Assembly (NCBI RefSeq): GCF_010550695.1
Contig: NZ_JAAGOB010000017.1
Coordinates: forward strand, 1 to 64,000
DNA length: 64,000 nt
DNA from: Phytoactinopolyspora alkaliphila
GTDB lineage: Bacteria > Actinomycetota > Actinomycetes > Jiangellales > Jiangellaceae
Direction of reading: 5' to 3'
Below the pieces are notes generated by a model that did no database searches, had not been told where the DNA came from, and worked only from the letters and a program-made list of their open reading frames with translations. Position numbers and translations under genes: made by a program. This document shows positions 1-64,000 of the stretch, in pieces (the stretch's first letter is position 1; every line of letters starts with the position of its first letter).

Positions 1-564
1 CACATCGGGCGGCAGGCGGGCCATCGTCTTCGAGATCACGGTGGCGTGATCGGTGGAGATCTCCCCCGCGGTCAGGGCGGTGTGGGTGGCCGGCATCGAC
101 CGTGATGTGCGTGGCCCGGCGGCGGGGTTGGCGGCGTAGTCCTCGACCGGAGCGGGTGGAGTGAGCCGGTGCGCCAGATCCACGTTCGTTTTGGCGGTGC
201 CGGGGCGCATGCGTAGCGCATCACGCAGCCACGCCGTGGTGGACGACGCGCCGAGGCGGCGGCCGAGATCGCGGGTGTCGGCCTCGGCGAGAAACCGCAG
301 GAACAGCTCGGCCTGCTTCGCCGCCAGCGCGTGCGCACGCACCAGCACCTCAGCCAGGTCCTCATCGCCCAGCCCCCGCGCGTGCACCTCCCGGCCGTCC
401 GCGAGCACAGCGTCCGCAGCGTCGAGCACACCCACCACCGGGTGCACCCCACCCCCACCGCTGCTGTAACCGCCATCCTCAAACATGTGTTCGAGCATAC
501 CGGCAGCCACCGACAAGGTCCCGGGCATCAACGCGGTGAACCCGCGGAGTGCCGCCTCGAACAC
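1..564 (-). CDS. DUF222 domain protein, N-terminal part (3' end outside window)
   Basis: The frame stays open from GTG 564 to the left edge, giving 188 codons without a stop. The N-terminal residues read like DUF222, the domain found upstream of HNH endonuclease domains in multicopy actinobacterial proteins. Visible pieces include AGMLEHMFEDGG, LVRAHALAAKQAELFLRFLAE and LTAGEISTDHATVI. The HNH part would lie beyond the window, so nuclease function is only inferred from the family. GTG 564 is chosen because coding-like codon use continues upstream of ATG 528 and ATG 486 and a weak purine-rich stretch precedes it. ATG 528 is the alternative. Confidence 0.7.
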   Translation of the reverse strand, partial: MFEAALRGFTALMPGTLSVAAGMLEHMFEDGGYSSGGGGVHPVVGVLDAADAVLADGREVHARGLGDEDLAEVLVRAHALAAKQAELFLRFLAEADTRDLGRRLGASSTTAWLRDALRMRPGTAKTNVDLAHRLTPPAPVEDYAANPAAGPRTSRSMPATHTALTAGEISTDHATVISKTMARLPPDV

Positions 565-785
565 GTGATTACCCAACCTGGCAAGGGTGACCTTGACTCA
601 CTAGAGCCAACGAGCCTCGAACACAGGCCCAGCCGGTGAATCTCCATCACCAAGAAGCGACCTGCCTAAGGGGCAGCATCTCCGTCGGCAACGGCCGCCT
701 GATGCGCCACCCGGGCGTGGAATACGGGTACGAGAGGTGAGGCTCCTGGTCGAGGAGCATAGACATCAGAGGCGGCCACAAACCA

Positions 786-1718
786 GTGACCGAACCCGAG
801 CCGCTCAAAACCCAGATGCGGACTGACGACGCGGTGGTATTTGATAGTCGTATGGTGATTGCGTTGGGCATGCCGGGAGTCGACGGGCTGAGCGAAGCTG
901 TGGGCGTGCTGCGGGAATGGCAGGACGACGGCGCGCCGTGGCAACTGCATCCGGGGGATTTGGGCTGGTTCTGGCAGTTCGGTGCAGAGGCGACGGCCGC
1001 GGCGGTCCGCACCTGGAGCCGGGACAGACAGATCCTCGCAGTTGGGCTGCTCGACGGCCCCAAGCTTCTGCGGCTGACGATGGCGCCAGACGCCCGGCGG
1101 AACGAGGAACTAGCGCAACAGCTGGTTGAGGACATCACCGAACCGCGGCGCGGCGTACTGTCCGAGGGGAGGGCGAACGTCGAAGCGCCGATGGACGCAC
1201 TCCTCCAAGATCTGCTGGCCAAGCACGGCTGGAACACCGACGAGCCGTGGACGCCGCTGCACCGCGACCTCACGGAGCCGGTGAAGGAACCGGGTGTGCG
1301 GATCGAGGTGACCAGGCCCGCGCAGGCGCACGTGCGGACCGCCGTTCATCGGGCAGCTTTCGACGGGTCGCTGTTCACAGATGAGCGCTGGCACGCGATG
1401 GCAGCCGGACTGCCGTACACCGATGCCCGGTGTCTGGTCGCGTACGACGACCAGGGAAACCCGGTAGCGGCGGTGACCACGTGGTCAGCAGGTCCCGGTA
1501 AGCCCGGGTTGATAGAACCGATGGGCGTACACCGGGAACACCGCGGTCACGGCTACGGCAAGGCGATCACCATCGCCGCGGCGGCAGCACTCCAGGAAGT
1601 GGGCTCCTCGAGCGCGATCGTTTACACCCCCAGCTCCAACATCGGCGCCGTCGCCACCTACACGGCAGCCGGCTTTCGGCAGCGCCCGGAGATTAGAGAC
1701 CGCTACCGGGGCGCCTAA
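786..1718 (+). CDS. GNAT family N-acetyltransferase
   Basis: This 310-residue protein has a C-terminal GNAT domain. The acetyl-CoA pyrophosphate-binding segment reads HREHRGHGYGKAI near residue 246 and is followed by the family's terminal YTAAGF motif. The first 170 residues look like a second, degenerate domain, as in two-domain actinobacterial GNAT proteins. The acceptor substrate cannot be deduced. The start is GTG 786, with ATG 816 as an alternative. It stands alone between the DUF222 gene and a convergent SDR gene. Confidence 0.8.
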   Translation: MTEPEPLKTQMRTDDAVVFDSRMVIALGMPGVDGLSEAVGVLREWQDDGAPWQLHPGDLGWFWQFGAEATAAAVRTWSRDRQILAVGLLDGPKLLRLTMAPDARRNEELAQQLVEDITEPRRGVLSEGRANVEAPMDALLQDLLAKHGWNTDEPWTPLHRDLTEPVKEPGVRIEVTRPAQAHVRTAVHRAAFDGSLFTDERWHAMAAGLPYTDARCLVAYDDQGNPVAAVTTWSAGPGKPGLIEPMGVHREHRGHGYGKAITIAAAAALQEVGSSSAIVYTPSSNIGAVATYTAAGFRQRPEIRDRYRGA

Positions 1719-1807
1719 TGCTCAGGAGGAACTAGTCATGCATCCCGCGTCCGCGCACCACCGACCGACGTGCCGCCACCGAATGCCGCCGAGCCGCAGA
1801 TGAACCA

Positions 1808-2722
1808 TCAGCGGTAGCCGGTGACGTCCGCAGACTTGCCGGCATCTTGCACCTCGACGAGATACCGCCACGCGTCGGGCCGGCTGCCGTCCAGATCGGT
1901 GAAACCGTAGACCTGCGCCAGTTGCCCGCTGGACAGGGACTCTCCGTTCCAGCGCGACACATCGGGATCTCCGGCCAGCGCGGCCACGGCTCGCCCCACA
2001 TACCGGGGCGTCTCCGAGATAGCGAAATGCGGCTGGTCGCTCAGCGCATCTCGCCAGTTCTCCTCGCGAACGCCGAATGCCTCCAGCATGATTTCCGAAC
2101 GCAGCCAGCCTGGGGTCAGGGACACCGCGGTGGCCCCAAAGGGAGCGAGCTCCTTCGCCTGCGCGAAACCCATCCGGATCACCGAGGTCTTGGCCAAGTC
2201 ATAGAAGAAGGAGACCCGGTAATTGGTGGAGTTGTACTCGGCGGTGCCGTCGGTGACCTCGACCACCAATCCTCCCGGCCGCCTGATCAGCAGCGGCAGA
2301 GCGAGATGGCTGGTGATGATGTGCGTGTCGATAGCCAGCCGGAGAATGCGCAATCCCTTGTCCAGCGAGTGCTCCCAGAGTTTGTCATCCCAGCTGAACA
2401 GCAGTTCGCCGCCCCAGATGTCGTTGACGAGCACGTCCAGCCGGCCATGATCCCGGTCGATGCGCTCCACCAGCGCCTGCACCTGGCTATGCTCCAGGTG
2501 GTCCACCGCCACCGGAATACCATGCCCGCCGGCAGCGGTCACCAGTTCCGCCGTTTCCTCGATAGTCTCTGGGCGGTCCATTTCCGAGCGCCGTTCGCGC
2601 GTACTCCTGCCCGTCACATAGACCGTGGCGCCAGCCGCGCCGAGTTCGACGGCGATACCCCGTCCCGCGCCGCGCGTCGCACCGGCCACCAGCGCGACCT
2701 TGCCTTCCAATGTATTCCTCAT
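1808..2722 (-). CDS. Short-chain dehydrogenase/reductase
   Basis: This 304-residue NAD(P)-dependent oxidoreductase begins with the Rossmann motif GATRGAGRG, and the catalytic Tyr-Lys pair appears in FFYDLAKTS. It is somewhat longer than a classical 250-residue SDR because of a C-terminal extension. The residue between NAG-type positions reads VLVNDIWGG, typical of the SDR subgroup often annotated as an oxidoreductase near GNAT genes. ATG 2722 is preferred over TTG 2752 because MRNTLEGKVALVAG is the normal SDR start. The substrate is unknown. Confidence 0.85.
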   Translation of the reverse strand: MRNTLEGKVALVAGATRGAGRGIAVELGAAGATVYVTGRSTRERRSEMDRPETIEETAELVTAAGGHGIPVAVDHLEHSQVQALVERIDRDHGRLDVLVNDIWGGELLFSWDDKLWEHSLDKGLRILRLAIDTHIITSHLALPLLIRRPGGLVVEVTDGTAEYNSTNYRVSFFYDLAKTSVIRMGFAQAKELAPFGATAVSLTPGWLRSEIMLEAFGVREENWRDALSDQPHFAISETPRYVGRAVAALAGDPDVSRWNGESLSSGQLAQVYGFTDLDGSRPDAWRYLVEVQDAGKSADVTGYR

Positions 2723-2852
2723 GTTGGTGAGCTTGGCACCAAACCCTGACAACCACTGTCACGAGTTACGTCGTCATCGGTCACCGACGAATATTTCCCT
2801 GAACTGGCATACCCGGGGCACTCGCCCGTGACCGACGCGGGAGGATGGTCAG

Positions 2853-4665
<1,813 letters not shown>

Positions 4666-4684
<19 letters not shown>

Positions 4685-4713
4685 CAGCTAAGAAGGAGGC
4701 CGAAGCGCCGCAC
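4666..4713 (-). CDS. Candidate leuA leader peptide with three consecutive Leu codons
   Basis: A 15-codon reading frame, GTG to TAG, encodes MRRFGLLLSCRGEVR, with Leu-6 to Leu-8 as ctc-ctt-ctt. It ends 73 nt before leuA. The hexamer TAGAGT at 4722-4727 ends 8 nt before the GTG, so the transcript could begin at or near the start codon. The position, length and Leu run fit ribosome-mediated attenuation of a leucine gene. The GTG has no clear ribosome site, and a chance frame cannot be excluded. Confidence 0.5.
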
Positions 4714-4825
4714 GAAAGACGACTCTACGCCATCGGCTTCCCGACGCGCGACCCCGGCGCCCGGTGACGGCACGTCCCAGGCTTGCTGCCGCGGAACGAC
4801 GACGAGGCTCCACCCAGGGACCGCC

Positions 4826-5770
4826 TCAGAAGCCGAGGCGGCCGAGTTGCTTGGGATCGCGTTGCCAGTCCTTCGCCACCTTGACGTGCAGGTCGAGGTA
4901 CACGGGCGTGCCGAGCAACCGCTCGATGTGCTGGCGTGCCCGGGTACCGACGTCACGCAGCCGGGCACCTTTCTTCCCGATGACGATCGACTTCTGGCTG
5001 TCCCGCTCGACATAGATGTTGACGTGCACATCGAGAAGCGGCCGATCAGCGGGGCGGTCCTCCCGCGGGATCATCTCCTCGACGACCACCGCGATGGAGT
5101 GCGGCAGCTCGTCCCGGACTCCCTCCAGCGCCGCCTCCCGGATCAGCTCCGCGACGAGCGTCTCCTCCGGCTCGTCGGTCAGGTCCCCCTCCGGGTACAG
5201 GGGCGGGCCGGGGGGCATCTGCGCGAGCAGCAGCCCTGCAAGGAGGTCCACCTGCTGACCTGCGACCGCCGACACCGGGACGATTTCGGCCCAGTCCAGG
5301 TCCAGCTCGGTTCCGAGCTCCGCCACCGCCACCAGCTGTTCGGCCAGCCGGTCGTCGGACACCCGGTCGGTCTTGGTGACCACCGCGATCTTCGGCGTAC
5401 GGGCGATGCGAGCGATCTCGGAGGCGATGTACCGGTCACCGGGGCCGAGTCTCTCGTCCGCCGGGATGCACAGGCCCACCACGTCGACCTCGGCCCACGT
5501 GGTGCGAACGAGATCGTTGAGGCGCTGGCCCAGCAGAGTGCGAGGGCGGTGCAGCCCCGGGGTGTCCACGAGGACCAGCTGGCCGTCGTCGCGATGGACG
5601 ATCCCGCGGATGGCATGCCGCGTGGTCTGTGGCCGGCTCGACGTGATGGCCACCTTCTGCCCGACCAGCGCGTTGGTCAGCGTGGACTTGCCCGCGTTGG
5701 GGCGGCCCACGAAGCAGGCGAAGCCGGAGCGATACTCCGGCGGGCTGGTGCCGTCATCGAGAGAAGTCAC
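4826..5770 (-). CDS. era: GTPase Era
   Basis: Era binds the 3' end of 16S rRNA and helps assemble the 30S subunit. The 314-residue protein has the P-loop GRPNAGKST (residues 22-30), the DTPG G3 motif and TKTD in place of NKxD for G4. A C-terminal KH domain has the loop IVIGKKGARL. The length is normal for the family. The gene follows a membrane protein gene by 12 bp on the same strand, so co-transcription is likely. It lies upstream of leuA, as in many actinobacteria. Confidence 0.96.
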   Translation of the reverse strand: MTSLDDGTSPPEYRSGFACFVGRPNAGKSTLTNALVGQKVAITSSRPQTTRHAIRGIVHRDDGQLVLVDTPGLHRPRTLLGQRLNDLVRTTWAEVDVVGLCIPADERLGPGDRYIASEIARIARTPKIAVVTKTDRVSDDRLAEQLVAVAELGTELDLDWAEIVPVSAVAGQQVDLLAGLLLAQMPPGPPLYPEGDLTDEPEETLVAELIREAALEGVRDELPHSIAVVVEEMIPREDRPADRPLLDVHVNIYVERDSQKSIVIGKKGARLRDVGTRARQHIERLLGTPVYLDLHVKVAKDWQRDPKQLGRLGF

Positions 5771-5782
5771 GCCACGAGTCTC

Positions 5783-7693
5783 TCATTGACTGGAACGCCG
5801 GCGGAGCGCGTCATCGACGGCGGGATCGCCCAGCTTGCCGAGCCACTCCAGCAACGCGGGATAGGCCGCGGGGTTGGCGGCGACGTACGGGCGGAGGGCC
5901 GGCTCCTCCGCCGTGATTCTCGCGAGCGTCGACTGCGGAGTCTCCGGGTCCGACGCCGTCTGTGCGCTCCAGCGCCCGCTGGACTGCTCCGGCGAGCCCG
6001 CGGCGTCCGCACCGTCTCCGCTGTCAGCGTTGTGTGCGCCATCTGCGCTGCGTGCATCGCCGGACGTGTCAGGATGCACGTCCCAGATGGACTCGTCCTC
6101 CACCTGCACATCGACCTCGGGGGACCGTGGCTGGGCGTGTGCCCGCGCATCCCCTGGCACCGTATCGCCCGGCACCGCTGCTCCGGATTCGGCGTGGCCC
6201 GGCGCCGTATCGCCCGGCTCAACGACCGCGGATTCAGCGTTCCCGGATTCGGCATCCCCCGGCGCCGCTTTCCCGGATTCGGCATCTCCAGACACAGCTT
6301 TCCCGGGCCCAGCTTGCCCAGGCACGGCATCGGCCGCCGCCGCATCCGCGGACGTGTCCCCGGACGAGGAGCGTCCGCTGACGGACGTCGTTCTCCCGGC
6401 AGCCGGTGCGCTGTGTACTGGCGGAGGCGGGGGTGGTGAGGAACTCGAGTGAGGACCCGTCGGATAGGCGACCGAGTCGACCACGGCACCTTCGACATCC
6501 ACCTCGCCGAGTTCGTCCTGAACTGATCGAGGCACGGTCAACACGACGACGATCACGGCTGCGAACACGAACGACATACTCATCGTGGTCGCGGCATCGA
6601 CAGTGACCACGGTGGAATCCGACACACCGAGAACCGCCATGGTGACCAGTGCCAGCAGGAACAGGCCGAGCGCTGCGCCAAGAGCTGCGGGACGGCCGGC
6701 GTTGGCGTCCTTCACCAGGGCGTTGCGCCCTATGGCGGCGACCACCATGACGATCAGCGACAGGACGAGTGCGGTGATGTACTGGCCGCGGGCAGCCACG
6801 TCGTCGACGATCCGGAAGCCGAAGATCAAGACCGCCAGCACCGCTACCAGCGTGATGGTCTGAAACAGCCGCACCGGCAGCCGCACCCACCGAGCGGCTC
6901 CGGCGGGCGGTGGATGAGCGACGGCGAGACCGGCCGCCGCGGCGGCGGCTCCGAGGGCGGGCCAGAGCAGGAATTGCGGTCCGGCCAGCCGCAACGACCA
7001 CTCGTCACCCATGGTGTCACCGGCTGCCGACGCCCACAGCGCCGCCAGAAGACCTACGCCACCCAGCACGATGGTGACGTCGCGCCAGACGCTGTCGCCG
7101 ACGGCGAGGCCACGCACCGCGATCAGGGGAACTCCGACGAAGAAGACCGTTGCGAGGATATCAACGGCGACGTCACCCCAGCCCCTGTCACCACCCGACT
7201 CCGCCAGGAAGAGCACGGTGCTCACCAGGCCCATCAACACGCCCAGCGCGGCGATGGCGACGGTGATGCCCTGCCACAACCGCCCGTCGGCGGTACTTTC
7301 GTGCTGCTCCGAAGCACGCCCCTGCGCGGCCAGCAGAGCCCCGACCATCCCGACGGCCAGGCCCACGCCGACACCGTCACCGTATCGGAGGTCACCCACC
7401 GTGGTGTCACCCACATAACCCGACACCAGGGCCATCACGACGACGGCGATATACGGGGCGTTGGCGAGCAGCCGGACCACGCGGAGGCGCTCGGGAGCCA
7501 GCGCGAGACCCCTGGGCAACACCGACGCCGATCTCAGGTATGGCAACGCCAGGGAGATGATCGACAGCAGCGTGACCGGAATGAGGTAACCGTGGCCGGT
7601 CCCCTGGTGGTGCAGGTCCCACGCCATGCCCAACGGCAAGAGGAGGAACAGTACGGCCAGCGCATCGCGTACGTAGTCACCAACGGGAATCAC
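5783..7693 (-). CDS. Multi-pass membrane protein with repetitive linker and C-terminal LRV-like domain (paralogue 2)
   Basis: The first roughly 400 of 636 residues consist of about a dozen hydrophobic segments, starting MIPVGDYVRDALAVLFLLLPLGMAWDL. A Pro/Gly/Ala/Ser/Asp-rich linker follows, in which variants of PGDAESG recur (roughly residues 455-515). The last 60 residues (ASDPETP onward, LLEWLGKLGDPAVDDAL) look like a variant leucine-rich-repeat module. It is a paralogue of the next gene upstream, from which it differs by lacking the N-terminal zinc ribbon. The function is unknown. The two form a tandem pair ahead of era. Confidence 0.75.
   Translation of the reverse strand: MIPVGDYVRDALAVLFLLLPLGMAWDLHHQGTGHGYLIPVTLLSIISLALPYLRSASVLPRGLALAPERLRVVRLLANAPYIAVVVMALVSGYVGDTTVGDLRYGDGVGVGLAVGMVGALLAAQGRASEQHESTADGRLWQGITVAIAALGVLMGLVSTVLFLAESGGDRGWGDVAVDILATVFFVGVPLIAVRGLAVGDSVWRDVTIVLGGVGLLAALWASAAGDTMGDEWSLRLAGPQFLLWPALGAAAAAAGLAVAHPPPAGAARWVRLPVRLFQTITLVAVLAVLIFGFRIVDDVAARGQYITALVLSLIVMVVAAIGRNALVKDANAGRPAALGAALGLFLLALVTMAVLGVSDSTVVTVDAATTMSMSFVFAAVIVVVLTVPRSVQDELGEVDVEGAVVDSVAYPTGPHSSSSPPPPPPVHSAPAAGRTTSVSGRSSSGDTSADAAAADAVPGQAGPGKAVSGDAESGKAAPGDAESGNAESAVVEPGDTAPGHAESGAAVPGDTVPGDARAHAQPRSPEVDVQVEDESIWDVHPDTSGDARSADGAHNADSGDGADAAGSPEQSSGRWSAQTASDPETPQSTLARITAEEPALRPYVAANPAAYPALLEWLGKLGDPAVDDALRRRSSQ
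6140..6330. repeat. Degenerate repeats coding the PGDAESG-type linker
   Basis: Within the membrane protein gene, units resembling cccggattcggcatc alternate with ggcgccg-containing stretches. They encode the recurring Pro-Gly-Asp-Ala-Glu-Ser-Gly variants. Boundaries are approximate. Confidence 0.55.
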
Positions 7694-7800
7694 ATGCCGA
7701 TCCTCTCTTCTGCATGGGCGTGGCCGCCCCGGAAACCGGCAGAAACGGCGATGCCGCGACCAGGCTGTCGGCCGGCCGCGGCATCACTCGCAGACACGAT

Positions 7801-9903
7801 TCACCGGGACGATCGGCGTCCAAGAGCATCGTCCACGGCCGGATCGCCGAGCTGTCCCAGCCAGTCGAGAAGCTCAGGATAGGTGGACGGATTCAGCGCG
7901 ATGTTCGGCCGCAGCGACGGCTCCTTGGCGGCGATGTCGGCCAGGGTCTGCAACGGAGTGCTCGGGTCCGAGGCGATGGCGGCTGTGTAGCCGGACGCCG
8001 ACGGCGCTTCGGGTTCCGGCGCGGCGGGAGCTGCGGGCTCCCGTGTGCTCATCACCTGGGTAGCGTCGTCCGTAGTGCCCATCACCTGAGTGGCGTCATC
8101 GGTGCCGCGTCCGGCGTCGTGCGCACCGGAGCGCGGAGCGGCCTTGTCATCGGTGACCGGCACATCGGCCGGCTCTTCGGCCGCCGCCGGGTCCACCTGG
8201 CCCGCCGGAGCGGTCGCCGGCAACACCTGGGTAGCCCCGTCGTCCGGGGAGGCGCTCGCCCGCTCGGGCTCCGGCTTCCCGGTCTCTGGGGTGCCACTGC
8301 GGGACGTACTGGCATCCGGCTTGGCAGCCCGGTCGTTCTCCACGTGCCGCGACGATGCCTTAGACGCGTCAGCAGGCGCCGTCCGTGCGGAGGCCGGCCG
8401 AGCGGCCGAGGCGGCCGTCCCTGCTGTCGCTCCTGCTGTCGCTCCTGCTGTCGCGCCAGCCGGGGACGCCGCACCCTGGGCGCCCTGCCCAAGCGTGAAC
8501 TGCCCCAGCTCCTGCCGGACCGTCGCAGGAGCGGTCAAGGCGATCGCGATGGTGATCGCGAAGACGAACCACGCACTGATGACCGTGGCGGACACGACGT
8601 CGACCACGGACGACTCGGAGGTTCCGAGAACAGCTGCCTGGACGATGCCGATGATCACCATCGCGCCGGCTACGCCCATCGCCACCGGTCGCCCGGCCGC
8701 GGCATCGCCGGCAATGGCGTTACGGCCGACGAAGGCAGCGGCGACCGCGATCAGGGACAGCACAAGCACGGTGATGAGCGGCCCACGTCCCGCCTCGTCC
8801 TCGATCAGCGAGAATCCGTAGTAGAGCACCGCGAGCGTCGCGATCACGACGGTCGTGTCGAACAACCGGCCCACCAGGCCGATCCAGCGACGCGCACCTG
8901 GAGCCGCGCGCATAGCCAGGACGACGCCCGTGGCCACCACGGCCGCACCGATGGCGGGCCAGAACAGGATCCGCGGACCGTCCAGGCGCAACGACCAGAC
9001 GTCGTGGACCGTCTCGTCGGCGCCGAGCGCCCAGAAGGCCGACATCAAGCCGACGACGCCGAGCACCACGGCGGTATCGCGCCAGGCGACCTCACCACGG
9101 TAGAAGCCGGCAGCAGCCAGCGCGGGCACACCGACGAAGAGGATCATCGCGACGAGGAGCGCGATCAGCTGGCTCCACTCCAGCGAGTCCCCTACGTCGA
9201 TCATGAAGATGACAACGCTGAGCACGCCGAGCACCACGCCGAGGCCGGCCAGCCCCAGCGCTATCAGCCGCCAGAGGGCACCGTCGCTGGCCCCCGTCGC
9301 CTGCTCGGACGAGCGGCCTTGAGCCGCGAGCACCGCGCCTACCAGGCCGATCACGACACCGACACCGACGCCGTCGCCGATGTCGACGCCGCCCGCGCCG
9401 GTGTCGCCGAGGTAGCCGAGGGCCAGAGTGACCAGCACCACGATGAAATACGGTGCGTTCGCAACCAACCGCACCAGACGCAACTGCGCCGGAGCGAGAG
9501 TGGGCGGCAGCACCCCGGCAGCCTTGAGATAGGGCAGCGACAGCGACGCGACGGACAGCAGGGTGGCCAGGATGACGTACACCTTGCCGGTGGCGTTGTC
9601 CTCGAAGTCCCAGGCCATACCGAGCGGAAGCAGCAGGAGCAGCACGGCGAGGACGTCGCGGACGTAGTCCCCCACGGCAATGGCCGAGAATGGATTCGAC
9701 CGGGTCGCGGCAGGTTGTCCGGGCTGAGTTCCCGGTAACGACGCGGTTCCCGGCTGCGCGGCTACCCCCTGAGAGACGCCCGGCTGGCCCCCGCTCTCCG
9801 GAGCCGGCGTGCTCCCCTGAGCCGTTGGGGCCAGTGGCTGGCCGCAGTTGGTGCAGAACGCGGTGCCGGTAGCACGCGCCCCGCAATTGCCGCAGAAGTT
9901 CAT
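7801..9903 (-). CDS. Zinc-ribbon multi-pass membrane protein with C-terminal LRV-like domain (paralogue 1)
   Basis: The 700-residue protein starts with a zinc ribbon, NFCGNCGAR then FCTNCGQ, with cysteines at 4, 7, 17 and 20. After a short linker it has a membrane domain starting VGDYVRDVLAVLLLLLPLGM, very like the start of the downstream paralogue. A long Ala/Pro/Thr-rich linker follows, and then the module LLDWLGQLGDPAVDDAL. The linker includes three codings of ATAG from a 12-nt tandem repeat near 8420-8455. It probably sits in the cytoplasmic membrane with a cytosolic N-terminus. The biochemical role is unknown. Confidence 0.75.
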   Translation of the reverse strand: MNFCGNCGARATGTAFCTNCGQPLAPTAQGSTPAPESGGQPGVSQGVAAQPGTASLPGTQPGQPAATRSNPFSAIAVGDYVRDVLAVLLLLLPLGMAWDFEDNATGKVYVILATLLSVASLSLPYLKAAGVLPPTLAPAQLRLVRLVANAPYFIVVLVTLALGYLGDTGAGGVDIGDGVGVGVVIGLVGAVLAAQGRSSEQATGASDGALWRLIALGLAGLGVVLGVLSVVIFMIDVGDSLEWSQLIALLVAMILFVGVPALAAAGFYRGEVAWRDTAVVLGVVGLMSAFWALGADETVHDVWSLRLDGPRILFWPAIGAAVVATGVVLAMRAAPGARRWIGLVGRLFDTTVVIATLAVLYYGFSLIEDEAGRGPLITVLVLSLIAVAAAFVGRNAIAGDAAAGRPVAMGVAGAMVIIGIVQAAVLGTSESSVVDVVSATVISAWFVFAITIAIALTAPATVRQELGQFTLGQGAQGAASPAGATAGATAGATAGTAASAARPASARTAPADASKASSRHVENDRAAKPDASTSRSGTPETGKPEPERASASPDDGATQVLPATAPAGQVDPAAAEEPADVPVTDDKAAPRSGAHDAGRGTDDATQVMGTTDDATQVMSTREPAAPAAPEPEAPSASGYTAAIASDPSTPLQTLADIAAKEPSLRPNIALNPSTYPELLDWLGQLGDPAVDDALGRRSSR
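8419..8456. repeat. 12-nt tandem repeat (about three copies)
   Basis: The unit tgtcgctcctgc is repeated about three times inside the zinc-ribbon membrane protein gene, encoding ATAGATAGATAG. It is a simple in-frame coding repeat. Confidence 0.6.
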
Positions 9904-10045
9904 TCTCTAGTCTCCAGTCCCGTCGGTTGCCCTCGCTACCTGTTCGACCGAAGCGGAGGGCACGGCCCGCACGTTAACGTACTGACGCCACCATGAACAG
10001 TGCCCCCGCCGGGGGCCGGTCAAACGCTTCGCGACGGTTCGTCGT

Positions 10046-10396
10046 TCATGCTAGGCGCGTAGTGATCAATGTACCGTCGGTACCCGCCACGTGCACCGGA
10101 GTCCCCGAACCACCCAGATCGGTGACGGCGGTCACGTCGATCTCGCCGGGCTCGGCGCCGCTGACGACGGCCGCCGCCTCCAGTCCGCGCGCGCCGCTGG
10201 CGGAGGCGACGACGACGGCGGCCTGCAGCGCGGACAACGTCAGCGACGGCAGCGTAACGGAGGACGCGACATAGGTCCGGCCGTCGAGGTCTCGCACGGC
10301 AGCGCCCTCGGCGGACCGGTTGCGGCCGCGCAGGCTGCGCGCCAAGGTCACGATCTTCGCGTCCTCGGGGTCGAGCGCGGTGTCTTCCTGGCTCAC
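10046..10396 (-). CDS. Cytidine deaminase-like protein lacking the zinc-binding motifs
   Basis: This 116-residue protein sits where actinobacterial genomes often carry a small protein labelled cytidine deaminase, between a CBS/CorC protein and era. The segments SAEGAAVRDLDGRTYVASS and LPSLTLSALQAAVVVA align with the substrate loop and the helix that normally carries the catalytic (H/C)AE. Here that helix reads SALQAAV, and there is no PCxxC. No cysteine or histidine cluster is present, so deaminase activity is unlikely. It overlaps the end of the CBS gene by 4 bp, indicating coupled translation. Confidence 0.75.
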   Translation of the reverse strand: MSQEDTALDPEDAKIVTLARSLRGRNRSAEGAAVRDLDGRTYVASSVTLPSLTLSALQAAVVVASASGARGLEAAAVVSGAEPGEIDVTAVTDLGGSGTPVHVAGTDGTLITTRLA

Positions 10397-11682
10397 ACTT
10401 CCTCCTCTGCCCGTTCCACGGGCGCCCGGCGGACCTTCACCGTACTCACCCGGTTTCTGCGGCCAGTGGTGTCCTCCGCCTCGAGGAAGAGCTCGCCGAC
10501 CTGGACCTGCGCGCCCGAGATCGGCACCCGTCCCAGATGCTTGGCGAGCAGGCCGCCGACGGTGTCCACGTCGTCGTCCTCCAGCTCGAGACCGAACAGC
10601 TCGCCCAGTTCGTCGACGTGGAGGCGGGCGCTGACCCGCACCATGTCGTCGTCGAGCACTTGAACCTGTTCCTCGGTGGTGTCGTACTCGTCGGCGATCT
10701 CACCGACGATCTCCTCGATGATGTCCTCGATGGTGACCAGCCCCGCGGTCCCCCCGTACTCGTCGACGACGATCGCCACGTGCGTCCGTTGTGCCTGCAT
10801 CTCCCGGAGCAGGTCGTCGACCGGCTTGGAATCGGGAACGAACAGGGCGGGCCGGGTCACCGACTCCACCAGCTCACGTGTCTCGGCGGCGCGGTCGTCG
10901 TGCACGCGTTTCGCGGCGTCCTTCAGGTACGCGATCCCCATGACGTCGTCCAGGCCACCCGCGCCGACCACCGGAATACGGCTGAAGCCGCTGCGCAGCG
11001 CCAGGGACTGAAGCTGGCGCAGAGTCTTGTTCGCCTCGATGAACACCATGTCGGTGCGTGGGACCATGACCTCCCGCACCACTGTGTCTCCCAGTTCGAA
11101 GACGGAGTGGATCATCTCTCGCTCACCGGACTCGATGATCTTCCCGGCTTCCGCCAGGTCCACCATTTCCCTCAGATCGGCCTCCGTCGCAAAGGGGCCT
11201 TCGCGGAAGCCCTTGCCCGGTGTCAGCGCGTTCCCGAGCAGGATGAGCAGCTTGGGGATCGGCCCCAGGACCCTGGTGAGGGTCAGTAGCGGCCCGCCGA
11301 GCGCCAGCGCCACGCCCTCCGAGTGCTGGCGGCCGATGGTTCGCGGCGCCACACCGATCGCGACGAACGACACGACGAGCATCGCGCCGGCCGCGGCCAG
11401 CACGCTCTGCCATCGAGTGTCGAAGGCGGCCAGGCTCACCACGGTCACGATCACCACGGCCGTGATCTCCGCGGCGATCCTCAGCAGCAAAGCGGTGTTC
11501 AGGGCCGGCGCGGGATCAGCCAGCAGGCGCTGAAGCGGTAGCGCTCCCCGCCGGTTCGCCTTCACCAGCGATTCGGCCCGAGCTCGGGAGAAGCTCGTCA
11601 ATGCCGCGTCCGCCATGGCGAAGAGACCAGCGACAACCACCAGAATGACCGCTGAGATGAGCAGCCACGCTGAACCGTTCAC
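10393..11682 (-). CDS. CNNM/CorC-HlyC family membrane protein with CBS pair
   Basis: From GTG 11682 the protein has 429 residues. An N-terminal CNNM domain (DUF21) with hydrophobic helices starts MNGSAWLLISAVILVVVAGL. Two CBS domains follow, around REVMVPRTDMVFIEANKT and VAIVVDEYGGTAGLVTIED. The C-terminus is a CorC_HlyC domain. Family members are linked to Mg2+/Co2+ homeostasis, but transport is not proven by sequence. The open frame extends 100 codons upstream into ybeY in another frame. GTG 11682 is chosen because the membrane domain starts there and AAGGGG lies about 8 nt upstream. Confidence 0.88.
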   Translation of the reverse strand: MNGSAWLLISAVILVVVAGLFAMADAALTSFSRARAESLVKANRRGALPLQRLLADPAPALNTALLLRIAAEITAVVIVTVVSLAAFDTRWQSVLAAAGAMLVVSFVAIGVAPRTIGRQHSEGVALALGGPLLTLTRVLGPIPKLLILLGNALTPGKGFREGPFATEADLREMVDLAEAGKIIESGEREMIHSVFELGDTVVREVMVPRTDMVFIEANKTLRQLQSLALRSGFSRIPVVGAGGLDDVMGIAYLKDAAKRVHDDRAAETRELVESVTRPALFVPDSKPVDDLLREMQAQRTHVAIVVDEYGGTAGLVTIEDIIEEIVGEIADEYDTTEEQVQVLDDDMVRVSARLHVDELGELFGLELEDDDVDTVGGLLAKHLGRVPISGAQVQVGELFLEAEDTTGRRNRVSTVKVRRAPVERAEEEV

Positions 11683-11707
11683 GGTCTGCACCCCTTGGTC
11701 GCCGCGC

Positions 11708-12172
11708 TCACGCCCGGCTCTTCCGGGCCGCGCGCCACTCGCCCAGCAATGAGTTCTGCAGTCCGAACATCTCTTTTTCCTCATCCGGCTCGGCATGGTC
11801 GTAACCGAGCAAGTGCAGAATGCCATGGGTGGTGAGCAGGTGAAGCTCGTCTTCCATACTGTGGCCGGCTCCCCGAGCCTGCGCCGCCGCGACCTGGGGA
11901 CACAGGACGACGTCGCCCAGGAGCCCCTCCGCCGGTTCGGCACCCTCGGCCGGAGGCCGCAGCTCGTCCATCGGGAAAGACAGGACATCGGTGGGGCCGG
12001 GCTCGTCCATCCACTGCATGTGCAGCTCTTCCATCGGCTCGGGGTCGACGAGCATGATGGCGAGCTCCGCCTGGGGATGGATCCGTAGCTGGCCGAGCAC
12101 GAACCTGGCGAGGTCGGACAGGGCCTTGACGTCGATCTCCGTGGTGGTCTCGTTGTTGACCTCGATGGTCAC
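11708..12172 (-). CDS. ybeY: Endoribonuclease YbeY
   Basis: This is the metal-dependent RNase needed for 16S rRNA 3'-end maturation. The 154-residue protein carries the zinc motif [11 protein letters not shown] at residues 116-126. It starts at GTG 12172, overlapping the phoH stop by 4 bp (GTGA), so the two are translationally coupled. The order phoH-ybeY-CBS protein-era is widely conserved. Confidence 0.95.
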
Positions 12173-13221
12173 GAACGTCTCCCCGAGGAGCGCTGGCGGT
12201 CGCGGCCGCGCGAGCCGGCGTGCCCGCCTGCCCGGCCGTCGGGCTCGGCGTCGAACTTGGCGTAGGCGTCGACGATCTCGCTCACCAGCCGGTGGCGGAC
12301 GACGTCGTGACTGCTCAGCCGGCAGAAGTGCACGTCCTCGATGCCGTGGAGGATACCTTCGACCACCCGGAGCCCGCTGGACGTGCCGGACGGGAGGTCC
12401 ACCTGGGTGACGTCCCCGGTCACCACCATCTTCGAGCCGAAGCCGAGCCGGGTGAGAAACATCTTCATCTGCTCCGGCGAGGTGTTCTGGGCCTCGTCGA
12501 GGATGACGAACGCGTCGTTGAGGGTGCGCCCCCGCATGTACGCGAGCGGCGCCACCTCGATGGTGCCCTCGGTCATCAGCCGGGGGATGGACGCGGGATC
12601 CATCATGTCGTGCAGCGCGTCGTACAGCGGCCGCAGATAGGGGTCGATCTTCTCGCTGAGCGTGCCCGGCAGGTAGCCCAGGCGTTCGCCGGCTTCGACG
12701 GCCGGCCTGGTCAGGACGATCCTCGTGACCTGCTTGGCCTGCAGCGCCTGCACGGCCTTCGCCACCGCGAGATACGTCTTTCCCGTGCCGGCCGGGCCGA
12801 TGCCGAAGACGACCGTGTGCTTGTCGATCGCGTCGACGTAGCGCTTCTGGTTCAGCGTCTTGGCCCGGATGGTGCGGCCGCGGTTGGACAGGATGTTGGC
12901 CGTCAGGATGTCGGCGGGCCGTTCCGTGGTGCGAGCCCTGAGCATGGCCACGGTGCGCTCGACGGCCTCGGGCGTCAGTCCCTGGCCGGTCCGTACGACG
13001 GCGACCAGCTCGTCGATGGCGCGTTCGGCCTCCGCGATGTCTCCCGGCTGGCCGGTCATGGTGATCTCGTTGCCACGCACATGGATGTCGACGCCCGGAT
13101 ACGACGACTCGACGACTCGGATGAGTTCGTCCGCGGAGCCGAGCAGGCTCACCATCGAGATACTCGATGGGACGACGATGGTGTGTTGGGCTCCCTCTGG
13201 AGCCCGTTCTAACTCGGTCAT
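12169..13221 (-). CDS. phoH: PhoH-like ATPase
   Basis: The 350-residue P-loop ATPase has Walker A GPAGTGKT (residues 142-149) and Walker [12 protein letters not shown]-like segment precedes the ATPase core, and a charged, Gly/Arg-rich tail follows it. PhoH2-type proteins are linked to RNA metabolism with YbeY. The coupled start of ybeY supports this, although no specific RNA target can be inferred. Confidence 0.92.
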
Positions 13222-13424
13222 GGGTCAGCCCTGACGGGCCACGCTCACACTACCCTCCGGTCTCGGCCACTCGCCTGCTCTGGCTTCTGGCACCGTCCTT
13301 GTCGACGCAGACACCATGGTACCCAGGAACGCGCGAAACCAGCAGGGTATTTCCATCGTGCCGTGCAGGCGTGAGGAGACTGTGCTTCACCGGTGTGGTC
13401 TGCGCGTAGGTGGATCCGCACGTG

Positions 13425-13772
13425 TCAGCCGGGCGGCCACGACAGCGCACGCCCGCCGAGCACGTGGAGATGCGCGTGGAAGACCGACTGGCCCGCTTCC
13501 GCGCCGGTGTTGAAGACCAGCCGGAACGCCTCGATGCCGTCCTGCTCGGCCACGGCTGCCCCCGCACTGATCACCTCGGCCATGGCCAGCGGATCGCCTG
13601 CGGCCAGCGCCGGGGCGTCCTGGTAGTGCTCCTTGGGCACCACCAGCACGTGCGTCGGGGCCTGCGGCGAGACGTCCCGGAACGCCAGCGTGCGCTCCGA
13701 CTCGCGGACCACCGACGCCGGGACCTCACCCGCCACGATCTTGCAGAACAGGCAGTCGACTTGGCTACTCAT
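13425..13772 (-). CDS. HIT family protein (HinT-like)
   Basis: The 115-residue histidine-triad protein has the catalytic motif HAHLH (H99, H101, H103) and the N-terminal CLFCKIVAGEVPA of the HINT branch, which hydrolyses adenosine phosphoramidates. The two N-terminal cysteines could bind zinc, as in related proteins. It is monocistronic and divergent from the downstream sigma-factor gene. Confidence 0.92.
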   Translation of the reverse strand: MSSQVDCLFCKIVAGEVPASVVRESERTLAFRDVSPQAPTHVLVVPKEHYQDAPALAAGDPLAMAEVISAGAAVAEQDGIEAFRLVFNTGAEAGQSVFHAHLHVLGGRALSWPPG

Positions 13773-13959
13773 CCGTGCATCGTAGAACCCCGGACGGCTG
13801 TTCCGCGATCATCACCCTCCCGCCGGGCGGACGAGTTCGCACGACGAGGACCCGCCCCGGGCACCGATCCGCCACCGTTGCCAGGGAATGCCGATCAGCT
13901 TGTGCCTGGGATGGGGAGCGTGTAAACCGATCATGCCTGCAACGCGTCGGTAGGAGTAT

Positions 13960-14490
13960 GTGGTGGAAGACAGCACGCGTGACGCCGAAGGCGCACAGGA
14001 CGCGGATTCGGCGATCACCGAACTCTACGCAGCGCACTATGCCGGGCTGGTCAGGCTGGCGGCTCTGCTGATGCGTGACGAGTCCGTCGCCGAGGAGATC
14101 GTCCAGGACGCCTTCGTCGCGCTGCACCGCCGATGGCGCCGCCTCAAGGATCCACAGAAGGCGGCCGGCTACCTGCGCACGTCAGTGGTTCATGGGACCC
14201 GCTCCATGCAACGACGACGCCAGGTGGCCAAGCGGCACCCGCAGGATCTTCCACCGGACGAGCCCAGCGCGGAGCAGACCGCCTTGACGGCCGAAGTGGG
14301 CAACGCCGTCGTCGACGCGCTGCGGGAACTCCCGGCACGGCAGCGCGAGGCTCTCGTCCTGCGCTACTACGGAGGCCTGTCGGAGTCGGAGATAGCCAGC
14401 GCAATGAAGATCAGCAACGGGGCCGTGAAAAGCCACGCGTCGCGCGGAATGGCCGCGCTGCGGCCCGTACTCGAATCGTGGAGGAGGTGA
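13960..14490 (+). CDS. ECF RNA polymerase sigma factor, SigE family
   Basis: The 176-residue sigma factor has region 2 (YAGLVRLAALLMRDESVAEE, then QDAF and RRWRRL) and region 4 (LPARQREALVLRYYGGLSESEIA, then the helix SNGAVKSHASRGM). It resembles the SigE-type ECF proteins common in actinomycetes. GGAG at 13953-13956 lies 3 nt before GTG 13960 and 6 nt before GTG 13963, so 13963 may be the true start. The next gene starts 5 nt after the stop and encodes a membrane-anchored partner, probably an anti-sigma or sensor protein. Confidence 0.9.
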   Translation: MVEDSTRDAEGAQDADSAITELYAAHYAGLVRLAALLMRDESVAEEIVQDAFVALHRRWRRLKDPQKAAGYLRTSVVHGTRSMQRRRQVAKRHPQDLPPDEPSAEQTALTAEVGNAVVDALRELPARQREALVLRYYGGLSESEIASAMKISNGAVKSHASRGMAALRPVLESWRR

Positions 14491-14495
14491 ACGCC

Positions 14496-15638
14496 GTGAA
14501 CGAGAGATGGTCCTCCGAGGAGGAGAAGCTGCAAGCGGCGCTTCACGCCGCAGCCCAGAATGTGTCCCCCGGCCCCGACGGACTCGCCCGCATCCGGCGC
14601 CGCACAGCCGAATCGCCCTGGTGGCGCAACCCGGTCTTCTACGGCGTGGCGGCCGGCGTCGCCACCGCCGCGGCGGCCGTCGTCATCGCCGTCAACACCC
14701 TGGGTACGGGCGCCGACGACCTGTCGGTGAGCCCGGCCGACTCGCCGACCAGCAGCCAGACCAGCGTGCCCTCACAGGAGCCGACAACCGGGCCGGTCGA
14801 TCCGACCGATGCTGATCCCACCCGCGACCCGGACGACGACCCGGGTGATGACCCGGAATCTGAGCCCATTGATCCCGCCGAGGAGCCGGACGAGACCGAA
14901 CCGCCCGCGACAGCCGAGCGCATGGCGCTGCCGGTCTACTTCACGGTGGACGGCCAGGTGAACCGCGAATGGCAGAGCGTCACCGGTACCGATCCCCTAC
15001 TGGCCGCCGCCGACGCGTCGCTCAACGGCACGTCGTTCGATCCGCGCTACGAGAGCCTCTGGTCCCCGGTCGAGGTGATCTCGGCCGAGGTGGTGGACGG
15101 CGTCATCGAGGTGGATCTGCGCTCGCCGGTGGAGCTCGACGCGGATCCGGAGCTGGCCGATGAAGCTGTCCAGCAGCTCGTCTACACCGTGACGGCGACG
15201 GCCGCGATGCCGCTGGTTCCGGAGGTCGACGGCGCCGTGCCCGTGCGGATCCTGGTGGATGGCGCACCGGCGGATGATCTGTTCGGCAGCGTCGACGTGA
15301 GCGAGCCGGTCACTCGTGCCGATCAGATCGACGTGCGCTACCTGATCGACATCGACAGCCCAGCATACGGAGCGGACGTCAGCAGCCCGGTGACGGTCTC
15401 CGGGGTGGCCGCCGTCTTCGAGGGGAACGCGCTGTGGGAGCTGCGCCGGGACGGCGAGGTGGTCGACTCCGGCATCACGCAGACGGAGGAAGCGTTCACG
15501 TTCTCGCCGTTCAGCATCGAGCTCGGCGACCTCGAACCAGGCACCTACGAGATCACCGTCATGGAGGACGACGTGTCCGACGGCGAAGGCCCCGAGCCAC
15601 GCTTCGAGACCAAGGAGTTCACCGTCGTCGCCCCCTGA
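14496..15638 (+). CDS. Membrane-anchored protein with GerMN-like and Gmad2-like domains, probable sigma partner
   Basis: From GTG 14496 (GAGGAGG 8 nt upstream) the protein has 380 residues. About 45 cytosolic residues precede one hydrophobic segment (NPVFYGVAAGVATAAAAVVI). A Pro/Asp/Glu-rich spacer follows, then a GerMN-like domain (ALPVYFTVDGQVNREW, later IEVDLRSPVEL) and a C-terminal Ig-like Gmad2-type domain (IDSPAYGADVSSPVTVSGVA). The arrangement directly after an ECF sigma gene suggests an extracytoplasmic sensor or anti-sigma factor. No zinc motif of classical anti-sigmas is present. Confidence 0.75.
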   Translation: MNERWSSEEEKLQAALHAAAQNVSPGPDGLARIRRRTAESPWWRNPVFYGVAAGVATAAAAVVIAVNTLGTGADDLSVSPADSPTSSQTSVPSQEPTTGPVDPTDADPTRDPDDDPGDDPESEPIDPAEEPDETEPPATAERMALPVYFTVDGQVNREWQSVTGTDPLLAAADASLNGTSFDPRYESLWSPVEVISAEVVDGVIEVDLRSPVELDADPELADEAVQQLVYTVTATAAMPLVPEVDGAVPVRILVDGAPADDLFGSVDVSEPVTRADQIDVRYLIDIDSPAYGADVSSPVTVSGVAAVFEGNALWELRRDGEVVDSGITQTEEAFTFSPFSIELGDLEPGTYEITVMEDDVSDGEGPEPRFETKEFTVVAP

Positions 15639-15662
15639 ACCCGCTTTTATGGGCCCCCGCTA

Positions 15663-15748
15663 AATGATCATGTAAACCATGTTTTCTCGTGCTTCACCAG
15701 GTCTGCAGCCCTGGTGAAGCACGAGAAAACATGGTTTACATGATCATT
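15663..15748. terminator. Perfect 39-bp inverted repeat between convergent genes
   Basis: Left arm 15663-15701 and right arm 15710-15748 are perfectly complementary over 39 bp, with an 8-nt loop. It lies 24 bp after the GerMN gene stop and 15 bp after the rsmE stop. It would act as a bidirectional transcription stop, although no long U-run follows. The arms are unusually long for a bacterial terminator and unusually AT-rich at the outer end. Confidence 0.8.
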
Positions 15749-15763
15749 CGGAACCGGGGCGAT

Positions 15764-16501
15764 CTAGGGCCAGCGCGGCGTGCGGGACAGCAGGACACCG
15801 GCGGCCACGGTCCCCGCCGTGGACGTCCGCAGCACCGTGGGACCCAGCCGCGCGGCCACCGCACCGGCCGACGTGAAGCTCTCCAGTTCCTCCGGCGAGA
15901 CGCCCCCTTCGGGGCCGACAGCAACGACGACGTCCCCGGCAGCGGGAAGCTCGACCGAGGTCAGAGGCACGGACGCCTCCTCGTGCAGGACGACCCCGAG
16001 CGCCGCCGTCTCGAAGCGCGCCGCCACCGCATCGGATGACGCCAGCTCGCCGACGCGGGGCAGCCATGCCCGCCGCGACTGCTTCGCCGCCTCGCGCGAC
16101 GTCGATCGCCAGCGGCGCAGCGCCTTCTCGCCACGCTCACCCTTCCAGCGCGTGACACACCGAGCGGCCGACCACGGCACGATCTCGTCGACACCGACCT
16201 CGGTGAGGGTCTCCACCGCCGTCTCGCCTCGCTCGCCCTTCGGCAGCGCCTGAACGACGACGATCCGAGGCGCTGGGGGCGCGACGTCGGCCCTGGACTC
16301 GACGTCGCACGTGATCCCCGTACGGTCGGCCGCCGACACGACACACTGGGCAACGTGCCCGGCACCGTCGGTGAGGTCCACCCGCTCGCCCACACCGATC
16401 CTGCGCACCACGGCCGCATGCCGGCCCTCGTCGCCGTCGAGCCGCACCCGGTCTCCGGCCCGCAGGGCCTCGGGGTCGGCGATGAAGACCGGGACGCTCA
16501 G
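15764..16501 (-). CDS. rsmE: 16S rRNA (uracil-1498-N3)-methyltransferase, probable CTG start
   Basis: RsmE methylates U1498 of 16S rRNA. The SPOUT fold is recognised from [19 protein letters not shown] and the closing [18 protein letters not shown]. The conserved N-terminal PUA-like strand ([20 protein letters not shown]) is encoded upstream of the first standard start, GTG 16447. The only start codon that includes it is CTG 16501, whose CTGA overlaps the dnaJ stop by 4 nt. From there the protein is 245 residues, the normal length. A start at GTG 16447 would give 227 residues lacking the first strand. Confidence 0.88.
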
Positions 16502-17640
16502 CTCAGGCCGTCCTTGAATGCCTCCCGGATACGGCTGAACAGGTTGCCCTGCTGCGCTACCGTGCCGGGACCCGCAACGTACTCCTCGCCGCGGAGCTTG
16601 GCCAGCTCCCGCAGCAGTTCCTCCTGCCGGGCGTCGAGCTTGGTGGGTGTCTGCACCTCGATGTGGACGAAGAGATCACCTCGACCGGTGCCGCGCAACC
16701 GCGGCACTCCCCGCGCTGCCAGGCGAATCCGTTCACCGTGCTGAGCACCCGGCCGGACCTCGATGATCTCCTTACCGTCCAGCGTCTCCAGCTCGACGTT
16801 GGTGCCGAGCGCAGCCGCCGTCATCGGCAGCTTCAGGGTGCAGTGCAGATTGTCGTCCTCGCGGGTGAACACCGGGTGCGCAGTGATGGCGATCTCGACG
16901 TAAAGGTCACCCGCCGGCCCCCCGCCGGGACCGACCTCACCGTGCCCGGCCAGCTGGATTCGCGTGCCGCTGTCGACGCCGGCCGGGATCTTGATCGTCA
17001 GCGTGCGGCGGCTGCGCACCCGCCCGTCGCCCCCGCACTCCACGCACGGGTTCGGGTTGACCGAGCCGAATCCCTGGCATTGCGGGCACGGGCGGCTGGT
17101 CATGACCTGGCCCATGAACGAGCGCTGCACCTGCTTGATCTCACCCTGGCCACCACAGGTGTCACAGGTGGCAAGCTGCGCACCCGCGGACGTCCCTGCA
17201 CCAGAACACACGGTACATACCACCGCGGTGTCGACCTGCAGCTCCTTGGTGGCGCCGAAGACCGCCTCGGCGAGATCGACCTTCAGCCGGACCAGGGCGT
17301 CCTGACCGCGGCGGACCCGGCTGCGCGGGCCGCGGGTGGCCGTCCCACCAAAGAACGCGTCCATGATGTCGGTGAACGAGAAGCCGGGACCGAACCCGCC
17401 GCCCGCTCCTCCGCCGGCTGCCAGCGGATCGCCGCCGAGGTCGTACATCTCCCGCTTCTTCGGGTCGGCGAGGACCTCGTAGGCGCCGGTGACCTGCTTG
17501 AAGCGTTCCTGCGTCTCCGGGTCCGGATTGACGTCGGGATGCAGCTGTCGCGCGAGCTTGCGATACGCCTTCTTGATCTCGTCCGTCGAGGCATCCCTGG
17601 ATACGCCAAGAACCTCGTAGTAATCAGTGGTCGGCACCAT
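16498..17640 (-). CDS. dnaJ: Chaperone DnaJ
   Basis: The 380-residue Hsp40 co-chaperone stimulates DnaK ATPase. It has a J domain with HPD at residues 34-36, a Gly/Phe region, four zinc-finger repeats ([32 protein letters not shown]) and a C-terminal substrate-binding domain. It follows hrcA by 13 bp, and the rsmE start overlaps its stop, forming an hrcA-dnaJ-rsmE operon. It is probably repressed by HrcA at the CIRCE site upstream of hrcA. Confidence 0.97.
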
Positions 17641-17653
17641 CTATCCCCATGCT

Positions 17654-18676
17654 CTAGTTCGCATCAAGTATTTGACTGACATAACGTGCAACAGCGCCGA
17701 CGGCGGCCATCGTTCCCGGATAGTCCATCCGGGTTGGGCCGAGTACACCCAAGCTTCCCAGCGCCTGATCGCCTGGGCCGTAGGCCGTAGTGACGATCGA
17801 CGTGGCGGACAGCCCCGAGGTCGCGTTCTCCTGTCCGATCCGGACGGTCACCGGCGAAGCGTGCGACGCCTGGCCGAGCAGGCGCAGCAAGACGACGTGC
17901 TCCTCCAGGGCGGACAGCAGCGGCTCGAGTTCGGTGTCGAACTCGTGCCCGTATCGGGCCAGGTTGGCGGTCCCGGCGACGGCGACCCGCTCCTCGCCTC
18001 GTTCGACGAGCGACTCCAGCAACGTCACGGCGACTCCCGACACGACGTGCCGGTCCTCGTGCGCGAACTGCGACGGCAGGTCGACCACCTTGCTCGCCAC
18101 GGAGGCGAAGTCCAGTCCGGCCACCAGCGCGTTGAGGCGGGCTCGGAGGTCGCCCAGCAAGGAGTCCTCCGGTTCCGCGGGAAGCTCGACGACACGCTGC
18201 TCGACACGCCCGGTGTCGGTGATGAGCACCACGAGCAGGCGAGCTTGTCCCAGGCCGACGAGCTCCACGTGCCGAACCGTTGACCGGGTGAGCGACGGAT
18301 ACTGCACCACGGCCGCTTGCCGCGTGAGCTGAGCGAGCAGCCGCACCGTGCGGGAGATCACATCGTCGAGATCGACCGCGCCCTCCAGGAACGACCTGAT
18401 GGCCCGGCGCTCGGCCGCCGAGAGCGGCTTCACCTTCGAGAGCCGGTCCACGAAAAGCCGGTAGCCCTTGTCCGTAGGCACCCGACCGGCACTCGTGTGT
18501 GGCTGAGTGATGTACCCCTCGTCCTCGAGGGTGGCCATGTCGTTGCGGATGGTCGCCGACGAAACGCCCAACTGATGCCGGTCTACCAGCGCTTTCGACC
18601 CCACCGGCTCCTGCGTGGCGACGTAGTCCTCGACGATGGCTCGGAGTACCTCCAGCTTGCGGTCATCGATCGGCAC
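17654..18676 (-). CDS. hrcA: Heat-inducible transcription repressor HrcA
   Basis: From GTG 18676 the protein has 340 residues. It has an N-terminal winged helix ([26 protein letters not shown], seen in two parts) and the HrcA-specific domain with [15 protein letters not shown]. HrcA binds CIRCE elements and represses chaperone genes. GGGAGG lies 7 nt before GTG 18676. The open frame runs 20 codons further upstream through the CIRCE operator, so the upstream start is rejected. Confidence 0.96.
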
Positions 18677-18709
18677 GTGGCACCTCCCAGGAAATCGCCA
18701 AGAGTCAGA

Positions 18710-18736
18710 CTGGCACTCAAACCTGCCAAGTGCCAA
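18710..18736. promoter_or_regulatory. CIRCE operator of the hrcA-dnaJ operon
   Basis: The site reads ctggcactc, then 9 nt, then aagtgccaa, which is the TTGGCACTC-N9-GAGTGCCAA pattern with two differences. It sits 33 bp before the hrcA GTG. A minus-strand hexamer TAGAAT (18736-18741) abuts it, so transcription would start inside the operator. HrcA binding there would block its own operon. Confidence 0.88.
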
Positions 18737-18741
18737 TTCTA
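18736..18741 (-). promoter_or_regulatory. Candidate -10 box of the hrcA promoter
   Basis: TAGAAT on the minus strand matches the actinobacterial TANNNT -10 pattern and lies directly beside CIRCE. No convincing -35 is seen at 17-18 nt spacing. Confidence 0.5.
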
Positions 18742-19117
18742 CCGGCGTTGTCTACGAACCCGTGTCTTCCGAAGGCGGCTTCACGATCGGTGTGGGAACA
18801 GCTGTGGTGATTCCCGCCGCTCAGGGCGGGTGTTTCTCACTCGGCTCGCCACACGACCACGCCGGAGAAGCGTCGGCCGGCCAGAATTCACACGGCGATC
18901 ACCACGATGACCATAAGCTTCCACGCGGCACCATGGCGACCACAAGCTTCCACGCGGCCGGCGCGCCACCGCTGCACGCGTCTACCTCCCCCACCTACCG
19001 ACCGTCCAACTCGCAGGCCAGGCACCCATCCACCGGCCGGGCAGCCGTATTCGCCACGTCCGCGCCACCTCGACACGGTGCGGGCCTGGCACGTCGGCGC
19101 GTAGTAGCGTCACTCGG
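18742..19117. other. Divergent intergenic region between hrcA and the DUF3097 gene
   Basis: No supported gene lies here. The visible structure is a 15-bp direct repeat, aagcttccacgcggc, at 18915-18929 and 18944-18958. Promoters for both flanking genes must lie in or near this stretch, but only the hrcA side shows clear signals. Confidence 0.6.
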
Positions 19118-19972
19118 GTGCGGAAGTTCTCTGATCGTTATGGGCGCGACGTCCTGCAGAACTCGCCCCATCCTCAGCGGCCCAAGAGCGTGGAGACGGC
19201 GGCGGTGCCGGGACTCGTCGTCGAAGATGTTCAGACCGGGTTCTGTGGCGCTGTGGTCGACTGCGACAAGCACGGCGTCACCCTCGAGGACCGGCACGGG
19301 GCTCGCCGGGCTTTCCCCTTGGGCGCTGGTTTCTGGGTCGACGGCAAGCCCGTCGCGCTGGTGCGTCCCGCCCAGGCCGCTCCGGTGAAGCCGTCCCGCA
19401 CCGCGTCGGGTTCCCGCACGGTCGACGGTCACCGGGCACGCGTGGCCCGGGAGAGCCGGATCTACGTCGAGGGCAAGCACGACGCCGAGCTCGTGGAGAG
19501 GATCTGGGGCGACGATCTGCGGGTGGAGGGGGTCGTCGTCGAAGGGCTCGGCGGCGCGGACGATCTCGCCGACATCATCCGGGAGTTCTCCCCCGGCCCC
19601 GGCCGCAGGCTCGGAGTCCTGCTCGACCACCTGGTGGACGGGTCGAAGGAGACGCGCATCGCGCAGCAGGCCCGGTCCGGCGCTGGCACGGGTGCGCAGC
19701 ACGTGCTGATCGTGGGGCACCCCTACGTCGACGTCTGGCAGGCGGTCCGGCCGTCGGTCCTCGGCATTGAAGCCTGGCCGGACGTTCCCCGTGGCGTGCC
19801 GTGGAAAGAAGGGGTCCTGGAGGCGATCGGCTGGAGCGAGGAACCGCCCGCGGCGTGGCGGCGCATTCTCGCCTCCGTGCGCACATACACCGACCTCGAG
19901 CCGGCGTTCCTGGGCCGCGTCGAGGAGCTCATCGACTTCGTCACACAGCCAGGAGTTGACCAAGCGCACTAA
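19118..19972 (+). CDS. DUF3097 family protein
   Basis: The 284-residue protein belongs to an actinobacterial family of unknown function that is often encoded beside hemW and hrcA. The central part, RIYVEGKHDAELVERIWGDD, resembles the start of a Toprim-like fold with its conserved glutamate. RLGVLLDHLVDGSKETRI later supplies the DxD-like acidic positions. Nucleic-acid binding or cleavage is possible but unproven. The start is GTG 19118. The stop TAA is embedded in an iron-box-like sequence that serves the next gene. Confidence 0.8.
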   Translation: MRKFSDRYGRDVLQNSPHPQRPKSVETAAVPGLVVEDVQTGFCGAVVDCDKHGVTLEDRHGARRAFPLGAGFWVDGKPVALVRPAQAAPVKPSRTASGSRTVDGHRARVARESRIYVEGKHDAELVERIWGDDLRVEGVVVEGLGGADDLADIIREFSPGPGRRLGVLLDHLVDGSKETRIAQQARSGAGTGAQHVLIVGHPYVDVWQAVRPSVLGIEAWPDVPRGVPWKEGVLEAIGWSEEPPAAWRRILASVRTYTDLEPAFLGRVEELIDFVTQPGVDQAH

Positions 19973-19986
19973 GGTGAGGCTATCCT
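19956..19986 (+). promoter_or_regulatory. Candidate promoter, probably giving a leaderless transcript
   Basis: TTGACC (19956-19961) and TATCCT (19981-19986) are separated by 19 bp. The -10-like hexamer ends 7 bp before ATG 19994, and no Shine-Dalgarno sequence precedes that ATG. Transcription would therefore start at about the start codon. Confidence 0.45.
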
Positions 19987-19988
19987 GG
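19970..19988 (+). promoter_or_regulatory. IdeR/DmdR-like iron box upstream of the siderophore ABC operon
   Basis: The 19-mer taaggtgaggctatcctgg matches 14 of 19 positions of the actinobacterial iron-box pattern TTAGGTTAGGCTAACCTAA. It overlaps the DUF3097 stop codon and ends 5 bp before the ATP-binding protein start. A repressor bound with Fe2+ here would silence the transporter in iron-replete cells. Confidence 0.7.
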
Positions 19989-19993
19989 CCTCC

Positions 19994-20839
19994 ATGGCGA
20001 CGACCATACATCCGCTCGCGGAGCCGATCACCGCAGGACTACGCGGTGTGAACCTCTGCCTCGGCTATCACGGCACTCCCGTGGTGGCAGAGGCATCGAT
20101 CAGGCTTCTGAGCGGGCAGGTCACCGCTCTGCTGGGTCCCAACGGCAGTGGCAAGTCTACCGTGTTGCGTGCTCTCGCCCGTCTGCATCGACCGGAGAGC
20201 GGGCAGGTCCTCCTCGACGACGACTCCTCCGCACTCGACCTGACGGCCAAGGAGTTCGCCCAGCGGGTCACGCTGCTGGCGCAGAGCCGCCCCACGCCCA
20301 ACGGCGTGTGCGTCCGTGACGTCGTCGAGTACGGCCGGCATCCGCACCGCGGCCGCTGGCGGCGAGAAGACCCGGACGGAGCCGCTGCGATCGAATGGGC
20401 GATGGGTGTCACCGGCGTCGGCGGGATGGCGCACCGCGGCGTCGACGAGCTCTCCGGCGGGGAACTGCAGCGGGTGTGGCTGGCGACGTGCCTGGCCCAG
20501 CGCACCGATGTCCTCCTGCTCGACGAGCCCACCACGTTCCTGGATCTGCGCTATCAGATCGAGATCCTCGACCTGATCCGTGACCTCGCCGACGAGCACG
20601 GCGTGGCCGTGGGTGTGGTCCTGCACGACCTCAACCAGGCTGCCTCCGTCGCCGATCACATCGCCCTGCTCCACCACGGCGAGGTCCGGGCCGCCGGGAC
20701 GCCCGGCGACGTCCTCCAGGCTCCGTTGCTGAGCGAGGTCTACGGCCTGCGGATCGACGTCCAGCCCGACCCTGACACCGGACACCTGCACACGCGGCCC
20801 GTCGGCAAGCACACTCACCGGCTACGCGACATCGCCTAG
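19994..20839 (+). CDS. Iron-siderophore ABC transporter, ATP-binding protein (FecE/FhuC type)
   Basis: The 281-residue ATPase has Walker A GPNGSGKST (residues 48-56), the signature LSGGELQR (153-160) and Walker B VLLLDEPT (173-180). Its closest relatives by eye are FecE/FhuC/FepC proteins, with ALARLHRPESGQVLLD after the P-loop. It would energise the fused permease encoded two genes downstream. The gene is first in a three-gene operon preceded by an iron box, supporting iron regulation. Confidence 0.92.
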   Translation: MATTIHPLAEPITAGLRGVNLCLGYHGTPVVAEASIRLLSGQVTALLGPNGSGKSTVLRALARLHRPESGQVLLDDDSSALDLTAKEFAQRVTLLAQSRPTPNGVCVRDVVEYGRHPHRGRWRREDPDGAAAIEWAMGVTGVGGMAHRGVDELSGGELQRVWLATCLAQRTDVLLLDEPTTFLDLRYQIEILDLIRDLADEHGVAVGVVLHDLNQAASVADHIALLHHGEVRAAGTPGDVLQAPLLSEVYGLRIDVQPDPDTGHLHTRPVGKHTHRLRDIA

Positions 20840-20877
20840 CCGGCTCCGTCACCCAACTCACCCTCGAGGAATCACCT

Positions 20878-21861
20878 ATGCGACTCCGCCACGCGATCAT
20901 GCCTGCCCTCGCGGCCGCCATGCTGGCCCTCAGTGCCTGCGGCAGCTCGGAGGAGCCCGCGGACGACGACGAGACCACTCCCCAGGCGCAAGCCTCCGAG
21001 CCCATCACCGTCACCGACGCCCGCGGTGAGGAGGTCACACTCGACGCCCCCGCGGAGAACGTCGTCGCACTCGAATGGGCCGAGACCGAGGCTCTGGTCA
21101 CCCTCGGCGTGATGCCGTCCGGTGTCGCCGACGTCGACGGCTACTCCACGTGGGTGGGCGCCTCGGCCCCGCTGGGCGACGACGTCACCGACGTCGGCAC
21201 CCGCCAGGAGCCCAGCGTCGACTCCATCGTCGCGCTCGATCCGGATCTGGTGATCATGGAGGACCGGGGCAACCCGGTGGCCGAGCAGCTCGAGGAGTAC
21301 GTCCCGGTGATCGTGATCCAGGGAGCCGACGCGTCCCGGAACATCGAGCAGATGAAGGAGAACTTCACCACCATCGCCACTGCCGTGGGCAAGGAGGCCG
21401 AGGCCGAGCAGGTGCTCAGCGACTTCGACGCGGCACTGGACGACGGCCGGCAGCAGATCGCCGACGCCGGACACGAGGGCGAGAAGTTCCTCATGGCCGA
21501 CGGCTGGATGGAGGGCAGCGCAGTCTCGATCCGGATGTTCGGCGAAGGCTCCCTGGTCTCCGACCTGGGTGAGGAGTTGGGCCTGGAGAACGCCTGGACC
21601 GAGGGGGTCGACGCGGAATGGGGGCTCGGCCAGACCGACGTCGAAGGCCTCGCCGACCTACCTGACCTGCACTTCTTCTACAGCGCGTCGGACGCCGACG
21701 ACGTCTTCGCCGACGGCCTGTCCGGGAACGCCATTTGGGAGAGTTTGCCGTTCGTCGAGAGCGGCCAGATCCACAAGCTCGCGCCCGGCACCTGGACCTT
21801 CGGCGGTCCCGCCTCGTGCATGTTCATCGTCGAGCAGTTCGTCGACGCGCTGACCGCGTGA
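20878..21861 (+). CDS. Iron-siderophore ABC transporter, substrate-binding lipoprotein
   Basis: The 327-residue protein has a lipoprotein signal peptide with lipobox LSAC (Cys-21) followed by an acidic spacer. The mature part has the FecB/FepB-type fold (VTDARGEEVTL near the start, LDPDLVIMED in the middle). It captures a ferric siderophore outside the membrane, but the siderophore is unknown. It lies 38 bp after the ATPase gene and 28 bp before the permease gene. Confidence 0.9.
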   Translation: MRLRHAIMPALAAAMLALSACGSSEEPADDDETTPQAQASEPITVTDARGEEVTLDAPAENVVALEWAETEALVTLGVMPSGVADVDGYSTWVGASAPLGDDVTDVGTRQEPSVDSIVALDPDLVIMEDRGNPVAEQLEEYVPVIVIQGADASRNIEQMKENFTTIATAVGKEAEAEQVLSDFDAALDDGRQQIADAGHEGEKFLMADGWMEGSAVSIRMFGEGSLVSDLGEELGLENAWTEGVDAEWGLGQTDVEGLADLPDLHFFYSASDADDVFADGLSGNAIWESLPFVESGQIHKLAPGTWTFGGPASCMFIVEQFVDALTA

Positions 21862-21882
21862 CCCAGCGGGCCTATTCCGGAG

Positions 21883-21979
21883 GTGGGTTATGCGCAGGGG
21901 ATCAGCTCCGACTCCCCACACGGGGTCCCGCAAGGAGCGCGGTAGCCCAGCACCGTCGTCGGATCTGCGCATAACCCAC
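21883..21979 (+). promoter_or_regulatory. 15-bp inverted repeat enclosing the permease start codon
   Basis: Arms 21883-21897 (which include ATG 21890) and 21965-21979 are perfectly complementary over 15 bp, with a 67-nt loop. The left arm also touches the GGAGG ribosome site. In RNA it could hide the start codon and lower permease translation relative to the binding protein. It might instead be a terminator-like element if translation starts downstream. Confidence 0.5.
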
Positions 21980-24067
21980 GACGCCGGTCCGCCGTCCTCG
22001 GCCGGCGCGCCGGAGCCGGTGCTCACCGGCCCGGTGCGCCGGCTTCGGGTGGCGACACTGCTCACCAGCGGCGTAGTGGCGTGCGTGCTGCTCGCCGCCG
22101 TGCACGTCACTCAGGGCACCGCCGCGGTGAACGCGTTCGACGTGCTGGGCCTGCTGTTCGGCAGCGACGACCAGGCTGCCGCGAACATCCTGACGGCTTC
22201 GCGTCTCCCGCGCGTGCTGGCCGGGCTGACGGTGGGCTTCGCCCTCGGTATCGCCGGAGCGCTGCTCCAGTCCCTGGCGCGCAACTCGCTCGCCTCGCCG
22301 GACACGCTCGCTGTCAACGCCGGCGCCCACTTCGCCGTTGTTCTCGCGGCCGTCATCGGCCTGGCCTTACCGACACTCTTCGCCGGAGCGCTGGCCACGA
22401 TCGGCGGTCTCACCGCGGTGGGGCTGGTGCTCGTGCTCTCCGCGGGCGGCGCGTCAGGGCCGACCCGGCTGATTCTGGCGGGCTCGGCGACGACGCTGGC
22501 GCTGCACGCACTCACCATGGTCCTGCTCCTGCTCTTCGAGCAGGAGACCACAGGCCTGTTCGCCTGGGGCAGCGGATCGCTGGTCCAGTCGAATCTCGAC
22601 GCCGTACGCCAGATGAGTCTGGTGATCGTCGTCGCGGCGGCCGCGGCGATCGCGATCGGGCATCGGCTCGACATCCTCGCCCTGGGCGACGACACCGCAG
22701 CGACCCTCGGCGTCGCGGTCCGGCGCACCCGTCTCACGGTGACGCTGCTGGCCGTCGTCCTCGCCGCGGCCGCGGTCACGATCGCCGGCCCCATCGGCTT
22801 CGTCGGGCTGTGCGCACCCGCGATCGTCCGCCTGCTCGCCCCACGCGTCCCGGGGCTATTCCGGCACCGCGTCCTTCTGCCCGCTTCGGGCCTGGCCGGG
22901 ATCGTCATCGTGCTGGGCGCCGACGTGCTCGTCCGGGCGGTCGTCAATGCGCAGGCCGGCGTCGACATTCCCACCGGCGTGGTCACGACCGTCTTCGGTG
23001 CCGCCGTCCTCGTCACACTTGCCCGGAGACAGCGGGACTCCGGCCCCACCCGCCGCCCTCCGGCCGCCCGGACAGGGCAGTCCCGCTCACGGCGTCGTTT
23101 CTGGCTGGTTCTCGCGTCCTGCGTGGCGGTGCTGAGCGCGGCCTCGGTGGCGGCCCTGCTGCTCGGCGACACCGTCCTGCTCACCGGCGACGTCGTCAAC
23201 TGGATCAACGGCGAGTCCGGCCGCGCGATCACCTTCGTGCTCGATGCCCGCTTCCCCCGTGTCGCCGCGGCGCTCCTTGCCGGTGCGGCGCTCGCCCTCT
23301 CCGGAGTCGCGGTCCAGGCGGTGTGCCGCAACCCACTGGCCGAGCCCGGACTGCTGGGCATCACCGCAGGCGCTGGGATCGGTGCCGTCTCGCTGCTGAC
23401 CTTCGTCCCCACCGCGGGCGTGCTGATGCTGTCGTCCGTCGCAGGAGCGGCGGCTCTGCTCACCTTCGGTCTCGTCTACGCGCTGGCCTGGCGCGGGGGG
23501 CTGAACTCGGACCGGCTCGTCCTGATCGGCATCGGCGTATGGTCCGGTGGCTCGGCGATCATCACCTTCATCATCGTGTACTCCGACCCGTGGAATGTCG
23601 CCAAGGCTCTGACCTGGATGTCGGGCTCCACCTACGGCAGAACGCTCCCACAGGTGATGCCGCTGGTCATCGCGCTGGCTGTACTGATTCCCGTGGTGGT
23701 GCTCGCCCGCCGGGAACTGGACCTGCTCTCACTCGACGACGACACGCCTCGGGTACTCGGTGTCCGTCTCGAGGGCACCCGGCTGGTGATCCTGGTTGGT
23801 GCCGCCCTGCTCGCCTCGACCGCGGTGTCCGCCGTCGGGGTGATCGGCTTCGTCGGGCTCGTCGCGCCACATGCCGCACGTGCCCTGGTCGGCGCGCGCC
23901 ATGCCCGGGTGATCCCGGTCGCATTGCTGCTCGGGGCGATCCTGGTCAGCCTTGCCGACACCATCGGCCGCACCGTCATCTCGCCCGCGCAGATTCCCGC
24001 GGGGCTGCTCACCGCCATGGTCGGCACGCCCTATTTCGTGTGGCTCCTCTGGCGTTCCCGGGCATGA
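21890..24067 (+). CDS. Iron-siderophore ABC transporter permease, two fused FecCD domains
   Basis: The 725-residue protein contains two consecutive FecCD permease halves, as in FhuB. The first runs roughly from residue 60 to 385 and the second from 405 to 725. Each has the N-terminal RLPRVLAGL or RFPRVAAALL motif and the late GPIGFVGLCAP or GVIGFVGLVAP motif. The fusion replaces the usual pair of permease genes. GGAGG lies 6 nt before ATG 21890. The first 50 residues are polar and poorly conserved-looking, so an internal GTG near 22018 is an alternative start. Confidence 0.92.
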   Translation: MRRGSAPTPHTGSRKERGSPAPSSDLRITHDAGPPSSAGAPEPVLTGPVRRLRVATLLTSGVVACVLLAAVHVTQGTAAVNAFDVLGLLFGSDDQAAANILTASRLPRVLAGLTVGFALGIAGALLQSLARNSLASPDTLAVNAGAHFAVVLAAVIGLALPTLFAGALATIGGLTAVGLVLVLSAGGASGPTRLILAGSATTLALHALTMVLLLLFEQETTGLFAWGSGSLVQSNLDAVRQMSLVIVVAAAAAIAIGHRLDILALGDDTAATLGVAVRRTRLTVTLLAVVLAAAAVTIAGPIGFVGLCAPAIVRLLAPRVPGLFRHRVLLPASGLAGIVIVLGADVLVRAVVNAQAGVDIPTGVVTTVFGAAVLVTLARRQRDSGPTRRPPAARTGQSRSRRRFWLVLASCVAVLSAASVAALLLGDTVLLTGDVVNWINGESGRAITFVLDARFPRVAAALLAGAALALSGVAVQAVCRNPLAEPGLLGITAGAGIGAVSLLTFVPTAGVLMLSSVAGAAALLTFGLVYALAWRGGLNSDRLVLIGIGVWSGGSAIITFIIVYSDPWNVAKALTWMSGSTYGRTLPQVMPLVIALAVLIPVVVLARRELDLLSLDDDTPRVLGVRLEGTRLVILVGAALLASTAVSAVGVIGFVGLVAPHAARALVGARHARVIPVALLLGAILVSLADTIGRTVISPAQIPAGLLTAMVGTPYFVWLLWRSRA

Positions 24068-24079
24068 CGCAGGGCTCGG

Positions 24080-25312
24080 TCAGCCCAGCAGGTTCCGCAC
24101 CACGGCGTCGGCGAGCAGCCTCCCCCGGCGAGTAAGCGTGACGCGGCCCTGCGACCAGGCCGTGGGCTCGGCCAAAACCTCGTCGACGGCCTCGCGGGCC
24201 GCGCGCCGGCCGTCGTCGTCGAGCACGGCGACATCGAGCCCCTCGGCCAGCCGGACTTCGAGCAAGACCCGCTCGACCCGCCGCGTCTCGGCGTCCAGGA
24301 CCTCTCGCGCGTGCGCTGGACTACGGGAGTCAGCCAGCCTGCCGGCCCACGCCGCTGGATGCTTGACGTTCCACCACCGGGTCCCGCCAACGTGGCTGTG
24401 CGCGCCCGGCCCGACGCCCCACCAGTCGGCGCCGGTCCAGTACAGCCGATTGTGGGCGCAGCGAGCGGCGTCGGACGTCGCCCAGTTGGACACCTCGTAC
24501 CAGGAGAAGCCCGCCGCGCCGAGGGTGTCGTCGGCGAGTTCGTACTTGTCGGCCAGGTCGTCGTCGTCGGGCCGGGGCAGTTCTCCCCGCTCGATGCGAG
24601 CCGCCAGCCGGGTGCCCTCCTCCACGATCAGCGCATAGGCGCTGACGTGGTCCGGGCCGGCCTGGACGGCCGAGTCGAGGCTGATCCGCCAGTCGTCGAG
24701 GCTCTCCCCTGGCGTGCCATATATGAGGTCGAGGCTGACATGCTCGAAGCCCGCCTCTTTCGCCTCGGCGACCACCTGCTCCGAGCGGCCGGGTGTGTGC
24801 TCCCTGTCCAGAACTTTCAGTACGTGCGGGCGCGCGCTTTGCATGCCGATCGACAGCCGGGTGAATCCCGCCTCGCGGAGGGCGACCAGACCGTCGGGCG
24901 ATACCGTCTCGGGGTTCGCCTCGGTGGTGACCTCGGCGCCTGCTTCCAGGCCGAACTCGTTGTCGATCGCCTTCAGCACGCGGCCGAGGTCGGCGGGGGG
25001 CAACAGCGTAGGTGTGCCGCCGCCGACGAACACCGTGGAGACGGGGATGTCGGCGTCACCCAGCACCCTGCGGGCCAGCCGCAATTCCGCGACAGCGCCA
25101 TCGGCCCACGTCGCTCGGGAAGCACCGGGAGCAGTCCCGAGTTCGTCGGCCGTGTACGTGTTGAAGTCGCAGTATCCGCACCGGGTGGTGCAGAACGGCA
25201 CATGGAGGTAGACGCCGAAGGGCCGGTGCTGGCCCCCCACCGTGACCAGCGACGACGATGGCAGCGAGCCGTCGATTGGAGGCGGGTCGCCGTCGGGAAG
25301 AGTCGAGGGCAC
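24080..25312 (-). CDS. hemW: HemW-like radical SAM protein
   Basis: The 410-residue protein, formerly annotated as oxygen-independent coproporphyrinogen oxidase, has the radical-SAM motif CTTRCGYC (C41, C45, C48) and a HemN C-terminal domain. HemW proteins bind heme and act as heme chaperones, whereas true HemN enzymes have an additional N-terminal region. The GTG start overlaps no neighbour. It is convergent with the iron transporter, from which it is separated by 12 bp. It lies downstream of lepA in the conserved order, although a sugar/lipid gene block intervenes. Confidence 0.9.
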   Translation of the reverse strand: MPSTLPDGDPPPIDGSLPSSSLVTVGGQHRPFGVYLHVPFCTTRCGYCDFNTYTADELGTAPGASRATWADGAVAELRLARRVLGDADIPVSTVFVGGGTPTLLPPADLGRVLKAIDNEFGLEAGAEVTTEANPETVSPDGLVALREAGFTRLSIGMQSARPHVLKVLDREHTPGRSEQVVAEAKEAGFEHVSLDLIYGTPGESLDDWRISLDSAVQAGPDHVSAYALIVEEGTRLAARIERGELPRPDDDDLADKYELADDTLGAAGFSWYEVSNWATSDAARCAHNRLYWTGADWWGVGPGAHSHVGGTRWWNVKHPAAWAGRLADSRSPAHAREVLDAETRRVERVLLEVRLAEGLDVAVLDDDGRRAAREAVDEVLAEPTAWSQGRVTLTRRGRLLADAVVRNLLG

Positions 25313-25365
25313 AGCTCATTGTCCCCCATGAGACGTCGTCGGGGGTCGGGCGGGAATCCTATGAC

Positions 25366-25530
25366 GATCAGATGACCGACCGCGGGCTACGGCGGCGGTT
25401 GCGTCACCTGATCCGTTTACGTCCGGATCGTGAGACCAGATCGGACGACGACGCGTCCCCCTGTTACGCAGTTCGGTCACCTGATCGTTTCCACGCCGGT
25501 GATCAGACGGCACTTCGATGATCAGGTGAC
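25366..25530. repeat. 165-bp intergenic element A with six phased copies of an 11-bp motif
   Basis: On the plus strand the motif GATCAGnTGAC occurs at 25366 and in degenerate form at 25439, 25501 and 25520 (the last perfect as GATCAGGTGAC). Its complement GTCACCTGATC occurs at 25403 and 25476. The offsets 0, 37, 73, 110, 135 and 154 are identical in element B at 30992-31156, while the spacers differ. It lies 17 bp after the stop of the acyl-CoA synthetase gene. A multi-hairpin 3' UTR or a multi-site protein-binding region are both possible. Confidence 0.8.
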
Positions 25531-25547
25531 CAACAGCAGGAACAAGC

Positions 25548-27371
25548 TCACGTGTACATGCGGTCCAGGACGTCCATGTAGCGCTTCTCGACCGACTTGC
25601 GCTTGACCTTCATGCTCGGCGTCATATCGCCGCTCTCGATGGTGAGGTCGTTCGGCAGGATCTCGAACTTCTTGATCGTCTCCCACCGGTCCAGGCGCGC
25701 GTTGAGCTCGTCGACATGTCCTTGGACGAGTTCGCGGACCCTCGGTGAGCGAGTCAGCTCCTCGTAGGACATGCTGCCGAGATCGTGATGCTTGGCCCAT
25801 TCCGTGATCGCGTCGGGATCCAAGGTGATCAGCGCCGTGCAGTAGTTCCGGCCGTCGCCGTGAACGACGATCTGGCTCGACTGCGGGCTGACCGCCTTGA
25901 AGATCACCTCGATCTTCTGCGGCGCCACGTACTTACCGCCGGAGGTCTTGATGAAGTCTTTCTTCCGGTCGGTGATGCGCAGATAGCCGTTGTCCAGCTC
26001 GCCGATGTCACCGGTGTGGTACCAGCCGTCCTCGTCAAGCGTCTCCGCGGTGAGGTCCGGCAGGTTGTGGTAGCCACGCATGACCGCTGGCCCGCGGGTC
26101 AGGACCTCGCCGTCATCGGCGATCGTCACCTCGGTACCGGGAAGTGGCGGCCCGACCGTGCCGAAGCGGCAGTCCTGCGGCAGATTGACGAAGATGGCCG
26201 CGCTGGTCTCGGTGAGTCCGTACCCCTCGAGGATGGTCATCCCGGCGGCGTGGAACCACTCCGCGACGTCCTGGGACAGTTTGGCCGAGCCGCTGATGAA
26301 GAAGCGGATGCGGCCACCGAGCCGATTCTTGATCTTGGAGAACACCAGCCGGTCCGCGAGGCCGTGCTGGAACGCGAGCAGTGGTCCGGGCTTCTTGCCG
26401 GCCTGCTCCAGCGCCGACACTTTGAAGCCGACCCCGAACGCCCAGTCGAAGATCTTCTTCTTCGCGCCGCCTTCTTCCTCGACGCCCATGATGACCTTGG
26501 CGCGCACCTTCTCGAAGATTCTCGGCGCACCGGCCATGAAGGTGGGCTTGACGACGCCGAGGTTCTCCACGATCCGGTCGAGGTTGCCGTCGACAGCGGT
26601 GGCGAAGCCGGCCCGCAGCTGGATGGCCTCCAGCGTCTTACCGAACACGTGGGACAGCGGCAGCCACAAGTACTGGAGGTCGTTGATGTTCAAGATGTCC
26701 AGCGCGTCTGCGGCCACGCCCTCATACACCCAGTTGTCGTTGACCAGGCGCACCCCTTTCGGCCGGCCGGTGGTTCCGGACGTGTACACCAAGGTGGCCA
26801 GCGTCTCCGGTCCCACGGGCTCGAGCGCGTCGTCCACCGCTGTGGGCTTCTCCTCGAGCAACTCCCGGCCTAGCTCCTCCAGCCGGGCCAGCGTGATGAC
26901 GAAGTCGCCGTCGCCGTCGCCGTCGAACACCACCACCTTGGTCAGCTCAGCGAGCTGGGACCGGTGCTCCAGGATCTTCTTGACCTGCTCGTCGTCCTCG
27001 GCAAAGGCGACCTTGACGCCGGCGTCGGACAGGATGTACGCGACATCCTCGAGATTGGTGGACGGATAGACCGTGGTGGTGGCCGCGCCGATGGAGTTGA
27101 TCGCGAGGTCGGAAAGGATCCATTCCACGCGCGTCGACGCGGCAATGGACACCCGGTCCTCGGCTTCAACACCGAGGGCCAGCAGTCCGGCGCCGATCTT
27201 CCAGACACGGTCCTTGGTCTGCCGCCAGGTGAGCGACGTCCAACCCGAACCGTCGGGATATCGATACGCCTCCCGATCAGGTGTCGACTCCACTCGGTCG
27301 AGGAACATCCGGCCGATGGACGGCGGACGGTCCTTGACGAGTTCTGCGGACTCCGTTGTGCCGGCGGTCAT
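25548..27371 (-). CDS. Long-chain acyl-CoA synthetase (AMP-forming), FadD15-like
   Basis: The 607-residue adenylate-forming enzyme has the AMP-binding motif YTSGTTGRPKG (196-206). Later motifs are GYGLTETSA, WYHTGDIGELDNGYLRITD and RKKDFIKTSGGKYVAP. It activates fatty acids to acyl-CoA for breakdown or lipid synthesis. The size and C-terminal motif fit the long-chain FadD15 branch. GGAGG lies before ATG 27371. The 84-codon upstream extension has no homology and is rejected. Confidence 0.92.
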   Translation of the reverse strand: MTAGTTESAELVKDRPPSIGRMFLDRVESTPDREAYRYPDGSGWTSLTWRQTKDRVWKIGAGLLALGVEAEDRVSIAASTRVEWILSDLAINSIGAATTTVYPSTNLEDVAYILSDAGVKVAFAEDDEQVKKILEHRSQLAELTKVVVFDGDGDGDFVITLARLEELGRELLEEKPTAVDDALEPVGPETLATLVYTSGTTGRPKGVRLVNDNWVYEGVAADALDILNINDLQYLWLPLSHVFGKTLEAIQLRAGFATAVDGNLDRIVENLGVVKPTFMAGAPRIFEKVRAKVIMGVEEEGGAKKKIFDWAFGVGFKVSALEQAGKKPGPLLAFQHGLADRLVFSKIKNRLGGRIRFFISGSAKLSQDVAEWFHAAGMTILEGYGLTETSAAIFVNLPQDCRFGTVGPPLPGTEVTIADDGEVLTRGPAVMRGYHNLPDLTAETLDEDGWYHTGDIGELDNGYLRITDRKKDFIKTSGGKYVAPQKIEVIFKAVSPQSSQIVVHGDGRNYCTALITLDPDAITEWAKHHDLGSMSYEELTRSPRVRELVQGHVDELNARLDRWETIKKFEILPNDLTIESGDMTPSMKVKRKSVEKRYMDVLDRMYT

Positions 27372-27456
27372 GCGTCCTCCAAGGCCACCAGGGATGGCCA
27401 GATCGTCTTCGGCCCGGTGGTGGAACCTTACGATGCCATCGCGTCCCAAGAACAGT

Positions 27457-28635
27457 CTATGTCGCCGACTTGTAGCCAATTCGCCCGGAACTCGTGAACC
27501 TACTCGAACGCGTGTCCCCCCGAGACAGGGATTCGCGCCCGTGGATCCGCAGCATCTCCGCGACAGTCGAAGACCAGGAGAACTGTTCCGCCCGGATCCG
27601 GGCCGCGGCGCGCGCCGCCCCACCTTCGCGGATCACCCCGATCACCGCCTCCGCCATCCGCGCCGGATCGGCGGGCGCGGTCCGCCCGGCACCGTCTCGA
27701 ATCAGCTCCGGCAGGGCGCCTGACGAGCTGGCGACGACGGGCGTCCCACTGGCCAGCGCCTCCAGAGCCGCCAGCCCGAACGTCTCGTACGGACCAGGAG
27801 CGACGACGACGTCCGCACTGGCGAGGATGGTGGCCAACCGGTCACGGTCGGAGACGAAACCGGCCATCGTGACGGGGCGGCCCTGCGCCTGCTCGTCCAC
27901 AAGGTCGCGCACCGAGCCGTCCCCGCACACCACCAAGCGGGCGTTCACCTCCCGGCGCAGGAGCTCGTCGACCATCGGTATCAGCAGGTCGGGACGCTTC
28001 TCCGGGGACAACCGGACAGCCGCCACGATCACCACGTCGGCACCCCTGGCCAGCTCGTCGCGCACCACCGGATCCCGTCGGGACGGGTGGAAGGCGTCCA
28101 GGTCGATGCCCAGCGGCACCTGGACGAGGTTCCGGGCGCCGATCCGGACGAACTCCCCCGCCGCCCAGCTGGTGGTGCAGACGACGCTGTCGAACGACGA
28201 CGCCAGCCGGCGGTTCAAGCGATCGGCCAGACGCCTGGTCGGCACGGCCCGGCCCAGGTGGAAGCGGAGAAGAGCGTCGATGCGTTCGTGCGAGAAGACC
28301 ACGGAGCCCACTCCGCGATCACGGGCCCACGGGCCGATCCTGGCCAGCGTGAACCGGTCGGACACCTCGACGCGGTCGGGAGCGACGGCGGCCAGGACGT
28401 CCTCCACCGCGTTCCACCGGGTGATGACGCGGTACCCGCCGGTGAGCGGCATCTCGGGCGCGGCGATCTCGATACGGCGGCCGTACGGCTCGGCCACGGT
28501 GGCGTTCTCCGGGCCGGGGACCAGCATCACCACCTCGTGTCCGGCCTCGGCATAACCGCCGGCGAGATGGGTCAGCATGGTCTTGATGCCGCCGGAGTGC
28601 GGGGCGACGAAGTTCGCGGCCTGCAGAATGCGCAC
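27457..28635 (-). CDS. Glycosyltransferase family 4 protein
   Basis: The 392-residue protein has a GT-B fold. The N-terminus NFVAPHSGGIKTMLTHLAGG is typical of GT4 acceptor domains. The C-terminal donor domain has LSPEKRPDLLIPMV and PGPYETFGLAALEALASGTP, including the conserved E-x7-E. The donor is a sugar nucleotide. Family members such as PimB or MgtA act on lipid acceptors, but none is specified here. The start is GTG 28635. It precedes the acyl-CoA synthetase gene on the same strand by 85 bp. Confidence 0.88.
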   Translation of the reverse strand: MRILQAANFVAPHSGGIKTMLTHLAGGYAEAGHEVVMLVPGPENATVAEPYGRRIEIAAPEMPLTGGYRVITRWNAVEDVLAAVAPDRVEVSDRFTLARIGPWARDRGVGSVVFSHERIDALLRFHLGRAVPTRRLADRLNRRLASSFDSVVCTTSWAAGEFVRIGARNLVQVPLGIDLDAFHPSRRDPVVRDELARGADVVIVAAVRLSPEKRPDLLIPMVDELLRREVNARLVVCGDGSVRDLVDEQAQGRPVTMAGFVSDRDRLATILASADVVVAPGPYETFGLAALEALASGTPVVASSSGALPELIRDGAGRTAPADPARMAEAVIGVIREGGAARAAARIRAEQFSWSSTVAEMLRIHGRESLSRGDTRSSRFTSSGRIGYKSAT

Positions 28636-28721
28636 ACCCCTACGGTCGCGCGGCCAACCGAGTTACTCGCGACAACGGCGTGAAGGCCCGGTGAACAACG
28701 CGCCCACGTCTCGACTCGGCA

Positions 28722-28789
28722 CATGCCAGGCTTTGTGGTCGTGTTTTCCGGCCAGCCGGCGCTAGTTCACTGCCACAAACCCTGGCATG
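28722..28789. terminator. Inverted repeat after the sugar isomerase gene
   Basis: Arms 28722-28738 and 28773-28789 pair over 16 of 17 positions. The 34-nt loop contains a smaller ccggc/gccgg hairpin. It begins 12 bp after the isomerase stop on the minus strand, as expected for a terminator. The core catgccagg...tttgtgg recurs in the inverted repeat at 61556-61633. Confidence 0.65.
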
Positions 28790-28801
28790 GGGTTGTGGCG
28801 G

Positions 28802-29629
28802 TCAGCGGTAATCGATGCCCTGATCCTCGAGGATGGCCGTGAACGCGTGGGTGGCCTTGGCGAACAGATCCGGCCCACTGAACCCGCCGAACTGCCCGAC
28901 CGCCGACAGGTGCGGCTCCATGGAGAAGAAGCCGTCGAAGCCGTCCTCCCGCAGCGCGGCAACGGTCGCCGTCACTTCGCCGTCGCCCTCGCCGGCGGGA
29001 ACCACCGTGCCGTCGGCGAGCTTGGCGTCCTTGATCTGGATGTAGTCGACGTAGGGCCGCAACATCTGGTACCCCTCCGTGTGCGGGCGTACGCCGCACT
29101 GCACGAAGTTCGCGGCGTCCCACGCCAGTCTCAGCTGCGGGGAGCCGACCGATTCGACGATGTCGAGGCACCGCGACGGGATGTCGCCGTAGATCTCCTT
29201 CTCGTTCTCGTGCAGAAGCGTCACCGGGTGACCCTGAGCCCGCTTCGCCAGCGCGGACATGCGCCTCAACACCTCGTCGCGGTACGCGTCCGGAGTGTCG
29301 TTCTCCGGGACGAAGAACGAGAAGATCCGGACGAACGGAGCTTCCAGGAACTCGGCGACGTGCAGGGCACGCTCGAACCGGGCGAGGTGCGCGTCGAACG
29401 CGTCTCGGATGCCGATCTTGCCGATGGGCGAGCCGATCGACGACGTCCGGATGCCGTGTGTGGCCAACGTCATCGCCACCGCCTTGAGCTGGTCGTCGTC
29501 GAGATCGAGCACATTGGTATCCCAGGCGCTGCGGAACTCGATGTGGCCGATGCCCAGCTCGTTCAGCACGCGGCACTGCTCGTCCAGGTCGGGCGAGATC
29601 TCGTCGGCGAAGCCCGACAGTGTCCACAT
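28802..29629 (-). CDS. Sugar phosphate isomerase/epimerase (xylose isomerase-like TIM barrel)
   Basis: The 275-residue protein starts MWTLSGFADEISPDLDEQ and carries the metal-binding pattern of AP endonuclease family 2 barrels: LLHENEKEIYG, LRLAWDAANFVQCG, YIQIKDAKL and FSMEPHL. Such enzymes isomerise or epimerise keto-sugars or inositols. AGGAG lies 9 nt before ATG 29629, and GTG 29635 is the alternative. It follows an oxidoreductase of the Gfo/Idh family by 113 bp, so a sugar or inositol oxidation pathway is likely. Confidence 0.85.
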   Translation of the reverse strand: MWTLSGFADEISPDLDEQCRVLNELGIGHIEFRSAWDTNVLDLDDDQLKAVAMTLATHGIRTSSIGSPIGKIGIRDAFDAHLARFERALHVAEFLEAPFVRIFSFFVPENDTPDAYRDEVLRRMSALAKRAQGHPVTLLHENEKEIYGDIPSRCLDIVESVGSPQLRLAWDAANFVQCGVRPHTEGYQMLRPYVDYIQIKDAKLADGTVVPAGEGDGEVTATVAALREDGFDGFFSMEPHLSAVGQFGGFSGPDLFAKATHAFTAILEDQGIDYR

Positions 29630-29742
29630 ATTCACAGACTCCTTCGTGCGGTGATGGTGCGATGATCGGCAGCGAGTGAAGGTGACCGAGCAGGGAGGAT
29701 TACCCCGGACGTGGCATCAGTGCCCCCACGAGCATGCCGGGA

Positions 29743-30858
29743 TCAGCGGCCCGGGCCGAGCGTGACCGGCTTGCCGCTTCTGGCGGACTCGTACACGCCC
29801 AGCACGAGTTCCAGCGCCCTGCGCCCATCGGCGGTGGTGACGGCCGGCGCGCGGCCGGTCTGCACCGCGTCCACGAAGTCCGCGTACTGGGCCGGATGGT
29901 TCATGCCGCCCGGGTCTGGTTCCCCCGCGGCCCGGCGCCGGCTGCGCAGTGCCGCCGCCTCCCGCTCGTATCGCGCTCGCCAGTCGTCGACGCCGCCCCC
30001 GAACGCCGGTTCGGCCGAGCGCCCGGGGTCGACGAGCGTACTGCCGTCCGCGGCGTTCGGGTCGGCCAGCGTGAAGGTGCCGAGTTCGTTGCCGTCGAGC
30101 ACCGCGATACCGCCGTCGCCGTGCACGGACAGCCGCAGCGGTAGGCCAGGGTTGGCCGAGGTCGTGGCGCTCAGGGTCGCGATGGCGCCGCTCTCGAAGC
30201 GCACCACCGCGGCGACGGTGTCCTCCACCGCCAAGCCGTCATGGGCGAGAGTGTCGGCATAGGCCGTGACCTCCACCGGCGTGCCCAGCATCCACAGCAG
30301 CATGTCGGCTTGGTGCACGCCCTGGTTCATCAGGGCACCGCCGCCGTCCATGGACCAGGTGCCCCGCCACCCGGCCGACGCGTAGTACTGCTGCGAGCGC
30401 CACCACGTGCATTCGGCGGTTCCGGATGTGATCTTGCCGAGAGCGCCCTCGTGCACGGCTCGGTGAATGAACTCCGAGGCGGGTTCGAACCGACGCTGGC
30501 TGATGGTCGTGACGACCTTGCCGGTGCTGCGTTCCGCCTCGATGATCCGGTCCGCCGCTTCGAGCGTGATGTCCAGAGGCTTCTCGACGACGACGTGCTT
30601 TCCGGCCTCGAGAGCCGCGACCGCGATCTCTGCGTGCAGGCCGCTGGGCACGCACACCGCAACGGAATCGACGTCGTCGCGACCGAGCAGGGCGTCCAGC
30701 GTCTCCTCGGCGGCGCACCCCTCGCGTGCGGCGAACGCCTTGGTCTTCGCACGTTCGATGTCATAGGCAGCGACCAGCGACGACGACTCACCCAGCGAGC
30801 GGACGGCCACTGCATGAGCCGTCGAGATTACGCCACATCCGATGATTCCCCAACGCAT
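29743..30858 (-). CDS. Gfo/Idh/MocA family oxidoreductase
   Basis: The 371-residue NAD(P)-dependent dehydrogenase has the Rossmann motif GIIGCGVIS near the N-terminus and the family signature GKHVVVEKPLDI. ALMNQGVHQADMLLWMLG supplies the catalytic His region. Substrates in the family are sugars, inositols or their phosphates. GGAGG lies 9 nt before ATG 30858. A LacI-type operator sits 65 bp upstream, and a sugar isomerase gene follows, suggesting a regulated catabolic pair. Confidence 0.9.
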   Translation of the reverse strand: MRWGIIGCGVISTAHAVAVRSLGESSSLVAAYDIERAKTKAFAAREGCAAEETLDALLGRDDVDSVAVCVPSGLHAEIAVAALEAGKHVVVEKPLDITLEAADRIIEAERSTGKVVTTISQRRFEPASEFIHRAVHEGALGKITSGTAECTWWRSQQYYASAGWRGTWSMDGGGALMNQGVHQADMLLWMLGTPVEVTAYADTLAHDGLAVEDTVAAVVRFESGAIATLSATTSANPGLPLRLSVHGDGGIAVLDGNELGTFTLADPNAADGSTLVDPGRSAEPAFGGGVDDWRARYEREAAALRSRRRAAGEPDPGGMNHPAQYADFVDAVQTGRAPAVTTADGRRALELVLGVYESARSGKPVTLGPGR

Positions 30859-30922
30859 TTTCCACATCCTCCGCCCACGGGCACGCTGCTTCCCGTTCAT
30901 GCCCTCACATCCCGTGGACGGC

Positions 30923-30938
30923 TGGCAAGCGGTTGCCA
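30923..30938. promoter_or_regulatory. LacI-family operator-like palindrome
   Basis: tggcaa-gcgg-ttgcca has 6-bp arms and resembles the TGGCAACCGGTTGCCA sites of sugar-responsive LacI repressors. It is upstream of the Gfo/Idh oxidoreductase gene. No LacI gene is in this window. Confidence 0.5.
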
Positions 30939-30991
30939 ACAGTTGCCGCGGGAGACCGGTTTCTACGAGTGCGCGACTCTACCTCGCGGTG

Positions 30992-31156
30992 GATCAGATG
31001 ACGTAGTCGGCCGCAGACCGGGGTTTCGGTCACCTGATCACCAAGCGTCCACGCTCTGAGACGCGATCAGCTGACACAACCCGGCTCACACCGCAGTGTC
31101 AGTCACCTGATCATCACCGCGGAAGCGATCAGACGACATATCGACGATCAGGTGAC
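30992..31156. repeat. 165-bp intergenic element B, same motif spacing as element A
   Basis: The 11-bp motif appears at 30992 (GATCAGATGAC), 31065 (GATCAGCTGAC), 31127 (GATCAGACGAC) and 31146 (GATCAGGTGAC). The complement GTCACCTGATC appears at 31029 and 31102. All six offsets equal those in element A. Motif pairs 1-2 and 3-4 each form an 11-bp hairpin with a 26-nt loop. It begins 4 bp after the lepA stop codon. Confidence 0.8.
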
Positions 31157-31160
31157 GAAG

Positions 31161-33044
31161 TCACTTCTTGGCGGGGGCCTTGCCGCCGCCGGCGTCGGAG
31201 GAGAGCGCCGCGATGAAGGCCTCCTGCGGCACCTCCACCCGGCCGACCATCTTCATCCGCTTCTTGCCTTCCTTCTGCCGCTCCAGCAGCTTGCGCTTCC
31301 GGGTGATGTCACCGCCGTAGCACTTGGCCAGCACGTCCTTGCGGATGGCCCGGATGTTCTCACGGGCGATCACGCGCGCGCCGATGGCCGCCTGGATCGG
31401 GACCTCGAACTGCTGCCGCGGGATCAGCTCCTTCAGCTTCGAGGCCATCGCGACGCCGTACGTGTAGGCCTTCTCCTTGTGGACGATGGCGCTGAACGCG
31501 TCGACAGGTTCGCCGTGCAGCAGGATGTCGACCTTGACCAGGTCGGCCTCGGCCTGTTCGGTGGTCTCGTAGTCGAGGCTCGCATAGCCGCGGGTGCGTG
31601 ACTTGAGCGCGTCGAAGAAGTCGAAGACGATCTCCGCCAGTGGCAGCGTGTATCGCAACTCCACCCGGTCTTCGGACAGGTAGTCCATGCCGAGCAGCGC
31701 GCCGCGACGCGCCTGGCACAGCTCCATGATGGCGCCGACGAACTCGCTCGGCGCCAGCAGCGTGGCACGCACCATCGGCTCGCGCACGGAGGCGATCTTG
31801 CCGGTGGGAAACTCGCTGGGGTTGGTGACGATAATGGTGTCGGACCCGTCCACAGCGTCGTCTAGGGTCACCTCGTACACGACGTTCGGCGCCGTCGAGA
31901 TGAGGTCGAGCCCGAACTCGCGCTCGAGCCGTTCCCGGACGATCTCCAGGTGCAGCAGGCCCAGGAACCCGCAGCGGAACCCGAACCCCAGAGCGCCGGA
32001 CGTCTCCGGCTCGTAGACCAGCGCGGCGTCGTTGAGCTTGAGCTTGTCCAGCGCCTCCCGCAGATCCGGATAGTCGGAGCCGTCCAGCGGGTACAGCCCG
32101 GAGAACACCATCGGCTTCGGCTCGCGGTAACCCTCGAGTGCCTTGACGGCCGGCTTCGCGGCGTCGGTGACGGTGTCGCCGACCTTCGACTGCCGCACAT
32201 CCTTCACGCCGGTGATCAGGTACCCCACCTCACCCACGCCGAGGCCCTGGCTGGGGTTCATCTCCGGTGAGATGACGCCGATCTCGAGCAGCTCGTGCGT
32301 AGCTTTCGTCGAGATCATCACGATCCGCTGACGCGGCGTCAGCCGGCCGTCGATCACCCGGATATACGTGACCACACCCCGGTAGGAGTCGTAGACGCTG
32401 TCGAAGATCATCGCCCGGGCGGGCGCGCCGGCATCTCCTACGGGCGGCGGCACGTCGGCGACGACGCGCTGGAGCAGCTCCTGTACGCCTTCACCCGTCT
32501 TGCCGCTGACCCGCAGCACGTCGCCCGGCTCGCAGCCGATGAGGTTGGCCAGTTCTTCGGCGTACTTCTCCGGCTGTGCCGCCGGCAGGTCGATCTTGTT
32601 CAGGACCGGGATGACCTGGAGGTCGTTCTCCATCGCCATGTACAGATTTGCCAGTGTCTGCGCCTCGATGCCCTGCGCGGCGTCGACCAGCAGAACCGCG
32701 CCCTCACAGGCGGCGAGGCTGCGACTGACCTCGTAGGAGAAGTCCACGTGACCGGGCGTGTCGATCAGGTTCAGCACATGAGTCCGGCCGGCTTGCGGGC
32801 CATCCGTGGGCGTGTACGGCAGCCGCACGGCCTGGCTCTTGATGGTGATGCCACGCTCGCGCTCGATGTCCATCCGGTCGAGGTACTGGGCACGCATGGC
32901 GCGGTCATCGACGACGCCGGTGATCTGCAACATCCGATCCGCCAGCGTCGACTTGCCGTGGTCGATGTGGGCGATGATGCAGAAATTGCGGATCAGCTCG
33001 GGCGGGGTCGCCGCCGGGGCGGGGGCGTCTGGAATCCGTGGCAC
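31161..33044 (-). CDS. lepA: Elongation factor 4
   Basis: LepA is a translational GTPase that back-translocates stalled ribosomes or aids initiation. The 627-residue protein has G1 [10 protein letters not shown]3 DTPGHVDF and G4 NKIDLP. The LepA-specific C-terminal domain is also present. GTG 33044 is chosen: an AGGA precedes it, and the roughly 100-codon upstream extension is unlike any LepA. It is divergent from a secreted C39-like protein gene. Confidence 0.96.
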
Positions 33045-33325
33045 GCAGTGTCCTAGGGGTTTCTTACCGGTAGGTCGGTCGCCCCCTATCATCCCATGAA
33101 CCATGGCGCCGGCGTATTCGCCGCCACGGCTCCCGATCCGCACCCGGGAGGGCCACGGCGGCGGGACGGCACGCCCCGCGCACGTCGAGCCCGTCCCTGG
33201 TCCCGCACGTTGACTTGAATCCGGTCGGCCAACGAGCCATAGTGGTCGATTGGAGGCTGGTGAGGAAAGATCCCGCCTCGTTGTCCGCGGAGTTTTCCGC
33301 GTTCGGTGAGAACAAGGGAGTGGGT

Positions 33326-34735
33326 GTGGCTCGCCCAAGGCTCAGGTGGCCCGTCCGCGCGACGCTGACAGGCTTGTCCGTGGCGATGCTCCTGCTACTG
33401 GGAATCGCCCCGGCGGGTGCGGCCTCCACCGCCGACAACGACGCTCGCGGGGGCACCGGCACGGCGCACGGCACCGGCGCCCACATCGACTTCACCAGCT
33501 GGCAAGGTCCGGCAGACTGGAACTCCGGCGCCGCAACCGGCCTCACCGTCCTTCCCGGACGTCACACCGGCATGATCATGACCCACCGTGCGGGCACCAG
33601 GGACGTCACCGACGCGGCCGGTGAGACCGCCTCCTGGGAGTACGCCACCTGGACCTCGCCGGTGGCCGAGCTGGACTTCGGTGCCACGGAGCTGGTGGCT
33701 TCGTGGGCGGCTTCCACGCCCGGGCGCTCCTGGGTGTCCGTAGAGGTGCAGGGACATTACACCGACGGCACCACCACGCCCTGGTACGTTCTCGGTCAGT
33801 GGTCCGACGACGACGCCGTCCCGCGGAGCAGCGTCGAGGGCCAAACGGACGGCCGCAGCGAGATCCTGACCGACACGCTGGTCGTCACCGCCCCGGGCAC
33901 CGGGGATTCCACCGCGGACACCGACGACGCCGCAGACGCGGACGACTCTCGGCTGACTGGGTACCGGCTACGCGCCACCACCTACCGGCAACCAGGAAGC
34001 CTGGTCATGCCGCGCGTGTGGATGATCGGGGCCATGGCGTCGCGGGTGCCCGCCCGCACGGAGGTCGAACCCAGCGCGGGCGGCATCGCGTGGGGCGAGC
34101 AACTGGCCGTGCCGCAACGCTCCAAGAACATTCATCCCGCCGAGTTGGAGGAGTTCGGAGGCGGGCCGGACTGGTCCAGCCCAGCGGCCGTCACTATGGT
34201 CCTGGAGTACTTCGGCGTGGTGCCGGCACGCGCCGACATGGCGTGGATCGAGCCCGGCTACACCGATCCGCAGGTGGCACACGCCGCGAAGATGACGTGG
34301 GACCACGCCTTCCGCGGTACCGGCAACTGGTCGTTCAACACCGCCTACGCGTCGTCCTTCCCCGAGCTGGAGGCGTTCGTGACGCGCCTGCATTCGCTCG
34401 ACGACGTCGAACGCCTCATCGATGCCGGCATACCGGTGGTGACGTCCCAGTCGTTCCGCGAAGGGGAGCTCGACGGCGCCGGCTACGCGACATCCGGGCA
34501 CCTGATGGTCGTCACGGGCTTCACCGAGAACGGCGACGTGATCGTCAACGATCCCGCAGCGCGCTCCAATGTTTCGGTGCGCCGCGTCTACGACCGGGAG
34601 CAGTTCGAGAAGGTCTGGCTGCGCACCGTCCGGCCGCTCGCCGACGGCGAGCTGGGGTCCGGCTCCGGCGGTGTCGTCTACATCATCAAGCCGCACCACC
34701 TGGACCTTCCGGACGTCGAACGTGCGACGTGGTAG
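33326..34735 (+). CDS. Secreted C39-like peptidase with catalytic Cys replaced by Ser
   Basis: From GTG 33326 (AAGGGAG 5 nt upstream) the protein has 469 residues with a Sec signal peptide ending near GIAPAGAAS. The middle looks like an accessory beta domain. The C-terminal half resembles Peptidase_C39_2. The catalytic cysteine of the usual WCSP motif is replaced, because here residues 283-286 read WSSP. The His ([10 protein letters not shown]) and Asn/Asp (DVIVNDPA) positions are present. A single G-to-C change would convert a TGC Cys codon to this TCC. It may be a pseudoenzyme that binds peptides, or the change may be a local variant. Confidence 0.82.
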
Positions 34736-34747
34736 GCCACGGCACGA

Positions 34748-34777
34748 GTTGGCCGGGAAGCCCGCGTCCTGCTAGGA
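34748..34777 (+). promoter_or_regulatory. Candidate rpsT promoter
   Basis: TTGGCC (34748-34753) and TAGGAT (34772-34777) are separated by 18 bp and lie 140 bp before rpsT. This implies a 5' leader of about 130 nt, long enough for S20 autoregulation. Confidence 0.55.
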
Positions 34778-34916
34778 TCGTCGCTTGTGTGTCCGCCCAG
34801 GTCGTGGACGCACCGGTCTTCTTCAAGCCGCCCACGCCGGTTCCCCACCGTTGTGTGTCCCGAGGATGGCCGAACGCCCTCTAGACCTATCCGATCGACG
34901 TAAAGGCTTACGTTTC

Positions 34917-35180
34917 GTGGCGAATATCAAGTCCCAGAAGAAGCGCATTCTCACCAACGAGAAGGCGCGGCAGCGCAACAAGGCGGTCCGCTCGTCGCTG
35001 AAGACGGCCGTCCGGCAGTTCAAGGAGGCCGCCGACTCCGGCGACAAGGACGCCGCGGTGGCAGCCGCCCGCGAGGCGAGCCGCAAGCTTGACAAGGCGG
35101 CGTCCAAGGGCGTCATTCACAAGAACCAGGCGGCCAACCGCAAGTCGTCCATCGCGAAGAAGGCGGCGGCTCTGCAGTAG
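34917..35180 (+). CDS. rpsT: 30S ribosomal protein S20
   Basis: The 87-residue Lys/Arg/Ala-rich protein starts [19 protein letters not shown] and has the three-helix-bundle character of S20, which binds the 16S 5' domain. GTG 34917 is selected by homology. The reading frame happens to be open 44 codons upstream to 34785, which is not part of the protein. It is on the opposite strand to lepA, and a hairpin terminator follows. Confidence 0.96.
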
Positions 35181-35213
35181 GCGCAAGCCTCACGATCGCA
35201 TCTCGGCTGGCTA

Positions 35214-35253
35214 CGAACGGCGCTGTTCCTCATTCGGGGGGCGGCGCCGTTCG
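35214..35253. terminator. Hairpin between convergent rpsT and HAD genes
   Basis: Arms 35214-35223 and 35244-35253 are perfectly complementary (cgaacggcgc) with a 20-nt loop. It lies 33 bp after the rpsT stop and 7 bp after the HAD gene stop, so it could serve both strands. Confidence 0.7.
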
Positions 35254-35260
35254 CATGTGC

Positions 35261-35926
35261 TCACCCGGTTCCGCTCGCCGGCCGCTCCCCCACGATCGCC
35301 ATGATCGCCTCAGCGCAATGACCGGCCGTGCCGGTCGGGGCGAAGTCCAGCTCAGCCGGCCAGGTCCGGCCATGGTGCAGCCAGACGCTGGGAATACCGG
35401 CATTGCAGGCACCGGCGATGTCGGAATGGGGGTTGTCCCCCACCATCCACCCGCGCGTCAGCGGCTGGCCGGCCCGCTCCGCAGCTTCCTGGAAGATCAC
35501 CGGGTCCGGCTTCCATACGCCCGCCGCCTCGGACACGACCCAGGCGTCGACCACGCGATCCAGGCCACTGGCCCGGATCTTGCGCTCCTGGGTATCGACT
35601 GCTCCGTTCGTCACAATCACGGTTGACCAGCCGCGCTCCCGGGCCGTCGTCAACGACGTCCACACCGTGGCATCAATCTCCAGGCCACCGCGCAGGGCTT
35701 CACCGAGTGCAACCGACACGTCATCGACCGACGACGCCACGGGATAGCGCTCCTTCAGCTGCCGGGCCATCTCGTCGTGCTCGATCTTCGCGCCCGCGTC
35801 CATATCGAGCAGCCGGCCGAGATCGGGCGGCGAGATCTCGGCACCGAAGAACCGGCGCGCCCACCTCCGGACAACTGCGGACCTGTCCAAGACGGTGTCG
35901 TCGAGGTCGAGCAGGAGCAGGCTCAC
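35261..35926 (-). CDS. HAD superfamily hydrolase
   Basis: The 221-residue phosphatase-like protein begins LLLLDLDDTVLD with the DxD nucleophile motif. Motif II is VIVTNGAVDTQ, the lysine is in WKPDPVIF, and motif IV is WMVGDNPHSDIAGA. The cap is alpha-helical, as in subclass I. The physiological substrate is unknown. It is convergent with rpsT and divergent from the fuconate dehydratase operon. Confidence 0.88.
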   Translation of the reverse strand: MSLLLLDLDDTVLDRSAVVRRWARRFFGAEISPPDLGRLLDMDAGAKIEHDEMARQLKERYPVASSVDDVSVALGEALRGGLEIDATVWTSLTTARERGWSTVIVTNGAVDTQERKIRASGLDRVVDAWVVSEAAGVWKPDPVIFQEAAERAGQPLTRGWMVGDNPHSDIAGACNAGIPSVWLHHGRTWPAELDFAPTGTAGHCAEAIMAIVGERPASGTG

Positions 35927-35987
35927 CGTTCACACCCTACTGTGGCGGCTAAGCTGCATTGAGCTGGCCACTAACCAGCAACACACC

Positions 35988-36070
35988 TCCGATGTCTTGC
36001 ATCGTCACCGGCCAAAGAACCATATGGATGGCACCAACGCTTCATGGTCAAAGCTAAACATCGGATGTTT
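35988..36070 (+). promoter_or_regulatory. Operator region of the fucose-type operon
   Basis: A perfect 15-bp palindrome, aaacatc-g-gatgttt, spans 36056-36070, about 50 bp before the first gene. Its half-site TCCGATGT recurs in the opposite orientation at 35988-35995, inside a second short dyad (cgatg/catcg, 35990-36004). TTAGGC just after the palindrome could be a -10 box. A repressor or activator of the sugar operon is likely to bind here. Confidence 0.5.
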
Positions 36071-36120
36071 TGTTAGGCTCACCGTCGACCGCCTCGACAT
36101 CCATCCGGGAGCCCATCGCC

Positions 36121-37440
36121 GTGACAAGTCACCAGATCACCCGCCTGTCGACACACGACATCCGGTTTCCCACCTCCCGTGAGCTCGACGGCTCGGACGC
36201 GATGAACCCCGACCCGGACTACTCCGCCGCGTACGTCGTCATCCACACGGACGCCCCCGACGCACACGAGGGCCACGGCTTCGCCTTCACCATCGGGCGC
36301 GGCAACGACATCCAGGCCGCCGCCATCCGAGCGCTCGAACCGTTCCTGATCGGCCGTCCAGTTGAGGCGATACTCGGCGACCTGGGCGGCATCTGGCGTG
36401 AGCTCGTCCACGACTCACAGCTGCGCTGGCTCGGGCCGGAGAAGGGCGTGGTTCACATGGCCGTCTCCGCCGTCGTCAATGCGCTCTGGGATCTCAAAGC
36501 CAAGCGCGCGGGCTTGCCGCTCTGGCGGTTGCTCGCCGAGATGACACCGGAACAACTGGTCGACCTGGTCGACTTCCGTTACCTCACGGATGCGCTGACC
36601 CCCGGCGAGGCCCTCGAGATCCTTCGTCGAGCCGAACCGGGCCGGGCGGAGCGTACGAAGCACCTCCTCTCTCACGGCTATCCGGCGTACACGACGTCCG
36701 CGGGCTGGCTCGGCTACTCGGACGAGAAGCTGACACGGCTGGCCTCCGAGGCCGTCGGCGACGGCTTCACCCTCATCAAGCTCAAGGTCGGCGCCGACCT
36801 CGACGACGACCTGCGCCGGCTACGGCTCGCCCGCGAAGTGGTGGGCCCCGACGTGCGGATCGCGCTCGACGCGAACCAGCGATGGGATGTCGGGCCGGCG
36901 ATCGAATGGATGTCGGCGTTCCTGCCCTACGACCCCTGGTGGATCGAGGAGCCGACCAGCCCCGACGACATTCTGGGGCACGCCGCCATTCGTGCGGCCG
37001 TGGCGCCGGTCAAGGTCGCCACGGGCGAGCACGTGCAGAACAGGATCGTGTTCAAGCAACTGCTCCAGGCAGGGGCTATCGACGTCATGCAGATCGACGC
37101 CGCCCGGGTGGGCGGCGTCAACGAGAACGTGGCCAACCTCCTTCTGGCTGCCAAGTTCGGCGTGCCGGTGTGTCCACACGCCGGCGGCGTAGGCCTCTGC
37201 GAGCTCGTCCAGCACCTGTCCATGTTCGACTACGTCGCCGTATCCGGAACCATGGACGACCGGGTGATCGAGTATGTCGACCACCTGCACGAACACTTCG
37301 TCCACCCGGTGGACGTGCACAATGGCCGCTACGCCGCACCACAGGAGCCGGGATTCTCCGCCGAGATCCACGCCGGGACACGCACCAGGCACGCGTATCC
37401 GGACGGCCCGGTCTGGATGAGCGGAGGCGATGCGGGATGA
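36121..37440 (+). CDS. L-fuconate dehydratase (enolase superfamily)
   Basis: The 439-residue enzyme dehydrates L-fuconate to 2-keto-3-deoxy-L-fuconate. The enolase-superfamily elements are visible: the KxK pair in [10 protein letters not shown], metal ligands in [20 protein letters not shown] and KVATGEHV, and the catalytic His in CPHAGGVGL. The opening [22 protein letters not shown] is characteristic of fuconate dehydratase. The start is GTG 36121 with GGGAG upstream. The next gene overlaps the stop by 4 bp, forming an operon for oxidative deoxysugar breakdown. Confidence 0.92.
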
Positions 37441-38435
37441 CGCCGTTGCACCGCACGGGCCGGACGCCCGCACTCACCGAATTGTCGTTCGGCGCCGCAC
37501 CTCTAGGCAACCTGTACGAGGAGGTCAGCGACGACGACGCCGCGAGCGCCGTCGAGGCGGCGTGGCAGGCCGGCGTGCGGTTCTTCGACACCGCACCCCA
37601 CTACGGCCTTGGGCTGTCCGAACGACGACTTGGCGCCGCCCTGGCAGCTCATCCGCGGGACGAATACGTGCTCTCCACCAAAGTGGGCCGCCGGCTCGAG
37701 CCCCGTTCCGACGGCGCCGGTCAGCGAGACGCCAGTTTCGTGGTGCCTGCCACCCACCGCCGGATCTGGGACTTCAGCCGGGACGGGATCCTTCGCACAC
37801 TCGAGGACAGCCTGCGGCGACTCGGTACCGACCGGATCGACATCGTCTTCCTCCACGACCCGGACGACTACTGGCCTCAGGCGGCCGGCGAGGGCTACGC
37901 GACCCTCGCCGACCTTCGCGCACAGGGCGTGGTCCGCGCTATCGGAGCCGGGATGAACCAATCCGCCATGCTCACCCGCTTCGTCCGGGAGACCGACGTC
38001 GACGTGGTGCTCGTCGCCGGCCGCTACACGCTGCTCGAGCAGGGTGCCCTCGACGACCTGCTCCCCGCCGCGCTCGAGCGTGGCGTCACCGTGGTGGCGG
38101 CTGCCGTCTTCAACTCCGGCCTTCTAGCGCTGGATCGCCCCTGCCCGGATGCGAAGTACAACTACGCGGACGCACCTGCCGCGCTGGTGGAGCGTGCCCA
38201 CCGGATCGCCGATGTCTGCGAGTCGCACGGTGTCACCCTGCCGGCCGCGGCTTTGCGCTATCCGCTCCTTCATCCCGCGGTGAGGAGTGTCACCGTGGGC
38301 ATGCGCACGCCCCGCCAGGTCGAGCGCAACGCCGGCCTGCTCGCACAGGACATCCCGGAGGCCCTCTGGCAGGATCTCTCCCGCGCCGGCCTGATCCGTG
38401 CGGGAGCGTCCGTCTCGCGGGACGAATCCATATGA
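37437..38435 (+). CDS. Aldo/keto reductase, probable L-fucose-type dehydrogenase
   Basis: The 332-residue aldo/keto reductase has the catalytic tetrad D51, Y56, K82 and H140. It resembles D-threo-aldose 1-dehydrogenase / L-fucose dehydrogenase, which oxidises the sugar to the lactone with NAD(P)+. The operon partners, a lactonase-like hydrolase and fuconate dehydratase, support this role. Start and stop both overlap neighbouring genes through ATGA. Confidence 0.9.
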
Positions 38436-39286
38436 CGGTCATCGACGCACATCACCACCTGTGGGACCCAGCCGCGCGACGGTATTCCTTTCTCGAGCGG
38501 GCGGCGATGGAGTCGATCCGCCGCCCGTACCAGCTCGATGACCTCCGGCGAGTGTGCGCGGCGGCCGGCATCGACCACACCATCCTCGTCCAGACCGTCG
38601 CCACCGTCGAGGAGACGGCCGAGTTTCTCCGCGTCGCCGCCGGGTCCGAGGGGCTGATCGCCGGCGTGGTCGGCTGGGTGGACCTGACAGGCCCTGCCGT
38701 CGCCGACGCCATCGCCGCACTACGCGCTCTGCCCGGAGGTGACCGCCTGGTCGGAATCCGGCATGCCGTGCAGGGCGAGCGCGACCCGGACTGGCTGATC
38801 CGTCACGACGTCCTCGACGGGCTTCGCGCCGTGAACGAGGCCGGACTCGTCTTCGATCTCCTGATTTCCGCCGAGCAACTGCCGGCGGCGATCTCCGCGG
38901 TACGCCGGCTCCCTGCGGGCCGTTTCGTGCTGGATCATGCAGGCAAGCCGCCTATCGCCGCGGGGACGATCCGCCCGTGGGCCGCGCATCTCGAGGAGCT
39001 CGCCCAGCACCCCGGTGTGTGCTGCAAGCTGTCAGGACTGGTCACCGAGGCCGGCTGGAAGACGTGGAGCATCGACGGCCTGCGCCCGTACGCCGAAACG
39101 ATGTTCCGCTCGTTCGGAGCCGATCGGGTGATGTTCGGGACCGACTGGCCGGTGTGCGAACTCGCCGCCGATCATGGTCGCGTCGTCACGACCGCCCGCC
39201 GGCTGACGGAGGAGTTCGCCCCCGGGCAGATCTCCGCGGTGTTCGGCGGTACCGCCATCCGTCGCTACGCGCTGCCGCTCACCTGA
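38432..39286 (+). CDS. Amidohydrolase family 2, probable L-fuconolactonase
   Basis: The 284-residue TIM-barrel hydrolase has the metal motif HHHLWD (residues 7-12), a later LDHAGKP and GTDWPVCE. These are the signatures of lactone-hydrolysing family-2 amidohydrolases. In this operon it would open L-fucono-1,5-lactone to L-fuconate for the dehydratase. A following KDF dehydrogenase or aldolase is not present in the window. Confidence 0.9.
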   Translation: MTVIDAHHHLWDPAARRYSFLERAAMESIRRPYQLDDLRRVCAAAGIDHTILVQTVATVEETAEFLRVAAGSEGLIAGVVGWVDLTGPAVADAIAALRALPGGDRLVGIRHAVQGERDPDWLIRHDVLDGLRAVNEAGLVFDLLISAEQLPAAISAVRRLPAGRFVLDHAGKPPIAAGTIRPWAAHLEELAQHPGVCCKLSGLVTEAGWKTWSIDGLRPYAETMFRSFGADRVMFGTDWPVCELAADHGRVVTTARRLTEEFAPGQISAVFGGTAIRRYALPLT

Positions 39287-39785
39287 CGACGCCGGGCAGG
39301 GCTTCGCGGTCCGGCTCGGCGATGCGAAAGACCCGTGTCCTGCACCGTACACTCTCTATTGAACGACGTTGCGCTTTTTCGTAACAATGCGCGAAATGAT
39401 GACGCTGCGAGTGCACAATATAACGCTCCGTTATTCTCTGACTACGTAGAGTTAAATAGCGCATAGAGGACTTGCGCTCTCACAGTCTGTGACATATCCT
39501 TACTGAGAGTAGTTTGTTGCCAAAGGTCCGATTCTCGGTTATTGTTTCACCACGTTCGCAGGAATTCGAGGCTCTACTCGATGACTCGAACCGGAAGAAC
39601 TGTCATAACCGATCGGCCATGCTAGAAGGCACTTGGCTCTTCTTATGACATTCATTCGGATCCTGTGAATCCACGAACTTCGTTCGTGACCCAAGGCCCG
39701 GTGCGGCTCCGCCCTACCCACCCCGCACCGAGATAAGGGGCGCGGTGCTGCTCGTCCGGGGATGAGCGCGCCGCGCCCCGAATAA

Positions 39786-39840
39786 GCGGTGGCAGGATCC
39801 AACGGGGGGCGGATCCTGCCACCGCTGTTTCTTCTGCTTT
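39786..39840 (+). terminator. Strong intrinsic terminator without a nearby upstream gene
   Basis: Perfect 15-bp arms 39786-39800 and 39811-39825 (gcggtggcaggatcc) with a 10-nt loop are followed by a T-rich tract (tgtttcttctgcttt). A second GC hairpin (39737-39745 with 39771-39779) precedes it. The nearest plus-strand stop is 500 bp upstream, so an unrecognised transcript may end here. Confidence 0.75.
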
Positions 39841-39880
39841 CCCATGACCCGGCAATCGGCCGCGTACCCTGCCTCCACGT

Positions 39881-39898
39881 AGACAGAACGTTCTGTCT
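39881..39898. promoter_or_regulatory. 18-bp perfect palindrome, operator-like
   Basis: agacagaac-gttctgtct is a perfect 18-bp palindrome 81 bp before ATG 39980. Such sites often bind TetR-family repressors. It would control the acyltransferase-like/ThiF operon. No TetR gene is in the window. Confidence 0.6.
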
Positions 39899-39979
39899 TG
39901 GGCCTCTGAATGAACCAAGCGTTTCCGGCCCGCCAAGTCACTGCGTGATCATCTCCGGTTTTTCGGGCACCATAGGCAT

Positions 39980-40732
39980 ATGGTGCAGATGGGCCAAGTG
40001 CCGTTAACCAGGACAAGATTGACACTCACTATCAGAGACGAAGTCTTTGGTTTCCGTGACAGCGCGTCAGGCATGTGGATCGGCTTCTACCGGCCGGCCG
40101 ACCGCTACGACCTGTGGGAAGCCTACGCCGAGGGAGCACGGCGCACGTACCGCCAGTACGGGGCCGAGCACGCGCTCACCCTGCTCCCGGCAGACCCGGA
40201 GTCGGCGACGCCTGTCTTCGCCGTTGTCAGGGACGACGACGGCAAGGTCATCGCCGGCTGGTACGCCAACGGCCCGCTCAAGGCGGTGAACCAGGCCTTC
40301 GCGCCGAGCGAGTTCGCCGCCGACCCGGTTTCGGCCACCATGATCGCCGAGTGGGTGAATCACGTCCTCCCCGACGGCGCGATCGAGTTGAAGGCCGGGT
40401 GGGTCGACAGTGAGGCCCAGCAGAAGGGCGCGCTGGCGAACCTGGTCGCCCGCTCATTCGTTCATGGCCTGCATTTCTTCGGCGTCCGGTATGCGTTCGG
40501 CACGGTCGCCCAGCATGCCGCGCGCCGGTGGAGCGGCGCGGGCGCCCGGCCGCTCCCCGGCATACCGCCCACCGCCTACCCCGACGAGCGTTACCTCACG
40601 TCGTTCTATCATTGGGACGTGAAGTCCGCCTTCCGGTACTCCACGCCGGAGCAGCGCCGCCTGTTCATCGGCGACCTCCAGCACACGCAGCCCGTCCCGG
40701 CCGCCGAGGCCCTCCACGGGGTCGCCGCGTGA
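39980..40732 (+). CDS. Uncharacterised acyltransferase-like protein
   Basis: I do not recognise this 250-residue protein with certainty. Its order of elements (VVRDDDGKVIAGWYANGP, later GALANLVARSFVHGLHFFG and GTVAQHAARRW) suggests an acyl-CoA N-acyltransferase fold with a helix after the central sheet. No canonical acetyl-CoA loop is seen. It overlaps the ThiF/nitroreductase gene by 4 bp (GTGA), so the two proteins are made together. ATG 39980 lacks a clear ribosome site, so a nearby downstream start is possible. Confidence 0.65.
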   Translation: MVQMGQVPLTRTRLTLTIRDEVFGFRDSASGMWIGFYRPADRYDLWEAYAEGARRTYRQYGAEHALTLLPADPESATPVFAVVRDDDGKVIAGWYANGPLKAVNQAFAPSEFAADPVSATMIAEWVNHVLPDGAIELKAGWVDSEAQQKGALANLVARSFVHGLHFFGVRYAFGTVAQHAARRWSGAGARPLPGIPPTAYPDERYLTSFYHWDVKSAFRYSTPEQRRLFIGDLQHTQPVPAAEALHGVAA

Positions 40733-42870
40733 GCACATCGCACGACCTTCGCCCGTCCGCATGGCGCCCCGTCCTCGTCGAAGATCCCGACCAGCTGAAC
40801 GCGTGGCGCAACGATCCCTCGGTCGACGTGATCGACCGGATCGATCAGCAGCGCCGCGACCTCGAGCGGACACGGCCGGCCCCGGACCCGGCGCACCTGG
40901 ACGAGCCGACCCGCTGGTACCACTATCCGTGGCGGCGCAGCGTCGTGCACGTCCTCGGGCCGGCGGCCTTCCAGGCGCTGCGCTCCGACCGCAACCGGAA
41001 CAAGCTCACCATCGACGAGCAGCGACGACTGCGGCAACTCACCATTGGCGTGGTGGGGCTCAGCGTCGGCCACGCCATCGCGCACACGCTCGCCCTGGAA
41101 GGCATCTGCGGAAGGATCCGGCTGGCGGACTTCGACGAGATCGAGTTGTCGAACCTCAACCGGATCCCGGCCACCGTCTTCGACCTTGGCCTGAACAAGG
41201 CCGTGGTCGCTGCCCGTCGCATCGCCGAACTGGATCCCTACATCGACGTCGAGATCGACCCGCGCGGCATCAGTCTGGACTCCACCGAGGAGTTCATGTC
41301 CGGACTGGACGTGGTCATCGAGGAGTGCGACTCCTTCGACGTCAAGCTGGCTGTTCGCGATGCCGCACGCCGGCACCGGATACCGCTGGTCATGGAGACG
41401 GGCGACCGCGGCCTGCTGGACGTCGAGCGCTATGACCTCGAACCGGACCGGGCACTCTTCCACGGGCTGCTGGGCGAGGCCAAGCCCAGCGAACTGATGG
41501 GCCTCTCCACCCATGACAAGGTTCCGTATGTCCTGCGCGTGCTGGAACCCGAGCAGTTGTCCGCACGGATGGCCGCCTCCATGACCGAGGTCGACCAGAC
41601 GCTGAACACATGGCCCCAGCTCGGCGGCGACATCCAGCTGGGCGCGGCCACCGTGGCCACCGCGGTCCGTCACATCGGGCTGGGTTTACCCGTGCCGTCC
41701 GGGCGTGCCCGCGTCGACCTCACCGACACACTCGGGCAGCTTTCCGAGCCACCCGTCCCGGCCATGACCCACGGTCTCGGGGAAGCGGGCACCGACATCG
41801 AACCCCCACCGGCCGGCGGCCCGGAGGCCGTCGTCCACGCGGCCCGGCACGCTCCGTCGGGCGGGAACACTCAGCCCTGGCGGTTCGTGATCGGGCGGTC
41901 CCACGTGCAGATCCACCTGGACGGGGAGCAGACGTCGACGCTGGACGTCGCCTTCCGGGGCAGTTATGTCGCGATCGGTGCGGCACTGTTCAACGCCCGG
42001 GTGGCCGCGGCGCGCCACGGCATCCTCGGGCCGGCCGAGACGTTCCCAGCCGGTACCGGCCAGTCCCCCGCCGCTGTGCTGCACCTGGATCGCGAACATG
42101 ATCCCACCCTGTCCGCGCTCTACGAGCCGATGCTGCGGCGGGTCTCCAACCGGCACCTCGGCGAGCCCAGGCCATTGCCGGATGGCGCCGCGCCGGCCCT
42201 GATCGAGGCTGCGCGTGCCGAAGGGGCGGACCTCGCCGTCGTCACCGACCGCGACCGGCTCACCGAGCTGTCCGAGCTTTTCGGCGAGTCCGATCGGATC
42301 CGGTTCCTCACTCCTCACCTGCACGCCGAGATGATGCGCGAGCTGCGATGGCCGGGCGTCGACAGCCTGGACTGGGGGCTGGACGTGCGCACCCTCGAGC
42401 TTGACCGCTCGGATCTGGCGAAGCTCGCGGTGGCTCGTCGTTCGGACATCATGCGGCTGCTCGCCGAGCAGGACGTCGGCAGGGCGCTCGGCGATATCAG
42501 CCGGGATCGGATCCAGGCTGCGTCGGCACTGATCGTGGTGACCGTCGACGGTGCGGAAGCATCCGACTACGTCCGGGGAGGGCAGGCCGTCGAGCGGACG
42601 TGGATCGAGGTCCAGCGCCTCGGGCTGAGCGTGCAGGCGATGTCCCCGGTATTCCTCTACGCGGTGGATCCGGGCGACTACGACCAGCTCTCCTCCCGCT
42701 ACGGTGACCGTCTTCGTCAGCTGCACCACGACTTCGCCGGCATGACCGATATCGGTGGCCGGCGCATCGCATTAACGATGCGCATCGGATACGCTCCAGA
42801 AGTCACTGCCCGAAGCCGTCGGCTGCCTGCAGGGCGCACGGTGCGAGTCGCTGAAGAACACGGAGCCTGA
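40729..42870 (+). CDS. ThiF/E1-like and nitroreductase fusion protein (Rv1355c-like)
   Basis: From GTG 40729 the protein has 713 residues. Residues about 85-330 form a ThiF/MoeB/E1-like domain with the nucleotide loop GVVGLSVG (107-114) and LADFDEIELSNLNR (132-145). The CxxC zinc pairs of MoeB are absent. From about residue 365 a nitroreductase-like FMN domain starts with ARHAPSGGNTQPWRF. The same fusion and length occur in M. tuberculosis Rv1355c, which is also next to a GGDEF-EAL gene (Rv1354c). The E1 domain may adenylate a carboxyl group and the FMN domain may oxidise or reduce the product. The substrate is unknown. Confidence 0.85.
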   Translation: MSTSHDLRPSAWRPVLVEDPDQLNAWRNDPSVDVIDRIDQQRRDLERTRPAPDPAHLDEPTRWYHYPWRRSVVHVLGPAAFQALRSDRNRNKLTIDEQRRLRQLTIGVVGLSVGHAIAHTLALEGICGRIRLADFDEIELSNLNRIPATVFDLGLNKAVVAARRIAELDPYIDVEIDPRGISLDSTEEFMSGLDVVIEECDSFDVKLAVRDAARRHRIPLVMETGDRGLLDVERYDLEPDRALFHGLLGEAKPSELMGLSTHDKVPYVLRVLEPEQLSARMAASMTEVDQTLNTWPQLGGDIQLGAATVATAVRHIGLGLPVPSGRARVDLTDTLGQLSEPPVPAMTHGLGEAGTDIEPPPAGGPEAVVHAARHAPSGGNTQPWRFVIGRSHVQIHLDGEQTSTLDVAFRGSYVAIGAALFNARVAAARHGILGPAETFPAGTGQSPAAVLHLDREHDPTLSALYEPMLRRVSNRHLGEPRPLPDGAAPALIEAARAEGADLAVVTDRDRLTELSELFGESDRIRFLTPHLHAEMMRELRWPGVDSLDWGLDVRTLELDRSDLAKLAVARRSDIMRLLAEQDVGRALGDISRDRIQAASALIVVTVDGAEASDYVRGGQAVERTWIEVQRLGLSVQAMSPVFLYAVDPGDYDQLSSRYGDRLRQLHHDFAGMTDIGGRRIALTMRIGYAPEVTARSRRLPAGRTVRVAEEHGA

Positions 42871-42878
42871 ACCAAGGT

Positions 42879-45113
42879 ATGGACGCGGAAACGATCCAGC
42901 CACTGTTGAAGTCGCTGGGGGAGGCGACCAACGCCATCTCCGCGGATGTGCTCGCGGTCGACGGTGGAGTGCCGCTCGTCGCGTGGGGCAGTGCATCCGA
43001 GGCCGGCGTGCGCGGAGAGTCGTTGTCGGAGATGCGTCAGGCGATCCGTGACCTCACCGCCAAGGCTGCGTCCAACAACGGCCGCGGCGGTGTGCAAGAG
43101 TCCAGCGTGCCCGGTTTCGGGCTGCTCGCCCACGCCGTCAGGCATGCCGAGTTCGTCGGCGGAGTCTGCGTGGTCCGCGGTGACGATCAGCCATGGGAAG
43201 ACAACGACCGCACCGTGCTCGCCATGGCCGCCGACATGTGCGAATCGGTCATGCAGGCGGGGAACGTCACCAGCGAGCACGGACGCCGCCTCGACGCGCT
43301 CGTGTCCTACGTGGCGGCCGAGCTCATGGGCATCTCGGCCGTCGAGCTCCCGGAGACCACCTACCGGATTCTCGGCGAGCTCGGCCGCTTCTTCGACGTC
43401 GACACGTGCTTTCTCCGGCGCAACGACCCGGGGCTCAAGGCGAGCGTGCTGGTCGACGAATGGCCCCGGCGCCCGGACGTGCCCGATCCCGACCCGCTGG
43501 GCATCGTGCCGTGGGACACCGACGATCCGATCTTCGCGCGTGTTCGCGACCTGAAGGAGCCCTACTTCGTCCGGCCCGGCGACCACCGGGACGAGTACCA
43601 GGAGCGGGTGGCGTCCGCGGCCGGCGTGCAGGACGTCTCCGCCGCCACCGTCCCGCTGCTCCGCGGTGATGTGACCTTCGGCGTGCTGGGCTTCGTGCAC
43701 TTCGGCGACCGCATGTGGTCCCGCCAGGAGGTCCATGCGCTCAACGCCATCGCCTCCCTGCTCACTCAGCTCTACGGACGGGTCTCCGCCGAAGAGCGCC
43801 TGCACTACCAGGCGTATCACGACGAGCTGACCGGACTGCCGAACCGGCGCGCCTTCGTCGAGGAGCTCTCGGCCATCCTGGACAAGGAACCGGAAGTTCC
43901 GCTGGCCTTGATGTTCGCGGACATGGACCGGCTGAAGACGGTGAACGACGTCCTGGGCCACGCCATCGGTGACATGTTCATCAAGGCCGTCGCCAAGCGG
44001 CTGCGCGAGTCTGTCCGTCCGGACGACATCATCGCCCGGCTGGCCGGCGACGAGTTCGTCATTGCGCTGCGTGGCATCTCCAGCTCCGAACGCGCCGAGC
44101 GAGTGGCACGCCGGTTACTGAACCAGCTGACCGAACCGCTCGACGTCGGCGGCCACGTCGTCAGCCGGAGCGCGTGTGTGGGCATCTCCATCAATGGCCC
44201 AGCCTCCAACGGCGTCGACGACCTGCTGGGAAACGCCGACGTCGCACTCCTCGAGGCCAAGAAGCGCGGCGGCAATACCGTGGTTTCCTTCAACGACGAG
44301 CTGCGCTGGCAGCTGCTGGATCGCGCCGACCTCGAGTTCCGGTTACGCTCCGCGATCGGTGACGGTGAGATGCGGCTGCACTATCAGCCGGAGTTCGACC
44401 TCCGCAGCGGCCAGATGACCGCCGTCGAGGCCCTGGTGCGGTGGCAGCATCCCGAACGCGGCCTGCTCTCCGCCAGTGCGTTCGTCTCAGTGATCGAGGA
44501 GATCAACCTGTCCGCCGAACTCGGCCGGTGGGTGCTCGAGGAAGCCTGCCGTCAGCTGGCGGAATGGAAGCGCACCGCGTCGGCGGCGACGCCGCCGTCC
44601 GTCCGGGTGAACATCTCGGCCGGTGAACTGATCAGCGCCGACTTCGTGGGCTTCGTGGGGACGTTGCTCAGCCGGTACGGGCACGCCCCGGCGGAGCTGG
44701 GCATCGAGATCACCGAGAGCACGGTGATGCGCGACGTCGACGATGTGCTGGCCACCTTGATGGGGTTGCGACGCCTCGGCGTCACCATCGCCATCGACGA
44801 CTTCGGCACCGGATACAGCTCTCTCTCGCATCTGAAGCAGCTGCCGGTCGACATCCTCAAGATCGACCGCAGCTTCGTCTCCACGCTGGCCGACGACAGC
44901 GGCGACCGGGCGATCGTCTCGGCCATAGTGCGGCTCGCGGAGGCTTTCAACCTCACCACCGTCGCCGAGGGCGTCGAGGATCCGTCCGCCGTGGCGGCCC
45001 TGCTCGGCCTGGGTTGCCACCGGGCCCAGGGATTCCTCATGTCCGAGCCACTCTCGGCCGCAGACATCGCCACCTGGCTGGACAATCCAGGTGACTACTT
45101 GGGTAGCAAGTGA
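42879..45113 (+). CDS. GAF-GGDEF-EAL protein, c-di-GMP synthesis/hydrolysis
   Basis: The 744-residue protein has a GAF-like N-terminal half (one or two domains, residues 1-315). A GGDEF domain follows, with active-site AGDEF (389-393) and an RxxD inhibitory site (RPDD) five residues before it. The EAL domain has EAL at 517-519, EITES, and DDFGTGYSS followed by LPVDILKIDRSF. All key residues for both activities are present, so it may make and degrade c-di-GMP under ligand control. It begins 8 bp after the ThiF gene and precedes a BldD homologue, a known c-di-GMP effector type. Confidence 0.93.
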   Translation: MDAETIQPLLKSLGEATNAISADVLAVDGGVPLVAWGSASEAGVRGESLSEMRQAIRDLTAKAASNNGRGGVQESSVPGFGLLAHAVRHAEFVGGVCVVRGDDQPWEDNDRTVLAMAADMCESVMQAGNVTSEHGRRLDALVSYVAAELMGISAVELPETTYRILGELGRFFDVDTCFLRRNDPGLKASVLVDEWPRRPDVPDPDPLGIVPWDTDDPIFARVRDLKEPYFVRPGDHRDEYQERVASAAGVQDVSAATVPLLRGDVTFGVLGFVHFGDRMWSRQEVHALNAIASLLTQLYGRVSAEERLHYQAYHDELTGLPNRRAFVEELSAILDKEPEVPLALMFADMDRLKTVNDVLGHAIGDMFIKAVAKRLRESVRPDDIIARLAGDEFVIALRGISSSERAERVARRLLNQLTEPLDVGGHVVSRSACVGISINGPASNGVDDLLGNADVALLEAKKRGGNTVVSFNDELRWQLLDRADLEFRLRSAIGDGEMRLHYQPEFDLRSGQMTAVEALVRWQHPERGLLSASAFVSVIEEINLSAELGRWVLEEACRQLAEWKRTASAATPPSVRVNISAGELISADFVGFVGTLLSRYGHAPAELGIEITESTVMRDVDDVLATLMGLRRLGVTIAIDDFGTGYSSLSHLKQLPVDILKIDRSFVSTLADDSGDRAIVSAIVRLAEAFNLTTVAEGVEDPSAVAALLGLGCHRAQGFLMSEPLSAADIATWLDNPGDYLGSK

Positions 45114-45122
45114 ACGATGCAT

Positions 45123-45179
45123 AAACCCAGGTGCCGCGTTGAGACCGCCTTTTCACGGCGGAGCCGGTACTCTGGGTTT
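45123..45179 (+). terminator. Hairpin after the GGDEF-EAL gene
   Basis: aaacccag (45123-45130) and ctgggttt (45172-45179) enclose an inner ccgcc/ggcgg stem. It starts 9 bp after the stop codon. Its right arm overlaps the BldD-box-like site. Confidence 0.5.
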
Positions 45180-45180
45180 G
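45166..45180. promoter_or_regulatory. BldD-box-like site upstream of bldD
   Basis: ggtactctgggtttg matches 8 of 10 fixed positions of the Streptomyces BldD consensus as I recall it (nTnACnCwGnGTnAn), including the whole core ACnCTGnGT. It is 104 bp upstream of the bldD-like start, where autoregulation would be expected. Confidence 0.5.
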
Positions 45181-45283
45181 TCCGTCTGCCGATCCTCCGG
45201 TCAACGTGGCCCGGGGCGCGGCGATATGCTGGAACCACGCCTGCGGGGGAGCGATCAGGTTGGGCGGCCTCGGGAGCTCTGGG

Positions 45284-45784
45284 ATGAACGACGAAAAGAC
45301 TGATTCGAACGACAACGATTTCCAGAAGATCGTGGGCGAACGGCTGCGCAAGGTGCGCAAACGAAAGCGCCTGTCGTTGCAGGCCGTCGAGGAGAAGTCC
45401 GGCGGCGCGCTTCGGGCTGCGGTGATCGGCTCCTACGAGCGTGGCGACCGGGCGGCTACCGTGCGCAAGCTCGCCGAGATCGCGGATTTCTACGGTGTGC
45501 CCGTCGACTCTCTGGTCTCAAGCAGGGACCACGTGCCGTCCTCGGACGCGAACGACGACGGCAAGGTGGTCCTCGACCTCGACGCTTTGCGCGCGGCTCC
45601 GGACGAAGCCAAGCACCTGGTCAAGTTCGTCGCGGGAGTGCAGGAGAAGCGCGGGGACTTCGGCGGCAGCGTGCTCACCATCCGCGGGAACGACGTGTGG
45701 ATGGTGTCGTCGGTGTACGGCTGGTCCCCCACCGAGCTGCGAGAGAAGATGGCCAGCTGGGGCGTGATCGTCGGGCAGGACTAG
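45284..45784 (+). CDS. bldD: BldD-family developmental regulator with intact c-di-GMP-binding motif
   Basis: From ATG 45284 (GGGAG upstream) the protein has 166 residues. The N-terminal HTH has VEEKSGGALRAAVIGSYERGD and ADFYGVPVDSL, which align by eye with Streptomyces BldD. The C-terminal domain has R123-G-D125, eight residues, then R134-G-N-D137, which is exactly the RxD-x8-RxxD signature that binds tetrameric c-di-GMP in BldD. It would repress development genes when c-di-GMP is high. It directly follows a gene for a c-di-GMP enzyme. Confidence 0.92.
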   Translation: MNDEKTDSNDNDFQKIVGERLRKVRKRKRLSLQAVEEKSGGALRAAVIGSYERGDRAATVRKLAEIADFYGVPVDSLVSSRDHVPSSDANDDGKVVLDLDALRAAPDEAKHLVKFVAGVQEKRGDFGGSVLTIRGNDVWMVSSVYGWSPTELREKMASWGVIVGQD

Positions 45785-45816
45785 CCCGCGAGCCACACCG
45801 GGATTCGGGAGACCAG

Positions 45817-46506
45817 TTGGCCGTCACAGACACGGCGATCGAGGGCATCAAGCAGATGATCGTCTCCGGCGAGATCCAGCCGGGCGATCGGCTGCCGAAG
45901 GAAGCCGAGCTCGCGGTACGTCTCGGGCTGTCGAGAAACTCCTTGCGCGAGGCGGTGCGGGCGCTCTCCCTCATTCACGTCCTCGACGTGCGCCAGGGAG
46001 ACGGAACCTATGTCACCAGCCTCTCCCCCAGGTTGCTGCTCGAGACGATGACCTTCCTCGTCGACCTGCACCGTGACGACTCCGTGCTGGAGTACCTCGA
46101 GGTCCGACGCGTCATCGAGCCCGCTGCGACGGCGATGGCAGCCCTGCGGATGTCCGACGACGCCGTGAGCGCGCTCGGCCGGCATCTGGAGCGGATCGGC
46201 GAGGAGCCCAGCGTCGACGAACTCGTCAGCAATGACATCGAGTTCCACCGGCTGATCGCGGAAGGCTCGGGCAACGCCGTGCTCTGCTCCCTTATGGAGA
46301 GTCTCGCCGTGCCCACGCAACGCGCCCGGATGTGGCGCGGCCTGACCCAGGGCGACGCCACCCGCCGCACTCTCGCCGAGCATCACGCCATCTACGACGC
46401 GGTCCGCGGCCGGCAGCCCGACGTGGCTGCGGCCGCGGCCACCGTGCACATCGCCGGGGTGGAGCAGTGGATTCGCACCGCCCTCGTGCCATCGTCCACA
46501 GGCTGA
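45817..46506 (+). CDS. GntR/FadR-family transcriptional regulator
   Basis: From TTG 45817 (CGGGAG 5 nt upstream) the protein has 229 residues. The N-terminal winged helix reads GDRLPKEAELAVRLGLSRNSLREAV, and the C-terminal all-helical FCD domain has VRRVIEPAATAMAA and NDIEFHRLIAEGSGN. FCD regulators bind small carboxylates or acyl-CoA. The stop is 5 bp from the convergent E1-beta gene, so it may control the 2-oxoacid dehydrogenase or the fucose operon nearby. Confidence 0.88.
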   Translation: MAVTDTAIEGIKQMIVSGEIQPGDRLPKEAELAVRLGLSRNSLREAVRALSLIHVLDVRQGDGTYVTSLSPRLLLETMTFLVDLHRDDSVLEYLEVRRVIEPAATAMAALRMSDDAVSALGRHLERIGEEPSVDELVSNDIEFHRLIAEGSGNAVLCSLMESLAVPTQRARMWRGLTQGDATRRTLAEHHAIYDAVRGRQPDVAAAAATVHIAGVEQWIRTALVPSSTG

Positions 46507-46511
46507 GCGCA

Positions 46512-47498
46512 CTAAAGCCGAACGGGCTCGTCCCACTCGAGTTGAGCGATGGCATCCAGGATCCGGTCGACGCCTGGCAGGTAGTGATCCTCAAGGATCG
46601 GCGGCGGGTAGGGAATACCCGCTCCGGTGACCCGCAGAACAGGCGCATCGAGAGAGTAGAAGCACTCTTGCTGCACCCTCGCCGCGATCTCCGCCGCGGC
46701 GCCGGCGTAGCTCGTGGCCTCAGCGACCACGACGCACCGTCCGGTCCGCCGTACCGACGCCGCGATCGTCTCGTCATCCAGGGGGACGAGGCTGCGTAGA
46801 TCCAGGACTTCGACGTCCAGGCCGGCCTCACCGGCCGCCTCGGCCGCCTCCAGAGCAACCGGGACGGTCGGGCCGTACGCGAGCAGCGTCAGGTCCGTAC
46901 CCTGCCGGCGCAGCGCCGCCTGCCCGAACCGTTCGGTACGGACGGGCAAGGTCACCTCTGCCTTGGACCAGTAGAGCTTCTTCGGCTCCATGAACACAAC
47001 GGGGTCCGGATCATCGATGGCTTCCCGCAGCAACGAGTAGGCGTCGGCCACGGTGGCCGGCGTGACCACCTTGAGCCCCGGAATGTGCGTGTAGTGCGAT
47101 TCCGACGAGTCGCTGTGGTGCTCCACCCCACCGATGCCGCCGCCGTAGGGAATCCTGATCACCATCGGCACGGTCACCGAGCCGCGGGTACGGTTACGCA
47201 TCTTGGCCACGTGTGACGCGATCTGCTCGAACGCCGGATAGGCGAAGGCGTCGAACTGCATCTCCACCACCGGACGGAAGCCCTCCATGGCCATCCCGAG
47301 GGCGAAGCCCACGATGCCGCTCTCCGCCAGCGGCGTGTCGAAGCAGCGGTCCTCCCCGAAGTCTCTCGTCAGGCCGTCGGTGACCCGGAAGACGCCGCCG
47401 AGGGCACCGACGTCCTCGCCGAACACCAGCACGGACTCGTCGGCCGCCATGGCGTCTCGCATCGCTGCGTTGAGGGCCTGGACCATCGACACGGCCAC
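46512..47498 (-). CDS. 2-oxoacid dehydrogenase E1 component, beta subunit
   Basis: The 328-residue subunit has the transketolase-like core (GEDVGALGGVFRVTDGL, FDTPLAESGIVGFALGMA) and the C-terminal domain that docks E2. It pairs with the alpha subunit encoded 5 bp upstream. It is most like pyruvate or branched-chain 2-oxoacid dehydrogenase E1-beta. No E2 or E3 gene follows, because the next gene is a convergent regulator. The start is GTG 47498. Confidence 0.92.
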   Translation of the reverse strand: MAVSMVQALNAAMRDAMAADESVLVFGEDVGALGGVFRVTDGLTRDFGEDRCFDTPLAESGIVGFALGMAMEGFRPVVEMQFDAFAYPAFEQIASHVAKMRNRTRGSVTVPMVIRIPYGGGIGGVEHHSDSSESHYTHIPGLKVVTPATVADAYSLLREAIDDPDPVVFMEPKKLYWSKAEVTLPVRTERFGQAALRRQGTDLTLLAYGPTVPVALEAAEAAGEAGLDVEVLDLRSLVPLDDETIAASVRRTGRCVVVAEATSYAGAAAEIAARVQQECFYSLDAPVLRVTGAGIPYPPPILEDHYLPGVDRILDAIAQLEWDEPVRL

Positions 47499-47503
47499 CC
47501 CGA

Positions 47504-48616
47504 TCAGCCTCTCTCCCCGAGAAGCCGGTCTCGCTCCGTGTGCAGCTGCCGGGTGGGGCTTGCGAAGACGTGCTCGAACAACTCACTCGGCTCGCACACC
47601 GGCTCGGCAGCCATGCGTTCCCGGGTGCGGACGGCGAAGTCCTCCGCCTCCCGGCGGGCATCGTCGATCTCGGCGTCGGTCAGCGAATCCGCACCGCGAA
47701 GGTAGGCCTCCAGGCGGGCCACCGGGTCGCGCCGCAGCCACGCGTCGACCTCGCTCGCGTCCCGGTATCGGCCCGCATCGTCGGCATTGGTATGTGCCTC
47801 GATCCGGTAGGTATGCGCCTCTACCAGCACCGGGCCGTGACCCGACCGGGCATGTGCGACAGCGTCGGCCAGGACGGCGAGCACCGCGATGGCGTCGTTG
47901 CCGTCCACCTGCTCACTGCGCACCCCGTAGCCGACCCCCTTGTAGGCCAAGGCCGGCGCCGCGCTCTGCCGGGCCAGCGGCACCGAAATGGCGTACCGGT
48001 TGTTCTGGACCACGAACACGACCGGTGCGGCGAAGACCGCGGCGAAGTTCAATGCTTCGTGAAAGTCGCCCTCACTGGTGCCGCCGTCGCCAATGAAGAC
48101 CATGGCCACGGTGTCCTTGCCGCGGCGCCGGGCGCCGTAGGCCAGACCCGCGGCGTGCGGAGCATGGGTGGCCAGCGGAGTGCATTGCGGCGCCACCCGC
48201 GTCGTCATCGGGTCGTAGCCGCAGTGCCAGTCGCCGCGCAACAGCCCAAGCGCCTGAACGGCGTCGACGCCCCTGGTGATCACGGCCATGGTGTCCCGGT
48301 ACGTGGGAAACAACCAGTCTTCGGGCCGCAGGGCCAGCACGCCGCCCACCTGGCAGGCCTCCTGGCCACGCGAGGACGGATACACGGCGAGGCGGCCCTG
48401 GCGGGTGAGAGCTGTCGCTTCCTCGTCGAATCGCCGGCCGAGCACCATCTGCCGGTACGCTTGCTTGGCCAGGGCAAGCGGCGGAGCCTCGTAGTCGCCG
48501 TGTTCCTCGAGTGGAGCGGGCCGTCCCTCCGGATCCACGAACCGGACCGGTGACGGCGAGGGCAGCAGATGGATCGGCTGCCGCATGGTCTCCAGGTCAC
48601 CCGAACTCTTGATCAT
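47504..48616 (-). CDS. 2-oxoacid dehydrogenase E1 component, alpha subunit
   Basis: The 370-residue thiamine-pyrophosphate enzyme subunit has the TPP motif starting GDGGTSEGDFHEALN and ending QNN. Other marks are SSRGQEACQVG and YRIEAHTNADD. The latter is the usual phosphorylation-loop area. With the beta subunit it decarboxylates pyruvate or a branched-chain 2-oxoacid. Branched-chain enzymes supply primers for branched fatty acids in actinomycetes. Substrate choice cannot be settled from sequence alone. Confidence 0.92.
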   Translation of the reverse strand: MIKSSGDLETMRQPIHLLPSPSPVRFVDPEGRPAPLEEHGDYEAPPLALAKQAYRQMVLGRRFDEEATALTRQGRLAVYPSSRGQEACQVGGVLALRPEDWLFPTYRDTMAVITRGVDAVQALGLLRGDWHCGYDPMTTRVAPQCTPLATHAPHAAGLAYGARRRGKDTVAMVFIGDGGTSEGDFHEALNFAAVFAAPVVFVVQNNRYAISVPLARQSAAPALAYKGVGYGVRSEQVDGNDAIAVLAVLADAVAHARSGHGPVLVEAHTYRIEAHTNADDAGRYRDASEVDAWLRRDPVARLEAYLRGADSLTDAEIDDARREAEDFAVRTRERMAAEPVCEPSELFEHVFASPTRQLHTERDRLLGERG

Positions 48617-48887
48617 CCGCGCTCACCTTCCGACTCTTCGGCACCAGCGAAGCCGTGACATCGCCGCTCGGGCGATCTCCTCTTATGCTGCGCTGTCCGG
48701 CCGGAATTCTCCATATCGTGCCCGGATCACCTACGAGCGGCTCTCCTGGTGCAGCCACGACAGCCAAACGTCCACGTGGACCGGCACGGAGCATCGCTAC
48801 CGGGCCAAACGTCTGCGCCGGCGTGGGCCACGCCTCAGGGTCCTCCCCCGGTTCCGGCTCAGGCACCCACGCAGGGCACAAGCGAAG
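48617..48887. other. Intergenic region between holA and the E1-alpha gene
   Basis: 271 bp without a supported gene. An open minus frame (48597-48881) covers it but overlaps the E1-alpha start and has no recognisable protein features. The E1 promoter is presumably here, but no clear -35/-10 pair is seen. Confidence 0.5.
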
Positions 48888-49865
48888 CTAGGTGGAACGA
48901 GCCTGGCCGATCTGCACCAACGCGGTGGTCAAGGCGAGCGTGGAGTCATTGGCGCCACCTTTGACCGCGAGATCGGCGGCGGCCACCGCACGGATGGCCG
49001 TGGACAGTCCGGCAGGCGTCCAGCCGCGCAGTTGGCCGCGCAGGACTCGTACCTTCCACGGCGGCACGCCGATGTCGCGTGCGAGGTCGGCGTCGCGCAC
49101 CCCGCGCGGCGCTCCGGCCAGCCGGGCGAGGGCACGCAGTGCCGTGGCGAGGGAGCCGATGACCAGCACCGGGTCGGTTCCGGTCTGCAGGGCCCAGCGC
49201 AGCTGCTCTACGGCGTCGGCGGTACGTCCCTCCACCGCGCGGTCGGCGACGACCCAGCCCTTGACCTCGGCCCGCCCCTCGAAATACGTGGACACCAGCT
49301 GGGAATCCACGGTCCCGTCCACCGCGTCGGACGCCAGCTGCGAGGCGGACGACGCCAGGCCACGCAGATCCCCGCCGACCGCGTCGACGAGCTGACGCGC
49401 CCCGGCCTCGTCGATTCGCCCGCCCGCGTGCCGGACCTCGGCCCGCACGAACGCCACCAGATCGTCTGGCTTGGTTACGCGCTCGGCCTTCACCTCGTGG
49501 GCGCCCGCCTTGCGCAGCCGCTCCAGCAGCTTTTTGCCCTTGACTCCCCCGGGGTGCACGAGCACCAGGTGAATTCCCTCGACCGGGGCCTGCGCGTGGG
49601 CCACCAAGGCATCGGCCACGCCGTCGCTGACGTCTTGCACGTCCCGGATCAGCACCACCCGCGTGGTGGCGAACAGTGACGGGCTGGCGTGCTCGGCCAG
49701 CCCTCCCGGCGTCAGATCGGCTCCCGGGACGTCCGAGACGTCGGCGGCGGGGTCGGCCGCGCGCGCGGCCTTCACCACCGCACCCATGGCACGCTCGGAC
49801 AACAGGGCTTCGGGACCGACCACGAGAGTGACGGGGACCAATGGGTCAACGGTTCTGCGAGACAT
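48888..49865 (-). CDS. holA: DNA polymerase III subunit delta
   Basis: HolA is the clamp-loader delta subunit that opens the beta clamp. The 325-residue protein shows the family pattern: LVVGPEALLSERAMGAVV at the N-terminus, then LVHPGGVKGKKLLERL and AVGGDLRGLASSASQLAS. The C-terminal helical domain ends in LRGWTPAGLSTAIRAVAAAD. It follows comEC by 33 bp on the same strand, the usual arrangement. Confidence 0.93.
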   Translation of the reverse strand: MSRRTVDPLVPVTLVVGPEALLSERAMGAVVKAARAADPAADVSDVPGADLTPGGLAEHASPSLFATTRVVLIRDVQDVSDGVADALVAHAQAPVEGIHLVLVHPGGVKGKKLLERLRKAGAHEVKAERVTKPDDLVAFVRAEVRHAGGRIDEAGARQLVDAVGGDLRGLASSASQLASDAVDGTVDSQLVSTYFEGRAEVKGWVVADRAVEGRTADAVEQLRWALQTGTDPVLVIGSLATALRALARLAGAPRGVRDADLARDIGVPPWKVRVLRGQLRGWTPAGLSTAIRAVAAADLAVKGGANDSTLALTTALVQIGQARST

Positions 49866-49898
49866 GATGAGGACAGCATGCCATGCGGGGACGACAAG

Positions 49899-52310
49899 CT
49901 ACCGGCGCTCGGTGACGGTGGCGAGAGTGTGATCGGGCGTCAGAACCACCGCGAACGTTCCGTGCAGGTCGGTCCGGCGCACCTCGATGCCCGCGGCACG
50001 GAAGGCGTCGAGGACATCGTCCGACGGATGCCCGTGGGTGTTGTCGCCTACGCCGATGAGGGCGAGCTCGGCCCCCAGGCCGGCGAGGAACCGCTCGTCC
50101 TGATGACGCGAGCCGTGATGGGCCACCTTGATGATCCGCGTGCTCAGGTCCGGCTCCGCGGCGAGGATGGCTTGTTGCGCCAGCGGCTCGACGTCCCCGG
50201 TGAGCAGGATCTCGACGCCCGACACCTGAGCCGCGATCACCACGCTGGCGTTGTTGGCGTCGGACTCCGCGGAGACGATCACGCGGCGCGGCCACAGGAC
50301 CTCGAAACGGATGGACTCACCGACCCGCCAGCGCTCACCTACACCCGGGGTGTGAACCGGAACCTCGGCCTCGGCCAGCCATCGCGACACCTGGCGGGCG
50401 TTCGCTGCCGGCTCGCCGAGCGCGGACACCATCGCCGTGCCGACGGCCCGCCCAGCGAGCACACCCGGGACCCCGTTCACATGATCGGCATGGAAGTGTG
50501 TCAGGACCAAGACCGGCACATCCACGATCCGCAGGGAATCCAGGCATCGCCGCATCGCCAGGGCGTCCGGGCCGGCGTCCACGACCACCGCGGAACGTTC
50601 GCCGGCCCGCAAGACGATCGCATCCCCCTGGCCCACGTCACACACCGCGATGATCCAGCCCGGCGGCGGCCACCCGGGCGTGGGGAACGCGCGGAGAAGC
50701 ACCACGACGAGCACCACCGCCGTGGCGACGGACAGCTTCGGCCGCCGCAGCACGAGTGGCATGACCGCCATCCCCGCAAGCGCCATCGCCACGCCGATGA
50801 GGGCACCGGACGCGCCCTCCGGCCAGCTGAACTCCGCTCCGGGCTGACTGGCGAGCCAGGTGGCCACCCGCGCGATCCACCACGCCGGGATACCAGCGAG
50901 CCAGGCCAGCACGCTGGCCGCCATAGCCCAGAGGGGGCTGACGACGGCGGCTGCCAGGCCCAGGACCATAGCCGGCGCCACCGCGGGAGCCACGAGCAGG
51001 TTGGCCGGCACCGATGCGACGCTGAACTGCCCGAAGGCCGCGAGCAGGACGGGTGTGCAAGCAAGCTGGGCGGCGACCGGTACCGTCACGGCCAGCGCCA
51101 GCGGGCGCGGCAGCCACGCCATGGACCGTTCCCACACCGGTACCAGGATCACGATGCCGGCCGTCGCCGACACGGACAGGGCGAATCCCAGCGAGCGCGC
51201 CAGCCAGGGGTCGACCAGCACGAGCACGCTCACCGCCGCGGCCAGCGCCGGCACCGCCCGGCGGCGTCCGGCCAGGAGCACACCCGCCACCGCGACCGAT
51301 CCCATGACCGCCGCTCGCAGCACGCTCGGTGCCGGGCGTACGAGAAGCACGAACCCGATCAGGCTCACCAGCGCCACGACGGGAAGGACGTAGCCGCGCA
51401 GGCCCACGAGACGGGCCACGCCGAGCACAGCCAGAAGGACGATGCCCACGTGCGTTCCCGACACCGCCGTGAGGTGGGTGAGACCGGTGACTCGCATCGC
51501 CTCCCGCAACTCGGAGTCCATCATCGACTCATCGCCGACGACCATTCCGGGAATGAGCGCCCGGTGCGCCCCCGGCACCACGGCGACCGCCCCCCGCAGG
51601 CCCTCGCGCACCGGTTCGGTCATCCTGGCGACCAGACCGGGCCGCCCGACCAGCTCCGGGTCGCCACGGACCCGGAAGAACGCCGCGACGTCGCCGCCGT
51701 CCGCTGGAGAGAGTCCTCCCGAGACCCGCAATCGCTGGCCTGGCCGCAGATCGACCCAGGACAGATCGGATGAGACCGCGAAGACAGGGGTGCGCAGCCG
51801 GTATGTGGACCCGCGCCCGGACATCTCGTCGATACGCAACCGGGTGAGAACGTACGGCCGGTCCGGGCCGGCCTCGTCCCCTCCCGACGTGCTCCCACGC
51901 AACCGCGGATCGTCGACGACGACGGCGTCCACTTGCACGTGGGCGTGCTGTTCGGCAAGCATCGCCACCGGCCCGTCACGGACCGACGCCGCCCGCGACG
52001 CACCCACGACCACCCCCGCGGTCAGGCACAACACGGCCAGTCCGGCCACCGCTCTCACCCGGCGGCGCCGTCCGCGGCACAGCGGAACCAGGCCCAGCGC
52101 TGTGGCCGCGCAGATCATCAGCGCCGCGCGCAGGCTCATTCCCAGTCCGAGCAGTGCGCCTGCCCAGAGCGCCACGGCGACCGGCACGAGGCGGAGATCG
52201 ATCTGCTGGCAGCTGTCGCGGGATCCGTCGTCGCGGGATCCGTCGTCGCGGGATCCGTCGTCGTGAACGCCGTCGCGCGGCTGAGCGCCCCTCGGCCCCG
52301 GTCGCGTCAC
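49899..52310 (-). CDS. comEC: ComEC/Rec2-family DNA-uptake channel protein
   Basis: The 803-residue membrane protein has an N-terminal DUF4131 region, a central competence domain with many helices (VSGTHVGIVLLAVLG) and a C-terminal metallo-beta-lactamase domain with LTHFHADHVNG. ComEC carries single-stranded DNA across the membrane. Its GTG start overlaps the comEA stop by 4 bp. The first 35 residues contain three DDGSR repeats from a 15-bp tandem repeat. Confidence 0.93.
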   Translation of the reverse strand: MTRPGPRGAQPRDGVHDDGSRDDGSRDDGSRDSCQQIDLRLVPVAVALWAGALLGLGMSLRAALMICAATALGLVPLCRGRRRRVRAVAGLAVLCLTAGVVVGASRAASVRDGPVAMLAEQHAHVQVDAVVVDDPRLRGSTSGGDEAGPDRPYVLTRLRIDEMSGRGSTYRLRTPVFAVSSDLSWVDLRPGQRLRVSGGLSPADGGDVAAFFRVRGDPELVGRPGLVARMTEPVREGLRGAVAVVPGAHRALIPGMVVGDESMMDSELREAMRVTGLTHLTAVSGTHVGIVLLAVLGVARLVGLRGYVLPVVALVSLIGFVLLVRPAPSVLRAAVMGSVAVAGVLLAGRRRAVPALAAAVSVLVLVDPWLARSLGFALSVSATAGIVILVPVWERSMAWLPRPLALAVTVPVAAQLACTPVLLAAFGQFSVASVPANLLVAPAVAPAMVLGLAAAVVSPLWAMAASVLAWLAGIPAWWIARVATWLASQPGAEFSWPEGASGALIGVAMALAGMAVMPLVLRRPKLSVATAVVLVVVLLRAFPTPGWPPPGWIIAVCDVGQGDAIVLRAGERSAVVVDAGPDALAMRRCLDSLRIVDVPVLVLTHFHADHVNGVPGVLAGRAVGTAMVSALGEPAANARQVSRWLAEAEVPVHTPGVGERWRVGESIRFEVLWPRRVIVSAESDANNASVVIAAQVSGVEILLTGDVEPLAQQAILAAEPDLSTRIIKVAHHGSRHQDERFLAGLGAELALIGVGDNTHGHPSDDVLDAFRAAGIEVRRTDLHGTFAVVLTPDHTLATVTERR
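52216..52260. repeat. Three tandem copies of a 15-bp unit in the comEC 5' end
   Basis: The unit tcgcgggatccgtcg is repeated three times perfectly, coding for DDGSR x3 on the minus strand. Copy number may vary between strains because slippage keeps the frame. Confidence 0.85.
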
Positions 52311-53527
52311 AACACCACCAGCGGTGCGATGTCCGCGTACTTGCTCGGCCCGATGCCCGACACCTCGTGCAGCTCTTCGATGCTAGTGAACCGGCCGTTG
52401 TTCTCGCGCCACTCGACGATGCGCTGAGCCAGGGCGGGGCCGATGCCGGGCAGAGTCTCCAGCTGCTGGACGGTAGCGGTGTTGAGGCTCACCCTCCCGC
52501 CGGCCTCGGGACCTGGCGGGTGATCGGGCTGACCGGCATCGGCATGGCCCGGCGGCGGGTCCACGCCGACCAGCACCTGCTCGCCGTCGGACACCACCCG
52601 GGCCAGATTGAGCGGTGTCAGGTCGACACCGGCCTCCGCGCCGCCGGCTGCTTCGATGGCGTCGACCACTCGGGAGCCGGACGGCAGGCTGATGACGCCC
52701 GGGTTCGCCACTTTCCCTGCGACATGCACCATGAGCATCGCGCCACCGGACGCGCCGCCAGGCCCCGATCCGTCTCCTCCAGGTTCACCGCCGGCATCGG
52801 GGCCGGAGCCGGACTCGCCGGTCCCCGCATCCGGCCGCTCAGCGCTTGTGTGGTCTCCCGTGCCTCCTTGGTCGGAGCCGTGGTCCTCCGCGGGGCCGGC
52901 GTCATCCATCTCCGCTCCCACGGGAACCACTCGCGGCCGGCCGACGCCGTAGACGACGGCAGCCGCCGTGAGACCCATCACCAGGACGATCACCACCACG
53001 ATCACGTGGCTACGGCCAAGCTCCAGCCGGCATCGGGCGAGCAGCGGCGCGCACCTGGCCCAGGCACCGCGCACCACAAGCGGCAACCGGTCCGCCATCG
53101 CGGGAGAGGCCGTCGCCCCAGGGGGCGTCCCTCGATCCCCCACCACCCTGGAAGCCGTCACCGCGGACGCCTCATCCAGAAGGCCCGGAGGCCGGCGTGC
53201 GTGCCGCCCTCCGGCATGCTCGGCGCGCGTCGCCGGTGTGTCAGCATCGCCCGCGTACTCCACCACTGCCGAGGTGGTGTCCCCGTCGAGCTTGAGCTCA
53301 TTCTCGGCGGACGGCACGACGCGGAGGACTCCGGACGGGACTCGCGGCACCCACCCCCCGATCTTCGCCGCGTCCCGTTCTCCCTCGGCCTTCCCTGCGT
53401 CCCGCTCTCCGCCGGCCTTCGCCGTTACCCGCGCTCGCGGACTGTCCTGCGCAGCCACGCTGGCCATCCGAAGCCGGACGAGCTGAGCCGTTTCGGCGTC
53501 GCCACGGCCATTAAAGGGTAAACGCAT
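52307..53527 (-). CDS. comEA: ComEA-like DNA-binding protein
   Basis: The 406-residue protein has a long cytosolic N-terminus of about 170 residues. One hydrophobic segment (VIVVVIVLVMGLTAAAVVYG) and a Gly/Asp-rich spacer follow. The extracellular part has an SLBB domain (VHVAGKVANPGVISLPSG) and a C-terminal helix-hairpin-helix pair (LETLPGIGPALAQRIVEW, SGIGPSKYADIAP). It would bind incoming double-stranded DNA for ComEC. The order leuS-degV-comEA-comEC-holA is conserved. Confidence 0.92.
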   Translation of the reverse strand: MRLPFNGRGDAETAQLVRLRMASVAAQDSPRARVTAKAGGERDAGKAEGERDAAKIGGWVPRVPSGVLRVVPSAENELKLDGDTTSAVVEYAGDADTPATRAEHAGGRHARRPPGLLDEASAVTASRVVGDRGTPPGATASPAMADRLPLVVRGAWARCAPLLARCRLELGRSHVIVVVIVLVMGLTAAAVVYGVGRPRVVPVGAEMDDAGPAEDHGSDQGGTGDHTSAERPDAGTGESGSGPDAGGEPGGDGSGPGGASGGAMLMVHVAGKVANPGVISLPSGSRVVDAIEAAGGAEAGVDLTPLNLARVVSDGEQVLVGVDPPPGHADAGQPDHPPGPEAGGRVSLNTATVQQLETLPGIGPALAQRIVEWRENNGRFTSIEELHEVSGIGPSKYADIAPLVVL

Positions 53528-53594
53528 GCATATGACGCTAACCCGGAGTCAGTACAGGCAAAAGAGTGTCATCGGGGCCTGTGGATAACTCCAC

Positions 53595-54440
53595 TCAGCG
53601 GGGCGCGACGACGACGGCCAGCATTCCCGGCCCCACGTGTGCACCGATCACGGCACCGACCTCCGCGACGACGAGCTGATTCAGGCCCGGCAGCCGCGCC
53701 GGCAGCCGGCCCGCCAGCTCCGCGGCGCGCTTGGAGTCGTCCAGGTGGTGCACGGCGACATCCACCGGTACGGGCCCCGCCCGGCCCACGGTGAGATCCT
53801 CCAGCCTGGCGACCGCGCGCGCCGCCGTGCGGACCTTTTCCAAGGGCTTGATGACGCCGTCGTCGAGATGCAGCAGCGGCTTGATCGCCAGCGCGGTGCC
53901 CAGCATCGCCGACGCGGCCCCGATCCGGCCACCGCGACGCAAGTAGTCGAGGGTGTCCACATAGAAGAAGGCAGACGTCCGTGCGGCCCGCCTGGACGCG
54001 ACGGCCGCGACCCGCTCGGCCGGCTTGCCCGCCGACGCCGTCTCCGCTGCCGCCAGGACGGCGAAGCCGAGGCCCATGCCGAGGGACCGGGAATCCACCA
54101 CCTCGACCGGGATCGGCGCGTTCCGCGCCGCCAGCCGAGCCGCGTCGACCGTACCGGAGAGGCTCGCGGACAAATGTACCGAGACGACGTGGGTGTCGCC
54201 ACGATCGGCGGCGGCCTCGTACACCTCCAGGAACGCCTGCGGGCTCGGCCGCGACGTGCTGACCTGATCGTGCCGGCGCAGCGCCTCGGCCACCGCCCGT
54301 GGGCCGATCTGCGTCCCCTCGACCAACGCCTGGCCGCCGATGACCACATGCAGCGGAACCACGTCGATACCGTGCTCGGCGAGCATCTCCTCGGACAGGT
54401 ACGCCGTGGAGTCGGTGACGACGCGGATCCGGTGTGCCAT
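53595..54440 (-). CDS. DegV family fatty-acid-binding protein
   Basis: The 281-residue protein has the DegV pattern: VVTDSTAYLSEEM at the N-terminus, TSRPSPQAF, VHLSASLSGTVDAARLAA and VDTLDYLRRGGRIG. In other bacteria such proteins (FakB) present fatty acids to the kinase FakA. No kinase gene is nearby. It starts 13 bp after the leuS stop, so it is probably co-transcribed. Confidence 0.92.
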   Translation of the reverse strand: MAHRIRVVTDSTAYLSEEMLAEHGIDVVPLHVVIGGQALVEGTQIGPRAVAEALRRHDQVSTSRPSPQAFLEVYEAAADRGDTHVVSVHLSASLSGTVDAARLAARNAPIPVEVVDSRSLGMGLGFAVLAAAETASAGKPAERVAAVASRRAARTSAFFYVDTLDYLRRGGRIGAASAMLGTALAIKPLLHLDDGVIKPLEKVRTAARAVARLEDLTVGRAGPVPVDVAVHHLDDSKRAAELAGRLPARLPGLNQLVVAEVGAVIGAHVGPGMLAVVVAPR

Positions 54441-54453
54441 CCCGCGTGCCCGA

Positions 54454-57345
<2,892 letters not shown>

Positions 57346-57420
57346 CGGTCGTTTCCTCGTCTTCCGTCGTCGCCCGGCCCCATCGGCCCCATGCCTGACT
57401 GCCCGCGGTGGACATAGCAA

Positions 57421-57497
57421 AGCCCCTCACCGCAGGGAGGGGCTAGCCGCGCCGACACGGACGCCTCGACAGCGTCCGTTTCTTTCGTCAGCGCGGC
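57421..57497 (-). promoter_or_regulatory. leuS leader: nested stem and terminator-like hairpin
   Basis: In the minus transcript, 57497-57487 can pair with 57456-57446 (11 bp including one G-U) and encloses an 8-bp hairpin (57479-57472 with 57464-57457). Next comes a terminator-like hairpin, 57444-57437 with 57428-57421 (8 bp, GC-rich), followed by a short U stretch. The leader peptide stop codon lies inside the first stem, so ribosome position could decide folding. This fits attenuation by leucyl-tRNA supply. Confidence 0.5.
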
Positions 57498-57523
57498 CTG
57501 ATAAGGAGCAACAGACCTCGCAC
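57488..57523 (-). CDS. Candidate leuS leader peptide with four consecutive Leu codons
   Basis: Twelve codons from GTG to TGA encode MRGLLLLIRPR, in which Leu-4 to Leu-7 are ctg-ttg-ctc-ctt. TAACCT (57531-57536) ends 7 nt before the GTG, and TGAAAC lies 17 nt further upstream, giving a plausible promoter and a leaderless start. Stalling at the Leu run when leucyl-tRNA is scarce would alter folding of the hairpins downstream. Confidence 0.6.
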   Translation of the reverse strand: MRGLLLLIRPR

Positions 57524-57530
57524 AGTCAAC

Positions 57531-57559
57531 AGGTTAGCGCATCGGGCGATCTCGTTTCA
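57531..57559 (-). promoter_or_regulatory. Candidate leuS promoter
   Basis: On the minus strand TGAAAC (57554-57559) and TAACCT (57531-57536) are 17 bp apart, and the -10 box ends 7 bp before the leader peptide GTG. Confidence 0.45.
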
Positions 57560-57587
57560 GCTCGCTGGCGCATCCCGGCGGGTGTGA

Positions 57588-57677
57588 GAGGCCGCGCAGA
57601 ATGGGAGTCGCCGGGCTCGCGTGCCCGGGCATCCCGGCTGCGCTCAGTGTCCAGCGCCCCACTCCGCGCGCGGCCTC
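57588..57677 (-). terminator. Long hairpin directly after the VKOR gene
   Basis: gaggccgcgc (57588-57597) pairs with gcgcggcctc (57668-57677), and an inner ggagt/actcc pair (57604-57608 and 57661-57665) extends it. The loop has its own ccgggc/gcccgg hairpin. It starts immediately after the stop codon of the VKOR gene on the minus strand. Confidence 0.6.
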
Positions 57678-58397
57678 CTAGAAGACCAGGTACCAGCGGT
57701 CCCAGAACTCGACGGTGATGAAGATGGCGATCGCGAGCAGCCAGACCACGGAGATCAGCGCCCGGTTGTCGACGACGGCCCGGCGGAGGCCGGCCGGCGC
57801 GGGCAGATGCCGTTCGGAGAGGACGAAGCCCGTGGTGTAGACGAAGGTGGGGATCATCGCCACCCACACCACCATGCAGTACGGGCACAACGCGCCGATC
57901 ACGTAGACGCTCTGGGTGAACAGCCAGGTGACGAACGCGGCTCCCAGTACCGTTCCTGCCCACAGGCCGAGCATCATCCAGCGCGGGGGGCGCAGCTTGG
58001 CCAGCAGCATGACGCCGAACGTCATGACCACCGGGAACGCCGCCACGCCGATGAAGGGGTTGGGGAAGCCGAAGAGCTTGCCCTGCCAGCTCTCCATCAC
58101 CTGACCACAGCTGATGAGCGGGTTGAAGCTGCAAGAGGGAATGTAGTCCGGGTCCGCCGCCAGCAGGACCCGCTCGATCGCCAGCGTCCCCGACCCGATC
58201 AGTCCGATCAGACCACCGATCAGGAGTACCCAGCCGGTCACCAGCCTTGACGCCGGCCGTTCCGTGCGCTCGACGGGGTCCAGCAGCTCCGGGTCATCCA
58301 GCAGCTCGTCATCCAGCAGCTCGTCGTCAGCCGCGTCGGCGCCGAGCGCCGGCTCCACGTCGTGGGACTGGCTCTCCGCTGGTGTTCGTGTGGTCAT
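57678..58397 (-). CDS. Vitamin K epoxide reductase family protein
   Basis: The 239-residue membrane protein has about five transmembrane segments, the redox pair CPYC in ALCPYCMVVW, and the loop cysteines in PSCSFNPLISCGQVMES. Bacterial VKORs reoxidise a DsbA-like partner during disulfide formation, using quinone. The N-terminus is acidic and repetitive (DDELLDDELLDDPELLD), coded by a short tandem repeat at 58280-58325. No thioredoxin-domain fusion is present. Confidence 0.9.
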   Translation of the reverse strand: MTTRTPAESQSHDVEPALGADAADDELLDDELLDDPELLDPVERTERPASRLVTGWVLLIGGLIGLIGSGTLAIERVLLAADPDYIPSCSFNPLISCGQVMESWQGKLFGFPNPFIGVAAFPVVMTFGVMLLAKLRPPRWMMLGLWAGTVLGAAFVTWLFTQSVYVIGALCPYCMVVWVAMIPTFVYTTGFVLSERHLPAPAGLRRAVVDNRALISVVWLLAIAIFITVEFWDRWYLVF

Positions 58398-58505
58398 CGC
58401 TATCCGCCTGAGGGTTGTTCCGCGGGCCTTCGCCGCTCTACCTAACGTACTTCATCACGGCGAAAGTGCCCGAACGCCGGACAGCGGCGAAAATGTGCCA
58501 GGATC

Positions 58506-59249
58506 GTGACTGTGAGCAGGGTCGGCGGGGCAACGGAACGCAAGATCGGCGCGCGCCTGCCGGCCCTCGCCGTGTTCGCGGCCGCGGCCCTGCTCGTCGT
58601 CGGGATCGTCGGTATGGGCCGGATATCGGTCGTCACCCCGCAATGGCAGGGCGGGTCGCAGCCGGCCGAGCCGCTCGCGACACCCCCGACCATGGAACCC
58701 GGAATACTGCCGCAGGGTGGCGCGGAGAACCCTCCCGAGACCGAGCTTCCGGGGATCTCCATCCCATGGGAGATCGCCATGGCGGTACTGGTGGTCGTCA
58801 TCATCGCCGCCGTCGTCATGTTCGCCCGCCGCACCACGTGGACCCTGCGCTCCCGCAACCGGAGCAGCGTCGTCGGCGGGGAACTCGAGGATCTGCCCGA
58901 TGCCGCCGACGAGCTGCGCCGGGGCGTGCACGCCGCCAGCGCCGCACTCGACCGGACAGGCACCGCCGGGCCAGACGCCGTCATCGAGGCGTGGCTCGCA
59001 CTCGAGGCCGCCGCGTCGTCGTCGGGCACCCCGCGCCGGCCCTCCCAGACGCCTACGGAGTTCACCGATCGGCTCCTGCGGGAGCACCACGCGGACGCCG
59101 GCTCCGTCACGCTCCTGCGCGGCCTCTACCTCCGGGCTCGGTACTCCGCCCATCCGCACGTGTCCGGCGCCGACGTCACCTCCGCACGGCAAGCGCTCAC
59201 CTCGATCCTCGACACGCTGGGCACACCAGACCGGGCGGATGCGCCATGA
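58506..59249 (+). CDS. DUF4129 domain membrane protein
   Basis: The 247-residue protein has two hydrophobic segments (residues about 18-37 and 92-110) and a C-terminal DUF4129 region (VIEAWLALEAAASSS to TSARQALTSIL). Such proteins accompany DUF58 and MoxR ATPases, often with transglutaminase-like proteins, in cell-surface assembly loci. It is the first of four genes overlapping by ATGA. The start is GTG 58506. Confidence 0.82.
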   Translation: MTVSRVGGATERKIGARLPALAVFAAAALLVVGIVGMGRISVVTPQWQGGSQPAEPLATPPTMEPGILPQGGAENPPETELPGISIPWEIAMAVLVVVIIAAVVMFARRTTWTLRSRNRSSVVGGELEDLPDAADELRRGVHAASAALDRTGTAGPDAVIEAWLALEAAASSSGTPRRPSQTPTEFTDRLLREHHADAGSVTLLRGLYLRARYSAHPHVSGADVTSARQALTSILDTLGTPDRADAP

Positions 59250-59740
59250 AGCGCTGGTACGTACTGGCGCCCCTCGCCGGTGTCGCGGCCGCTGCCGGCG
59301 CCTTCGCCTTCGGCGTGCAGAGCTGGCGCCCGATCCTCATCGGCGTGGTCATCACGTCGTTGCTGCTCTGGGCCAGGCGGTACTGGCCGGAAGGCACCTA
59401 CCTCGCCTGGCCGCTCGCCGGCAACCGCCTGCGCGGAGGCGGCTCACATCAAGTGACCCGGCTCGCGCGCACCATCGCCGGACAGGCGACGCGCCACGAC
59501 ACGACGGACCCCGGCCTTCAGTACCGGCTGCGCAAGCTCGCCGCCGCCAGACTGCACCGCCTCGGCGTCCAATGGGACGATCCGCGGGCCGCGCGGATGC
59601 TGGGCGCGGACGTCCACGAAGCGCTCACCACCGAACAGTTCCGTCCGGGCCTGAACGGCGTCGAAGTGATCATCGATGCCATCGAGCGCCTGGACACGTC
59701 GCCGACGCCGTCCGGCACACGACCCCGGGTACGCGCATGA
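59246..59740 (+). CDS. Small membrane protein in DUF58 operon
   Basis: The 164-residue protein has two short hydrophobic segments at the N-terminus (LAPLAGVAAAAGAFAFGV and ILIGVVITSLLLWA). A basic, soluble remainder contains TRLARTIAGQATRHD and RLRKLAAARLHRLGVQW. No enzymatic motif is seen. Coupled start and stop codons show it is made with DUF4129 and DUF58 proteins. Confidence 0.78.
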   Translation: MKRWYVLAPLAGVAAAAGAFAFGVQSWRPILIGVVITSLLLWARRYWPEGTYLAWPLAGNRLRGGGSHQVTRLARTIAGQATRHDTTDPGLQYRLRKLAAARLHRLGVQWDDPRAARMLGADVHEALTTEQFRPGLNGVEVIIDAIERLDTSPTPSGTRPRVRA

Positions 59741-61119
59741 GACCGTACTCCGTCCGGCATGTGTGGCGGCCCACTCCGGCGTTCAGCCGGGCCGTCGCTC
59801 TTCCAGTGATCTTGACGGCGGCGGCGCTGATCCTGGGACGGGTCGAGCTCTTCCTCCTCGGCCTGCCCCTTGCGCTGGCCGCGGCTCTGGCACACGGCCG
59901 GCACACCTCGTTCGCCCGCGAGTTCAGCCACGAGCCGGCGCTCGGCGACCCGCCCCGGGTGACGATCACCGGGCCGCGGCAGGCCGATTCCGGCAGCCAC
60001 GTCCGCCTGGCCACCACCGTCCCGCCGTCGGACGGACAGCTGGTCACGGTGCTGCTCCCCGCCGATGTACAAGACGGCCACGGCGATCGCGTGGCCATAC
60101 TCGCACCCTCGCGCTCCGCCGAACGCCGGCAGATCGTCACCGCGATGGAGATCACCACCTGGGGCACCCACGAGCTCGGCCGGCCCCACCACCTGACGGC
60201 GGGCGCCGACGCCCTGTGGGTGGCAGGGCCGGTCGAAGGAGAGCCATTCACCACTCAGGTATTGCCCGCGGTGACTGGGCGGTTGCCGTCGGGCCCCCTC
60301 CCGCCACGGCCCGCGGGCATGGTCGGCTCCCATCGCACGCGTAGGCCGGGCGACGGCACAGAACTGCACGAGATCACACCGTTCGTGCCCGGCGATCGCC
60401 TGCGCCGAGTCGACTGGAGAGTCACCGCTCGCCAATCCGGGCCGTACGAGACGCTCTATACCCGGCGCACGCTGGTCGACGCCGACGCCGACGTCATGTG
60501 CTGCATGGACAACCGCTTCGATCTGCCGGCCGACGTGGAGCGGTGGTCCGTCACCACCGAGGTGTCGCCGGAGACGATCCACGAGATGGGCCGCACCAGC
60601 ATCGACATCGCGGTCGACACGGTCTCCTCCGTCGCCGCGGCCTACCTGGCACACGGTGACCGGGTGGGGATGCTCGATCTCGCCATGCCTGCCGGGATGG
60701 TCCGCCCCGGCAGCGGCAGCCGGCACCTGATCCGGCTGCGCAACCATCTTGCCCACAACACTCGCCGGCCCAGCTCCGGGGACGTCACCCGCCTGGCCTA
60801 TCGGATCCCGGCCTTCCCTCCGGGTGCGATCATCGTCGTCACGTCGGTGTTCCTCGACGACTCGGTGACCGATCTGGCCGCCGGATGGCGCCGTGCGGGC
60901 CACCCGGTGCTGGCGGTCGACGTCTTGCCAACCCCTCTGCATGTCGGCACCGCGGGCAGGCCGATGGCGCTGGCGCTGCGCGTCGTTCTCGCGGAGCGGG
61001 AGGAACGGCTGGCCACGCTGACCGGGCATGGCGTCGCCGTGTCGCCGGCCGATCCCGCTCAGCTGGCGCTCAACCTGGCCAGGCTCGCCCGGGCGCCGAG
61101 GAGGAGCAGGCATCGATGA
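59737..61119 (+). CDS. DUF58 domain protein
   Basis: From ATG 59737 the protein has 460 residues. Two hydrophobic segments lie near the N-terminus. The DUF58 signature PGDRLRRVDWRVTAR sits near residue 220 and is followed by a VWA-like fold. DUF58 proteins usually work with a MoxR AAA ATPase, yet no moxR gene is in this operon. The role in envelope or protein-complex maturation is inferred from the family only. Confidence 0.87.
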   Translation: MRPYSVRHVWRPTPAFSRAVALPVILTAAALILGRVELFLLGLPLALAAALAHGRHTSFAREFSHEPALGDPPRVTITGPRQADSGSHVRLATTVPPSDGQLVTVLLPADVQDGHGDRVAILAPSRSAERRQIVTAMEITTWGTHELGRPHHLTAGADALWVAGPVEGEPFTTQVLPAVTGRLPSGPLPPRPAGMVGSHRTRRPGDGTELHEITPFVPGDRLRRVDWRVTARQSGPYETLYTRRTLVDADADVMCCMDNRFDLPADVERWSVTTEVSPETIHEMGRTSIDIAVDTVSSVAAAYLAHGDRVGMLDLAMPAGMVRPGSGSRHLIRLRNHLAHNTRRPSSGDVTRLAYRIPAFPPGAIIVVTSVFLDDSVTDLAAGWRRAGHPVLAVDVLPTPLHVGTAGRPMALALRVVLAEREERLATLTGHGVAVSPADPAQLALNLARLARAPRRSRHR

Positions 61120-61547
61120 GTGCACGCCTCGACCCCGGCATGGTCGGACCGACCCTGCGTTCCTGGCAGCTGCGGTGCGTGCTGGCACTGGCATGCTGCG
61201 TGACGGCGGCCGCCACGGTGCTGTGGACCGAGCCGAACGCCTTCGCGCTGGTCCTGCTGGCGCTGGTGGCTGTGGCGACGGTCGTCCGGCCGGACTCCCA
61301 CGCCGCTACCTTCTACCTCGGCCTCACCGCGTTCCTCGTGCTGGTGAACGAACCCGGCATGTCGTGGTGGGCTGCGCCGGCCGTGCTCGGTATCCACGCC
61401 ACGCACACGCTCGCCGCGCTGGCGGCCGTCGTCCCGTGGGACACCGCTGTCGAGCGCGCGGCCCTGCGGCCGTCGGTGCGGCGATTCGTCGCCGTCCAGG
61501 CCGCCAGCCAGTCGCTCGTCCTGCTCGCCCTCGCCGTCACTCCCTGA
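61116..61547 (+). CDS. Small multi-pass membrane protein at the end of the DUF58 operon
   Basis: The 143-residue protein has about four hydrophobic segments, including LRCVLALACCVTAAATVLW and FALVLLALVAVATVV. No family motif is recognised. Its ATG overlaps the DUF58 stop, so it belongs to the same transcript, which ends at the hairpin 61556-61633. Confidence 0.8.
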   Translation: MSARLDPGMVGPTLRSWQLRCVLALACCVTAAATVLWTEPNAFALVLLALVAVATVVRPDSHAATFYLGLTAFLVLVNEPGMSWWAAPAVLGIHATHTLAALAAVVPWDTAVERAALRPSVRRFVAVQAASQSLVLLALAVTP

Positions 61548-61555
61548 CACATTCT

Positions 61556-61633
61556 CAGCCCCTGGCATGGGTTGTGGTCCCATAAATCGGACAAATCGGG
61601 TGCAATAACGACCCCGACCCATGCCAGGGGCTG
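61556..61633. terminator. 24-bp inverted repeat between convergent genes
   Basis: Arms 61556-61579 and 61610-61633 pair over 22 of 24 positions, the outer 17 without mismatch, with a 30-nt loop. It starts 8 bp after the DUF58-operon stop and ends 8 bp before the MFS gene stop, so it can terminate both. The ccctggcatggg...ttgtgg core is shared with the repeat at 28722-28798. Confidence 0.75.
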
Positions 61634-61641
61634 GGAGGAGG

Positions 61642-63204
61642 TTACGGAGAGTGGAGGGCGGGCTTCTCCGACTCGGGCGCGGGGCGACGAGTGCCCAGGG
61701 GGATCTCCGGGATCAGCAGAGCCGCCACGAACGCGACGACGAGGAACGGGATCGCGGTCAGGAACACGTCGTTCAGCGCATGCACCCACGCCTCCGTCAC
61801 CACAACCCGGGTGCGCTCCGGCAGCTCCTGGATCGCCTGCACGTTGTTCGCGACACTCGCCTCGTCGACACTGGCCGGAATGGCCCCGGCCGGCGCCTCG
61901 CTGAGATATCGCGACAGCCGCGCGTTGAGAACGGCGCCGAAGATCGCGGTGCCGAACGCGCCGCCCATCGACCGGAAAAAGGCCACGCTCGAGGTCCCCA
62001 CGCCCATGTCGGCCCGGTCCACCGAGTTCTGCACGATGGTCACCAGGACCTGAAGCGTGAACCCGAGTCCGAAGCCGAAAGCGAACACGTACAGGCCCAC
62101 CTGCCAGTACGGCGTCGTCGTGGTCAGCGTGGAGAGCAGCAGCATGGACATCCCGGTGATGGCAGCGCCGAGGATCGGGAACGGCTTGTACCGCCCGGTC
62201 CGGGTCATCAGCTGCCCGGATCCGATCGAGGTGGTGAAGATGCCGACCATGGCCGGCAGCAGCGCCAGTCCTGACTCGGTGGGCGTCATGCCCTGTACCA
62301 CCTGCAGGTAGATGGGCAGGTAGATCAGCCCCCCGAACATCGCCACACCCATGATCACGCTGAAGATCACCGACGGGGTGAACACCCGGTTGCGGAACAG
62401 GCGCAGCGGGATGATCGGCTCCTTGGCCCGTGACTCCCACCAGACGAAGACGACGGCCACCAGCAGGCCGCACCCCAGCAGGGCGAGGGAGAACGGGTCA
62501 CCCCAGCCGTACTCGCCACCGGCCCATGCGGTGTAGAGGAGGATGCTGCTCACCGATCCGACCACCAGCGCGGCACCGAAATAGTCGATGGTGTGCTCGC
62601 GCCGCACCTTCGGCATCTTCAGTGCCAGGGAGGTGACCACCAGCGCGGCGACGCCGATCGGCAGGTTGATCCAGAAGATCCACCGCCATCCCGGCCCGTC
62701 GGTGAACCAGCCTCCCAGCAGCGGCCCTGCGATGCTGGACGAGCCGAACACCACGCCGAAATACCCCTGGTAGCGGCCTCGCTCGCGCGGCGGGATGACA
62801 TCGCCGACGATGGCCAGCGCGAGCGCCATCAGGCCGCCGCCACCCAGTCCCTGGATGGCACGGCCGCCGATCAGCACACCCATGCTGCCGGCGAGGGCCG
62901 CCACCGTCGAACCGGCGACGAAGGTCACGATCGCAGCCTGAAAGACCGGCCGGCGACCGTACAGGTCCGAGATCTTCCCCCACAGCGGTGTCGAGGCCGT
63001 CGTCGTCAGCAGATAGGCCGTGACCACCCACGACAAGTGGTCGAGACCGCCGAGCTCGCTGACGATGCGTGGTAGCGCCACGCCGACGATGCTCTGGTCG
63101 AGTGCGGCGAGGAACATCCCGGCCATCAGGCCGCCGAGAACGATCAGTATCTGTCGATGTGAGAGGAAGCCATCGGAGTCAGGCTTCTGAGCTTGCACCC
63201 CCAC
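61642..63204 (-). CDS. DHA2-family (EmrB/QacA-type) MFS drug exporter
   Basis: From GTG 63204 the protein has 520 residues with about 14 transmembrane segments. The DHA2 motifs are visible: LDQSIVGVALPRI in helix 1, WGKISDLYGRRPVF in the 2-3 loop and GPLLGGWFTDGPGWRWIFWINLP in helix 5. It would export toxic compounds by proton antiport. The open frame reaches TTG 63234, but that start lies upstream of an operator-like palindrome (63210-63225), so a later GTG is preferred. Confidence 0.9.
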   Translation of the reverse strand: MGVQAQKPDSDGFLSHRQILIVLGGLMAGMFLAALDQSIVGVALPRIVSELGGLDHLSWVVTAYLLTTTASTPLWGKISDLYGRRPVFQAAIVTFVAGSTVAALAGSMGVLIGGRAIQGLGGGGLMALALAIVGDVIPPRERGRYQGYFGVVFGSSSIAGPLLGGWFTDGPGWRWIFWINLPIGVAALVVTSLALKMPKVRREHTIDYFGAALVVGSVSSILLYTAWAGGEYGWGDPFSLALLGCGLLVAVVFVWWESRAKEPIIPLRLFRNRVFTPSVIFSVIMGVAMFGGLIYLPIYLQVVQGMTPTESGLALLPAMVGIFTTSIGSGQLMTRTGRYKPFPILGAAITGMSMLLLSTLTTTTPYWQVGLYVFAFGFGLGFTLQVLVTIVQNSVDRADMGVGTSSVAFFRSMGGAFGTAIFGAVLNARLSRYLSEAPAGAIPASVDEASVANNVQAIQELPERTRVVVTEAWVHALNDVFLTAIPFLVVAFVAALLIPEIPLGTRRPAPESEKPALHSP

Positions 63205-63209
63205 AGTCA

Positions 63210-63225
63210 ACACCTGAATAGGTGT
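63210..63225. promoter_or_regulatory. Palindromic operator upstream of the MFS exporter
   Basis: acacct-gaat-aggtgt has 6-bp arms. It lies 5 bp before the chosen GTG and just downstream of the hexamer CATAAT (minus, 63236-63241), so a bound TetR- or MarR-like repressor would block transcription. No regulator gene is adjacent. Confidence 0.5.
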
Positions 63226-63280
63226 ATCAAGCAACTATTATGACGTGTGATCGGCGTCCCATCACGTCCAGGCCCGCGGC

Positions 63281-63333
63281 GGTCCACTCCGTGTCCTGCG
63301 GCTTCCAGCCGGATGCAGGACACGGAGTGGACC
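63281..63333 (-). terminator. Perfect 19-bp inverted repeat after the phosphoesterase gene
   Basis: Arms 63281-63299 and 63315-63333 are perfectly complementary (ggtccactccgtgtcctgc) with a 15-nt loop. It begins 19 bp after the metallophosphoesterase stop on the minus strand. Confidence 0.75.
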
Positions 63334-63352
63334 ACACTGCGACGCGCGCCCG

Positions 63353-64000
63353 CTACGAGGTGAATCCGCCGAGCCCCGACCGGGCGCTACGGCCAGCGGT
63401 GTCCTCCGCGTCGGCGAACCACAGGTACCGGGTACCGGACTCCAGCCCTGACCACGTCGCGGTCGCCGTCTCACCGGCGGCGGAACGCACCGTCGCGATC
63501 GGCTCCCGCCCCACCGATGCCAGCCCGAAGGCACTGGTGGATACCCGCTTGGCATAGACGTCGTTCATCGCGAACGGGACGATGAACTCGTCGTCCCCGT
63601 CCGTGTACCCGCCTTGCGGCCAGTACTCGCCCGCGTTGTGCTGGTCGAGTGTGGGCGAATAGGTGTTGACCGCCATCGTCTTGCTGTCGATGTCGATCTG
63701 CAGCAGCCGGAGGAAGCCGGTGTTGCGCTCCCCGTCCTTCGCGTAACCCTGGTAGTTCGCCAGCATCTCGGTCACCATCCGGCCCTCCACACCGTCGACG
63801 TCGTGCTTGACCGCGTACGCGACCCCGACCACGTGCCCGGCCATCACGAAGAACACGTTCTCGTTCGGCCGGACCACCTCGTCCCAGATCCGCTCCCCCA
63901 GCGAGGTCCAGCGGTCGTTCTCCGGATTCGTGGGGACGCCGGCCCGGTTGAGGTACTCGTGCGCCGAGACGATGACGTTGTGCTCCGGATGCGCGGCGAT
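63353..64000 (-). CDS. Metallophosphoesterase, C-terminal part (5' end outside window)
   Basis: 216 codons are visible from the right edge to the stop. NVIVSAHEYLN and FFVMAGHVVGVAY supply the His motifs of calcineurin-like phosphoesterases. LLQIDIDSKTMAVNTYSP continues a family C-terminal strand. The last roughly 60 residues (STSAFGLASVG to GLGGFTS) look like a fibronectin type III-like domain, common in secreted actinobacterial phosphoesterases. The N-terminal metal motifs and any signal peptide lie outside the window. Confidence 0.78.
   Translation of the reverse strand: MAAHPEHNVIVSAHEYLNRAGVPTNPENDRWTSLGERIWDEVVRPNENVFFVMAGHVVGVAYAVKHDVDGVEGRMVTEMLANYQGYAKDGERNTGFLRLLQIDIDSKTMAVNTYSPTLDQHNAGEYWPQGGYTDGDDEFIVPFAMNDVYAKRVSTSAFGLASVGREPIATVRSAAGETATATWSGLESGTRYLWFADAEDTAGRSARSGLGGFTS

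Follow-up and report, generated by a model that had tools for sequence, protein, structure and literature searches.

Does the run of Leu codons that precedes the leucyl-tRNA synthetase gene (leuS) of Phytoactinopolyspora alkaliphila mark a functional leader, and if so, how would a ribosome on that leader decide whether leuS is transcribed? We addressed these questions starting from a window of 64,000 nt, the whole stretch of DNA analysed here. An earlier note on this DNA had described a 12-codon Leu-rich frame with a promoter in front of it and, behind it, an 11-bp stem holding the leader stop, an inner hairpin and a terminator-like hairpin, and had read the arrangement as Leu-responsive ribosome-mediated attenuation.

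The leader and its distribution

The frame was borne out. It runs GTG CGA GGT CTG TTG CTC CTT ATC AGG CCG CGC TGA (57523-57488), with its four Leu codons in uninterrupted succession (57514-57503), and its TGA (57490-57488) lies inside the 5' arm of the stem 57498-57487/57456-57445. This stop-codon stem (GCCGCGCTGAC/GTCGGCGCGGC) has 11 bp, or 12 bp with one G-U, encloses the inner hairpin, and is followed by the terminator hairpin with zero unpaired bases between them; all three structures of the note were confirmed (Table 1). From the leader stop to the leuS start (57345) is 142 nt. The gene product matches TIGR00396 with 890 bits, above the cut-off of 548.4, and the genome holds one LeuRS match at E <= 1e-10. 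The leader (57524-57347) folds to a lower energy than all 200 dinucleotide shuffles (z -2.87).

Table 1. Features of the leuS leader region in the window
Feature	Coordinates	Strand	Remark
-10 hexamer TAACCT	57531-57536	-	Putative; 7 nt before GTG; from sequence
Leader ORF VRGLLLLIRPR*, leaderless type, GTG start	57488-57523	-	Kept in 8/8 Jiangellaceae loci
Leu codon run x4, CTG TTG CTC CTT	57503-57514	-	Sequence
Arm A, 5' side of stop-codon stem, GGCCGCGCTGAC	57487-57498	-	Helix 96.9% paired in 72 leaders
Inner hairpin, CGGACGCTGTCGAGGCGTCCG	57458-57478	-	Length and sequence vary among relatives
Arm C, 3' side of stop-codon stem, GTCGGCGCGGCT	57445-57456	-	0 nt gap to terminator arm
Terminator 5' arm D, AGCCCCTC	57437-57444	-	Sequence/fold
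Terminator 3' arm E, GAGGGGCT	57421-57428	-	Terminator helix 98.3% paired in 72 leaders
Short U-tract TTTGCT (UUUGCU)	57416-57421	-	Sequence
leuS, leucyl-tRNA synthetase, regulated gene	54454-57345	-	TIGR00396 match

Between 56500 and 58500, a search of Rfam families up to E 1 returned a sub-threshold sRNA as its sole match, and the T-box covariance model gave no match up to E 1. In five further loci (L089, L113, L170, L204, L212), Rfam at E <= 0.1 returned a tRNA match only. In L113, a tRNA gene (1347-1419) stands just before a leuS leader. No plasmid copies were found at E 1e-5. Between a VKOR-like gene and the leuS promoter, the window contains a 53-bp stretch (57587-57639) that has a 98% identical copy on contig C32 (282738-282790) and a second, partial copy on C9 (78560-78595, 87% identity).

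We surveyed 80 leuS loci for a short upstream ORF with at least three consecutive Leu codons. Such an ORF was present in 20, of which 13 showed the leader layout: eight Jiangellaceae (L001-L006, L030, L031), Embleya (L056), Streptomyces (L059), Asanoa (L058, L076) and Actinokineospora (L073). The other seven frames (L024, L032, L033, L040, L042, L064, L075) were dropped as chance or coding. Conservation near leuS in close relatives, the check that the earlier note had proposed, came out in favour of the peptide, with the leader kept in 8/8 Jiangellaceae. A covariance model built from the window and the 13 layout loci, which include two Streptomycetaceae (L056, L059), matches the window leader at E 7.8e-27, the window sequence itself being part of the training set. 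The model also matches 7 of the remaining 67 loci at E <= 2.9e-8: Georgenia (L010, L015, L048), Occultella (L028), Antribacter (L025), Myceligenerans (L042) and an Actinomycetales MAG (L067), with two further weak matches, both antisense, in L048 and L028. The leader is therefore present in 20/80 leuS loci. Up to E 1, the model did not match any of the other 60, which include loci of Cellulomonas, Amycolatopsis and Aeromicrobium; a few of these 60 have little upstream sequence. In four Amycolatopsis and Aeromicrobium loci with no attenuator (L072, L078, L052, L060), a TANNNT-like box was seen by eye just before the likely leuS start, which suggests from the letters that leuS itself may be leaderless there.

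Across the class, 135/296 genomes match the model at E <= 0.001, with 144 matches in all, leaders of other genes included. We assigned 97 of the 144 by tblastn, using the LeuS, CimA and LeuA proteins of this genome as queries: 73 to leuS, 20 to the citramalate synthase gene cimA, three (all weak) to leuA, and one to neither (L171). By tblastn alone, 71 of the examined matches lie before leuS; L106, whose LeuS match is weak (E 9e-4), was counted as leuS and taken to encode a divergent LeuRS, and L193, where the sequence ends before the gene, was counted on the leader alone. Because L154 is truncated and resisted parsing, the leuS set comprises 72 parsed leaders, drawn from 71 genomes, 46 genera and 23 families. 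In a sample of the phylum, 11/149 genomes match, and three of these lie outside the class: one is a false match, and two are leuS leaders, with the peptides MAAALLLSPPR and MRWNLLLR, whose downstream LeuRS show about 38-41% identity. These data confirm that the leader is real, its conservation speaking against chance.

Helices, codon choice and abutment

The 72 leaders were aligned by fitting them to the covariance model, a procedure that favours the structure; in this alignment, both-side changes occur in 7/11 pairs of the stop-codon stem and in 6/8 pairs of the terminator helix, and the covariation score is 0.208, compared to a shuffled mean of 0.101 and values of at most 0.063 for slid versions. 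The inner hairpin aligns poorly (69.4% paired).

As to the promoter, the -10 element described in the earlier note held up, TAACCT lying exactly 7 nt before the GTG, and in 68/72 leuS leaders a TANNNT box ends 6-7 nt upstream of the start codon. No -35 element stood out above shuffles among the 72 leaders (mean shuffle P 0.67). Judged by the -10 spacing, transcription in this organism probably starts at the GTG or beside it.

The codons of the Leu run are unusual. CTT occurs within the run of 68/72 leaders and is the last run codon in 62, compared to 5/682 Leu codons in the leuS coding sequences of 13 loci and 0/67 in the window's own leuS. CTC and CTT together make up 150/219 run codons versus 22/682 leuS-coding Leu codons (13 loci). 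One caveat is that these counts, like those for the -10 box, are non-independent because the sequences share ancestry. Both codons are presumably decoded by one minor tRNA-Leu(GAG). CTT sits mostly 4-5 nt before the stem; in leuS, cimA and leuA leaders, the last codon of the run often has U in third position and an A after it (CTT A or ATT A).

In most leaders, arm C abuts the terminator. The gap is 0 nt in 51/72 leuS leaders and between -1 and +1 in 66/72, and its modal value is 0 in 19/23 families; the A-C loop ranges from 3 to 43 nt. We defined a strong abutting stem as one with a score of at least 20 and a gap of -1 to +1. Such a stem is present in 63/72 leuS and 20/20 cimA leaders, compared to 3.3% and 2.5% of the respective dinucleotide shuffles, and in 0/20 non-leader terminator-like sites. 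Helices within 1 nt are commoner by chance when no strength is required, occurring in 16-17% of shuffles and at 5/20 background sites. The 20-site background, which excludes leader zones and the ilvB, leuA and cimA loci, is the fairest but is small, and was picked after a 61-site set had been seen; in earlier, contaminated backgrounds, a strong abutting stem occurred at 1/6 sites and at 15/61 sites, the 61-site set still holding leaders.

Abutment extends to other branched-chain genes. Ile-run leaders with a stem abutting the terminator precede cimA in 20 examined loci (e.g. L170, L156, L152), with a gap of 0 in 18/20 and 1 in 2/20. No cimA leader of this type was found in the literature searched, most subscription papers lying outside it. 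This genome's own cimA leader, MSLNMIIM (L117, contig C7 24675-24786, minus strand), abuts by eye, its model match being non-significant (E 1.1). Its ilvB leader, VRFGILVLH (L204, contig C7), has a TAG stop within the stem, and the stem abuts a terminator with a T run. For ilvB, 27/30 class loci could be parsed with a looser parse (4/30 with a stricter one), and the gap is within 1 nt in 21/27, the others being -5, -2 (two), 5, 6 and 10. Six of these rows are weak: L211 (stem probability 0.00), L217 (0.18), and L220, L229, L230 and L237 (stem begins before the chosen ORF). A TANNNT box lies 4-9 nt upstream of only 6/27 parsed ilvB ORFs.

The window holds a second Leu-run leader, VRRFGLLLSCRGEVR (4713-4666, minus strand), before leuA (ATG 4592). 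It resembles known LEU element peptides, and inspection by eye revealed no terminator. The window's two Leu leaders thus differ from each other.

Ribosome position and a proposed antitermination mechanism

How might a stem that merely touches the terminator control it? We favour, with modest confidence, a reading in which the leuS leader is a leucine-responsive, ribosome-mediated transcription attenuator acting by the abutting A:C stem. Transcription would begin at or next to the GTG, and therefore the ribosome would load onto the 5' end without a Shine-Dalgarno site. When charged tRNA-Leu is scarce, the ribosome would stall in the Leu run and leave arm A free; A would pair with C once C is made, giving a rigid stem whose base touches the first nucleotide of the terminator. 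If the exit channel of RNA polymerase has no room for the A:C stem and the terminator hairpin at once, closure of the terminator would stop short of its base, and transcription would continue into leuS. When leucine is plentiful, the ribosome would reach the stop inside A and cover that arm, C would stay single-stranded, and the terminator would close. We infer steric exclusion from the exit channel as the cause of antitermination, this being the simplest reading that fits both direction and geometry.

The direction of control proposed here is based on feedback logic and on the ilvB1 leader of Mycobacterium tuberculosis, for which enzyme inhibition or starvation raises expression and a change of LVVI to AAAA gives low expression (PMC13236596, cited here and below from part of its text). 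The analogy is tied to the leuS leaders because two class genomes whose ilvB leaders carry the LVVI peptide (L212, L214) have a gap of 0.

For the geometry, the ribosome was assumed to cover 13 nt behind the first P-site base and 15 nt ahead of it. When it waits on the first Leu codon, arm A is fully free in 59/72 leuS leaders and touched in 13; when it has reached the stop, 75% or more of A is covered in 68/72. The computed probability of A:C pairing in the nascent transcript has a median of 0.98 in the first state versus 0.00 in the second. In this model, then, the A:C stem is the element controlled by ribosome position. A ribosome on the last Leu codon, most often the rare CTT, covers about half of A (median 0.50), so that a strong stall there would give no full A:C stem; the model leaves stalling at CTT that covers half the stem unexplained. 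In the cimA leaders, with their Ile codons, A is covered at the stop in 20/20, and at the first codon it is fully free in 6/20 and touched in 14/20. The free state is therefore less clean in cimA.

The published label for the Streptomyces leuS leaders is that of a classical attenuator (PMC1262725, likewise cited from part of its text), and the general layout would fit trp-type attenuation, in which stalling of the ribosome allows an antiterminator to form with the 5' arm of the terminator itself. Capture of this arm before the 3' arm exists is what makes a classical attenuator work. Full-length constrained folds were dropped as uninformative because the terminator nearly always wins in them; therefore, nascent transcripts were folded to just before the terminator 3' arm, with everything up to the leading edge of the ribosome masked. 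The procedure recovers the trp, leu and thr controls of Escherichia coli, in which the terminator arm is sequestered at 0.70, 0.67 and 1.00 with the ribosome at the first regulatory codon and at 0.04, 0.01 and 0.01 with the ribosome at the stop. By contrast, a rise of at least 0.3 on stalling was seen in 0/72 leuS, 0/20 cimA and 1/27 ilvB leaders. A possible pairing of C with the terminator loop was considered and rejected, as it did not outperform shuffled loops (mean P 0.505; 1/72 below 0.05). By the criterion used, the wiring of the leuS leader is a variant that fails the classical base-sharing test, and we regard trp-type control as unlikely.

An opposite shift of at least 0.3, with the terminator arm more sequestered when the ribosome is at the stop, appeared in 20/72 leuS and 4/20 cimA leaders. 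In free RNA, both hairpins coexist, and among 14 leaders the terminator 3' arm is paired upstream at 0.75 to 1.00 in every ribosome state. These folds are thermodynamic, and both results count against the reading favoured above. Together with the proposal that hairpin clusters serve as termination units (PMC8355165, from part of its text), the coexistence and the shift in 20/72 would suit tandem hairpins in which the abutting stem aids termination, a ribosome at the stop causing read-through and a stall causing termination. Such feedback is, however, wrong for a synthetase, and the M. tuberculosis ilvB1 leader was measured to respond in the opposite direction (PMC13236596); we give this arrangement no better prospects than trp-type control. 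According to the same portion of PMC8355165, structures that hinder a terminator hairpin lower termination, which favours antitermination by the abutting stem.

The U-tract of the window is short, with a longest T run of 3, and two same-genus relatives have a short tract as well, the tails being TTGCTA for L102 and L178 and TTGTTA for L104. Among the 72 leuS leaders, the longest T run is at most 3 in 24. These tails leave some room for a leader that acts mainly through mRNA stability, Rho or leuS translation, the terminator-like hairpin being minor in this organism. We consider this still less probable, given the near-complete pairing of the terminator helix, its compensated pairs and the run of at least four T in the other 48 leaders. 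That the frame and hairpins arose by chance and have no regulatory role is hardly credible: in a single genome, a short frame may acquire four Leu codons by chance, and 7/20 loci with Leu-run frames proved to hold chance or coding frames, but conservation across 23 families, covariation and codon bias speak against it, and 8/8 Jiangellaceae and 135/296 class genomes already contradict it.

Conservation, covariation, codon choice and geometry thus support Leu-responsive ribosome-mediated attenuation with leaderless translation, much as the earlier note had claimed; the base-sharing textbook layout, by contrast, was seen in 0/72 leaders.

Relation to known leaders

Leu attenuators upstream of leuS have precedents, contrary to what the earlier note implied. 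In the available parts of the two papers, classical attenuators were predicted for leuS of Streptomyces coelicolor and Streptomyces avermitilis in 2005 (PMC1262725), and LeuL2 of Streptomyces lividans (MRAVRLLLSEPR), leaderless and followed by a hairpin and a U stretch, was reported in 2021 (PMC8079986). We found the LeuL2 peptide letter for letter in six of the model-matched leuS leaders; the L113 leader behind the tRNA gene has a peptide of this type. A single covariance model matches both the window and the leaders bearing the S. lividans peptide. Judged by sequence, the window leader is a member of this previously predicted actinobacterial family: it shares with the Streptomyces leaders the gene, a Leu-run peptide, a probable leaderless start, and a hairpin followed by a terminator with a U-run. 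It differs in the residues around the Leu run and in its shorter U-tract. PMC1262725, in the part available, labels the leuS attenuator classical; the abutting-stem reading is that of the present work.

The ilvB leaders of Mycobacterium, Corynebacterium and Streptomyces are likewise similar in combining a run of branched-chain residues with a terminator (PMC13236596, PMC10272879, PMC8079986, each from part of its text), whereas the gene and the codons differ. The IlvL peptide of S. lividans (MRTRILVLGKRVG), leaderless according to the available text of PMC8079986, recurs letter for letter in the ilvB loci L230 and L233. The Corynebacterium ilvB-II motif has been described with an antiterminator that takes one side of the terminator stem, i.e. 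with base sharing, and the available part of PMC13236596 depicts the ilvB1 terminator and antiterminator as mutually exclusive structures. The LEU element of leuA, as described in the available part of PMC1262725, also has a Leu-run leader peptide, but differs in its proposed pseudoknot and in a base stem that pairs Leu codons with the Shine-Dalgarno box. LeuL1 of S. lividans is reported without a typical terminator (PMC8079986, same portion).

The leuS leaders resemble those of E. coli trp, leu and thr in having a peptide rich in the regulatory residue and, as proposed, in letting ribosome position decide termination. The E. coli antiterminator captures a terminator arm, whereas that of the leuS leaders does not by the test used here. 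The E. coli trp, leu and thr leaders are not known to be leaderless. T-box riboswitches, like the proposed leuS switch, place a synthetase under the control of the charging of its tRNA. Those of actinobacterial ileS (PMC1262725, in the part available) differ, as the leuS region has no T-box match up to E 1.

Helix chains in RNA are mentioned as an extension of attenuation in the available part of PMC4833913. In the literature searched, from which subscription papers were mostly absent, no paper announcing an abutting-stem attenuator was found, nor anything matching on end-to-end hairpins and antitermination; the wiring was thus not found in print there. Work by Lopatovskaya from 2010, which PMC4833913 cites on these helix chains, may hold a related idea.

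We tentatively suggest, at a little under an even chance, that leuS, cimA and ilvB share a widespread and distinct attenuator of the Actinomycetota, in which a stem abutting the terminator end to end would be excluded from the exit channel and sensing would go through the minor CUC/CUU tRNA-Leu isoacceptor. Textbook attenuation is a contest between two overlapping RNA hairpins for shared bases. If the suggestion is true, an abutment switch requires no sequence overlap and could evolve easily between genes, and methods that seek overlapping hairpins would miss or misdraw the branched-chain leaders of actinobacteria. Abutment also poses a simple question: how does RNA polymerase handle a helix right behind a terminator hairpin?
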